Shown here: one piece after another, positions 1 to 64,000 of the stretch
Position numbering within the stretch: position 1 is the stretch's first letter
How the letters are laid out: each line of letters opens with the position of its first letter
Assembly: GCA_008933995.1 (NCBI GenBank)
Contig: WARS01000025.1
Location: 4,881,477 to 4,945,476 of the forward strand
Direction of reading: 5' to 3'
DNA length: 64,000 nt
Source of the DNA: Datnioides undecimradiatus
Lineage: Eukaryota; Chordata; Actinopteri; Lobotiformes; Datnioididae
Translations under genes and position numbers: made by a program
The notes under the pieces: generated by a model
The model's input: only the letters and a program-made list of their open reading frames with translations
Database searches by the model: none
Told to the model about the DNA's origin: nothing

Positions 1-2640
1 CTACCAATCAATTATTTGCTTTGTAAAACTCAGGAAAAAGTGAGAAATTCTGTCATTAGCACCCAGAGACAAGCTGACAATGCTTGTTTTGCCAAACCAA
101 ATGGTCCAAATGTCAAAAATATATATATTTAAAATATTTAATTAAATATCAAATTAAACTTTTACCCATCAGACACATGAAATGTTTTCCCATGATAAAT
201 ACTTGAATTTGGAAAGTACCTAGCCAATCATAAAATAATTGTAGTGGAGTAAAAAGGGTTCCCGTCTGAAATATGCTGTGCAGCTTCACAGTGGAGTGGA
301 TGTTTAAAATTAAAACCCATTTTAAGTGCTAAAACCTTTTTGTGATAAGTACAGCACTTCGGTAAATGTACTTAGTCACATTTCACTACTGACTGATTGC
401 TTTTGTTTAATTGGTCCACTCTGAATCATGTAAATTCCCATCATGTGCTCATTTCTTCACTTTTAATAATCACCTGACAAGAGATGGATTCTGTGTGAAA
501 TCACTACAGAGGCTGCTCTGATTCACAGTCTTGCGCTTTCTCTCATTGTCTGCCAAACTCACTTTGCCAAACCATTCAGCGTTTCTGCAGGAGGTGTGGT
601 TAAAAGTAGCCTGTGATTAAATCTAATGTAATATCCTGGAAAATCTGTTGTTGTAGAGGCAGGCAGCGAAATGAAAAACAAAAGGAATGACCTCTGCGTG
701 GAGATGAGTAATCCGAACTATTGGCTGCCTTTCAGCTGGGGGTCATGGGAGAAGAAATATCTGGCAGAGAAGTGCAGCATATCAAGAGTCTCAGACTATA
801 AAAGCTGATTACACAATCCCCCGTTTTTTCAACCTCAAAAGTAGTAGGACTTGATTCCCTGGAAAGGAACCATTATGAAGCAACAAATACACGCAGGAGA
901 TTATTCGAGATGTCATTTCCAGCTCTTCGGGCCAGTCTGGGTTGACATGTTAACATGTAACTTTTTTGGGTTATAGCTCACAAAAGTTTAGACGGTGCAA
1001 AGGTTTTGTGTTGACTTAAGAACTAAGATAACATTTGTGTTATCATCCTAAAAGTGCACTGCACTGGTAGCTCTATGTACTGGAATTTCCTCAAAAACCG
1101 TACACAGCCTAGAGGAAGTGAAATCATGTCTGAACAGCACTGCTGCTTTGCTCTGCTCGGTCTCCTGAATGGGGAATTTTCCATGGTGAAAGTCTGGAAT
1201 CTCCACTCCGGCAACATGAATAAGCAGTTTTCATTTAGTTTTCTTACACACAGGTCTATTACCAAGATTGGATTGTGGTTATGTTCAAACAGGTCTGAGC
1301 AAGGCCATTGGGGTATTTGCATGTGGCAAATATTGAACATGAATACACAATCACCCTTAACTCTTTTGCTGAGTCAGTGAGAACATGCGTCAAACCTGCT
1401 GCTCAACAGTCAAGACATTTCTTTTTTCTTTGAATGCTAGCAGACCTGTTAAAACAAAGACCTCGCTGTTGTATGGCCAGATCCAAAATAAGGAAGTGAA
1501 AACGTGTATTTCTAATACATGTGATATTATCTAACTCTTAATCCTCTCTGTTGCCTTTAGGACAAGATTTTCCATTGGGGCTTAAGTCTCTAAAACACAC
1601 TTAAGCTGTGACAAAAGTGAAAAAGTAAGTGAAAAATACACAACCTGCCTACGGGAGCACTATCATTTTCACGTCCAACCGCGCTAGCAGCTCCCACTGA
1701 GGTCATGCCCTGAATATTTTTAGCCATGCTAGCTGTCAGAGTGTGCCTTTAAAATGGCAATGTTAGTTGGCCGGTCTTGACAATTGCTGGATGAATTAGC
1801 ATAACCTTTCATGCAGACATTCATTGTTCCCAGAGGATCAATGCCACTGAGATTGGGTCAGGTTGGCATTTGTGGTTTTGGTCCTAAATGTATTCACATT
1901 TGCTTCAAGATGAATTTAAAATACCTGCTGTCTTTAGCACTGCAATCCTATGAAATTACCAAGCACAAGATAGAAAGTAAAAAAAAAAAAAAAAGTAACA
2001 GCGAAAGCTTTTTTTTCATGCCACAGACAGTACAGTCAGAGATTTAGATTTGTCATTTGTCTGGTAAACTCAGCCCCTAACTCTGCCTCAAGTGACATCA
2101 TTCAAGGCAACTTAGAACGTACATTGCTAAGACTTTGTGCTGTTCCCTCTACACAAGGCCACAAGGCTTCTTACTTTTAACATTATGTAGAGCTACAGCC
2201 ATAGAACTGTAAAAAAATAAATAAATAAATAAAACACAACCCAAAAAAACACTGTAAGTGTGAAAGTTGTTGGAGTTTCCCTTAAACTTTCCACTCAGGG
2301 TTGTCATCAGGTCAAAGTTTTAATTTGGCCAAATATCTGGTGTCTGACCACAAATGTCAGTGAAACAAGTGAGCCTAACAAGCCTTATTCATAACGTTGT
2401 TTAGACCAATTGTGTTTGAAATGTACATAGATAGATAAATATTCAATAAGTCTCAGAGTATGGTGAGTTAATGGCTTTGAACTGTGACTGCATTACAGCA
2501 AATAACAGCACAAACTACACAACTACAAACTAAACATTTATTTCTAGCGAGACTAATATAAAACAGTGCAACCATGTAGAAATGCATTTAGGCACGCTAT
2601 AATCCCCCAAACCAATGGGAAATCCCTGAGCGCTCCTCGA
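1..2640. other. Intergenic DNA upstream of hilpda
   Basis: No coding exon can be supported here. The longest open frames, near 1023-1380 on both strands, overlap each other antisense and have no domain, so I treat them as chance. The stretch holds an A-run at about 1979-1994, an AAAT microsatellite at about 2212-2233 and an old interspersed repeat on the minus strand (separate entry). The part at about 480-830 is unique-looking and free of simple repeats, so a distal regulatory element is possible but nothing in it is diagnostic. Confidence 0.6.
1812..2346 (-). mobile_element. Old fragmentary copy of the fish GCTAACATGCTAA-type interspersed repeat
   Basis: Two pieces match, from memory, a very common spiny-rayed fish repeat. 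On the minus strand 2346-2300 carries the part reading TTGGCCAAATTAAAACTTTG and then ACCTGATGACA. Further along the same strand 1885-1812 carries AAAACCACAAATGCCAACCT and then ATCCTCTGGGAACAATGAAT. The order and orientation fit one element seen in reverse, with a longer and diverged middle. Class is uncertain (non-autonomous DNA element or SINE-like). It is clearly old, because long parts no longer match. Confidence 0.55.
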
Positions 2641-2685
2641 GCCATACGGCGAAGACTCAGGAAGCTGCTGCCTGCTGCCACTCAC

Positions 2686-2714
2686 TACGTGATGTCACGG
2701 TTACGCATTATAAT
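2686..2714 (+). promoter_or_regulatory. hilpda core promoter: hypoxia-response element plus TATA-like box
   Basis: TACGTG at 2686-2691 matches the hypoxia-response core RCGTG and is followed four bases later by CACGG at 2696-2700. This resembles the HRE plus CAC ancillary layout of known HIF targets. A TATAAT motif lies at 2709-2714, which would put a transcription start near 2735-2745. Two more HRE cores on the opposite strand lie at 2808-2812 (CACGT, inside exon 1) and 3071-3075 (CACGC, early intron 1). HILPDA is an established HIF-1 target in mammals. The use of these particular sites in this fish is inferred. Confidence 0.6.
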
Positions 2715-2734
2715 TTAGCACAGCTTCATGTCGA

Positions 2735-2951
2735 GCTCACACATCGGAGAGAGGGAGACAGAGAAAGACGCTTCAGACGGCTGCTGCCTTACTTTAGCGT
2801 CAGACGACACGTTTCTAAGAGCAGGAGAGGAGGAAAACAACTGGCATAAGACGAATATCAGCGGATTTCTGCTGCTTAACGACTTCAGCCTCCCCGGATA
2901 CGACCAGAGAGAGGAAGAAAGCCTGAAAGACGTCGCACACCAGCCGAGTTT
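2735..2951 (+). other. hilpda: hilpda exon 1, mainly 5' untranslated
   Basis: This GC-richer, purine-rich stretch ends at a strong splice donor (GAGTTT then GTAAGT at 2952). It joins well to the acceptor TTGCAG ending at 3746. The start is estimated from the TATA-like box at 2709 and could be off by tens of bases. A two-exon gene with an untranslated first exon is the known HILPDA layout. An upstream ATG at 2728, if transcribed, opens a frame that crosses the splice and stays in frame with the main start (see findings). Confidence 0.6.
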
Positions 2952-3771
2952 GTAAGTTCTTAAACCAGAAACATGCCTCGTTCTTGCTTTTGGGACTGTT
3001 TCAAGAAATGATAGTCCGGTATCCGGGTTCATTCTCGCTCTGTGGTCTCGTGTTCTGTCGTTTCCAAAGCCACGCGCTCCGAAACAGTTTGGATGCTGCC
3101 TTCACGGTCGTTTCTTCAAGCGCCTTTTGAGTTACGCGAGTTTCAAGTGGGATTTGCCAAACACACTCAAGTGCGGGCATTGAGCAAGAAAATTACGGCT
3201 CTTGTCACGACGGAAGTTGTTCAGAATTAGACTGTTTGTTGCTTTTTTGGTTTTTTTTTTGGACAACGGTGGACAACGGTGAGAATGGCGAAATCGTAGC
3301 AGCTTTAAAAAGCCAAACAAAGGCAGAAAGAAACGTTTTCATCGCGTTTGCATGCTAATATTGTACATTTTCTACTTGACACAAGCTTTACAGCAACTTC
3401 AAGGTCACAAGGAAAACATTCGGTCAAATAATTTCCATTACGAGTTGCTTATCATTATTAAATTCGATGTTTCCAACATCCTGTATATGCACCACTCTTC
3501 CTGTTGTGGTCTGTTAATAGTTTATGTCTTGCAGATACCTTTACTTCTGTCCTTTTTTACTTAATCCTACCCCAATTCTTGCACCAAAAGGGATTGTGTA
3601 GTGAAATATCTTATTTAACATACACATGTGTATAAAGGTTTAAAATAGTCCAAATCTATCTGCTTAAAACAGCCTACATCATGTGTAATGACTGCCAGTT
3701 TTAGCTATCTATCCATGCAAAACTGATCCTTCTTGTTACGTTGCAGGTCCTTGTCCTCAGCCACGGGAACC

Positions 3772-3984
3772 ATGGTAACAGCAGTCCTTAAGCTGTATTT
3801 TATTGGCACAGCGCTGAGTATCCTTGTAGTCCTCTTTGGCATAGTGGACTCCTTTGGTGGTTTGATGTACGTCCAGGATGACCACTACATGTCGGAGGCA
3901 GGCCACCAGGCAAAGACACAGCGGCAGGACCCCTCGAGCAACCACCGGAGGGGATCATCCGTGAGAAAGCACATCGGCTCATGA
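3772..3984 (+). CDS. hilpda: Hypoxia-inducible lipid droplet-associated protein (HILPDA / HIG2)
   Basis: This is a 70-residue protein wholly inside exon 2 (exon from 3747 to about 4380). The ATG at 3772 is in strong Kozak context (GGAACCATGG). A single hydrophobic segment covers residues about 5-31 and holds LKLYFIG near residue 6 and IVDSFGGL near residue 24. These line up with human HILPDA LNLYLLG and VMESLEGL, and more weakly with the related G0S2 hydrophobic domain. The remaining half is polar and basic and is not conserved. Human HILPDA is 63 residues. The family sits on lipid droplets and ER and inhibits the triglyceride lipase ATGL (PNPLA2) through this N-terminal hydrophobic region, promoting fat storage in hypoxia. 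The two-exon layout, HRE-type promoter motifs and nearby fam3c (both on human 7q31-32) support hilpda over g0s2. Assignment rests on alignment from memory. Confidence 0.8.
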   Translation: MVTAVLKLYFIGTALSILVVLFGIVDSFGGLMYVQDDHYMSEAGHQAKTQRQDPSSNHRRGSSVRKHIGS

Positions 3985-4352
3985 GGGGAAATATCTTCGG
4001 TCACAGACAAAAACAAAAAATGGCAGCTGGCTAGACTTGCTGGATACTGTGACGCTAAATGAACAGACAGACTGACTGATTACACTGTTCCCATTTCCAA
4101 AAGGCCCCGCAGTGGACTGGTTTGTTGATTTTGGATGCATTATCCCTAAGCATGTCTCTGTTTAATCCACTGTGTATCATCTGCTGTCAAACACTGTAGC
4201 AGCTAGTCTGTGTTAAAAGCAACTACAAATCTAATGAGAAATGTGACTGCACTACTGAGCAATGATTTTGCACTACAGAAGTGAGGAATACTCTGTGTCT
4301 TGTCTGTGACAATGTGTGTATTTTGAGTTTGTATTTTTTTAACTACCCTTTT

Positions 4353-4358
4353 AATAAA
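4353..4358 (+). terminator. hilpda poly(A) signal
   Basis: AATAAA lies about 370 bases after the hilpda stop codon. Cleavage would fall near 4370-4385, giving a short 3' UTR. No better signal lies between the stop codon and here. Confidence 0.75.
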
Positions 4359-4385
4359 AGGAATTATGCAAAAGAAGAAGTGTAC

Positions 4386-7220
4386 TGTAGCCTGATTTAA
4401 GAGGGCTGTCTGTTCGCTGGAAATGTCATGGATGGCAACCAGGCTGACTCACAAGCATCAAATGTTTACCCTTATCAAAATAATCAGTTTGCAAGGTGCT
4501 TTCATTTTTAAACAGAGAGAAACAAAGAAAAATAAGTAAGAACTTTGGTAAAGACGCCATTCTTTCATAATCCTTCTGTACAGTTAAAAGCAAGTGAGCC
4601 AAATGTGCAGTGCTCAAGTTTTTTTTGTGTGTGTTGTTTCAATAATATCTCAGTGGGATTCACATGCACACGAGAGCAACAGGTCCCAACACAGCCCACT
4701 GAAACAAAGATATATTTTAGGCAGGGTTAAAAATGAAAATACCAAAGATAAGGATGGATTCTTCCTTCTTAACGTCTGGTTTTGAGAGATGTTTGGCTTT
4801 GTTGAGGAATTTGTCCTCATTTAAATAAAAGGGTTTTTTTGGGTCACTTCCTGTGTGGTTAAGTGTCATTGCTCTCATCACACTTCAGCAGATTTCTCAA
4901 GAATTGAAGACAACAGTAAATGGAAAGTGAATGCTGCGCTTTCAGGTGTGAGGGGCATGCACAGACAAATCTTTATCTTGAAGCTGAATCATTGACACTG
5001 CCTGACGCTGTGCTGCAGCGGTCCTGAGCTGCCCTCACCGCTGACTTAAAACCACCATTCTGAACTTGGCAGTGATACAATATGTAGTCTCCTTCATTTC
5101 AAACCAGCAAAGTCAATTCCTCTTTCATATCATCACATGGCCAGAATGATACCGCTACTTCATATGTGCATGCTGTGCAAACCACAGTATGTTTTCCAAA
5201 CTAAATAACAAAAGAGGTGCTTGATTTGACCTGCTTTTGCACTGTGTGTTCAGCATCCAGGGCTGCAGGGCAGCATTATTAGTCAGCAGCATGGGACGCA
5301 CATGGGCCGGTTTGCAGGCATGCATAAAGGCTGGTGCAGCAGCCACCTCATTACAGGCACTTCTGCATTATGGTTTTTGTTTCATTTCTTTAGGTTTTAC
5401 ATCATAGACCTCTATGCAGCATACTTGCACTGACAATGGGTTTCTATTTTTTCGATGCATTTGCTGTAAAGCCAGATTGTTTTTCCACACATTTCTCCAA
5501 TCTAAAGCCCCTGCCGACAGGACAACTGTGTTTGTCAGTGCCCTCCAAATCTGTTACATGATTGATAAGAAATTCATATTTTATATAACTTCATATATCT
5601 GTTTTGGGGGAGCCAGAAGCCAAAACATGCTACTGACGCTTGCCATATGTCAACACTGAAAAGATACTTCCTTCCTCCTTTCCTTTCAAAAAAAAAAAAA
5701 AAGATTTTGTGAGAGGAAATTACGACTGACAAGCTATGCCAAGTGTAGGATTGAACATTTTCTTACATTAACCTATGTAGCAGGCACTTTAGAGGAGTTT
5801 TGTGTCCTAAACTCACCCCCAAAACCCCCCAAAGCAAAACAAAAACAAGCAGCCCATTTAATCCTCCACTGTAAACACCCTTCATTGTCCTCTGTTTTCA
5901 GTCTTCTCTCTGCCCCAGGGGTGAGGAAATGTACCAGCTTGCTTTTGAAGCTTTTTTTCATGACAAGGGTTACAGTAGTGAGATTTGCCCGTACGCACTC
6001 TCACACACCAGCAGAGACTAGTGAGTCATAACAAGTGGATTATTTCTCATGCTTTGACATAATGCACTCGTTCTCACTAAATGGCACTTCCCTACCTCAT
6101 TTTACGTGCGGTTTGCCTTCCTCAGAGCAGCATGTAAGCAGTATAACAAATAGGCTATAATTACCTGGATCTGGTGTATTATTTCAGAAATAAAACATCT
6201 GGATAGGATTTAAAAAGCATGTAAAATGTTAGCATCAACAGGAGGTGAAGGACAGACAGACTCCATAAATTTCTTTCTTCCTCTGCTCTCTGAGGTCAGG
6301 TTGCATTTTTAAATTAGTTCATGTTTCCTGCATGACTTGGTTGTACGTTGGCAAGAACATAAAAGTTAATGGTAACTTTTTAAAAAAAGGTTAATTCGAC
6401 ATGAAGTTAAATCATTTTCCGTGGTTGTAATTATTGGGAGTAATCGCTCCCAACTGGATTTCCACATCAGCTCCGTGGCGACGCAGCTGTGCTTCATCCG
6501 TGACTCAGCTCAAATCACTGTCTGTCGCCTCCTCTGACTTTTGAACACCAAGAGCCTTCCAACCCACTTGTGGCATTCTTCTCCGTGTGACTTTGAGACA
6601 CTGGGCTGGAGGATATTACAATCGCACTGCAGGAAAAACGGTTTGCGGTGCGTAAAAGCGCCTAACTGCGCTACCTCACAAATAGTATGACGCCCTCTCA
6701 GTTGAAATCGTTAAGGGTACACACACGACGTCCTCTTGCGTTCACTTGTACCCACTACAAATTGAAAAATGTATCAAACTTCTCTGCTATGCTGCATTCA
6801 CGTCTCCTTCCATGTTAGAAGTACCAAGAACCTCGCCATTAGCCGCTGCTACAGTCTTTCGAAATTCCAGTAATTTTGCCAACTACGAACGCATCACAAT
6901 TCAACCTCCTTTGGCTGAGTCCCACATTTTTTTCCCCCTTTCTTGCATTTGTTGCAAACGGCCACAAGGTGCGTTTGCATCAAATACACCTGAAACGTAA
7001 ATCCTCCCCGCAGCTCAGGTCACCTGGATGCGGGCAGAAACACCTGCTGGCGGAGGACGCACCACTTCACACAGCACTTTTTATGTTAATGACCCGTCCA
7101 AGCACGTCCCACCCCCATTTGCCTTTAGAGCCCAACACATGAACAGAGTCAGTATAAGGCAGGCATCTCAGCTACTGGTGCTTTTTTAAGTGAGGTCCTC
7201 TTGTGTTTTTCGCATTGGAT
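4386..7220. other. Intergenic DNA and upstream region of the sortilin gene
   Basis: No coding exon is supported. There is an A-run at about 5689-5702. The last 750 bases are richer in CpG and carry several E-box type CACCTG/CAGGTG cores around 7015-7050. A weak TATA-like GTATAAGG lies at about 7152-7159, roughly 65 bases before the sortilin start codon. This is probably the sortilin promoter, but its transcription start cannot be fixed from sequence alone. Confidence 0.5.
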
Positions 7221-10200
7221 ATGATCTGGAGGTTTGTGCTCCTGGTTGGGGTCCTTCTCTTGGGTGCTGAATGCAGAAGCCGAGGGGGGAGGACGGTGAC
7301 TTTCCATCGGACTCAGCAGGATGGGAGCCAGGGCCAGGCGCGCGCACGCCCCAGGAGGGACACCAGCGGCCCCTCCGGCTTCAAGCCCTCTCACGGTCCC
7401 CCCTTCACCTCCTGTCGGATCCCCCTCACCCCCGCCGAGCACCAAGTCCTGGATGACAATACCCATGAGGTGAGGTGTGTTTGCATTACGTGACGTTGCT
7501 CTGAAGCTGGGAAGGGTTTTGTGAATACGTATGAGAAATGTCATACAACCTTTAGACTTTAGTATTATTAGGCGTGAAAAATTGAAATTGTGAACACACA
7601 TCAACTTGTTTCCAGCACAGGTTGTGATTCTTGCTCTTGTTTTTTGGCCAGTGTTTCAGGATATTCATGGCATTTTTCAAAGGATTATTCTTAGAATAAA
7701 AACATACAATGAAACAGGTGAAACCGTAACACAAACTAGGAGCTGTAACACCAAAAGTGTATGCAGAGTGATCATTTAGTGCAGAGTGATCTAGCTGCTA
7801 CTGGTAATAAACCACTGAACATATTTATGTGGAACATATTTATCGGCCTATTAATCTAATCTGAAAAACGTGGAAATTCAGGGTTTTGAATCCAGTTTAT
7901 TCATCCAGTTCTTAGGTTTTATCTTCAACTTCAGAAGTGATGTTGTAATGTGTGTGAGTGTCTCTTCTCTCTTTGATCTAGACGGGGTTTAACGGTGATG
8001 ATGGCTCCTATGTGATCCTCACATGGGTGGGCGATGGCACAGGAGTGAGTATCTTAGTGGTGCTACAGAGCCACAACTGCTTTTTGAGCCTACTTTTAAT
8101 CTAAAGTCCTGGAATTTATAATGTTTCAGTCCACCTGAAGCCCCCTCATGTTAAGAAGGAAAGACTGATTACGTACTAAATTTGCGTTCATAACTGATTG
8201 AACCTGACTTAGTTTTCCTCATCAAGTCAAACTTGTGTTTCCCAGGTCGTCCTGGTGCTGTCAACACAAAGCGCACCTATAGATACTTTCCTAGAAGGAG
8301 GCTCCTCAAGACTCTATCGAAGGTGAGTCAGTATTTGTCTGGAAAATGCAGCATTACAGCATGAGCCTCACATCAAACCCACAGTCCAAACCGAACTGTC
8401 TTCCCCTCAACAGCACAGATTATGGAAAATCCTTCCATGACATTTCCCATCGGATCAACAACACCTTCATCAGGGAGGAGTTTGGAGTCAGTGTTGGACC
8501 AGGGAGCTCTGTAAGTCAGCAGGAGATCCGTTAGACTTTCGTTTAGGCGGGAAAAGCATTGCGCGTTTCCAGACCAGAGAGAAGTGCGTGATGTTGCCTC
8601 ACAAAAGTGTGAAGACACCTCGCACGTGTCACATCTTCACTGTGAAACCACTTTTTACCCTTAATCTTCACAGTTTTGAGGCTGACATGGTCGAAAACTC
8701 GGCCACACAAATGCAAAGTTATGCCAACATTTTGGCACCACACACAGCATCGTGAAATTCAAATGATTTGGATGTTTTTTCCTCTTCGTCTTCATTCGTC
8801 ACTTCTACTTTTAATTAGGAATATTTGTGAACTGGCAGCTTTGTTTGAGATCAGATATTTTCTCCAACATGCAAGATGATTAAAAAAAAACCCTTTGAAA
8901 AAATGGAAACTTTTCTAATAAAAATGCCATATATAATGTGATTTTTATACATTTCTCTTTAATATATTGTCGTTATGCACGCCAGCTTTCAATCTCAGCT
9001 CTGCTCTTGTTCGATTTCAACTGGCAGGTCATATTAACAGCCGACATACCGGTGGTGGACAATCGAGGCGGGATCATCTTCACCTCTACGGATGCTGGTG
9101 CAACCTTCAAGTTAATCCAACTGCCCTTCCACATGGCTCAGCCAATCACGTACCACTTCCTCAACCCTGACTACCTCGTGGCCCTCAGCATCGACGTGAG
9201 TCACATGGCTTTCTTTGCTGCCCTTTATACATGTTGCTTTGCTTCCTCATTTATTCTGATCCTCAGGGTCATAAAGCTCTCTTTTGCTGCTTGTAATATC
9301 CCGTAAACTCTTGCATCATTACACCCGCGCACACACAAGCGGCACACACCTTAAAGCAAAGGTAAACATTGCTCTGTTCCTTCCTGACTCGCAGGGCGGT
9401 CTGTGGCTCTCTCTGGACTTTGGTGCCAAGTGGACACAAGTTCATGATGGAGTGCATTCTTTCTCATGGTGAGGATAAACAGGAAACAAAAGAACACCCC
9501 AAATCCCAGCGATGTTAGATGGACCATATAGACAATGCTGCAATTTTACTTGAATATATTGCAAATCTTTGTGGAGTGGGTTTTGCTCTGGAGAAGAAAG
9601 GTCAACTGTCACACAGTGGTTCATGGAAACTGTTTGTGACACAGTTGTTGCGTGTGTGACATGTTTTTAACTTCCTCTTTCCATCAGGGGAGCTGGCATC
9701 AATCTGTTCTTCAGCTGCAGTCGAGTAGACGCAGGTGAGAAGCCGTAAGAAGTCCACCTTCTTGTGACGCAAACAGGCTGTAATCAACTGCGTAGTGTGT
9801 GGTTTAATGTTTTGGTTTATTATCTTGGTTCAGAAAGTACAATCAAATCTAAGTTAACAAGTTAACACCATCGCTTTGCTTTGTTTGAAGATCTTTATTG
9901 TCCCATTAGAGGACATTCTGTCTGCAGCATGACAACGTAACAACAATAAAAACACAATAAAACAGTAGATGACTAAAGGTGTCATGACTGTAAACACACA
10001 CAATATAAAACACAATAGAAAGTGTTAATATCCGCTTCAAGTGAATGGTGGATCTGCACCTGTTGCTCATGGAATAGATGAAACGTTGAGCTTGTTAGCG
10101 CTGATCTTCAGGCACTAGTATCTCTGATCACATTGGAGGACGTCGGGCTTTTTAAATTGAGCATAGTTTGGATTGACTAACATGGATTTTGCTTATTCGG

Positions 10201-13200
10201 TGTGGGATTTGTAGATTAAAAAAGCTGTTTTAGGCCAGAGACGTCAACGTCCTTGCTCCAGTCACAATCTCAAAGTTCAGTTTCTTAAATATAAGCTCAA
10301 AATAAACAAATAAACTGCCTGAAATCACAAATTTGCCCCAGAAGCCTCTTCAATCCGTTTGATTCTATTGTTAGACCCTGGGTCCAGGTGAGGCAGAGCT
10401 CCAAAGTGCTTCACAAAACGTTCCACTTCTCAGGCTTTGAAAATGCAGAGGGAAAGTAAAAGCCTTGTATTTTTTTCTGCAGTAGCCAGTACAAGCATTA
10501 ACTTGTGCTATGACTCCACGTTGTTGCCGTAGTTGAGGCAGACGAGAGGGGAGATTTGGTGCTGAAGAGGACACAGGATCTGGGGAAGACCTTCACCATA
10601 ATCCACGAGGACATCTACAGCTTCGGCTACATCGGAGCCTTTCTCTTCTTTTCTGTGATGGAGGATTCGGTAAGACTACGCAACGCAAAGCCTTTTCATA
10701 CACACATATTAGTGTCTGCAGTAGAGAACATGACGTATTAAACGGCGACGCACTGCTTTGCTCCCAGAGATCCCCTCGCGTCATGTACTTCTCATCAGAC
10801 CAAGGAGACACCTTCAGTCGAGCGCTGCTGCCGTCTGCCTCCACTGAGCAGGTGAGAAGCACGTTCAAACACTCAGACAGACGAACCTGCCTCATGTTAA
10901 CGACAGCCCTGGTCTCATTTTGATCATTTTCTCCATCATTTGTATCGGTTATAATCAGAAAGATACGATAATCTTTTACTTTTGAAGCAAGTGTTTATTT
11001 CCACCATCTCTGAGCCTGGTTTGCTTGTTTAACCTCAAGTTAGCTCAATATTTGTTCAAAAAGTGTCAAATGCCATAAGCTGGCATTGAATTTTTGGTCT
11101 TCTTCATCTTTATAATGATAATAATACTTATGATTTTGTTTGTGTGGACCTTTCAATCTAGGCTTTCCATAGACAGCATGAAAGCAATCACAAATACACA
11201 AAGAAAAACAATTAAACAAAATCAACCAGAAACACTTAATTTAAAGAACTGTATAAAAGAAATGTGCAAATAAATCATCTGATTAAGGTGATTGCACAAA
11301 AGAATAGCATCATGTAAACAGAGACTTCTCACTTCTCACAGCGGTTGAGGTGAGGAGTCTGTAACACACTGTGTCTTCATATAGATTTGAATAACAGAAA
11401 TTATGTCAGCAGATCAGATATAAACTGTGAGGTGTCAGTGGAGCAAACGTTCGATCGCCCTTTGACCTTAAACTAGACTCTGGACCTTAAACTAGACTAG
11501 GATATTGTACCAGTTTTGTGCAAATCAGAATTCTGTGTTCGACTGTTCTCGACAATTTTAGACTTTTTTTTTTTTTTGTGCAGCTGTTTTTTGTAACTTT
11601 GGGATCAGAAATGAGCAGCAGTAGTAAATGAGAAACTGTAATACCGCCACACATCTACAGATGTTCAGATAATGATCTTGGTCTGTAACAACTTTAAGTT
11701 GTGAACTCTCACAGACGCACACTCACATTCTGGTGGCTATTAGTCAGTAAAAACCATCAGTGGCAACATTTCCTTTTTCAACACCAACTGAACGCACATC
11801 TTTTCTGGCAAGACACACACACACACACACACACCCACACACACACACCCACGGCATCTTGTTGACAACACAAACACACACTCTGTCTCACAGTGATTAG
11901 ACAGGGTTTATGGCAACGATCAAATTAGTCATCACAAAGTTGTTTTTTTCTTATTTGCACTTGCAGACTTTCTCACCCATATGTGCTCACTCTCTCTCTC
12001 CCTCCCTGTGTGTGTGTTTGCAGTTCTACTCCATCCTGGATGGAGACGAAGACATGCTGTTCATGCATGTGGACAACCCAGGAGGTAACACACACACACA
12101 CACACACACAAAAAAATTACTACTTTAAAAACATGTTTGACACATATTCTCAAACGTCCCCTTGTTGGGAGGACAACAGGGCTGAATTTATAGCTCTCTC
12201 AGCCTCTTTTGTTGTAATGGAAAAGCTCAACGGTAAAGGCCAGACTGGTTTCACAAGTTCTTGGCGTTGCTGACAAATCATTCCATCATAGTGAGTGTGT
12301 GTTTGTGCATGCAAGTCCAGCTGCACAGTCTTTGTTCCTTTCTGTCTCTCTCTCTCTCCATCCACCTCCACCCTGGCCTCATGCTTTCTTTCTCACTCAG
12401 TCTCTCTTTCTCACTCATCTCCATTTCTTTTTTAAGGTTATATTTCTGTTTCCTCGGCAGAGCGCTCTTGTTAACGCTCTCTGGGTTAGCTGATGGCACT
12501 TTTGTCCTGCTAAGATAAATAGGGGAGATATGGGGGTAGAGGGGCTTTATCTTTTGTTGGCTGGAGGGAGGGAGATTAAGTTTACACTGCAAAAGCTGAC
12601 AACGATATCTTGGGATCAGGGTGTAACACAAGCACACAGACACACACACCCACTACCACACTTTCACACTTGGAAACCTAAACCTTGTCCATCACCTCCC
12701 TCAGCTGAGCTTGTCCTTCATGGCTCTAGCTGACACGTTCGTGAGCTTCACACAGATAAATATGATTGATGATGACTAGCTGTTATCGTGCTGATGTGTA
12801 AAGGTTTGCGTCAGCTGTTCCCAGGTGCTGATTCATCTTCAGGGCTTTTGCTAGTCGAATGTGACATTTGTTCATCCTCTCATTGTTTTACAGCCCGTGC
12901 TGGCCGGTCGCTTTGTTTGGTATTTGCTGAATTGAGAATAAAACTTTTTCAGATTGTGGCACTGGAGGGTTGGACAAAGATGGGAAGACCAAAGGAAAAA
13001 TTATCTTTAGTAGTTAAAGTAGAAAGTCAGAAAAGTAAGAAGCGACAAAATACAAATGACAACATCCTGGATGCATCAGGAAGTAATGTGGTTCACCACC
13101 AACGTGACGAAATCCGTCAAAATGCGTCTCGTCACAAATTACAAAAAATAAATAAATAAAGCTATCAAAATAAAAAACAAAATACTGGTGCCAAGATAAA

Positions 13201-16200
13201 ATACATATGTTTTTTTATTTTTGAAACAGAGGGGATAATGATTTTGAATCAATGTACATTCAGAATTTGTACACCCTGGAAACATGGTTTTCAATTTTTA
13301 TGACGTACACAAGGTTCTGGTGGAGGTTTTAAAGCGTCAGGAAGTAAATGCTACTGTATCTAAGCAAAACCAGTGTCTTAGACAGGAAACGTGCTCTCTG
13401 TCTATTTTAAAGACATAGCATGATACCCATCTGGTCTGTTTAGAAGCATATTTTGCTGCTTTTCAATGGGACAATGGCCAACATTTAAATAGCTGTTTAA
13501 TTGATACAGATATCTGGGCCAAGACCTCTGTATGCACTCACTGGTCATTCACAGTTTAATTAGCTGCGTTATGTTGCCACATCTTTTGCTCACCAGATGG
13601 ATTATTTCTCTGCATTCAGCCAAGCCACATTAAGCCTGATTGGTCAACACCACTGGGATCAGAGTCTGCCAGACTCTGTATTTATATGCAGAATCAGTTT
13701 GTTGTAAATACTCTTCAACTTTTCAAATATTTCTGGTTCTAAATTGCTCCTGTTGTGGATGATATATTACCTTTGCAGATGAAAGCACTCTCACTAGAGG
13801 GGAATGTTGCGTTAAAGTCGTGCAGAAAGGAGCAGGAATAGTGAGTGCAGCTCCACAGAAAATAGGTCCCATCTGGAAGAATGAAGGGTCTCCAGCCGAG
13901 CTTTGCTTTGGCTTGAGATCTAAAGTCTCTTGAGTTCGTTCACGGTCCAGCCTTATTTTTATTGTTGCAAATCCTGGCACGAGTATATTGAGCAATTCGA
14001 AAATGCAAAATCACCCTCGAGTATTTTGTGACAAAGCTCTGTCGAATACTACCCGTCTCTGGCAGCGTCTGGGTGATATGGGCTGTAATTAAGTACATTA
14101 TCAATACTGAGGTATCACTATTCGTTTTAAACAATGACTCCATGCTAAAATATGCAACCAGAGCTCCTTTTTACACATTTCCAACATTGTATATGAATTA
14201 AATAATAAAATAGGCCCCTGACTACCTTTTGACATTCGACAGTATGTATTTGTGTGTGTGTGCTTGTCTCACTGTTGTCTCTCCCTGTTGTCTTTTGTTT
14301 CACCACAGACACCTTCTTCGGGACCATGTACACGTCAGATGACCGCGGTATCTTGTTCTCCAAATCGCTGGAGCGCCACCTGTTTGATGGCCAGAGGAAG
14401 AGCGATTTCACCAACATAACCTCCCTGCGAGGAGTCTACCTCACTAACAGACTGGACGACGGTAAACATCCTGCCGTCCTGACCTCTGTGGACACTCGCG
14501 CACACTCTTGGCTGCATTGCCTTTATTACATTTACTGTGCATTGGATTAATTCTCAATACATGTAATTAACATACAGAACACAATAGGTAACTCATTGAT
14601 GATAGCAAGGATTAAAGAATGATAGCAATGATTATGTTTCTGTGGTCATTCTGAATTTAACTGCTCTTCAGGGTTGTTTAATCCTCGATTTTCTCTCTTT
14701 TGTGACTTGGAGTAATAATAATAATTAATAAAACGGTAAGAACCCAGGGTCATACACGTACTTTTTAAGCACTTTTGCTTAAGCGGTTTGAATGCAGGGC
14801 TTCGGCATCTGCAGCTAACCTGTCATTTGGCCATTTGTTCGCCTTTTTCGATAAAACCCTGATGCACAAATGATGCTTTTTGTTGCAGATGGCCGTATAA
14901 GATCTGTCATTTCCTTTAATAGAGGAGGGGCGTGGAGACAACTCAACAAACCTGAGAATGTGGACTGTGGAGAGCAGGTGGAGAACGTAAGTGACATGGA
15001 GGGAAACCTCATCCCGCATAACAACACTGTATTTTACAAGTAAATCATCAAATCAAATTGTGTGCGTTTCATCAGTGCAACCTTCATATCCATGGAGAAC
15101 ACAGTCGCAACATCCACATCGTTCCCATGCTGGCCCTGTCTGAGCCAACTGCTATTGGTTTGGTCATCGCACACGGTAAATACAGCAGTATACTCATATT
15201 AAGAGCTTTTGATATGCAGATTAAATGATGTCAAACTTAAGTTATGCACATTTTTTGATTTGGATAACTTCTAATAAATTGAATGAATCTTTGTAAAGAT
15301 GTATTTAGACGATCTCCTCTGCTCTGCAGGTACTGTGGGTGACTCCTTGTCATCGTCGCAGCACCCAGATGTGTTTGTCTCCTCAGATGGGGGTTACAAC
15401 TGGAGGGGGACACTGAGGGGTCCTCACCACTACAGCATATTGGACTCTGGGGGTCTCATTGTGGCCGTGGAGGTCCAGCGAGAAAAACAAGTGAAGACTA
15501 TCAAGTACTGAGCAGATATTTTGTATCATCTGACAATGGAGAGAAGATTGTTCTTACGTTGATCTGATGTTCTGCACCTCAATTTGTCATCACCAGGTTC
15601 TCCACAGACGAGGGCCAGTGCTGGAAGTTCTACAACTTCACCGAGCAGCCCTTCTTCTTCGCTGGCCTTGCATCTGAGCCAGGGACCAAAGCCATGAATG
15701 TCAGTGTGTGGGGCTTCCGGCCCGAGGATGATGACCAGCCCATGTGGGTGGCAGTGACCATCGACTTCCAGAGCCTCATTACAAGAGAGTGTGAGTTAAG
15801 ATGCTATCATGCTATAGTGCTATAATGCTATTACTACACTGTTGCCCATAAAGTTGGAATAATTTTGTTTTCAGACACATTCCTCTTTTTATTCTTATTT
15901 ATACACATCAGTAATCCCTTTTGACCAGGTGCAATGATGAGTTTTGAGAAGATATACACTTATCTATCAAGAATAAATCACATTGTCACAATCATTTCAT
16001 GAGAAGAGTAAAAAAATATTTTATTCCAACTTTATGGGAACAGTGTATTATTATTATAGTATTATTATCTGCCAACACAGTTTCCTGTTTCAAAAACTGA
16101 ACCCATGACGTGGGACTTTCCAGAACTTCTAAGAATAGATATAAAAATATGTTTCTCTTACATTTTACAAAATGCTTACAAACACAAGACAGTTGACCTA

Positions 16201-17979
16201 AAAAAAAACCCCAAACTACATCATATTTCCCTGTTAACTCTTCTGGCTGTGTTGCCTCCCTGCATTTTTCTGAAATTTGTCATCATCGAATACTCTCAGT
16301 TCCTTATAATGAGTAAGGGTTAGCCTAGTTTTGATTGTTAAACTCTTAATGAATCAGCCTTGAAGAGGCTTTTTTTTAGCTTTCCTTTGTTACTTTTCAG
16401 TTGCGAATATCGGAAATTATAGAGAAATGCTTGACAACTGATATGTCAGGGACTCCAGTTTCACAACAATTCAGAATCTGAAGTCAATTATCTCTTTTTG
16501 TTTTTTTTTTATTTTAGTAGTACTACACTCCATGGCTAGCACATTTGATTGCCAGCACAACTAGGAATTGGATTTGGGGTGACGCTTTCTCCACGTCAGT
16601 TAAGGAAAAGGTTAAAAACTAGCTTGTATTCATTTGTAGACACCTGATACAATGTGATTCAGAAAGTCTGAAGCTAAGAAAGTTATCTGTATTGAACTAG
16701 CTAGATATAAAGCCACCGTCGTTAACCTCTTCCCTCCCTCTTCATCTGACTGACCAGGTAATGACCAGGACTATGAGGAGTGGTTGGCCCACTCTACAGA
16801 TGGAGGGGACCCAGAGAGAAACGGCTGTGTCCTGGGAGTCAAAGAGACTTACCGGAGGCTCAAGAAACAATCTGTGTGCAGAAACGGCCGAGGTTTTGTG
16901 GTGAGCAAGAAGCAAAGCCCCTGCCTGTGCACCAGAGAGGATTACCTATGGTATGTCAGTTTGTTTGAGGCTAAGACTACACATATTAACCTGGCATCTG
17001 CAATGGTTTTATCAGAGGCTAAGCTTTGACATGTTGTAGCAACTAAGACATCATAGAGATATTCCCCTGAGAAGCCCTAACATGTCCTCTTTAACAGTGA
17101 CTATGGTTACTATCGCCATGTGAACACCTCAGAATGTGTGAGACAGTCCAGCTCTGCAAACAAAACCTTGGAGCTGTGTCTGAACGGAGAGGAGGATGAG
17201 CTTCTGACTGCAGGGTATTACAGATCATTCCCTTCTTAATCAAAATGAAGAGGCACACCTCCAGTCTGTACTCACACACTTCTGACTGTGTTTGCAGGTA
17301 CCGCAAGGTCCCGAGTGACAGGTGTGAGGGGGGATTCTCTCCTCAGCTGGCGGTGCAGACTGTTGTTAGACCATGTGGTGTGAAACCCAGCCCTGGTCCA
17401 CCTGCGAGATCCTCATCTCCCGGCACAGACTTTGACACACCGGTTGGTCGATTTGCTCCCCTAATCAGTGCACACTTTCTTTTTTTTTTTGGTGTTAATT
17501 TTGAGGATTACACCAGCTGTTGCGTGTTTTCTTCCAGCGAGAGAAGCTGGTGTTGATCCTGGTGTGCGCAGGAGCAGGGGTCATCGTCCTGATAGCTGTG
17601 GTTTCTGCCGTCTTTGCTGTCAGGAGGGTGGTTTACAGAAACAGGTGGGTGCCTAGTGCGCCTCTTCTGCATGCATACCTTCATGCACTGAGTATCAGCT
17701 GAGCTCTGTGGTTTAATGTTGCCCTCTACAGGACGCCAGCGTACCGTTTCTCCAACCTCCGAATTCAAGATGATGATAACGGCATCACAGCTGATCTTGA
17801 AAGCGCCACCAGCAGCAACGGCACAGCCTGCCAGCAGGACTCAGACGATGTATGCTTTATTTAGCACTATTTTGGGGGTATTTTGGTGCCGTTTTGAGCT
17901 TCAAAAAAATCAGATGGTGGGGTTTTCTTCCGTACACTGACATCTTTTTTTTTTTTTTTTACAGGATCTTATTGAATGA
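7221..17979 (+). CDS. sort1: Sortilin (Vps10-domain sorting receptor), 21 coding exons, 823 residues
   Basis: Coding exons: 7221-7469, 7982-8044, 8246-8322, 8414-8510, 9028-9195, 9395-9468, 9688-9734, 10533-10669, 10768-10851, 12024-12084, 14309-14461, 14889-14986, 15076-15175, 15330-15504, 15597-15790, 16758-16950, 17098-17214, 17298-17442, 17538-17644, 17732-17849, 17965-17979. All junctions are GT-AG and phases join without a break. Human SORT1 is 831 residues. Order: signal peptide (1-18), propeptide ending in a furin-type site RARPRR (41-46), Vps10 propeller with repeated Asp-box motifs ([56 protein letters not shown]), 10CC cysteine domains in exons 15-18 ([29 protein letters not shown]), membrane span about 748-772 and a 51-residue tail ending DSDDDLIE. 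Sortilin moves ligands such as progranulin, proneurotrophins and lipoproteins between Golgi, endosome and surface. Oddities: the tail has FSNL where human has YSVL, ends DxxLI rather than DxxLL, and lacks the juxtamembrane cysteine. One loop disulfide pair is also missing. The family call is very secure. Whether this is the SORT1 orthologue or a lost-in-mammals paralogue is open. Confidence 0.95.
9888..10330. repeat. Probable old interspersed repeat in sortilin intron 7
   Basis: The stretch begins with AGATCTTTATTGTCCCATTA and continues through A-rich and then diverged sequence. A start of this kind resembles the reversed 3' end of fish LINE-type elements, in which TGGGACAATAAAGATCT-like text closes the element. 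I cannot name the family or set firm ends. No reverse-transcriptase frame is present. Confidence 0.35.
11813..11850. repeat. AC microsatellite in sortilin intron 9
   Basis: An imperfect AC repeat broken by two CCC interruptions. It lies about 170 bases upstream of exon 10, whose acceptor has a pyrimidine tract followed by a short TG repeat (12007-12016). Confidence 0.9.
12088..12110. repeat. AC microsatellite abutting the exon 10 splice donor
   Basis: An uninterrupted AC repeat begins at the fourth intron base (donor GTAACAC at 12085) and runs into an A-run. CA-rich tracts next to donors are known binding sites for the splicing factor hnRNP L. Exon 10 is 61 bases, so skipping it would shift the frame. 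Confidence 0.9.
15837..16045. mobile_element. Tc1/mariner-type MITE in sortilin intron 15
   Basis: This is a 209-base element with long terminal inverted repeats. The left end reads CACTGTTGCCCATAAAGTTG and the right end, read in reverse complement, reads CACTGTTCCCATAAAGTTGG. They pair over about 26 bases with a one-base indel. Both ends are flanked by TA (15835-15836 and 16046-16047), the target-site duplication of Tc1/mariner elements. There is no transposase. It is non-autonomous, and the near-matching ends suggest a moderate age. Confidence 0.9.
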
Positions 17980-18354
17980 CGCATGACTCGTTTTAATGGA
18001 TGCAATAAATATTCACATTTGAAAGCAGCTGAGCTGATAAAGACTGCCAACGGCATTTTTGTTGGACTTCTCCCTGAAGCACCCTTCAGACAAGCATGAA
18101 TTTGTCTTAATTTATTAAGCTTACTTCATTTCATTACTTACCTTTGCCTACTCCCTGATTTGTACAGTATTTTTTCATTTTATTTTAACTTGACTCTGTT
18201 TTGCACCATGTTTTTACTTTCTCTTCAATGTGAAAACAAACACAAACCTAAAAATGTGCATTTGTAAAAAACGAACAAATACAGCGTACCTTTATGTGTT
18301 CTTTATAATGTGTATGTTATAATTTAAAGTATGAAATGGTCGGGTTGAATGCTC

Positions 18355-18360
18355 AATAAA
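18355..18360 (+). terminator. Sortilin poly(A) signal
   Basis: AATAAA about 375 bases after the sortilin stop codon, following an AT-rich 3' UTR. An earlier AATAAA at about 18004 lies only 25 bases after the stop and is less likely to be the main site. Confidence 0.6.
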
Positions 18361-18379
18361 ACCAAGTTTCTGCCCATCA

Positions 18380-19290
18380 GAGGGACGCTGGCGGCGCTGT
18401 AACGTTTCCGTGTAAACAGAGAAGAAGAAAAAGGAGGCGGTTGGTGTAACAAAGATAGTTTAATAATAAGATGTGTCACTCGTGAAAAGGTTACCAGTAC
18501 TCTTCAGTGCAGCGACAACTACCATAATGTAGAGTTATGCGGTGTACTTAGTGTACCTATAAAACAATGCCCATAATAAAACTCTATTATTTTGTTCACT
18601 CAGCCATGGGACTTCATCTTATGTTGCTGTGTTTGAGAACGTGCAAGTATCACAGTTCTGAAACTAATTTGTCGTAAAATAAAAATACTTTTTGATGGAC
18701 CCTCGAATCAATCATTGTTTTAGTAGACAAATGATTTCGATTTCCTATATTCCTCAAATGAAGAGAAATACACTGAAAAATAGCTGAATAACAACAAACA
18801 TATTTGCACTGAGTTGGCCTTTATTGGCCTTGTGTTAGAGATTTAACTGCTGGAGAAACGAATGAACTGTTTCGCAGTTGTGCATTTATCAAGAACACGT
18901 GGTGAACTATTGTAGATTTAGAAATATTCAATGTGAAAATATTGTGCAAAAACAAAGGAACTGAATTTATTGCTCATTTTATCTGTGACGACTTTTGTCA
19001 ACCTGCAAGATGCAACAAACGCAAACTACAAAAGACATTGTTTTAAAGGACGTAACATGTTCATCATTTTTGCTTCATAATCATTTCAGTCATGACCTTT
19101 GAATGTAAAATTAATGTCAAGATTGAATTTTTTAACGACCGTTTTCATAAACCGCTGGCTATGTACAGCCCTAGCGCTTAAAGGGCAGATTTGTTATGTT
19201 TGCTATGTATATGTATTTTTAAATTAATAAATAAATAGATAAATACTACATACTGCCCAGTTTGTTCGTCTTCGTTTTTTCAGACAGAGT
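18380..19290. other. Spacer between sortilin and fam3c
   Basis: No coding exon is seen. At 18384-18440 a short GC-rich patch (GACGCTGGCGGCGCTGTAAC) is followed by TTTCCGTG, an ETS-type core, and a purine-rich run. This resembles the promoter or first exon of housekeeping genes. It lies only about 20 bases beyond the sortilin poly(A) signal. The rest is AT-rich and shows nothing further. Confidence 0.5.
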
Positions 19291-19412
19291 GAAACATCTT
19301 CTCTTTCCTCAGCTCTCTGTACACCTCAACTGTCAGTACACGAAACGCTACAACCAGCCCAGGACGTCCGCCAGCAAAGCGGTATTGGTGGTCACAGTGT
19401 GCAGTTGTACAG
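19290..19412 (+). other. fam3c: fam3c untranslated exon 1
   Basis: A strong donor (TGTACAG then GTAAGT at 19413) ends this stretch. The next exon starts after TTTACAG at 19858 and carries the start codon. The 5' end is not fixed, so the start given is approximate. Human FAM3C also has a non-coding first exon. Confidence 0.5.
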
Positions 19413-19896
19413 GTAAGTCAGGTGTCAGCGTTCACCATTTTCAACGTTACTTGCTGTCTATGAACTGTGCTGCATATCCGCTGCGGTCATATCGTCTCTT
19501 AGCAAACTGAGGCAGAGACGGGGAAGTTGTTGCACAGCGGAGGAATCAACGTAGCGTCACTTTGAACGTTAAATGCTACAGTTGGCGCTAGTTAGCTTAG
19601 CCTCCCAAGCTATGTACAGTATCATACAGTCAGCTAACGCCATGTAAGTGCATTATAACTTGTAACAAATTGTAATAACTAGTTCAGCTATGCTACAGTA
19701 ACGTTGAAGTGCCTCTTGTAAACTCGTAGCAACCAAATTATGTTTACACTGTAGCTAAAGACGCATAGACCTCCACAGACCTCCACAGTCCATGGAGCGC
19801 AGGGACATGTGTGAATAAGTAGGTCTGACTAAGTTATGGTTTATTGTGTGTTTACAGGCCGTTAGCTGTGGATAAAGTGGCTGGAGGTTCGCAACG

Positions 19897-22800
19897 ATGG
19901 TCAGGGCTGGCGGTAAGTGTACTTCTACGGTCATATTCAACAGTATGTGACTTATGGAGGTTATACCAAAGCTTAATGATGCGTATTAATGCCATATCTG
20001 TCTATTTATCTATCTATCTATTACCTTTTCAGGTATTTTGAAGTTGGCAGTGCTCATCTTTGCATTCCTCCTAGCTGTCTTTCTGGCCTTTCAGCTGCTG
20101 GAGATCAACATGGATTTTAAATTTGGAACTCTGGGGATATGTGAGTACCATTTCTTGTACAAGGAATCTAATTGCAACATGCTGATACCGCCCCCCGGCA
20201 GGAAGTTGTAAAGGGAAACCTGGGGTAAAAATCCTGGTGTATTCAGTTATGTATTATGTGTTCGGTGACAATGTACTTTGCAGTAGTAGTAGTAGCGGCT
20301 TTTTGTGTTTGCCTGCCTGTAGGGTCTGTCCACATCACAGATATCGTGGAGGAGGGTTTGTTCAGAGAAGCTGGTTGAAACATGACCACTGAAAGTCTCC
20401 TCTAACATATGTACAAATGTTTGCTTTCCAGCACGATCTATGGCAATGAATAACAGCCGTGAGTATGCTTGAATCACATCTGCTTTCATACATGTTCCTC
20501 ATCCCTCTTTATCAGTCGACAAAAGAATAGTAATAATAAGCCTGTCTCACATGGTGCAGTGGTTATGGCTTAATCCTGCAGTATTCACCTTGATAATAGT
20601 GGAGGCTCTGCGCATCTTGGGTGTGTTTGTCTTAGTGCTTGGCATTTAGAGTTAAAGTTGAACTGTCACTCGTTTGTGGATTACTCATGGGACTGAAACA
20701 CCTGTTGCCTGATATGGCCACCTGTTAGAAGGTGTGTAAATGGAGTTTTCTGTTCACAGCAACAAAGCCTGTCAGGTACAAATGTGGGCTGTCCAAAGAG
20801 TGTCCGGTCGGACACTTTGCCTTTAAGATGGCGAGCGGTGCAGCCAGTGTGGTGGGGCCCAGAATCTGCTTGGAGGACAAGTTGTAAGTGACGGGACATC
20901 TTGAAATGCACTTTTCTACTGTTGAACTTTTTGGGCGTCGTGGGGATGTGGACGTTTCATATTACTGCACGCTGCTGTTGTCTAAGCATGTTTTATTTGT
21001 GCAGTCATTGGGAACATTAGAAATCATCTGTGCTTTTGTTTGCAGAGCACTTAAGCTGGTATTTATGTAAAATAGCATGTAAAAAGAACAAAAACAATAT
21101 GACTAACAAATGCACAGTTGTCATAGTAACTAAGTAAAATCTTAGAGGCTGTTTTCTTTGGGGTGTGTCTCTTAGCTCAGCAACAGTCACCATAGTTACA
21201 CTGAAACTGTCTCGTGTGGTTCAAATGTATGTGATGTGATTAAATTAGAAATTGAATGTTTGCGTTTTGGTCCCACCAAACCAGGCATTTTTTAAAAATC
21301 CTACTGAAAATAAAAGTAAATGATCAGTTGTTTGCAAGTATAAAAAGAAAACCGGCAACGCCGCACAGAGAGAACATGTGAACTTTAAATTAATTAGTAA
21401 CACCTGTCATTGGTAACAGCTATTGCTGTATGTGGTGGTATAATGTGGCCATTACCGACACAGTTCAACAGTGAAACGTCCTGGCTGTCATAGTATTTGA
21501 TGAAGGTGGAAAAATGACCACGAGGTATGGTCATATCAGGCACACACTGTATGGGGTCACGCCTTCATTTAAGCTCTTCTGCTTAGCATAGATGCGTAGT
21601 TTGTAAACATCTCATAAGTGTTTTTAAAGCCTGTGATGTATTTGTGCACAGCCTTAAGTGCATTTTAAAGTAAATATGAGTGTTCTTCTCCACTGAGGAC
21701 ATATTTTATATTATCACACTTGTGATTCACTAAATTGTTGTTAAGTACCTGTCTATTTATACATGTGCAGATGGGGAAATATAAGTTAACGGATACACTG
21801 ACAACACTTATGTCTGATTACAACCTCTGTAGCAAGCTTAATAACCAGCAACAACCATGCATTTATTGAATATTTATAGAATATTTGTATAAATGTGCTC
21901 CACTTTATTTTAAAAACACATATGATGTACATGTCTCTACATATCTACACTGGCTCTCTCTCTCTCTCTCTCATTGTTCCCCTGTGCTTTGTTCTAGACT
22001 AATGAGCAGTGTGAAGAACAATGTGGGGAGAGGAATCAACATCGCCCTGATAAATGGTAACTTTATCAGCTGGACCTCCATGCTTAACAGTCGATTCGCT
22101 GAATAAATAAGCCACCGCTGATAGTAACACGATACTGCAGCAGTGTTACGCCAGAAGTGCTATGATGAAGAGAGCCATTTCAAATGGGAGGCATAAGCCT
22201 TTTGGAAAGCTGCATAGTTTGAGTCTATTAATAGAATCACATTCAGTATCAGTACCTGTCAGTCGGGTCACCTCAGGAACAAAGGCTCGGCAATCCTGAA
22301 CCATGACCACCCATTGTGTGTAATAAAAGTGCAGAAGGTTGTTGAGTGATTAATGTGAAACCTTTAGTGTAGTTGTGGTTAAAGTTATTGTCTAAACTGA
22401 ACTCACTTTCCCCCACAGGGAGAACAGGGGACCTTATCAAGACAGACTCTTTTGATATGTGGGCAGGAGGTGAGTTCATCCCTGAAACGTTTTATTTTGG
22501 ACATTTGCACACACACACACACACACACACACGTGTTGTGCTAATCTGCGTGTGTATCTCTGTGTGTAGATGTGGCTCCCCTAATTAAATTCCTTCAGGA
22601 AATTGAGGAAGGGACAGTCGTAATGATGGCCTCATTTGATGATCCCTCCACAAAGTAAGGATTTCCCTTTTGCTTGCTGATACAATTTAGTTTGACAGCA
22701 TTAACATAGATTGCTGGAGTTATCTCTAACACTGTCTGCAGGTGTGGCCACAAAATAATGTCTGTCTTCTTTGTTCGGTAGACTTAACGATGAAGCCAGG

Positions 22801-25459
22801 AAGCTCATCGCTGATCTGGGCAGCTCAGTTATCACTAATCTGGGCTTCAGGGATAACTGGATCTTTGTAGGAGGGAAAGGCATCAAAACGAAGAGTCCAT
22901 TTGAGCAGGTAACATAACCCACAAATATCTCCCTTAAATTAACATCACAACTGTATCCTGGTTTTTATTGTACAACTCTAAATATGTCAGTTTAAGGGAA
23001 CTCTTAATTCTTAAATCAGCCTTAGATTTAATAAACTAATAACGTTTGTACTACCAGCAACAACAACTCCACAGCACAGTAGCCCAAGAGTGAAGTATGA
23101 ATGTTCAGCTGAAATAAAGAGCTCCCCTCAAAGAGCTCTTAGAGCAACTGAAATCAATTATCTTTTTACCTGCAATCTCATTTAAACTGGTTCAGACAGG
23201 CTGTTGAGTTTGTCGTGATTATGGGCTAAAGAGTACTTATGTGAGTATGTAACTCGATATACCTGCATATCTGTTCATATGTGTTCATAAACACATGCCT
23301 TAACAACTCAAGAAACATCTAAATAATGCAGTTACATTAAATAATAAACTTAATAAACAATAAACAGTATAATAAGTCCCATCAGGAGTCTTAAATGTAA
23401 CTCAGGTTGTGTACCACACTCTGCATTGTTGAGATTGGACAATATGTGTCACAGATTTTTGCACAGACACAGAACCGCAACAGTGCTTCCAATTAAAAGA
23501 TGAAACGTAAATAAATAAATAAATTAACATAATGAGGATCTTGTATCGAGTTAGATCTGCAATCTCCAGTTGCAGTAATGGATGAATGTGTTTAAAAGCT
23601 TCTAAGACGCCCAAGTAAAGCAGTTTGTAATGCTTTTCCAGAGTTAGCGTGACAGCAACTGTTTGCAACTGCCATTACCTGTCAGCTATGCTAAGGGTTT
23701 GACGGCAAAAGTGCGGCGTTCGCATCACAAAGTAAACTACCAGGAACTGCGCTCGGCCACTGCAGCTGCGTGTTTGTAAAAAGCTGACCCTGGCTCATCT
23801 CTTTCGCCTTTGTGTTGAGTCCTTTGTGTTGGCACCTCTGCTGCGCCGATAGATTGGATTCATTCATTCATAGATCAGAACACTGAGAGTATTTATTTTT
23901 CTTAAGTCAACCTGTACTGCCTTTATCCCCCATGCACGCACCTGCCCTCAAATTCATAACAGTTACTACAGGGATTTGCAGGTTGAGCAAGCCCTGGTAC
24001 ATACCACCCAGGCCTTAAATACATTGTTCTGCCAGCCATGTAAGACTACAGGCGCGCACAAAGGCTTTGTGTAATCTAGTGTAATCTGTATGCTACTAAA
24101 CACCTACGATTCACAAGCCTCTCTTTACTCATCGGTCTTCGTATTTGCTTATCAGATTACTAAACAGCCCAACCTGGTTTGTGTGACTTGCAGAGCTGTA
24201 AAAACAGTTTCTATCTGTCAGTACCGCCACATGTGTCAGAGGATTCACGCACACTCACAAGAAGCTACAACCTACCGCCGTTGGCTTGTCTGATAGGATC
24301 CTGTATCCATTGGTTAAGCAGGGGGTAAAAGTTAACCATTGGCATAGCTACATTATCAAACAGCCAATAATGCATTAAAGGCAGGTAAACCTTGACTGTA
24401 ATGAAGCTGCCTTGTTGCCTTGACGTGATTGGCTCATTACATTCCATGGACACGCAGTAAACACCTTTTCACTTGCCACAGGAGTCACATATTTCACAAG
24501 AATGCCATGACCTGCTTCTGATGGCTTGTCTGACTGGATTAGAATAGGGCTGGGCTGAGGTTGGACTTGTTTTAGTGCATCAGTGTGTTTTCAAATGAGA
24601 CAAAACCATTCAAAGAGATGTTTAGTTTATGCTGATGTTTAGTAAAAATTCGTAACATCTGAGCTGAGGAGGATCTGAGCTATGAATGAACTATAAACCA
24701 AGTTCTGACATTGTTGAAAGTTGCCGTTTGACACATGAAGCGCACAATGACAGATTGTCTCCCGTCAGACTCGTTCTCACCAACTGGAAGCATTCAGGTT
24801 CAGGCGAGGGGCGGTGAAGAGAAAAACGTGCGTGATGGTGTTTGAGCAGAGTGTTTTATGTTAAGCAGAGGAGGAAGACCTGTCATTGTTCTGTACAGGG
24901 CTTGTCTCACCTTTGACTCTGCTCATCAAAGACGCAAACCGCTGCTTGTTCTCTGTTTTACCAGTTTATGCTAAACAATGGCAAGTGGTGATGTAGGCGT
25001 GATCCAGCCATACTTGTTTGTACTGGTAACCAATTCAAAAAAGAAGAGTGAATAGTACAAAGTCGGCTACAAATCGATGTATCCTAACAGTAATGGTGTG
25101 TATGTAGCACTGTAATGGTAATACATAACCACTGGCATGGCTACATTATCAAACAGGGACTAATGTATTAATGTTAGATTATACCTTGGCCCTAATCAAG
25201 CTGACTTGTGTGTGTGTGTGAGACTACATTGGGTTTATCGCATGCTTAGCCAGGGCATCGAATGCTAATAATACTCCATGGGCACGTTAGCGAAGATAAA
25301 AACTCGCGTTGCATTGGGGCGGATCTTTAAACATAACATGAGTGTGTGTCCTGTGCTTGCCTCCTCCAGCACATAAAGAACAACGCAGACACCAACAAAT
25401 TTGAGGGATGGCCCGAGGTGTTGGAGATGGAAGGCTGCGTGCCTCAGAGGCAGGACTGA
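19897..25459 (+). CDS. fam3c: FAM3C / ILEI, secreted FAM3-family protein, 228 residues
   Basis: Coding exons: 19897-19912, 20033-20140, 20432-20458, 20760-20883, 21998-22056, 22419-22469, 22570-22654, 22782-22908, 25370-25459. Phases join cleanly at GT-AG sites. Human FAM3C is 227 residues. A hydrophobic signal or anchor segment covers residues 7-28. The FAM3 globular domain follows, with cysteines at 59, 65, 87 and 222 matching the two disulfides of the human protein (58-86, 64-221). Family hallmarks include [40 protein letters not shown] and [15 protein letters not shown]. The C-terminal half, especially KSPFEQHIKNN and [12 protein letters not shown], favours FAM3C over FAM3A. FAM3C is a secreted cytokine-like protein with a beta-beta-alpha fold, linked to epithelial-mesenchymal transition and retinal development. 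Odd: residue 186 is valine where human has the dimer-linking Cys185. The last intron is long (2.46 kb) and repeat-rich. Confidence 0.95.
22508..22532. repeat. CA microsatellite in fam3c intron 7
   Basis: A clean CA repeat inside an intron of exactly 100 bases (22470-22569). The same short intron ends in TG-rich sequence (GTGTGTATCTCTGTGTGTAG) that could pair with it and bring the two splice sites together. Confidence 0.9.
24241..25290. repeat. Diverged direct repeats in the last fam3c intron
   Basis: Two kinds of copy are visible. First, 24241-24300 and 24481-24540 match over about 60 bases at a spacing of 240 (both contain GGCTTGTCTGA followed by GGAT). Second, 24326-24460 and 25118-25285 match over more than 130 bases with gaps (both contain TACATTATCAAACAG and TCCATGG.CACG). 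No open frame or terminal inverted repeat is seen. This looks like a local segmental or satellite-like duplication, or two copies of an unnamed repeat. Confidence 0.7.
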
Positions 25460-26250
25460 TCCCAGCACTTGCGATCTTTGTCGACCCATTTGTTGTCTCC
25501 CACCTCCTCCTCCTGACACTTCTGTCGTCAAGAGACTTTTTAGTGATCGCGTTTCTTCGGGCTGAGAAAGGTCATTTTACAGCTCTAATCCCCAAAGTCT
25601 GTTTTTAATTCAGATTTATCTACTAGAACAACAACACTCCATTGGATGTTTGAGGGAAAGAGGAGCCCTGAGCAGGAAACTGAAGCTTGGACCTTCTTGC
25701 ACTCCTCCCTTTGTTTGGCTGCCATAAAATAGATGCTTATTGGGGCTTGCAGTTGTAATTAGTTAGTAGATGCACTGAGTAGAAGGGACTTACCTTTGAT
25801 TATTGGCATACTATCAGACTTAGCTGTGATAGTGTTGCATTGCACTGTTCTTGAGGGGAGCTGATGTCAGCCCAGATTTTTTTGAGGTGTGTGTGTGTGT
25901 GTGGGGGGGAATTTACACTACCTGTGCCCTGCCTTAATCACATTTATCTACTCTTTTTTTTTTGTTCCTTTTTTATTTTTACACATGACTTTGTGATTCC
26001 TTTTGATCCTTTCAGAGTTTATTTTGAGAATAGAATATTATTGTTATTTTTATTATTAACAGGGTTTTGAAGATGCTTCCTTTCATGATATTATAACCAA
26101 ATGTACCACAGTCACTGTGAAATTTGTAAATATGTGTTAAGAGGAGGGTCCAGATTTAAAAGGTCCAAATTTAATGAGCATTGTAATTAGTAATATAATT
26201 TCTTAAAATAAATGAGTGAGAATGAGAATAAATGTGTGGTTTAAATGTGT
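25460..26250 (+). other. fam3c: fam3c 3' untranslated region
   Basis: The AT-rich stretch after the stop codon runs to a pair of AATAAA signals at 26207-26212 and 26227-26232. A TG repeat lies near 25887-25902 and several T-runs follow. The end of the transcript is inferred from the paired signals. Confidence 0.65.
26207..26232 (+). terminator. fam3c tandem poly(A) signals
   Basis: Two AATAAA hexamers 20 bases apart, about 750 bases after the stop codon, followed by GT-rich text (GTGTGGTTTAAATGTGTT) of the kind found just after cleavage sites. Confidence 0.7.
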
Positions 26251-28849
26251 TACATCAAGTGGTAAGTTGTTATTTCTTTGCACTCCTTTGTAGCCCTGGA
26301 CACCTGTGGATCAAGTGAACACTCGGCCATTTACAAAGTGAAAAGCTTTACTTCAAGCAGTTGTGTTTTATGTGGCTGGCACGAAGTTAGTGACTAATAT
26401 GCACACACTTTATTGTAATTACAGTCCTGGTGAAGGTCCTCATGTTAGCCACTTGTGACTTGCTAGCTTATTTTTGGTTCTGTGATCCTTCAAAAGCAGA
26501 AAGGTGCAGAAAAGTCTCAATCACATTATTTATTTCCCGTTATTTATTTCTCTGCACTATTCAGAGGCAAGTTTTCATTTTTCCTTTACTTCTGAGTTAG
26601 GATTTGTTTTTAAAGCGCTAACAAGCAGCATTTTAATGATGCTAGTGCTAATGGCTGACACTGAGCAGCTAATTGGCAATCGAGCTAACCTTACACACCT
26701 GTGCTGTGTTTGTGATTGTCGTTTGTTTGCCACATAATTTAGCTTCCGCTCTTCATCATTTCCCATTAGTTTTTCCATCACGTGCCTGTGCGCCTGGGAT
26801 TGTAGTGTTGTGAAAACAGATCAGTGCCCTGAATATTCAGCTAGGCAGTCCTTGTGTGCTACATTTTGTTAATATCATCAATATGTTGCCTAATTTCCTA
26901 CATTTCTCATGTCAGATCTTCAGCAGAAATTCTTTATCTTTGACTTAGGATTATATTCATACACATTTAAAGCAGCAATGTCCTCCCCCCTCCTCTCAGC
27001 CTTTCTCTTTCTTTTCATGCTTGGAAAAACAATCTCAGTGGTCCGTATCCCCTTATTTAAATCCACTTCTGTCCTTTAGTCGACAGGCAGGGGGCGCCAT
27101 TGCCTCATTTAATTCAGCCCGTGTTTCGCTTGTGGCTTTTGTAGTACAGTATGTGCAGTACTTGTTGTGTTCCAAGTTATGGTTCAGTAACACATTAGTT
27201 TGAATATACGTCAGTTTCATGTTCCCGTAGTCAACGGCATCATCACCTGCTTGTCCTCTGTTGGACATGTTAGAAGCTGTATTTACACCAGTGTGTGTAA
27301 GTGTAAAAAGTGTAAAAGCAGTGTAAAAACATAAATGAGGCCTATTTTGATTATGAATTGGGTCATATTTAAACTAACATTTGACATCTGCCTATTGCAT
27401 AATTAAATGCTTGTCATGAGAGAACTGATCTGATATACGTGCTGTGTGTATCACAGGAGAGAGTGTGTGTGATTTAAAGGCCTGTTTGTGTCTTTTATGC
27501 TGTTTATGTTTGTACATGTGCTTTGGTTGTTTGCACGTTTACAGTTGACCGACTCTTCACCGGTGTTTTGCTGCACCACAACAGGACGGACTTGACGTGT
27601 GCGTCAACTGCACACGCAGCAACGGTATGCTTTATTTCTCCCTCCTCTGCAAATACTGTATTTACACTACACTAGGATTGTCCCTCTGCCAGTGGAGTGA
27701 CCTTCTGAGTTCCCCTAAACACAGAGCTCTTCCTTATTCCCAGTAAATGAAAAAAACACCGTGGTGCTCTCCCTCTGAGCTTCTCTGAGGCCCTCTGACA
27801 TCTCATACCCCCATGTGTGTTTATGCAACGTAGAGCATCTGTTTGGCAGCCGTTCCAGTGTTTATGTATTGTTTGTGCTTCGCGTTATAGATTCTATCAT
27901 GTGGCCTGTTATGCAGACCTTGCATATTAATATGTTACTGTGTGCGTACAGTCAGAAAGGTGCGCGCTTGCCTTCATAAGCGTATGTTTGTCAGTGCTCG
28001 TGTAGGCTGAGCCTCCTCTGAGCTCCTGTGTTCCTGCGCCATGAGATGAGCTGTGGGAGTGAGTCGTCTCCAGCTCTTCTTATATAAGACATGCTATATG
28101 ATGCATTATGTATGAACATAGAATATCTCCCATCGCATAAACTTCTAATGATGAGACATCTCGTGGGAGCCTGAGGGCAAAGCTGTATAAACACAGGGGG
28201 ACTACGAGGATAATGTGCTCTCACGAAACGAGAGGAGGGTATTTTTTTGTTTGTATAGAACAAGTTTTTCTCTTTCTCCCCCTCTGCTTGCTTCCCAAAA
28301 TAAATCTGCCTGCTAAACAAAGGTGCCTGCCTCTCAAAGAACCTCTGAAGAACTCATCTATTTCCCTGCTGCCTCGGTGTGACCTCCGACCCTTGACCTT
28401 TCACTCCATGACCAAGTCACTTTAGTGCTTCTCTCTGCGCCAAAACAAGCTTCAAAACATCTCTTATGTCTTCTACTCAGCACATAGCTTGTGATGAACA
28501 TGCATTTCCTGTCAACTCGGTCGCCCTGCTTCTGTGACTAAAACACACTCACTGTGTTAATTATATAATGCAGCAAACCGTATCTGTCACGGTGACTGTA
28601 AAGCGTACTCTACTACTACACAACAACACAGTCACAGACACTGATTTACACCCACCAAATGCCCCAGCCTTTACTCCAGCCACCCAGCTGGTCAAAACAC
28701 CTCTAAACGGCACTTTATCTGCTTCTGCACTAGAGGTTTACTTCTGCTTCTGGCCAGCAGAGGCAGCACTGAGCACAATCCAGCTTTCTCACTCCACTCA
28801 TTGAGTGGGGAGGAAATTTGCATATCATATGTTGATGCACAGGCTCCAG

Positions 28850-28954
28850 AGGTGAATTCCACCAATTTTTACACGTCAGCATCAGTTAACTTGTCTTAAA
28901 TTTGACTAAATAATCAATGGACAAGTTGCTTCACCACTTGAGCTACGGCCGCCC
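28850..28954 (-). mobile_element. Possible tRNA-derived SINE head
   Basis: Read on the minus strand from 28954 the sequence begins GGGCGGCCGTAGCTCAAGTG, like the start of many fish SINEs, with an A-box-like TAGCTCAAGTGG. A convincing B box does not follow, so it is either a decayed SINE or a chance match. The far end is not defined. Confidence 0.4.
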
Positions 28955-30401
28955 TGATAATAACCATAGTGACGTCATCAGGGTCATCTCCAATTGGGCT
29001 TGGAGATGGTATGGAGTTTGACAGATGTTTTTAGTAGGGTCTAAAAGAAGATGCTATTGAGATGCATCATGGGAATTATAGGATCCAGAGTTTTTGGAAC
29101 TGTCAGGATATTTATATACTAAAGTATAAATCTATTGGAATCAACGATTTAAGTCATGTTTTTATGTTTCTTTACAGACTCTCATGATGATATTCTTTTT
29201 TTTCTGGTCAAGTCCCTAAAAAGGCTTTTAAACTGTGTGAGTGGACAGTCATGAGAGTAATGTGAAATCTGTGGTCGTCAGTCTTCAACAACAGTCCTGT
29301 ACTGTACAATGATACAAGTCCAACAATGTACAATTTAAAGCTTTAAAGACCAAAAACAGCCAGTGTCACAATCCTGACAGTGACTAATATCCCACCCGAG
29401 ACAGATTAAGACCAAGATTAAATAAAAACAAATTCCCTCCGATGATTTTTTATCAAAACCTTCCCCTCTGATAGCCACCCAGGCTATAATATGTAGTGTA
29501 AAGGACCAGTGCTGCTGCTTTCCTTACATGAACAGTTATTTGTGAGTTCTGTATTGTCTAAAGGCTGCGACCACTCCCCTGATCTGCCTCTTATCTGATA
29601 CTGAACCCCAAACAAAGCCCAGCCCTCCTGTTTACACCCATATCTGCGTATTTACCCTTCCTTAAACCTTGTATCTGGGCCCTTTAACGTCCACATATCA
29701 ATTTGATTTACATAGCCTTAGACTTAACAATGTGTGCAGCATGCAACTATCTCAGTGCTAGCATGCTCTGATTAGCCTTTATGTCTGCAGCTCTGGATAG
29801 ACAGTTAACAGTGGCTAACAATGCTAATTTACCATTACAGGTAATGGAGTCCTAGTTTACAATGTGTTTTCAGTTAGCGCACATGCTAACTAGCCGATTA
29901 AAGCCAAGCTGTGAGTGTGGTCATTTCGCATTTGTATCATGCAAGGTGCGACACTGGCAAGGCAGCGACATTGTTGCATTACGGGTGTACAATTAATTGC
30001 AGACGCAACTCAATGAGCCACAGTTAGCACGGCTGCTTTAGCTTTGGGCTAAGCTTTTATGTTGGTAGGTGCTAAGCTAAGCTAATGGGGCGGCAACAGA
30101 GGTTAACCTTTAACAATGTTAAGTCTAATGCGATGGGGACTTGGCAACACAGAGTGACTTACGAGTGAAGACTGAGCAGAGTGATTTGTTTAAAACAGAA
30201 GATTGAGGAGGTAGGAATATATTGTGGGCATTGATCTGACAGAAATCCTGTTGTGCATCCCGGGAAGTGGCGTCTTAGCATCCACGCAGCTCTGCGGAGT
30301 TGCACCAAACCCCCCCATGACCACCACATGACCACACTCTCAACAATGACCTCACTGCCCTTGCTTTCCGCCCCACCTCCAATCCTATAATTGCCTCTCC
30401 A

Positions 30402-30427
30402 ACACACACGCACACACACACACACAC
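30402..30427. repeat. CA microsatellite
   Basis: Nearly perfect CA repeat with one CG interruption. Confidence 0.9.
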
Positions 30428-32224
30428 TGATCCAGACAGCTGTGTTTACACTCTGTGGGTCTGTGGGAACTTCCTGCTGACCTCAGCACAGACACACAAA
30501 ACACCACGCTGGACGCGAGACGCTCAGATGGATCGATAGCTGATCATATGGATCTTTTCACACAATCTGCTCAATCAGGGCAGACTTGACAGAACAAGCT
30601 GCTCAGAGAATCAGACAGAAGCCTCAAAAACAATTTTGCATGACTGAAAGTCGGCCCCACGTTCTGCTGCCTTGTTGCTGCCTTGTTGCTGCCTTGTTAT
30701 GATAGTGGACGTGTTGTTTTTCCTCTCGGGCTTTTATATAATCCCAAGAAGACTTTTTTTTTTCAGGGAAGCCTCAAAACCTAAATCAAGTTTTTACACT
30801 ATGACATGTGAAACAGCTCTAACCTTTTCACCCTCTCTAATGGCTAATGTGGCTCATACATGAGTACAGACACGGTCCCTCCGGTCTTGTCTTGTGTTAA
30901 ACAAAGGTCTCATTCATAGTCGTCACTCTGACTTTCTTCTACCTCTTGCTCAGGGTCAGGAAGCTGAGGTGGATCAGAGCGCTGCCGGTGAAAAACACAT
31001 CCCATATTTTTTGACACACTCCCATTCGGACCAGTGGAAACCACAAAACCAGTATTAGCACTACATCCCCCACATGTGCAAACACCTACCTCCCTTAAAC
31101 TGGTATTTTTCCAGGTGCAAACTTTTATTGTACTTATTCAGAGGATCATTTGTTGCATAGTAACAGCAGCACGTATTGCGCAGAAGCAAATGTCAAAAGT
31201 GAATATTATCTTTCTAAACAGCTGGATATTGTTTATGCAACTGAATATGCTGTCAGGCAGCACTATAACGTGACTACGATGTGATTACAGCACATGGGGA
31301 TGTGAAGTTTTATACGTAATATTAAGAAATGGTGCTGTGGGTGCTCAGCCAGAGGAACTGAATCAAAACCAACCTCTGCTGACATTTCATCTGTCAATTC
31401 CAGTCCAATAAACAGAAATAAAACACAACAATCAACAGACGCTGCATGAAAAACTGCAATTTGTCTGACGTTATTAAACGCACGTGAACAGTTTGACTTT
31501 AGATGTTTTAAAAGAAGCTGTATTGTGTGATCAGATCATAATTGGAAGCAGATATACTGTAGTCTGTACAGATCAGCACAATACATGCGATGTAAACATT
31601 GCCATATGTGCACACACACATTCCCCACAAAATGTATGTCCTCACTAATACCATATAAACATGAGCGCACGCATGCACTTACACTGTATATACACACACG
31701 TCTGTATCCACAAATAGTGCCCAGTGCTATGTTATATAAAATATAGTATATTTAACTCTTGAATTACTCTACAAAAGTGAGTTATATAAGCAAGTCTTTC
31801 AAAGCATCAGAAAATATTAAGAACTTTAGATAATAACAAGTCTTCTTCTGTGTATTAGTGCAGGATTTTGACTTTTAGCAAATCTGAATTTTGTTTTTCT
31901 ACCTATGTTTAAATGACCGACTGAGTGCAGACGTTTGAGCATATAAAAGCTGTCTGAAAGTATAAAGTTAACGTGACCACACAGTCTGTTTCATTCATTA
32001 TTCAACAGTGCGTCTACAGTCCAGACAACACTTTCCCCTACTTTCCCTGATTGCGCACTATTACTCCCAGAGTAAAGCAGAGTGAAGCTTTAGGGCATCG
32101 GTGCACTCGACACTCCATCTACTGTCTTGTTTGGATCACCAGGATTAAGTGGCTTGAATGACCATGTGCATTCATTTTTGTCCGGCTTGCTCCAGAGGCT
32201 ATGAAGAAAGAACAACTCCATCCA

Positions 32225-32535
32225 AGTTAATACGTGCAGCGACAATCCTCCACTTAAGTACAAGTACTATTATCACATCATAAAAATACGTAATTATAAA
32301 ATTGGCAGTAAAAACAACACTTAAGTATTGAAACATTATCTAGAAAAACTACTACTACCACTTCTGCCTAGCCTACGCTGGCCCTAAATAAAATTACATT
32401 GTACAGATAAATGATGCTGTGACGTAAAAGGCACTCCATTATCCTTAAAAATGTACTTTCTAGTACTGATACCTTAAATTTGTACTTAAATCTAGTTCTT
32501 GTGTGAATGCACCTAGTTACATCCCAACGCTGGAC
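32225..32535. mobile_element. Old fish element of the AAGTACATTTACT type
   Basis: The stretch holds CACTTAAGTACAAGTACTAT near its left end and ACCTAGTTACATCCCAACGC near its right end. Read in reverse the right end gives GCGTTGGGATGTAACTAGGT, which recalls the GTTGGG...TAACTA start of a common hAT-like non-autonomous fish family rich in 'aagtac' motifs. It is strongly diverged, and the boundaries and class are tentative. Confidence 0.45.
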
Positions 32536-35500
32536 ATGTGTTGCAGATGCATTACTGTTCTGATCAAATCAATGACTATTTAAAGAGTTATTACATGTTT
32601 ATATACAGTATTTGTCATATAAGAAGTATCAGAATGATTACATGCTTCATCACAGAGCCATGACTTTGCCAGATGGTATTCAGAGAGCAGCGGGAACACA
32701 AAATCATACTATATATTTCTGGCAAGCCAGCGCAGCCTTTTCCCATAAATACAGCCACCTCATAAATTTCACTGCATCAATTTGCATCTTTCATGCCCTT
32801 CGCTTCACAACACATACTTAAGTGCGGCATAACATAAAAACACAGGCCCAACTATAAACAGCGCGACTCTGAGCTGCTTGAATGTCATTCCAATGAGTTC
32901 ATGTCATCACACACGGTGTGTTTGGAGCCAAGAAATGACTTTCTGTTGTATAGAAGCATTTTAGGGCCCCGCGGGCAAGATTTTGCTTCTGGCCCCTGCT
33001 ACATACCTTAGACCAGTTTAACATCAGCTCTGAATAAAAGTGTTTAAATCACTTTTTGCTGTTGGCACCGTGTGCGTGAATGGAGACTGATCACCCTAAA
33101 CACTCAGAGTCATGTGAAATCCTAAAATTAAGTCAAGAATTCATTTATATTTCTGTTTATTTGTGTAAAGGACAAGTACATAGCTTGCGTCACTGCCTCA
33201 TACCACAGCATTTAAAGCTGCCCCTTGACTAATATTGTGTATTTAAAAAAAATATATATCAGGAAATCACATACAAAAACAAAATGAAACACAAATTTAT
33301 TTCAACAAAATCGCCATAAATTATCAGTAAATTAAGCAATCATTATGGAAACACACAGACGACAAAGGTAATAATAGACCAGACTACGAGTGCAAACAGA
33401 TTCAATACTGCCTCTTTAAAACCAAGGTGTTTATCAGATTTCTGAAATTTTTCATTGGTACACTGTACCATATTGTTGTTGTTGTTTTTTTAATTGCAGT
33501 GGACTTTGGATGGGATTATACTTTCCCAAAGCCTTATTTTAGAATCCTGAAGCCAGGGAATAATATGCTGAAAACTTATTTTTCTCATTTTCTGCAAAAG
33601 GAAAGCCAGAATTACCCATCTGCCTCATAAAACGTCCACTGTATGTTAACCGTAGCAACTGAAAATACTAAAAAAGACTGCACAACCCCAGAAAAACATC
33701 AACAGACTGAGCAAGCCCTTCCGATGAAAACAGCAGTCTGCAAGCATGCAGAGGTGGTTATTGTTAAACTTTGAACCAGTTTCTGCACCAGAAGCCTTGC
33801 ATGCAACCTCAGAAACATAATCATGCACAATGTGAAAACAAAGTGTGCAGGGGAGCCCTCCCCCTCCAGACAAGGGTGCGGTCCCTTGCCTTGGGTTGGC
33901 CCTGCCTCGTGGTTTGGCTGCAGACGATGTGTTATACGATGTCCATATGTGCAGATAGACCTGAATATATTGTCCCTTTTCAGCATTAGGTGCCCAATAA
34001 CAGTTCACATTGGCTGGTTTGAAACAAAAGAGGCACTTTTAATAGAGCCTTGACATATAATGTAATTTTACACTGAATCTGAGCCTATTTTCTACTTCAT
34101 ACAGTCAAGTGTAGGTTTCCAGTACAACCATGAAAAATTGCTTTAGCTGCGGGCTTGTAAAACTGTAACATCTCACTGTACTCCATTACTTCAGACCGGT
34201 TGTTTCACTGCGTAACTCCCAGGAAAAAATGCATCACATGCATCGCATCTTGTGACCATCTTTATCTGATCTGTACTGGAGGTCAAAGTGAAACTATTTT
34301 GAATTCACAGCTTCGGAAACAAGGTGCATTTGTGATCAACTCACAAAACAAACTAGAGAACGCGAGCCTCAAGGGAGCATGATTCATTCTGATGAGTATG
34401 TTGGAAGGATATCCTCTTGTTGTACCACTGCCTGCCTTCTTGGAGTGACATGGACGTTGTTATTGTCTTCTAATCCCTGCCTATACCTCATATGGGTGGA
34501 GGCACGATGATCAGATTACCATACAAGGTGTTAGAATGATTCTCTTTTTGCCTCACATGTTAAGAGACGCACTGTAATAAATACACTGCAGTGTATCGTG
34601 TGTGCCACACATATATTAAATGTGGTGTTACTTCCATGGCGGCTTGATTTTGTGGAAAACAGTTTTCCAGCAGACAAAATTAAATGGTTTCCACACGAGA
34701 GCTGTTTTGACTGGAACGACCTCAGAGTGGAGAGCAGGCTGAGCAAACAAAGTCCGCTGATGGCAGCCATGTTGCTTTACCATTTGTGCGCGCATACTTT
34801 GAGACCCTGCCAAGCCAACTGTATACGCTGTAGGTGACGCTATTTCACAGCTTCCCCCTCGCTGTACAAACGCGGGACTGTCCGCTGTGTGTTTTTGCTT
34901 CCATAAAAAGGATGCAGGTGTGTGGGTTTAACCTGCACATACACCTCATGGTATGACCCAACACACACAAACACACACATACACATATAGATCCTGTGAG
35001 AGCTGTGTTGCCTCACGCTCCCGGGTGAATCTTAGTAAAAAATAACTTCAGGCTGTTCTCAACCCTCAGGGCCTTTGAGTGTCAACAGGGCGTCATAACT
35101 CCATAGCCTGGAGTTGTTTTTATTGAATACGGTCGGTATTGGTGTCCAAGTGTACATGCATGCAAAAATACATACAAACACACACAAACTCTTGTTCATG
35201 CTTTGTTTCATGGAGGTGAACGCTGCATAATATGCAACCTTGTGCAAACACAGAACAAGCTGCACAGCTGCGCAGTTGGTCTAGATTATTTCTTTACATA
35301 TCATCCACACAGTGTATCTGTGCACACATGCCTCACTAAAAAGTGTATTTTAAACAAACAGCATTAGTCAGTACAGCTGACTTCCCTCTGAGTCACTCGT
35401 CAGATGTGGATGTTTTGTAGTAACGCCAGGACTGGAAGGTCACTGAACTTGCAGAGGGTGTTGCAATCTATTCCCTCAGGTGACCAATGAGAATCCAGAA

Positions 35501-36380
35501 ATACCTGGTGATAGGAGGGCAGGGGAGGGGTTGCAATGCTTGCTCTGGCAAAACATCTTGTTATTGTGAGTGTGTGACAGAATGTGTGTCAGGGGGTGTG
35601 GTCGTGCAGGGGAGTGGTAATTAATAGGATTGATAAGGTGACGGAGAAAAACACACTCTAAAGGTGATTGGACAGCTGAGGGGGTGTTGCTGGTTCCAAA
35701 TGTTTTGAGGTTTTGCATGAGCCGAATGTATGTGTGAGTCTACGTGTGTTTCTGTCTTTGACCTGAGTGTCTGTGTTTGGGTTTCATTGTCTGCACGATT
35801 GCCTGCGTATGTCCGCCGCCACAAAGCCATATGCGTCGCATTTCAGAACCAACACAATCCCTCTCGGATCATTTTTCATAACATCTCTGATCTCTGCCCC
35901 TCATGGCGAACGGCCTCCTATGTTACACGAGCTGCATGGAAACACAACACCGTTTGGCCCAAAGCTGTCCAAATATGGCCCGCAGCCCGTTTGGTCACGC
36001 CTGCCCACGCCTGAAGGGCCAGCACAAGAAATCGTTCATCATGTTCTTAATTCAATCAACAGCAATTTCATTACTTGAGCACAACAGAGACAGATAACGA
36101 TGGTTCTCATTTTCTCTGCTCTGTCTTTTCAAACCATTCAAGTGTTTTTCAATGGCAAATGTAATTACCAGCAGCACATCTTGTGCAAAATGCTAATAGC
36201 AGCCAAGGACAAAACCCCCTCTGTCTTTACTGGCCAGGCACGGGGAACGTTTTGTGAGCCATAGAATCAACTCATTTAGGCTCTATTTGCCTTTATTATG
36301 TGACCTCAATATCAAGCCTATCATTTTCTCAGCCATTGTTCGAAACCCTCGCCGCTGTCTCTCTCTCTCTCTTGCGCCCC

Positions 36381-36434
36381 CTCCTCCAGTAATCTGCATC
36401 AGTTTTGGTGATAATTATAGCTTTACTGGAGGAG
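36381..36434. other. Perfect 12-base inverted repeat with AT-rich loop
   Basis: CTCCTCCAGTAA at 36381-36392 pairs exactly with TTACTGGAGGAG at 36423-36434 around a 30-base loop containing TAATTATA. It sits inside a larger unique block. It could be a hairpin in RNA or a symmetric protein-binding arrangement. Chance is also possible in a window of this size. Confidence 0.7.
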
Positions 36435-39400
36435 ATGCGACTGGCTGCGAGCGCTGCCGCACGAAAAACAGCAACAGCAAAAAAAAATGAGGAGACTTCC
36501 ATTTTTTTTTTTGGCTCCTTTGGGAGACAGGACTGTGTGGGTGACACTGGGGTGCAAGCAATACTGCTGCTGCTCTTCTGTCCTCTCAGTAAAGTGAGCT
36601 GCAGGGGTGGATGCTTGATGCTGTCATGATTTTATCCCCGGTCTTGTTTCCCCCTCAGTCAGGCATTCGTAAACTCTCTCACACACGCGCACATACAAAA
36701 TAACCAACTGGCCCACTTTAGTGCTGTGAAGGGAACAGTGGTAGTGGTTTCCAGTATCTCTCTTAATGTTTGTGTGTTTGTGTGTGCGCGCGTGTGGTCC
36801 CTTGATACTGAGTGAAAAGTCTGCAGCACATATATGCATGTGTGTAGTCGGTCTCTAAGGGTCTCAATGGTCTGATCCTGTTACGCTAATGGCTGCAGTC
36901 TTGCCATCCTTTAATGGCGTACGGAGTTCACCGGGGACGGATGGATGACACGGTAAAGACGCACACAAACACACACTTGCACACTAGCATGTCGCGTGCT
37001 TGCGTGGACACACACACGAATTGTATGAAGCAACAAAGGAACACATCTCCATTTCTTGGGACTGGTACTTACAGGGGCATTTAATCATAGAGATAACATG
37101 TCTTTCACCTAACAAGGCCTGGCAGTTTAAAATCCCACACAACCCTTCTTCCTCTTCGCATCTCCCTGCCCCTCCTCCCCTCATCTCTGAACATCACTTT
37201 ATCAATTTAAGACAATCGGCGCGTGGACTTCTGCGTAAAACTCCTGCAGCAAAACAGTAAAAACTCATCCCTTTCAAGTATAAATTCCAGTTAAGTCATA
37301 AAGGCAAGATGCTGTGATGTTGTGGAGAATGTGCAGGGTCAGCTCTGTAATTAAGGGCTCCTTGTATAGGAGTGTTTTCCTAACGTTTGGTACAGTGCGC
37401 TTGTTTGGCTGCAGTTTTGCACACTTCCCCTATATCCCTATTTATATCTTTCCAGCTCCTTTGCCTTAGAGGAAGAGAAGTACATTGTTGTTGTTTATTT
37501 GCCCAAGACTGGAAACGCTCACATACAGTATTCCTCTGTCATGAGGGAGCGGCCGTAGCCTTGAGGTTGAAGAAGAGGGGATTATGGTTGAAAAAAAAAA
37601 AAATACTGGCTGGTATCCCAGAAAAGGCTGGGAAGGTGTTGGGGGAGAGAAAGCGTAACGCTCTCCTGTCCTTCAGTAAACACTGTCAAACACTTGAACA
37701 AGACGCTTAATCCCTGATTGCTTAATTGCAAACATTAGTAATCTATAATTGCAGTGGGTAGTGGTAATGTAAAAGCATGGTAAGCAGTAAGTGTGAAGTA
37801 AAGTTACACTTCGTGCCGCAGTGCCTTGCTTTTTTAGGCTATGAAGATATTATTGCTTATTGAATTATTGCTCATATGTAGAAAAACACCCTCCTGATTG
37901 TGCTAATAAAGTTTTTTTAAGCACCAGGACTGGCTGCCAAACCTGTCCTATTTAGCTGTTTGACAGTAAACTCTGACCCGTGACCTGTGCTGTGAGACAC
38001 GAGGAGCTCCTCCCTTGGTGATAGAGGAACCATTGACTTGTGTTTTGCAAATGTTGACATAGTTAACCATTTTACCAGAGACCCTGCAGAGAGGGGGAAC
38101 GGCTCCACCGTGGTCATAAAACACAGCTCAGACTGTAGAAGGGCCTACCTGCATGCGGTCTCATAAACTCGGGTATTTGATCATGGTTTTGCGTGTGTTT
38201 TGACTCGGCGTGTGAGTGCGTGTTTCACGATATTCTTGTGTGTACAGAACAGAGAAGTTACAGCACATATACAAACGCACATACATGCAGTATACATACA
38301 GCACATGCATGGGAGCAGCTCCAGTTTCATATCACATCCGTGCCTTCGTCCTCTAAGGAGTCGAGTTTATCAGGTGTCGGCGAGCCAGGGCTGCGTTGTT
38401 ACAGGCCTTATAAAAAGCCCAGGCTCAGCTTCCTCAGCAGGGGCTCGTTGTTACTACCCTCAGATCTTGGCTGAGGAAACTTCACAGGAACAACTCAGTA
38501 GTAGTAGACAACAGAATATAAAAGAATACAATATGACTTGTCCCCCAGACTTCTTTTCTGTGGTGGTTATGACTTACAAAGTTGTTGTGAGCTGGTCACA
38601 GTGGAGGGGGGTGTACAAATATGCAGGACGGGAGACTGTGCACTTTGATTATGTTTAGGATTCACAATGGTTTTGGCTTAATGTTCAGTTAATATGTATT
38701 GTCAACTTCAACAATTCAAAATCTGGAAGTGTGGAGTTGGAAAGAAGTGAGATTACCAGACCACTACAGTCTATAGATCGGTCTCTGATTGAGGCTTGCG
38801 GCAGACATAGCACTCTTGAGGCTCTGCCTAAACTGTCAGCGTTTTACTTGGATTGTGGGTAATGTAGGCCCCATGCTTTGGAAGAATAGTGTGTGAAGAA
38901 TAGTGTGTGAAGTACAATTTATTATATATCTGGTTTTGCTGTCATGATGTTGCTAGTTTGTCCATTTTAAGTCTTACAATGTAAAAAGAGTGTAACGTCA
39001 ATGCTACGATTCCACATTCGCCAACCAACCCAACTGTAACCATAAGAGGCTTATTCTGGCTTGTGTCTTTGCAAGTGGATATTGTCTAGCAAATGAGGTT
39101 TTTGTAGAATAACAAATGAATTATACTGCGTATAAACTAAATCATTAAATTAACTGCGAACATGATTCATGCAGCATTGAGTTTCCCACAGATGTAATAT
39201 AAACTTTGCAGAGGGTTGCAGAAAAAGTGGTTGGATTGGGAAAAAATGTACTTGGCTGAATTTCCCATGAAGATCCAAATCACCGGAAACCGTCACAATA
39301 TACGCAGGGTTTCCTGGAAATACAGATCATCGGCAATAGTGAGTCATTACACACTGAACCTATTAAAACAGCCAATTAACTTCATTTGAATGAAGGTGAC

Positions 39401-42400
39401 CCCTCAGACCAAAATCACCTCAAGCAGGTGGTGGACGCACGGAAGAAATCATAGTGGCTGAGCAGCTGCGTCACTGCAACACACTTTAGTGACCATTACC
39501 TTTTGGCCAGTGTGAGCGCCGTTTCTAATTCTGTCCTCCTGATGGCCTGTAGCGCGGATGACCACAAAAGGTCTTGTTTGTTTATCAGCTCTTTTTCCGA
39601 CCCTTGTTTCCATTCCCGAAAAGAGATACGCTCGCGCTATCAGGGCTACTTAGGCTCATCCAGGAGCCTTAAACAGAGATCCCCTGTCTGTCACTCGGGC
39701 GGCACCCACATTATTTGAAACCCTGCTGCTATCACAGCTGTGGCGAGCGTGCGTCTGCTTCAGATTTGGGAGGCCTCCTGCTAATCCTGCTCCTTTGCTG
39801 ATCACCTTTTATCCCCGTGACGCTTTCCAAAACGGTGCACGCCTCTCACACAAATTTATTCACAATTAACCCTTCGTAATTCACCCACGCGTCCTCTGGA
39901 GAAGCGCCATTGTTATCTTTTTATGAAACATTGCGCATGCCTTGGTAGTTTTGTCGCTCATCGGGTTTTGCACGCCATATTTACCTTTTTCACCCACTGC
40001 CTCGCCACTTCACACACTGTAGAACAGGTGGGGTTGGTTCCCGGTGATTATGTTGGGAGAACAAACAATGTATCTAATTTGCTTAGGGAAAATTGCCTGG
40101 CCTACTGGAAAGTCCGTGTTTGTATTGTGCGAGATGTGGAAAAAGAAACTCCAGGTGGCTTATTCTCACTGTTTGATCTGGGTCTAGACACGAGCACTCA
40201 CACTTCAGTGCACATAGATTGAATGTGGGAGACGATGTAAAATATGCAGTATACTGACAGCCATCTTTTAATGCAGCAATTTGTGTGTATGTCACATTAT
40301 ACGAGGTTTAAGCCATATGAAGTGTGCTGTGAAACATGCTTTTAAAGGTATAGCTAGTTATTATTTCCTGTATTGTTGAACTGCTGTGTGGGATGACTAC
40401 TTGCAGCTTGATATAATAGCTTTTTGGTCGTTGTTTATACGACGCTCTTTATCTTCTCCTCCACTTCTCCATTCTTATCCAGCTCCCATTCCCATTCGCT
40501 GCCTGTAATGAAATTGCTCTCATACCATTTCATTCATCAACTCCAGAGTCACTAAGAGTAATGGTAATGAGGTAATGGGTGATGTCTGCTTCTCCTTCCG
40601 TTGCCTTTCCCAACACTCCCCCGTTATCCATCTTCCTCCTCCCTGCCTTCTATTACACACCAGTCACTGCCTCTTTAATGGAGTGAATCTCACTGTTGTT
40701 AATTACCTTTTTTCCCCCCTCCCTCGCTCTTTGCAGACTTTAATGTATTACGCCGATTTTAATCGAGGCATTTCTGAGCTTTTGTTCTTATTCAAGTCAT
40801 AACAACACTCATGCCACTTGTGGGGTGAACGCCGATGAATACAAGCTGAAGAAGATGCCAGAAAAATCACAGTAAGAACTATTATCCTGTAAAAACTAAT
40901 TTGATTTGCAAATTACAAAATATGCGGTGAAAGTAGTTTTCATTTTCCCATTAGTGACCCTTCACCTCTTTGGAAATAATGGTAGGGCGCACTGTCCCGT
41001 GCTGCGCATAAAATTACATTGAAAAAATAATTTTGCTACATCGAGGTTAGTTTAAGATGATCCGAAAGGTGGACGGAAAGTTCAAACTTAACCATTACTC
41101 CAGACTCCAGCTGAGCTTTTAACATTTCAGGATGAAAATCAGAGACCCGCAAAAGCTCCCGGGTTACATGTCAACGGCCAAAGTTGAAAATACCTGCAGG
41201 AGACATGGAAATAACTCCGCAGTCTGTTCTTGTGTTGTAGGTCAATGCTAGTCATTTCATATAATAACAATAGCAGACAGTTGTTTCTTTTTAACATAAT
41301 ACTGCTCTGATGTTTACCATGGACATATGCTTATATAATTTGCTTGAACAAACTGTAACAGGGTTTTTCCAGCAATGGCTAACCTGTAACCAGTCACGCT
41401 TAGCCATATGCTAACTCTTGGCCTTGGATTAGCCTACTGTTGACATGCTAGCATGTTGCTTAGAGCAGACAAGTACATTGTTTAATCCATTTCTTACACT
41501 TTTAGCAATATATTTTATTTATTTTGAGAGGTTATTATTAAAAAATATTTTATGTTGATCATCCGTAGCTCGCAGGAACAATTGACGTTCATCAGGACAA
41601 GAAATGAAGAAAGGGAGCATTGTGGGCCTACTGGACGCTTCGGCATCTAGCTGTAACATTTAGATTTTGGAAGAGGCAGCATGGCATTAGGTTTTATGAA
41701 GCAATGTTAAGTGCAGCCTGGATGTTTTCTTTGGCATAGATGAGACAGAGAACGACTGCTACTGGCTACAAAATGCCTCCAACTCCAAGTCACACTACAT
41801 CGATGGCAACCGTTGCCTGGCCAAAACCAGGCTTCGAGGAAAATATTGTCCGTCCGTGGCCAATAGACTAAATGTTATAGTCCCAAAGAAAGCACAAAAA
41901 CACAAAAGCCTATTATAGACTTTCCATGTTTGTGCTGGCTGCAGCTGCATCAAGATATTTGTCTGAGGAGGTTTTCCATGATAAAATACATAAAAATTTG
42001 TTTTGCAACTAATAAGCGAATGACACAAGGGATCTGCAGTGTTAAGTCAAAGAAGAGACCTCACTAGATCAACATTCAACGACTACTGAATTTAAATACA
42101 TATACAGCACATTATAATGATAAAGTTGTCCTCATATGGGTGTAGAAACACTGAAAATGTGAGGTATCGCGTATGCATCACATTTCTCAAAAGATATTTC
42201 CCATCCCCCTGAAGAAGCCTCCCGGATTTTTCTCTTTTTGGTAGCGAATGGTTTCTTTAGGGGACAAATGCAAATACAATCCACAAGGCATTGTGTAGCA
42301 AAGAAAGACACAACACACCCAATCATAGACAATAGACCTGAGTGACACACTGTTCTCATAGGATCACATTTCTGCGGCTTTCATAACCAAAGACGTTAAG

Positions 42401-43481
42401 CTATGAGGCGTCCCATATTCTAATGTATGTAAAAACCTTTCGGGTTCTTACAGAGAGTGTCCTTGCAGCAAGGTGAAGATGTGTAAATTGTGTTACAGTG
42501 TGTCTGTATGAAATCAGGTTATTATTGAGATTGGGGGGGGGGGGGTTCAATCACGGTGCTGATTGCCAAGTGCAAGTGAAGAACAGCGGAGATTGATCAC
42601 AAATGTAATTTTTGACATAGGCTTTCTGATTCGAGCGGAGAGAGCTGATCTGAATATCTCAAATCAGGTTATATTGACCCGCTGGCTTTCATTTCTCCAT
42701 TTGCAAGTGTGATTTCTAGCACGTGTGAATGTGCATATAGGCTTTGTGTGCAGGCGCAGTTATTTCTGGGTGCGCCAGTTCAATTTCCTGTTTCAACGTG
42801 TCATTATTTGTGGCATGAAGAGAAAGAGGTGTTAGAAAGCTTGAGTGCTCCTTCTGTGTCCTTACCTCAAGCAAATTCATAACATACAATCAGAAGGTGC
42901 AAATGTTCAGACAGAGGAATCAGATTCTTCTTTTTGCTTCATGTTTGATAATGACTGTCCCAAAGATCATTCATAAATCATCAATTTATGAAGTTATATC
43001 CTGGTTTCAGCCACTCGAAATAAAGGATTTCCACAATAAATACCAACAGATATTATAATATTTTTGACATTGGTGTCAATCAACAAATCTTGCAAGAGTC
43101 TCAGGGGTTAATCTGGGAATTATTGGGTAGAATACAGCCAAAGGTAATGTGTCGAGCTGTAACACAGTTAAACAGTGATTGCTTATTACAAACAGATAAC
43201 AAAAACTAATATTTACTCTATCATTTCTGACTTTTTCTGACCTTATGCAATGCCAGGAGATAACACCCTAAAGGAAATCATTGAACAAAACAAAATATAC
43301 CACAATTGCATCAAAATTCATACATTTTACAATAAAAAGGAATATTAACTGTTTTTATTCTTCTTTCTTTGTATGAATTTCAAAAATGTGACCAGTCTTG
43401 ATAACAAATATGATGATCAATGCAGCTTTCCATTGAAACAAAGTCTTTTATTAATGATCAATGCAGCTTTATTTAGAAAAT

Positions 43482-43575
43482 CACCAGCAGTGATTCAGGG
43501 AAGAGGTTCCCAGTCAAGGGTTCAGGTCCCCCACCGAAGGGTCACAAGACAGAGCTGCTAGATGATTAATAGGAC
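43482..43575. mobile_element. Fragment of a fish 'GGGTCACAAGA' interspersed repeat
   Basis: AGGTCCCCCACCGAAGGGTC followed by ACAAGA and, a little later, AGATGATTAATAGGACA resembles, from memory, a common teleost non-autonomous repeat in which a 'gggtcaca' motif is followed by 'agatgattaatgggac'. Only about 90 bases are recognisable. Confidence 0.45.
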
Positions 43576-45642
43576 ACAAAATCAAAAGCACTAATCATAG
43601 TATGCCGTTTTCCCTTATGTAAGCATAAACAAGTTGACTTGGCCTAGCTGTGCTCATCTCCAAGAGCAATTATAGTTTTCTTTGTCTGGTGGCAGTGGGG
43701 CAGACGTAACAGGGACAGCTTCCTCTTTTAGGGAATTGTGGGGATTTTTATCTCGGCGATTGAGCTTTTGTTTGTGGCGCAAATATGGAGAGGGGCATTT
43801 GAGAGACAGAGAGTGAGACACAGAAGGGAAACAAAATGCAGAAATAGATTTGGAGAAGTGGTTACTTTCGAAGTTGATGACAAAATAATAGTTAAAATAA
43901 CAAATGCACATTGATGCCTTCTACTAAGGGGTTTTTTTTTTTCATTCTTACTGTAAACTTGTGTCGTGCAAACATCTTCTGCAGTCAAACAGCAGCACAC
44001 AGCGGTCCACAGATCTCCCTTTGCAGGGCAAAGGTCAGTCAGTCTGCAGCAGATGTTAAAAGGTCAAATCACAAGCCACCGTGAGCGTGTCGGTGGTGAA
44101 TACGCTCCAGTGTTCCTTCTCTGCCGTCTGTCTCGTCTACCATCTGAATTTGGTTCAACTCACATGTGGGCCGACACTGACAGAGGAGACGGATGAACCG
44201 GCAGCCTGTTTTTCAAAGTAACACCTCGGACAAATGCACAGACTGTTGGCATCCCCTAACTGTGTGTTCAGGCAGAACAAAAAGAGCATTTTAAAGAACT
44301 CAGAGGACTCCATCTCAGATTGGCGATGCAAAGTGACACATAGGTCTTAAACTTACAGAAATGACAGGAAAAGAGAAAGACTGGATTTAAATATCAGGAA
44401 GATAGGTGAGGTTTTAGGTCTGTCAGAGGCTGAGACGAAGGGACTGTTGCGCAATGGCTGTTTGTAGCAAATCAACACAAAAAGTGCAGCGTTTTAAAAT
44501 AGAAATGATTGGACAACTGTACAAATTTGTGTAAAAGAATGACTCTGGGGCTAAAATTTGCCGCGCTAACCAACCCCACGTTAACTCCTTGGAGTTTCTT
44601 TCAGCAGCTCAGATAATCACCTGCAATAAAGAGCGGCCTTCTACCCTCTGTCCTCGCACAGAGGTTGAAGACGGCACTAAAACAGGACAAAAGCTGGGAA
44701 ATCAGCACATGACGCAGGACCGAACGCCTGAAACGTAAGGGCCTAAAGGTCACACAGCCACGGTTGCAGGTACAAAGACACAATCAGTTCTGGTCAATAT
44801 GGCTTCCAGCTGTTCACTGCCACATGCTTTGGCTGCCGCAAGACACTTACTCACATTTTAAGCTTCGTAAACAATGATTTCATCACACGGAAGGAAAAAA
44901 AAACAGTAAGCAGCTATGTTTGGCACGCTCTGAATGAAATCTGGCAGAGTTGCCGCTTCTCATTCTGCAGTGTAAGCTAACAAGTTATACAGAACAAGAT
45001 GATTCAAGACTCGGAGTGCTCTATTTTGTCCTTGAATGGCAAGTACGATCAGCCGTTTCACTGGAACTCTTCCAGCGGCCAGTTCATCAACATCTCATTT
45101 GTTTAAAGGACTGAGACCATACCTAAAGAGGAACCTTAAGCACTGAGATTTTCCATCTCATAAACCTTCATCTTGCGGTTGCGTTTACTCATAGCTCATT
45201 TTTCTTTTTGCTACCAAACAATCAGACTTGCAGGCTCAAGGTTGTTTTCCGTGTTGCCTTGTTGAAAGGGGTCCGCAAAACCATCGTTACTGATCGGCTC
45301 AATAACAACTTTTATGTCTCTGAGACAGTTAAATGTGAGCCGCCTTGTCAACACTCAAACATGTAGAGATATTCTGACGAGTTCTTATTTTACTGACATA
45401 TCTACACTCACTCACACACACACATAGGATCCACAGGAAGCGTTTAGCCTCTAGCTCTCTAGTCAGAGGACCTACCAGGCTGCATGGCTCATTACAGCTC
45501 CTTAGCCCTCCTCCGCAGCCCTGTAATTATAAATCCCCTGACAACCCATCCACATAAAGCCTCTCATTAGCATACAGGAGCACAGGAAAGTATGAGTTCA
45601 TCACTGTCCAAGATTTCCATCTAACTACCCCTGGGGTTTTAA

Positions 45643-45650
45643 ATTTGCAT
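45643..45650 (+). promoter_or_regulatory. Octamer (POU) motif ATTTGCAT in a unique block
   Basis: A perfect octamer lies in a complex, repeat-free stretch at about 45480-45740 that also has TGTAATTATAAAT at about 45522. Such clustering is common in developmental enhancers, but function here is only inferred. Confidence 0.4.
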
Positions 45651-45889
45651 GGGCAAAATGGCCTGTTTGTTGACAGTGCAGCCGAAAGGGGAAGTTTGGA
45701 CTGGTTCAGATCTGCTGCGTTTGAAGTGTTTACATATCACATGCCTGCGCAGGGGCTGCAGGAGTGTTTAATCTGGGTGTTTGTGTTGCAGCAAGAAGGG
45801 GCAAGACTGATTTGGTTGGTGAAGGCAGAGGCGATGCAATCAGCGTAGGCAAATGCTACAGTCTGAGAGGACTGTTTACGCTTATCAGC

Positions 45890-45912
45890 CACACACACAC
45901 ACACACACACAC
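45890..45912. repeat. CA microsatellite
   Basis: A perfect CA repeat of 23 bases. Confidence 0.95.
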
Positions 45913-46454
45913 CATCCGTTCGGTACACACCCGCGCAGGCACTCATAGCGTTTGCTCTCAAACGCAAATTCACACACACCCTTGGTATTCAGTGGTGCAG
46001 GGACTATCAGACAAACTTGTTATGGTACACAGAGAGCAGTTTGACAGATAAACTGAAATCCACACATCATCTGCTGTCATTAGTCGGCCTTTGTTGATTT
46101 AGAGACAAGTCCTTGGCGGTACAGTCAGCTGTGTGTTTTTCCAACAAACTCGCTGTCCCTGGGCTGTTTTGTTCCCCAGCATGCCCCCCAGGACATGCAA
46201 ACACAGCCAATACTATCTCCTCACTCATGGTATCCCTGTAGATCCTCATGAGACTCCACGATTTGCATCGCAAACGGCCGGACATTTTGTGACGCCGGGG
46301 TAGATCACGACCCTAAACAAATGGATATATTGCTCCTGAATCATTATCACTTGTGATTCCCACATTTCGCCTGTCCAATAGAGTTCATGACAAGATACCC
46401 GAATAACTCAGCCTCGGATGTAATTTCATAGTGTTTATTGTACCCCAATTTGGT

Positions 46455-46468
46455 GTTGCCATAGCAAC
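46455..46468. promoter_or_regulatory. Consensus RFX X-box
   Basis: GTTGCCATAGCAAC fits the RFX-factor X-box (GTNRCC, spacer, RGYAAC) at every position and is almost a perfect palindrome. RFX factors control cilia genes and enhancers in neural and sensory cells. No promoter or exon is seen beside it, so a distal element is the likelier reading. Confidence 0.55.
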
Positions 46469-49400
46469 AGGGGCTCCTCTAGGGGACCACGTCCCAAGAA
46501 AACACATGGAATCAAAAACGCTTACTCTTACCAACTTTCCAGTGTCGGAAACTGCGTGGAGGGAGGTGGTTTTGGACTGTTTCGCTGAAACATTATGACA
46601 CTTGCGTATCCTAAAGTGGCCTCTGCGGAGAAGAGAAAACCTTTGGGTTTTCGAGCAAAATGACTTTTTTTTTTGTTATGATCTTGTTTTTTTTTCTCGT
46701 TTCCTTCATTACTGGAAAGTTGTCTTTCCATTTTTCATCCATCCAATGATTTTGAGCCCCGTGTCACCAGGGAACACAACAAACGTGGCTACGGGCTTTC
46801 ATCTATCACTTTTTGTTTTCTGTCTGCCAACATACACCCATTAAAAACTTATTGTGTTGGATCACGAGACGAGCTGCGGATCGCCCATGCGTTTCCCACG
46901 TGCCCACACTGTTCCCTCTCTGTGCCAGTCTTGTTTGGCACTGGCTGTTTCTCTCCACAGATATAAGAGGCCCATTGAACTGGCGAGGCCCCGGCAGACA
47001 GTTCTGCGGGGGTCGGGGCGGCTTGCTAACAACAAGCCGCCTATTATGACTACAAGACAGATGCAGGTTGTGGTGTGGTATGTTTGCTGGAAAATGATAG
47101 TAGGTCTGTGTGTGTGTGCAAGAGTTGTTGTGGAGTCTCATCAAATGACCATTGTTGATTATGTCTATGATGTAGGTCAATGGAGTTCTCCGCCCGCCCC
47201 TACTCACTGGACTTTTTGACCTCTTGCTTTTGTGAGAGGCTCCTTTTAGAGCCACTGGCCTGTGGAGAGGGCGGCCCAGGAGGGGGTTTCGTATGCGTGT
47301 GTGTGTGTTTGTGTCCTGCTGCGAGAGTGAATGATGTCACCGATCCCTGTAGTACAATCGGCCCCGTTGATGTCTCCAGGCAGACTGAAAAGAAAGGCAG
47401 TGTTCATTGTCCCGCCCTGTGGCTACACTACACTGTTATTGACCATTCTGGTCACCACCCAGGATTAAGATACACTACAAACTGTACTTATCTCTTTTTA
47501 GCGGCAGACAATGGTGAATTAACCTTAAAGGAATATGATCCCTTAATGGGGCAGTATGGAAAGTCTTAAAGTGACTCAACTGAATAAATCAGCTGCTGCT
47601 ACCCAGAAGAGGAAAATGTGTAGTTGTATATAGCAACACAGCATGAAAAGATTTTTTAAAATTACAGTTTCGGAGCGCTCAAAGCTAATTGTACTTCATC
47701 TTTTGACATTTTAAAGAACATGCTTCTTCTTTTGCCCATGTGAGTTATATTTTGATTACATTGCACAGTGATATTTGCAATTCCCGGTGCATTTAGTTCG
47801 GGGCTGGAGATTACGCCTCTCATATTTACCCCGGATCCTGCCAAAAGTCTTTAGTTTTCAGGGATAAATTTTGAAATGAGGAGAAAGAAAAATAAATATT
47901 GGTTTTCTCTCAAACTTTCAGTCAGCTACAGTTTGGAGCGAGCGAGTTTCAGATATTTTCTTTTGCCTGTGACTCCTTGCAATTAAGTTATATTTACTTC
48001 TGACATGTCATAACAGGATATGACCATAATGTGGACAAAAAGTCATTTTTCCTTCTCAGGTTGCATAATTTTAGGGGACTTTTGGAGGCAAGAAAAGGTA
48101 TAAGTGTACATCATTTCACAAGAAAAGCCTAAGATAAACACTATTTCACGTAACTGTGTATTTATTTTCTTTTTCTGTCCCTTTAATCTTCTGTAAGTAC
48201 AGATTTAGGCGCCGGTGCGCTAACCCCCTGTTTTATGATATTATTATTCTAAATGTATTAAAGCTAATTACCAGTTATGATGCAGTTAATAAAAAGATGG
48301 CTAAACTTTGTCAATAAGGCATTTTGTAAGCTTTTACCATATTATTAACACTATTCCCTTTTGTATTTGTACATGGTTCATTAACACTTAATGATGTTTA
48401 TAATATCTTTGTAAGCTACTACATGCTCCATGTTACATACAGTAGCACGTTAATATGCTACACCTGTTGTCATTTTACTTAGAGTAAATGAAGGTCAATT
48501 GCAGGTATAGCTAAACAGCATTAAACATGAACAAAACCGTATTGTATGTCATAAAATGTTAACACTGTTCATAAATATGTTCAACACACATGAATACATA
48601 ATGTATAAATTTAAAGCTATGCTATATAGAAGCATTTGTAGCTTTTTATAGAGTGATGCTTCATGAGAAGAGTTAGAGTTGTTGACAAATACATCAATAA
48701 ACAGTTAATTGATTATAAATTATATATGCTTACTGATGCTAAATGGAGTAAAGCACCTTAATTAAATGTTATTGACAGACTACAAAGAAGCTGTAGCTCA
48801 ACTTTTGAAGAAACCTGATCTGACTTCTTTCTATACCCCTATTGGCAACTCGCATCTGGATCATGTGATACTGTGAGCACAGTCAAATGAGAGCTGCCTG
48901 GAGAATGTTTGCCCCCAAGTACCCTGTGTTTACCCCCTGAAAGCTAATCTTTTGCCATCAAAATGTTCGGCATGACACAAGCCTGACTTATGGACTGTAA
49001 CATAGTGGCCACTTGTGTGCACGCAACTGCATGCATAAATCAGGTGCACGTGTTTACGTATGCTATTCCATGCACACATGCATGCATTTGTGGTCAAGGA
49101 GACTGGAACTTGTTAGTCGCCGTGAAGGTCGTTTCTGCTTTTAAACTGCTCTCCCACGTGTAATTAGGCCTGATGAAGTGTGACACATTCTGCATGATAC
49201 TGTGAAAGGTCACATGTACCAAGGTAAAGCAACCAACCTGATGACCTCTGTGCATCAGGAATAACAACAACACACAGGCGTAAACATGCTCAGCTGGTCT
49301 TTCATGGATGGTCATGGCCACCACAGCCCTGCTCCATCAGTGTAAATCCCATATTCCTTGAACCAAACCCCCTGTTATCCCTGTAGCTAAGAGACACTGG

Positions 49401-50164
49401 GTGACATTGGGATAGGCCTACACCCCAGATCCCAGTAATCTCTGGGCATTTTTACCCCCTGGCCAGCCTCCAGCCATGACTTAATCATCAAAATCCCCCT
49501 TAGTTTCACTTTATCCTCTCCCACATAGTTACATAAGAACATAAAACACAAGCAAGTGTGCCCATATAAACACACCGTACACCAGCGCGCGTGATGCACA
49601 TGCAGGCTTTTGTTAAATGACACACTGAAAACCTCTGCACCCACTTTATGGTTACTTTTCCTTCTAGTTCTGACTGGGCATGATCATTTATGATTGTAAT
49701 ATCGTCATCATAACATTCCTCTCCCTGACTCTCTCTTACTCCCTCCTCTCCCTTTTCTTTTGTTTTTTTTTTCCAGTGTTGCAGGCCAGCCCATCAAATA
49801 TTCAACTCAACGACCATCAGTATACTTTTCCCCTGCTGATTTATGACTTTTGTACGTCGTGTTTTTTGCAGACAAGCACATTTTTAAGCCTGATATGTGT
49901 ATGATTTTGTGTGAAGGTAGACGGGACTCATGCCTTGACTCAACCCAACATCATAGCAGCACTAGTTGAAACTGCCGTGACGTACTTGTATATGATGAAG
50001 GATATCTGTTGCTTTTGAAATCCTTTATCAGGAACCAAACACAGGAACGGCTGTAAATCATCAATGGACAGTTTTACAGTTGCAATTTGAAGTCGTTGTT
50101 CAGGATGTTCTTCTCACACAAGTGACTAGGATCCACGGAAAACAGCGCGTCAATTACCGTACCT

Positions 50165-50420
50165 GGCAGTGTCAACATGCTAACAGCTTTGTGAGGCCGT
50201 AGCTGCTGTACGTATGGACACACATTCTAACGCTAGTGTGGCAACGTGCTCTCATTGACAATGCTAATGTGCTGCTATGTTTAGGTGTAATGTTTACCAT
50301 GCTTACCATTTTAGTTTAGCATCTTAGCATGCTCCAAAACAACGCTGACCAAATTTCAAAAGCTAATGTGGCTAAAACCATATGATTCGCATGATCTTTG
50401 AATCATTACTCAACAGTGTG
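50165..50420 (+). mobile_element. Old copy of the fish GCTAACATGCTAA-type repeat
   Basis: Ordered motifs of the family are seen: CAACATGCTAACAGC, CATTGACAATGCTAATGTGC, GTGTAATGTTTACCATGCTT and TTTAGCATCTTAGCATGCT. This is the same family as at 1812-2346 (reverse) and 59430-59720 (forward), and covers an earlier part of the element than the 2.3 kb copy. Confidence 0.65.
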
Positions 50421-52689
50421 GACTATTTCAAAACAGGGAAAGGAAGCTGATTGGCTCTTTTAGCACAAGCTCAAGGTTTAGATTGAGCGCACCGACATAC
50501 ACACCCACAAACCCCAGAAACACGCTGTTCCTACAACACACGGTGATGATGCTAACCATATTCAGCGTATGTCAGGAATCATACTGACACACGATCATAT
50601 GCTCACAGTGCATTACACGCTGCTGTTTCACTCAAACACATACACACACACAGGTTCATTTCTGATAGAAAGCAAGATGCAGACAAACAATGAGCTCACA
50701 TGGATTCTATCCTCCCTCTGGCCCCAGGCTGTTGATAGCTGCCCCACCTCCTGCCTGCTCTGAAGTATCTGATGGGTTTATCTCTTATTTATAAGATTTG
50801 GAGGTCAACACCAGTGAGACACGAAGCACCTTAACCCTTGAGTTCCCATGAGGGAAGCAAAGTGATAGAGCATCCTTCACCTTTTTTATATCTTATCTTA
50901 TCTTTATATCTTTCTCTTAATGACCTTTTGGTCCTGCAATAAGTGATTGGCTTATGTGATTCTCTCAATATGGCCACATAACAGGAGCATGTGACTATCC
51001 ATCAGTATATTGGCACTTTGCTGACATACCCTCTATTAGGGGAGTGCGCAGATGTGCATGGGGGGGGGGGCTCAGTCATGTTATCCCCCCTGCTGCCTCC
51101 TGGTCTCACCCTGGAGGCTCCTGTGGCATATGATGCTAATAAATTTATCAGAAATCACATCAAGTAGACTCACTGCTCCATCGATTGAAAGAATGACATC
51201 ATCCCCCCCATCTCCTCTCAGCCTTTTACTTCCCCCGACAGAGGAAGCAAAGGAGAGATCCTCTTTCAGGAGGAGGGAGCGTTGTCAGGGCTCATTTTCA
51301 CCTTTTCTCTTTCACACAACCACGTATATGCGCACGCTCCCAGGCATCAGATAGAAGTTTCCATATTAGTCTGCTAAAGGCATGGAAGACAATCTATGAG
51401 ACAATTACATTACAGCACCACGAGCGTGTGGAAAAGCCTCTCACACACTTAAGGCGAGCTAATGAATATGTGCCTGTGGGTGTGTGTTGGGTGGACGCGA
51501 TGTGAAACGTGAGCGAGAGTGCAGCTGTGCTTATTTTCAGCCTTATAAAACGTTTTCTTTCCATATGAAGTTTTGCAACATATGGACATTTAGAGCTAAT
51601 TGGTTTTTCTGAGCACTAATGAAAGAAAGGTGTTGTGTAAGGGCGTGTGGGGCTTTCTGGCTGCTCGGAGAATTAAAACATTTTCATTGCATTTCTTTTT
51701 TGAAAGAAACGTCAGAACACAATGAAGACAATTCAATGTAGCCATAAAACGTTGCCTACCCTTGGAAACACTTGTGTAATAAGAGACACATGCTAAATAA
51801 AGGGTATAAATGTGTGCAAGTGAGAATTTACTGCCTGTTATTTTACAGTAGGTTGTATTACCATTGCTACATTCTGTCTCTGTTGGCCCTCTGTTACTGA
51901 GTATTGGGTGTCTTCATGTCTGGGATGTATTTTCTGTACAGATTGTCCATACGTGTGTATGTGGTTGTGCATGTTCAGACTGCTGGGTGACTCATCCGGG
52001 GTGAGCACGCCCTGTTCTGTTCCCGTCAATCCCAGGCTCATCTACGCTCCATGCCCAGGGGAGCTGATGAGATCTTCTGCCAAAATGGACATGACCACCT
52101 GCACACACTGATACTCATCAAAGAATTGAGCTGCAGAATACTCCAAAAAAAAAAAAAAAATTAAGTTGCTGCAAAAACTAACTCAAAACAGTATTTTGAT
52201 TTGCTAGATAACCCATCCGAGTCTTATTTTAATGTGTATAATTTTTTGTGTATATTGAGATCAAAAACCTGATCAACTATAGTGAGATCAAAGTTTTTTG
52301 CAAAAAGATAAATGCTGCTGCACAGCTAAGCACGGGATGAAGTCCCTGAGCATTGCTTTGAACCAGCTCCACAGTTGCTGATCAGCTGATCCTGACCTCT
52401 GACCCATCCACTGAAGGGGGCATGGGAAAATGTACCCTTCGTGCTGTGTTCGGGCTGACATTAGCATTGGGTCAAAAACATGTGCCTCCTCATTCTTTTC
52501 AATTCAACTATGGCGTTGGCACTGTGGGCTCCAGATACAGTTCTGTATAGCATTCCTGGTAGCAAAGTTAATCTTTTTTTCAGAATACTCTTTACTACAA
52601 TCTTGAGAACCTCTGTGCAGAGCTTTTGCGTCTGACAAACCTTCAATGTCATGTTCAGAGATGTGAAAATATTATCTCATGGCTATGGC

Positions 52690-52965
52690 CAGAAGAAGAG
52701 GAAGTTAGCTTAGCATAAAGGCTATAAACAGGGGTAAACTGCTAGCTTGGCTCTGTCTTAATGTTAAAAAAAATATATATTTATATATGCAGTTATATTT
52801 GAGGTTATATTTCATATTTGCATATATTTCATTGTCCAAATTCATTAGCGTTAGCAATGCCCTTGGACAAACCCTGGTTAACTGTTAACTGTCCATTTCC
52901 TGTTGATTAGTTGCTAAGCTAACCCGCTGCTGGCTATAGTTCTTCTTTAATGGATGGATCTGTTC
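52690..52965. mobile_element. Two facing fragments of the fish TTAGCTTAGCATAAAG repeat
   Basis: On the + strand GTTAGCTTAGCATAAAGGCT with AACAGGGG and CTGCTAGCTTGGCTCTGTC (about 52705-52760) matches a very common spiny-rayed fish repeat. About 170 bases on, TTGCTAAGCTAACCCGCTGC and TGGCTATAG (about 52910-52940) match the preceding part of the same repeat in reverse. The two fragments therefore face each other across AT-rich text. Confidence 0.6.
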
Positions 52966-54200
52966 TAACTCAAAAAAATAAAGAAGTGCAAACTGCTGAA
53001 CTGTTCCTTCAATCTTCTGGCAGCCACACAACAACAACAAAGCAGACACTTTTTTGTTTTGTAGTGCTATTTTGGGTCTAAACGCCCATTTACAAGTTCA
53101 GTTGTCCCTGAAAAGTAGGAAAATGCTCTTTTAAGGCTATTCTCCTGTCAAATTGCTAGGAGATATTCACACAAAACTGCTCTTTTAATAATTGATTTAA
53201 TAATTATGAAAAATGCGTGCATTCATCATGTCAATATTTATCCAATGTAGTATTCATTTGGATGTCAATGTCGCTTCTTCGTCTGCACTAGCTGAGCGCG
53301 TGTGTGTTTTGTGCTTTACATGTTTGCACCAATCTGTATGCATAGCAGTGATTTTTATCAGGAAAATTGTCTGTGGTGTGTGTGTAGTTAGGTATCTGAA
53401 GTGGAAAATCCCTATTATAAGAACCGTGCACCTTCAGGACGGTACGACTGATGTGTGCGTGTGTTTACTCATACTGAACCCTAAGATTAAAATGCTCTGA
53501 CCATTCATCTCTCTGTCATATCTATCAAATATAACAAAGACACACCAAATCCCTGCTCCCAGTCCCCGTGGCTCTCCCATATGTCCGTTTACATTCCTAC
53601 GGTCAATATTTGTTTCTCCGCCGGCCATTTCTCACCTTCCCGTTTATTAATCTCCTGTCCTTTAGAATATATGACATTTAATTATAAATGGATTAAGAAT
53701 TCAGGTTCTGACGGTGGGGTATAGGGGAGGAAATGAAATAGATTGAGGGCTTCACACACACTGTGACACAAGACGAATGGGCCTTGTATAGGTTGTTTCC
53801 ATTAAAGCCTAATGTGGACAAATTATGAAGAAAGATTGATTAGCGCTGGTCTGCAGAGCAGCCAATGGAAATTCTTTAGAGCCAGATGATTTCTTCAAAG
53901 AGTCGCTGTGAGACAAAGGCTCGTGTAGGACAATAGTGTCCTCTGGGGTAGAATTACTCTCTGGTTTAAATTTGCTAGAGGGGCCTCTGTTAGCAAGAAG
54001 CCTCTATCATCTTGTTCTTCTTTTCATTTCCTCCTTTTTTCCTCCCCTTCGTCGATTCAGATGCCGAATTAGAATTTCTATTCAAAGTAGGTCAGCGCCC
54101 CCTCTCTCTCCTTCTGTTGCCCCATTCTCTCTCTGTGTCTCTCCACCTCTCTCTGTCTCCCTGGCACTGTTCCCTATGTAATCCCTATCCAAAGCGCTTC

Positions 54201-54203
<3 letters not shown>

Positions 54204-54235
<32 letters not shown>
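54204..54235. repeat. Poly(A) run after a pyrimidine-rich tract
   Basis: A run of 32 A bases follows a CT-rich tract at about 54085-54170. It could be the tail of a retroposed copy, but no recognisable transcript lies before it and no target-site duplication is evident. Confidence 0.8.
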
Positions 54236-54240
<5 letters not shown>

Positions 54241-55019
54241 AGATGAGACTCTGGTGCTTTGATTCTACTTTCTCCGCTTCAAGCTAATTTCTTCTTTCCC
54301 TTTGTGGCTTTCTGCTCAGTCCCCCTCTTGATGTCTGCTTTGCCTTCCATATATGCCTGAAACCTTTCCTTTTCTTCCCCTCTCTCTGTCCATCAGACAG
54401 TCTTCGCTTCCTCTTTACCCTCTCCTTGGGCTATCCATCACTGTCACTGCACTCCCTTACAGAGGTACTGAGATTATACATCAACGCTGACCCCAGCCTA
54501 CGTCTCTCTGATAGCTCCTATGCAGCAGTTCAGACAGTTTAGCTAATGTTCTTATTAATGGGGCTCTGAAGGACACTTTGACAGGACAGATGGCTGTTGC
54601 AGTGATTGAAAGTTAGATCATTTAGTCATGGGACTAGGTCTCTAAGCACAAGACCATCTTGCCATCCTAAGCATGTATCTCTTTAGTGTGCGTAATTAGA
54701 GGAGTCGTGCAACTTTCACAGTGACCAGTACGACCTCAAGGCCAGTGTTGGGCAAATCCAGTAACAGTTTGATGGAGGATACGCTTTGTACAGGGGCTGG
54801 AGGTGTGAGGAGACAGCTAGTCTCCAGCATAAGAGAAGAAATGCACCTCCTGGTAATGAGACTTGTGCCTTTTCCAAGCTCCAAACATGCGGTAATAGCC
54901 TTTTTTCAGGAATAACTTAGTTTTACAATATAGATTAACTGTATATTTATATGCATGACAGTATGCGTGAATGTGCAAGAGCTTGGTACTGGTGCAGGCA
55001 CAATACAGAGGTATGGCCC

Positions 55020-55330
55020 TTTACAGCTACATGCTATTCAGCTAGCTGCTAATGGCTGAAAGTCCAAACTGTAGGCGGGCTGCTCAAACTACAGTGTCTT
55101 GCTTTCTTTTCCAACATGCGTTTGATTCAAGCGCTGTGGGTACCTGGAGCTTTGAGCTTCACCTTGAGGTTGCCAAGCAACACGGTGAAGACGATCTAGC
55201 CATTTTTGCTTCTACTGCTAAGCTAAGATAACCATCTTCTGCATGCAGCTTGGGCGTGGCATCAATCTTCCCATTTAACTCTGTGTGAATCTGTGAATAT
55301 GTGTACTTATTTAAACGTCAAATCATCATC
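55020..55330 (-). mobile_element. Reverse copy of the fish TTAGCTTAGCATAAAG repeat
   Basis: Diverged matches in reverse orientation include GCTAAGCTAAGATAACC (about 55219) and GCATCAATCTTCCCATTTAA followed by CTCTG (about 55259). These mirror a part of the family that reads AGTTAGATGAGAAGATCGAT on the forward strand. Identity is low, so it is old. Confidence 0.5.
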
Positions 55331-55641
55331 CACTTAAACTTTATACAAGCTGTTTGTACTGAGTGTACTCTGCATCTTTTAACCGTCCATCATGCAGTGT
55401 TTTAAAGGTTAAGGGGCCATAATGGATTATGACTCTCTTTTGATATTCAATTAGTCATTGTCTGCCTGACTCTCTCACCTCTACTTTAATTGTTCCAATC
55501 AAAGCCCTCTGTAAACACTGGCAGAGGAGAATGTATGTGTAAAAGACGAGGAGGGGGGACTGATAATTTATTTTAATTACCAAGAACAAAAGCAAAACAC
55601 AGTCACTTGAAGGTGACGTGGGGACGTTGTTCAAAGGGCCT

Positions 55642-55655
55642 GTCACCATGGCAAT
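55642..55655. promoter_or_regulatory. Near-consensus RFX X-box
   Basis: GTCACCATGGCAAT differs from the X-box consensus only at the last base. It sits in a unique-looking block (55440-55760) with several ATTA cores (CAATTAGTCATT, TTTTAATTACC). Confidence 0.45.
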
Positions 55656-58600
55656 AGCTGTGGGTCGGACAGACCCCCTGTGGCACACATCAGCCTGCGC
55701 ATGGTGAGCGTCTGTCGTGGGAACGCTTGTGCGCTTCATAGACGCCGTCAAATTTTAATGTTCATATTAGACTCCTCCGTCACAGTTAAATAAAGACAAA
55801 CAACAGCTTTCAAATATCCACAAAGAAATAAAAATGCGTTTGCTCCATTGTTAATGTGACATTTTTTTTTTTCTTGACAGCCCTCTCTTTGACGGCAGGC
55901 ACAAATTGCAGAGCGTTCCCTGAAGGCAGCACGACTACAAAAACTAAGCTTTATCTTTGACAAACACATGCTGTCGTTTCTCTTGCCTATTGCCGCGTAT
56001 GGTTGGATTCCGTTGGCTAGCCATACTGGTGAGTTGGCTGCTGGTAATGACGGGTTGTGTGGTGATGTGTGTACAGGTAATATCATGCTCCTTTTATTAT
56101 ATGATACACAAAAGAGCAGGTATCTTTGCGAGACTCTAGCTGTCCCTATAATTTCATGCTGCAGTTTGAGGAGTCTGTTCCATGGGGCCTCAGACATACT
56201 GTAAAATGATATCCAATACAAGTTCTGATCTTGTTAACAAACTCATACGCATATTATTATATTTATCTGGTCATTTTATTGAAACGTAGTCATTTTGAAT
56301 TACAAGACTGTCGATCCTATCCCACAGTTAAACATCCATATGAACCAGACGACAGGTTAATGGTGTCTCCAAAGCACCAAATAATGCAATATTTTTCCAC
56401 ATATTATTCTATAGTGACCTGTAAATCCCCATCCCAAGATTGATATGCGCAACCTTTTACGAATGCAAAAGATCTTACTGCTAGTTTCCTCTCATTTTGC
56501 CAACAAGCGGAGATAAAGTTGCTTTGTTCTCAATTCATTACAGTGCAGAGAATGTGATTTAAAAAATGTTCATTTCACAGAAGACTTTTATAGAATGTGT
56601 GTACCCTATGAATTATACAACACGGGCATTCACTTGGATGTCTTACAGGAAAAACACTAATGCTTTGTTTACTTTCCTTTTTCCTTTTTTTAGGATTAGA
56701 TAATATGCCAAGTGTGGGCAGTGAACATTTATGTTCTTGGTTAATTTGCTGTTTCTGTACCCACTGCAAAATGAACTTTGAAACTTACGAACTGACGTTA
56801 CTTTGGTAGTATCAATAGATTATTTTTTTGCAGGTTAAAGTTTTTCTTTGCCTCGTGGTGAAATAAAGTCATATTGAAAACAGTCTTCCCGGTGAAAGAG
56901 TTAGTGTTTCCCTGAGTGGAAATATTTTAACACACTTGATTTCCCACAATCAAAGAGCTTCTTGAGTTGAAGCACTGGAATGCCGCTGCCTTAGCCAATT
57001 ACAATCAGCTGTCTCTCTTTTTCTAAACTTTAATCATCCACTTTTTGACACATACTAAACCGCGCACACATGTGCACCTTCGCAGACACAAACGCACTCT
57101 CCTATCAGGGAACTTTTGGCTGCAAAATGTGTAATTTTGATCACTTAAGTACTTACTGAGTCCAAATCTAAGGCCAGCAACAAACAGTATGCTAATCTTC
57201 AAAGAACAGCTTTGTTATACATGAAGGGGACATTTTACGCTCCACTAACCTGTTCCTGCCTCTATTTAATACCACGTGGTCGGAAATATCCTTGTAAATA
57301 CATGGGGCTCAGCTCTGGCTGGACGCAGGAACAAGGAACCCTGTTCTTGTGTGGCGATGACAGATTTTGTCTAGACTGAGGTTGTGTCTGGCTGCTGTCG
57401 CAGGTGTGTTTACAGTGTACAGTGTGTAAATGTGGACGTGTGTGTTTGCACACGCACGAGGCATGAGATTTTGCACGGCGTAAGCTGACAAGCTAAGCTG
57501 TTGCATGTTGTATTTAATATTAACCAGTCCTCTCTTTTCATCAGCAATTTTGCTGTTTATGGCCAAACACAAACAACCAATGGCCATAAAGAAAGCCATT
57601 AGGCCGTGGCTAGACACTCACAGGTGTATTACAGTACTTACACACACGAACACAATGACTATGTGGTTGTTGAGAGAATCTGGCTCTTAGATTATTGTTT
57701 TTTGGAGCACAGATGGTCATTGAAATAGGTGTTCAGGGTATCATCTTCCACGCATTATACATTTGCAGTGTGTGTGAAATGATGCAGGCTGTGCAGGAAG
57801 GGGTCATTTTCAGATTTGAATCAAATGTGATCCGAGTGCTTGTGTGTTCTTTGTGTGTGTTTTTGGGCCTGATCAAAGCTGCCCTGATTTTTGAGCCCAG
57901 CCTCACCAGACAATTACCCCCCGAGAGAGACACACTCCCACAGTGCAAAAACACCTTAAACCCTTCTTCACTCCAGGTCATAAACACAACAAATCATGCT
58001 ACTGCACATGCATATACAGTACGCATAATCACCTATAGATACACTGTTATAGAATAAATAACTGTGGATGTTCATTTACGCTCTCAATAATGCTAGAATA
58101 CACACACACACACGTACACAATGGCAGACAAAATATACAAATCAGAATGCCCAAACACATATTCATGTGCAAACACAAGCACACAAATGTGCAAAACAGG
58201 CCCCACGAGACACACACACACACGCCCACATTCATCCTGTCGACGCTGGACGTGCATCCCCACACGGTCTGTTATTATCGCGTAATGCAAATGACATGTG
58301 TAGACTGGAGCTGGACAGAAATACGAACAAGCGCAGATTGGACAGCTGCTGTAACAAGAGCAGGGTGGCATGACTCTGGCTGCAAGGCCTTGACCTGTGC
58401 ATGGCACTCTGTGCCAACTTGCCCAGTGTTCACTTTTATTTATAACTCTACTGTCATCTGTATTGTGTGTGCACTATCTGCTAACCATCAGACTCCCACC
58501 TCTTCTTGCTTTTTTTTGCCACCTATTTGCTATTATCTCCTCTCCCTGCTGTCCTTATCTGCCGTTATTAGGCAACCATTAGCATTTTCTTTTTCTCAGC

Positions 58601-59248
58601 CATTGATTTCATCTTTGTCCTTCCCTGTTGACCTTCACTAGAATTTGGCCACTTGTTTTCCCTGAAACGGTTGCACGTATCGCCTTTTGCATCTCATGCC
58701 CTCTTCATCTTGTCACCGTTCTTTTGCTTGCTTAGGATCTGCGATCTCAAAGCAGCCTTGACATTCAATCATTCCTTTTGTCCACTGACCACCAACCTCT
58801 TTTCAGAATCAATCCTATTAAAAAGGAATAAATTAAATAAACATGCTGCATCTTATCTGATGATCGACCACCAATAACAATAGCAGAGGGTGGCCTGTTC
58901 AGATACCATCAGCAAATCCTGACAAAGTGCGACTATGTCTTGCCTCCCAGGGCGTGCAGCGTGCCAGCGCTTGATCAACAGCCTTGCCGCTGCAAGTAAA
59001 GAAGCCAATTAACTTCCTCTGTCACCTTCCAGCTAAGTGGAGACATCGCTGAAGGGTGTACAAATTGCAGCCAGGAATCTAATTTCAGATGAACACACAC
59101 CTCAGGCCCTCTAGAACAGCAAAAATCCAATCTGAAGAAACATGATGACTTGCACTTGCTGCTCGGTATCGGGTTTGGCCCTTCAAACTTGTGAAGGCTG
59201 GGCAGCAGCATAGGGCAGAGTCTCGATTTTAAACAAGGTTCAGTCATT

Positions 59249-59938
59249 TTAAAGGAACAGTCCATGAACTGCTCAGCTTATCTTAGCTTAACTTAGCATA
59301 CAAATGAAACTGCAAGCATCAAAACAAAGCAAAACAAAAAAACAAACAATACCCTGGCGCAACATGCAATCCATTTATCTGTAGAAACGTTTCCTGTAAT
59401 GGCACTGTAATTCAGCACACTGTTGACTTGGGCTAAATGCTAACACTCTCAATGTTCTCAACATTCAACATACAATGCTAACATGCTTAGCAGTTTTAAT
59501 GTTTACCTCAGTCCCCTCCTTAGTCTGCATGTATACATTGGACACAGTTATTAACATTTGCTAATTCTCAGCAAACCCGGCATACAGCTGATGCTGCTGG
59601 GAATGTCATTAGGTTTGCAGGTTATAAACCAAAGTATTGGGCCAGCTCAAATTTTGATGGGATGATGGTGCAAGATGCAATTGGCCATCAGTTTTTACAA
59701 CAATAAAGCAAACGGGAACCTGATATGTACAATGTAAACACTTATTTTCATCGTAGAGTATCCAAGCAGACATCAAAAGGGCAACCAAATGGACATACTG
59801 TTGTTTGTGCATGATTTTTGACAGCATTTCACTTCCCCTGCATAAGATCAAGGCTAATTAAGAACATTTTGGACATTAGTCACCCAGTTTCACCCTCCAG
59901 TTTCAAAGAGTTCTGAAAATGTTGGACTATACCTTTAA
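59249..59938. mobile_element. TTAAAGG-ended element with terminal inverted repeats, about 690 bases
   Basis: The left end TTAAAGGAACAGTCCA (59249-59264) and the right end TGGACTATACCTTTAA (59923-59938) are inverted repeats matching at 14 of 16 bases. Just inside the left end is CTTAGCTTAACTTAGCATAC, a motif of the TTAGCTTAGCATAAAG family also seen at 52.7 and 55.0 kb. Most of the interior is a copy of the other family (next entry), so one element probably inserted into the other. There is no transposase frame, so it is non-autonomous. Superfamily is not certain. Confidence 0.65.
59430..59720 (+). mobile_element. GCTAACATGCTAA-type repeat nested in the TTAAAGG element
   Basis: This is the clearest copy of the family in the window. 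It reads in order GGGCTAAATGCTAACACTC, ACAATGCTAACATGCTTAGC, AACATTTGCTAATTCTCAGC, CTGATGCTGCTGGGAATGTC followed by ATTAGGTTTGCAGG, ATAAACCAAAGTATTGGGCC, AAATTTTGATGGGATGATGG. I recognise these as consecutive parts of a repeat abundant in percomorph fish, which supports the taxonomic guess. Confidence 0.8.
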
Positions 59939-61279
59939 GGGTATATTTTACAACAGGAAGAGTTCAGAGGTGATCTGAACTCTTGAGGCAGTAACACTGT
60001 GCAAATGGCTCCGGCATTTATTTTACTGCATGTTTTCACAGTTGCTTTTACTGCAGCTAAGTAGCATCTGTCTGCTCTGACTCTCAAGGCCGCACTAGCT
60101 GTCACCCTGACACAATATCACTTTCTCCTCTGCAGCTGTGTCGCTAATTCTGCAATGACACCGGGGCCTTCTCGCTATTACACAAACATCACCTCACCCC
60201 TGGCCTCGAAAGAACAAACTGACAGGAGCTTGGAAACACACGGCACAAGGCTGCCGCTGGCCGGGAGATGACATCACTCTAATGCTTTTGTTAATGTACA
60301 TGTGGGAAGGAGAGCGCCGTGACATTTACACTTCCTCTGCAGCATACTCATTTCCTCTCGAATCTTGACGGGCATTCCATGTGAGCGCTTGGTTTCTGGA
60401 TCTAGATTGTCTCCCCATTTGTCACTTTCTGCTACCTCGCCTTGTTTACATCCCCTCATTTCTCCAGGTGCCCACTCTTTCCCTCGTTCGCTCTATTTTC
60501 TACCTCCCGGCCGTCGTCCTCTCTGCTTCCACCACCTGTGCCCGCCTCCTGAAAACACTGACAGCAGAGACAGGAGCTGCACAGGGCCAATTTCCTGAGT
60601 GCTGCTCACCACTGGCACTCATTTAATTACTGCAGATACAGAGGTGGGAAGCAGGGCCTGTCAGAGCTTAAGCCTGGATCAGTGTGGTCCCTCTCCTGCT
60701 GTCCTAGGGGATGGCGATGAGGGGGTTGGTACCTGTCATATTCTATAGCTTCTATATGGGCCTCAGCTGACAACTACAGATTAGCTTTCTTTGTTGCAGT
60801 CCTGAGAGGCTTGGTAACCATGTGGCCAGAATACTGGATGAGCGCCTTTGATTTTCAGTCTTTTTTCTCCCCCTTTCTTTTAGCACACTCTCACACATCT
60901 GAACCATTTTTGTGGCCACCTACAGGGATTAAAATGGTGTCAAAGAGGAAGTGAAATGTGTCTCAGTGGGAGCAGCGGCATCATGTGCAAGCCTTCAGCA
61001 TCAACGTGTGCAGGTAATTCATGTCCCATAGGCTCTGGATCCACATGTGTCTCTTTAATTTAATTGGATAAATAATTCATTTATTCCCTTTGTTTGTATT
61101 TAGAAACTACCTACATCATACCATGCTTGAGCTAGTTTAGAGCACTAATGCAGCACTTTAGCTTAGCTTTAGCCCGCCAGGGGTTTAAAGCAAAGCAATT
61201 TTAATGCAACAGTGTAATCAATCAAAACTTTTTTTAATCACTTTAATTACAGTTCCCTCAAATCTCACACCCAGTTTGA

Positions 61280-61408
61280 CATGCTGATACCAGCCTGAAG
61301 GTCAAGGTGGGCTGTCTTGCCCAAGGACACTTCAGCGTGCGCATGTGCATGAGAACCACCACCTATGTGTGTGAGCTGATGATCCGCTCTACCAACTGAG
61401 ACACAGCC
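61280..61408 (-). mobile_element. tRNA-derived SINE, minus strand
   Basis: Read in reverse from 61408 the sequence starts GGCTGTGTCTCAGTTGGTAG and continues AGCGGATCATCAGCTC. The A-box-like CTCAGTTGGTAGAGC is tRNA-derived. It is followed by a decayed B box (GGTGGTTCTC) and then GAAGTGTCCTTGGGCAAGAC, a hallmark of a common teleost SINE. It is a decayed copy and is not a tRNA gene. Confidence 0.75.
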
Positions 61409-64000
61409 TCCTTGTTACTAATGAGAAAAACATTACAAATCTGCCGTTGAAGTCGGTTCCCAACGTGGGTGCTGAACCGCAGATTCAGAATAAAACAGAG
61501 AAGCAAATTAGAAGAAAAAAACCTTTACACAGAGAGAAGGTTGTAAAAAAAACAGTTTTGGGGGCTTTTAGGGATTTTCTAATCAACTTTTCAGTCTCAG
61601 GGGCAACATGACATCCATTGTAATGGCACCACACAGTTGTTGAGCCTGTACGTGATCACATTCATTCCCTCTGCGTGGTTTAATTTGTCCTCCCACAGGA
61701 ATGCTCTCTGTGTCTGTTCCTGCGTGTTTCAGCCACGGCTTCTCGGTCGTTTCTGACGTTTGGACTGAACCCGCTCTGAGGATGGGAGCAGGATCTGTGG
61801 ACATCACCATGGCAACTGCGACCACATGTTCTCCCTTTAAAAACACTGGAAAACAGTGTTTGTTTCCTTCTTTTTTTAACAAACGCCATAAACACAACAA
61901 CACATAGATTTCAGGCTCGCTGTTGTTGAGCGGTGGTTTCACGGAGAAACTGCAGCCCCTGCTGTTTGTCTTCTTTTTTTGCGAACTCTTTAACCTGACA
62001 CCAGAGTGGCCTGTTTTCCTTAAACATGTCGGGGAAGGATCCAGCCTGTCGAGTCTTCACAGTGTTGTGTCTGTGACGTTTAATGCGTGTTGCTGCACAA
62101 GCTCTAAGATGTTAGACAGGTTTAGGGAACTTAAGGGTCATTAAAGTCTCTTCTACAGACATATACCGCCCCCACACAAACACGCTTTAAAGACCAAGTT
62201 GGGCCATGTCCCAGATTGATCTTAACATGTCCTGACATAACTCACCAACATACCATCCTGTAAACTAACTAGAGCGACTTGTGCTGAAGTTCAGTAAGAC
62301 TTCTTCACATATATGCAAAAAGTCTAACAGCTAAATGCTGTAAGGAAAGCATACCCAGACTTATTTGCTTTCTCTGTCTCCCAGACTTGAGGATCACAGC
62401 ACAGTCACAATCATAGAGGATGAATGTGAAACTTGAGCTGATTGGCTTTATTCCTGTTCACCACCCACCACCCACTTCAAGCCCAGCCGTCACACAGACT
62501 AACTATTGGTCCTTGACATGCCCTGGCATGTCTCCTGATACTGAGCCAACCAGGAATAGACTTAACTTTCATATGGTTACGTATGATCTGAAGTGTTTGT
62601 CGCCGGAATAAGACAGACATATGTTTACTTGGCAGAAAACGTCCATATAAGGTATTAGTAAAGTTTAGCCAGTTTGTTTACTGGTTATTTTGCTTAAATG
62701 GAGTTTACAAAAGAACAAATAAAGTCTTAGTTATCTGACAATACTTTGACCTCCCCATCCTATCTATGGCATTCAGCCCCAGGTCCAGTGGTCCACACTG
62801 ATGAATCTTTACAAACAAGTAAAGAGCAAATAAACTGAATATACTTTTAATTCATTTTCAAATTACCATGAGGACTTTTGGTTTTACAAAACATCACTCA
62901 GCCAGGAGTAAAGAGTCTTTGTTGGGAACTGTGGTGGTTTAATACATATTTGGTGCATTAGTGTTTTTAGCAGAAAACAAATTTTTTAGGATGTATTCAT
63001 CAGTGATTGTCGGCAAGAAAAATGTGATAAAATCACTTCATTTATCCTCTGAGTGTGAGTTTAAATAGTTAAAAACAGGACACGTGATAGATTGTCTTGC
63101 CCTGACAAGAGGCGAAGCTTTGCCATGCCATGACGGACACGGCTCTCTAGGCATGATAACTGTCCCCTCCCACAATAACCACAGCACCGCTATAGCCAAA
63201 CATGCTTACGTTGCAGGAGCAGCTGCGACTTCAGAGTTCCTGTTAAATCTTAATACCAAATCCCATATCTCTCTCTTATCGTGCCACTGTGCTGACGTCT
63301 GTGCTTTCACTTCCTTGATTTAAGTTAATGTTTGCCTGTCTCAGCTAGCTGGCAAAGGCATGAGGGTATTACCGCAATCAATAACCGGAGTTTTCTGGTT
63401 TTCACACTGTGTTATTCACAGCGCTCTGTGATACGCTGTGAGAGGCAGCCGCCGGCTTATCAGCCTATGAAATGGTCAAAAGGTTATGTCTAAACCAAAC
63501 CTGGGCAGCTTTAATGATATGCTGTCACTAAGTGTAGGTGAGGACAGCTAAACTTCTCGCTGCTGTGGTGTTTACTTACATGATATGACCTCCTTAGTGT
63601 ATTACTGTGGGGAGAGTGAGCATTTGAACAAAAATACTTGTGCATGAGCCGCATTCAGTGCATTTCACTAGACAGACATATAATTATAATCATTCTGTAA
63701 ATAAATAAATAAAACAAATAAATTGTTTTGCAAAGTTTTATTTACACCAATGTCTAAACATCAGTGTTTATAGCTTCTAACTGTGCTGGTCATGAATCAG
63801 TCCAAAGTGATTATGACAGAGAAACAGCAATAATAAATCACAATCATTCACCTCTTACTGCAAGATATTCTTCCCTCACTCTTCACTAAGATGCTGATTT
63901 GAGTCTCTTGTTTCAAACAACAAATCTAGCTGTAGGTAGTTCATGACATATCCTCCGTTGTTGAGCAAAAGATCAGAACTTTTACAACTTAAACTGCAGT

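Follow-up and report, generated by a model that had tools for sequence, protein, structure and literature searches.

What kind of sortilin does this locus encode, and how would the protein be sorted in the cell? The 64,000-nucleotide stretch analysed here (the window) corresponds to positions 4881477-4945476 of contig C472 in the 581 Mb genome of Datnioides undecimradiatus, and a first-pass annotation had taken its sortilin gene to be the fish SORT1, altered at three trafficking signals of the tail. Spliced alignment in two runs, with the SORT1 gene of contig C469 and human SORT1 as queries, followed by hand curation, yielded a third sortilin gene with 21 coding exons and 820 codons at window positions 7221..17979 (all features given here lie on the + strand). 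Exons 1-7 occupy 7221-7469, 7982-8044, 8246-8322, 8414-8510, 9028-9195, 9395-9468 and 9688-9734; exons 8-14 occupy 10542-10669, 10768-10851, 12024-12084, 14309-14461, 14889-14986, 15076-15175 and 15330-15504; and exons 15-21 occupy 15597-15790, 16758-16950, 17098-17214, 17298-17442, 17538-17644, 17732-17849 and 17965-17979. The start codon and the exon 4/5 and 18/19 junctions were chosen by hand: at the exon 4/5 junction the program's 6-base exon was not adopted, and position 17538 was set manually as the start of the transmembrane exon, for which the two runs gave 17572 and 17506. The boundaries that define the tail (17644, 17732-17849 and 17965-17976) were identical in both runs. Phases are consistent, and the frame is free of stop codons across all exons in a model that required GT-AG introns; some of these introns have weak donors (GTTGGT, GTATGC).

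The gene is predicted to encode a complete sortilin-type receptor. Pfam found only Sortilin-Vps10 (3.7e-97, 326 bits; cut-off 33), Sortilin_C (5.4e-39, 135 bits; cut-off 27) and Asp-box repeats. The protein can be classed as a sortilin in the wide sense because a PDB search scored 736 bits against sortilin, compared with 239 for SorCS2 and 219 for SorLA. A probable signal peptide and propeptide, read from the translation, spans residues 1-46 (7221..7358) and ends in a furin-like RPRR. The transmembrane segment, its hydrophobicity judged by eye, covers residues 745-769 (17547..17621). An extra intron (10852..12023) leaves two exons of 84 and 61 bases where the SORT1 gene of contig C315 has a single exon of 145 bases; this intron was either gained in the window gene or lost from SORT1.

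The lumenal domain is largely, but not entirely, that of SORT1. All ten cysteines between human residues 612 and 740, which make up the 10CC module, are kept. Cysteines 448, 458 and 556 of the propeller are also kept and Cys86 falls outside the alignment, but Cys257 is replaced by histidine and Cys277 by alanine; in human SORT1 these two form a pair. The earlier statement that all other parts of the receptor are intact therefore has to be narrowed to an ectodomain that is mostly so. A new cysteine, in the sequence FFSCS, lies near the two lost ones (window 9395-9734). In the neurotensin-type pocket, Phe314, Ser316, Arg325, Phe350, Tyr351 and Ile353 are kept, while Ile327 is changed to methionine and Lys260 to serine. 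A loss of Arg325 was suspected at first, but the numbering, which matches that of the docking Table 1 in PMC10817468, placed an arginine there. Besides its one transmembrane helix, the predicted protein keeps the 10CC module, the propeller of the VPS10 domain and most residues of the neurotensin-type pocket.

To place the gene within its family, we compared it with the other VPS10 loci of the genome. A search for the Sortilin-Vps10 family matched 26 exons, spread over eight contigs. Two SORT1 genes were found, on C469 (3.874-3.885 Mb) and C315 (12.338-12.348 Mb), both modelled without their N-terminal parts. Their tails read KKYVCGGRFLVHRYSVL...DSDEDLLE (C469) and KKYVCGGRFLVHRYSVM...DSDQDLLE (C315), with the cysteine, FLV, YSVL or YSVM, and DxDLLE all intact. 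Human SORT1 shares 67% identity with the C469 protein and 62% with the C315 protein, and these two are 66% identical to each other, whereas the window protein shows 47-49% identity to each of the three. Elsewhere, the clearly scoring loci on C8, C24 and C337 match SorCS2 best and that on C44 matches SorLA. Some further VPS10 loci are less clear: L010 and L024 matched no reference, L009, L012 and L023 matched weakly, and the best score of L016, on C44, was 32 bits, to a sortilin. Judged where loci score clearly, none of these four contigs seems to carry a sortilin. Exon 15 was also scanned against bacterial and archaeal contigs; of 58 pattern matches, none was confirmed as a relative.

From eight sequences, two of them SorLA proteins, a maximum-likelihood tree of the later VPS10 exons was built and rooted on SorCS2; the poorly modelled C8 locus was excluded, and the C44 SorLA entered with just the later part of its model. 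The window gene branches outside the group formed by the human and mouse SORT1 and the two fish SORT1 genes (SH-aLRT/UFBoot 94/94), and its split would thus predate the divergence of fish and tetrapods. We rejected its identification as SORT1 on the basis of this placement and of the two better orthologs in the same genome. The idea that it is nevertheless the fish SORT1 with altered signals can draw on the Pfam and PDB matches that mark it as a true sortilin, yet with two better orthologs bearing intact tails and a tree that excludes it, we find this reading scarcely credible. Since the genome holds two SORT1 co-orthologs with their signals intact, the fish has not altered SORT1 itself. The branching order among the SORT1 genes is uncertain, because the rooted tree places C315 outside C469 and the mammals (88/85) and an unrooted tree of four full-length proteins pairs C469 with C315; in the latter, the branch to the window gene measures 1.07.

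The neighbouring genes bear on the age of the split. A FAM3C gene lies at 19897..25456, its start codon, set by eye, about 2 kb downstream of the sortilin and its end given as the last matched exon. It was detected by tblastn with human FAM3C, the final two exons matched being 86% and 83% identical, and by a match to PF15711. From 26000 to 64000, downstream of FAM3C, inspection of the frames of at least 75 aa by eye revealed no gene. Pfam gave no match for ten frames of the window (seven downstream of FAM3C, two upstream of the sortilin and one FAM3C exon). Near the modelled part of the C469 SORT1 lie a GNAI3-like gene (about 57 kb) and a GNAT-like gene (about 67 kb); human SORT1 lies at 1p13 near GNAI3 and GNAT2. 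A GNAI-like gene is also present on C472, 1.3 Mb from the window gene. As a marker this is weak, because G-alpha genes sit on many contigs, among them C315, where they are at least about 2.5 Mb from SORT1. A FAM3 gene near a sortilin was seen on two blocks, in that a FAM3A-like gene (L044, C469:4742001-4746000) lies 0.86 Mb from SORT1. The names of the FAM3A-like and GNAI-like genes on C469 and C472 are provisional. These neighbourhoods fit paralogous 2R blocks without proving 2R. The paralogy with SORT1 is shown by these comparisons. The window gene is best read as an old copy, probably a 2R ohnolog, in a genome that also has two ordinary SORT1 genes; its date is inferred from eight sequences, one VPS10 region and the neighbouring genes. 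Among the open-access papers listed by searches on a third sortilin, on sortilin phylogeny or on linkage to FAM3C, none describes such a gene, which does not imply that it is unpublished.

A second contig, C471, closely parallels C472. The two are nearly equal in length (7,972,025 and 7,967,159 bases), have their sortilin, FAM3C and G-alpha genes in matching places, and are 99.79% identical over window 7279-25000. There, 17 substitutions separate them, two of which are coding and both of those synonymous, in a comparison that excluded the first 58 coding bases of the gene. Because both SORT1 genes occur once each, the second contig may be a haplotype that was not collapsed, or the two may be homomorphic sex chromosomes.

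The tail of the window protein comprises 51 residues. Its juxtamembrane segment reads RRVVYRN(R) (17622..17644) and contains no cysteine, whereas the SORT1 copies have KKYVCGGR. According to the alignment, TPA (17733..17741) stands where SORT1 has the FLV retromer segment, and FSNL (17748..17759) where it has YSVL, or YSVM in C315. The end is an acidic cluster, DSDD|DLIE (17838..17976), which the last intron (17850-17964) divides and in which LI replaces LL, so that the tail finishes in DDDLIE compared with DEDLLE in human SORT1. The serine of SDDD, of casein-kinase type, is kept. Of the signals Cys783, FLV, YxxPhi and DxxLL, the window protein has 0/4, and C469, C315 and the human protein each have 4/4. 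A search of the window tail for YxxPhi, FLV, DxxLL and the aromatic-x-[LMV] consensus found none of them but did find SDDDLI; this fails the strict [DE]xxxL[LI] pattern owing to the serine at -4, as do the SORT1 tails. The first-pass annotation had thus correctly described the missing cysteine and FSNL, which lie in exons 17538-17644 and 17732-17849, and DDDLI, which spans 17732-17849 and 17965-17979. It had numbered the motifs 786-789 and 818-822, three higher than in our 820-residue model (783-786 and 815-819), an offset that use of an exon 8 acceptor lying 9 bases upstream would explain. Its list of three altered signals stands but is incomplete, having missed the replacement of FLV by TPA and the lack of lysine in the tail. 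The window tail has 0 lysines compared with 3 in C469, 4 in C315 and 3 in the human tail. This absence is weak evidence and unremarkable alone, because at the protein's own lysine content of 2.8% a lysine-free tail is expected with P ~0.23; the value is 0.04 at the SORT1-tail rate.

Could the usual signals be concealed by an unseen alternative last exon or a wrong splice model? The gene model comes from the genome alone, two of its donor types are weak and exons 18 and 19 were joined by hand. Yet the short last exon, with 12 coding bases (DLLE in the SORT1 genes), has the same form in the window gene and both fish SORT1 genes, and retention of either tail intron leads to an end that lacks DxxLL. 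Nowhere in a scan of 17443-19890 did an acceptor lead into a stop-ended frame of <70 aa with DxxLL, which answers the concern, raised with the first annotation, that a different last exon might restore this motif, and we rejected that candidate. As the scan covered DxxLL frames, exons restoring the tyrosine motif lie outside it. We consider a hidden set of signals very improbable. Assembly error as the source of the tail was also rejected, the C471 copy having identical tail amino acids, although the agreement is of weak independence in that both contigs may be one locus assembled twice.

The tail is also where the window sortilin has changed most. Of the positions at which C469, C315 and human SORT1 agree, the window protein keeps 11/29 in the tail compared with 255/357 in the lumenal part, taken as human residues 111-745 (Fisher test, p = 0.0005). 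By region, 188/266 are kept in the propeller, 67/91 in the 10CC part and 4/6 around the membrane. The eleven tail positions are V782, R786, R791, S793, N802, D824, S825, D826, D828, L829 and E831; the acidic end is preserved and the membrane-near half rewritten. Greatest divergence in the tail is the best reading of these counts. A fading duplicate whose tail drifts under relaxed constraint would likewise change more in the tail than in the lumen, and might lose a conserved cysteine pair. Such a duplicate is hard to reconcile with an 820-codon frame open over 21 exons (given the required GT-AG introns), with all ten 10CC cysteines kept, and with the two coding differences from C471 being synonymous (first 58 coding bases aside). 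Nor is its branch any longer than those of SORT1: root-to-tip lengths summed from the rooted tree are 0.44 for the window gene and 0.48-0.59 for SORT1, so in this region the gene is not decaying fast. We regard relaxed constraint as improbable. The direction of change could even be reversed, with SORT1 having gained signals that the window gene lacks.

What the replaced signals might mean can be judged from human sortilin. According to PMC6965034, endocytosis relies mainly on YSVL, retromer is bound by FLV, and AP-1, AP-2, GGA and PACS-1 act through DDSDEDLL; about 80% of uptake is due to Tyr14 and Leu17 of YSVL, Tyr14 in particular. The role of FLV also appears in PMC9356209, where efficient retromer binding requires palmitoylation of Cys783, non-palmitoylated SORT1 undergoes NEDD4 ubiquitination and degradation, and AP-1 binding is independent of palmitoylation. 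The window receptor would most likely exit the Golgi and arrive at the surface, with little tyrosine-driven uptake by AP-2, retrieval by retromer or sorting by GGA. Its sole remaining signal would be the acidic-cluster LI end; phosphorylation of the serine in SDDDLI, should it occur, would bring this end close to the AP-1/AP-2 dileucine type, of which DDQRDLI in the invariant chain is an example. Ubiquitination on tail lysines would be impossible, and the lost cysteine need not bring NEDD4-linked degradation because there is no tail lysine to modify. We infer weak AP-2, retromer and GGA sorting, that is, a receptor with poor retrieval, poor GGA reading and slow internalisation, held mainly by its SDDDLI end. 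The altered sorting proposed in the first-pass annotation is thus a fair deduction, all three signals it named being changed, but it does not concern SORT1 itself.

The tail might instead be retuned rather than crippled, FSNL engaging a mu subunit as FxxPhi and DDDLI working for AP-1/AP-2 and weakly for GGA, in SORT1-like cycling. FSNL and DDDLI are conservative changes: their position and spacing are preserved, and DSD, DL and the final E are the same as in SORT1. SorLA, whose C-terminal motif is not known to be LL, is relevant here. In PMC4460050 it binds GGA1 via the VHS domain, through a motif there called DXXLL. PMC6627992 lists AP-4 mu4 with a phenylalanine-based motif and LI ends for AP-1/AP-2, giving DDQRDLI as bound by both and GGAs as the sole readers of DXXLL. 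In PMC6965034, human sortilin with Y14A as its single change moved between Golgi and endosomes as before, and about half of this transport was lost in the Y14A/L17A double mutant only; with the leucine kept in FSNL, the Golgi-endosome route may suffer less than predicted. Against retuning, FLV and Cys783, both linked to retromer retrieval, are missing too, and Tyr14, absent here, accounts for much of the human uptake noted above. We consider retuning somewhat unlikely. On balance we favour, with reasonable confidence, the joint explanation of an old SORT1 paralog, probably a 2R ohnolog, with a signal-poor tail and altered trafficking. The more specific proposal, a second vertebrate 2R sortilin on the FAM3C side, absent from mammals and standing outside the SORT1 cycle with an AP-type LI end only, is put forward tentatively. 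If true, the protein would serve as a VPS10 receptor at the surface or on the secretory route, alongside two SORT1 proteins that recycle, its own tail being free of palmitoylation, tyrosine, retromer, GGA and ubiquitin handles. Sortilin function is read largely through tail signals, and a gene with its pocket mostly kept and its tail signals replaced offers a natural comparison for the role of each. Work on fish sortilins that is limited to sort1a and sort1b may overlook a receptor with ligands in common, and an ohnolog absent from mammals would bear on the division of sortilin roles after genome duplication.

The mammalian VPS10 receptor family has five members, as stated in PMC6965034. Among known systems, SORT1 is the closest to the window protein, with a lumen made of a Vps10p domain with 10CC only, most pocket residues and a short tail; the genes share a similar exon plan, the DSD acidic cluster and a terminal 12-base coding exon. 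The window protein differs in its 47-49% identity, its replaced Cys257 and Cys277 and the absence of Cys783, FLV, YxxPhi, DxxLL and any tail lysine, and its gene in one extra intron and the FAM3C neighbour. SorLA and SorCS2 share the VPS10 domain, and both lie outside all sortilins in the tree. Compared by sequence, the AP dileucine of invariant chain, DDQRDLI, is like the window tail in having acidic residues followed by D-L-I, whereas the window tail has serine rather than aspartate at -4 and a single glutamate before the C-terminus.
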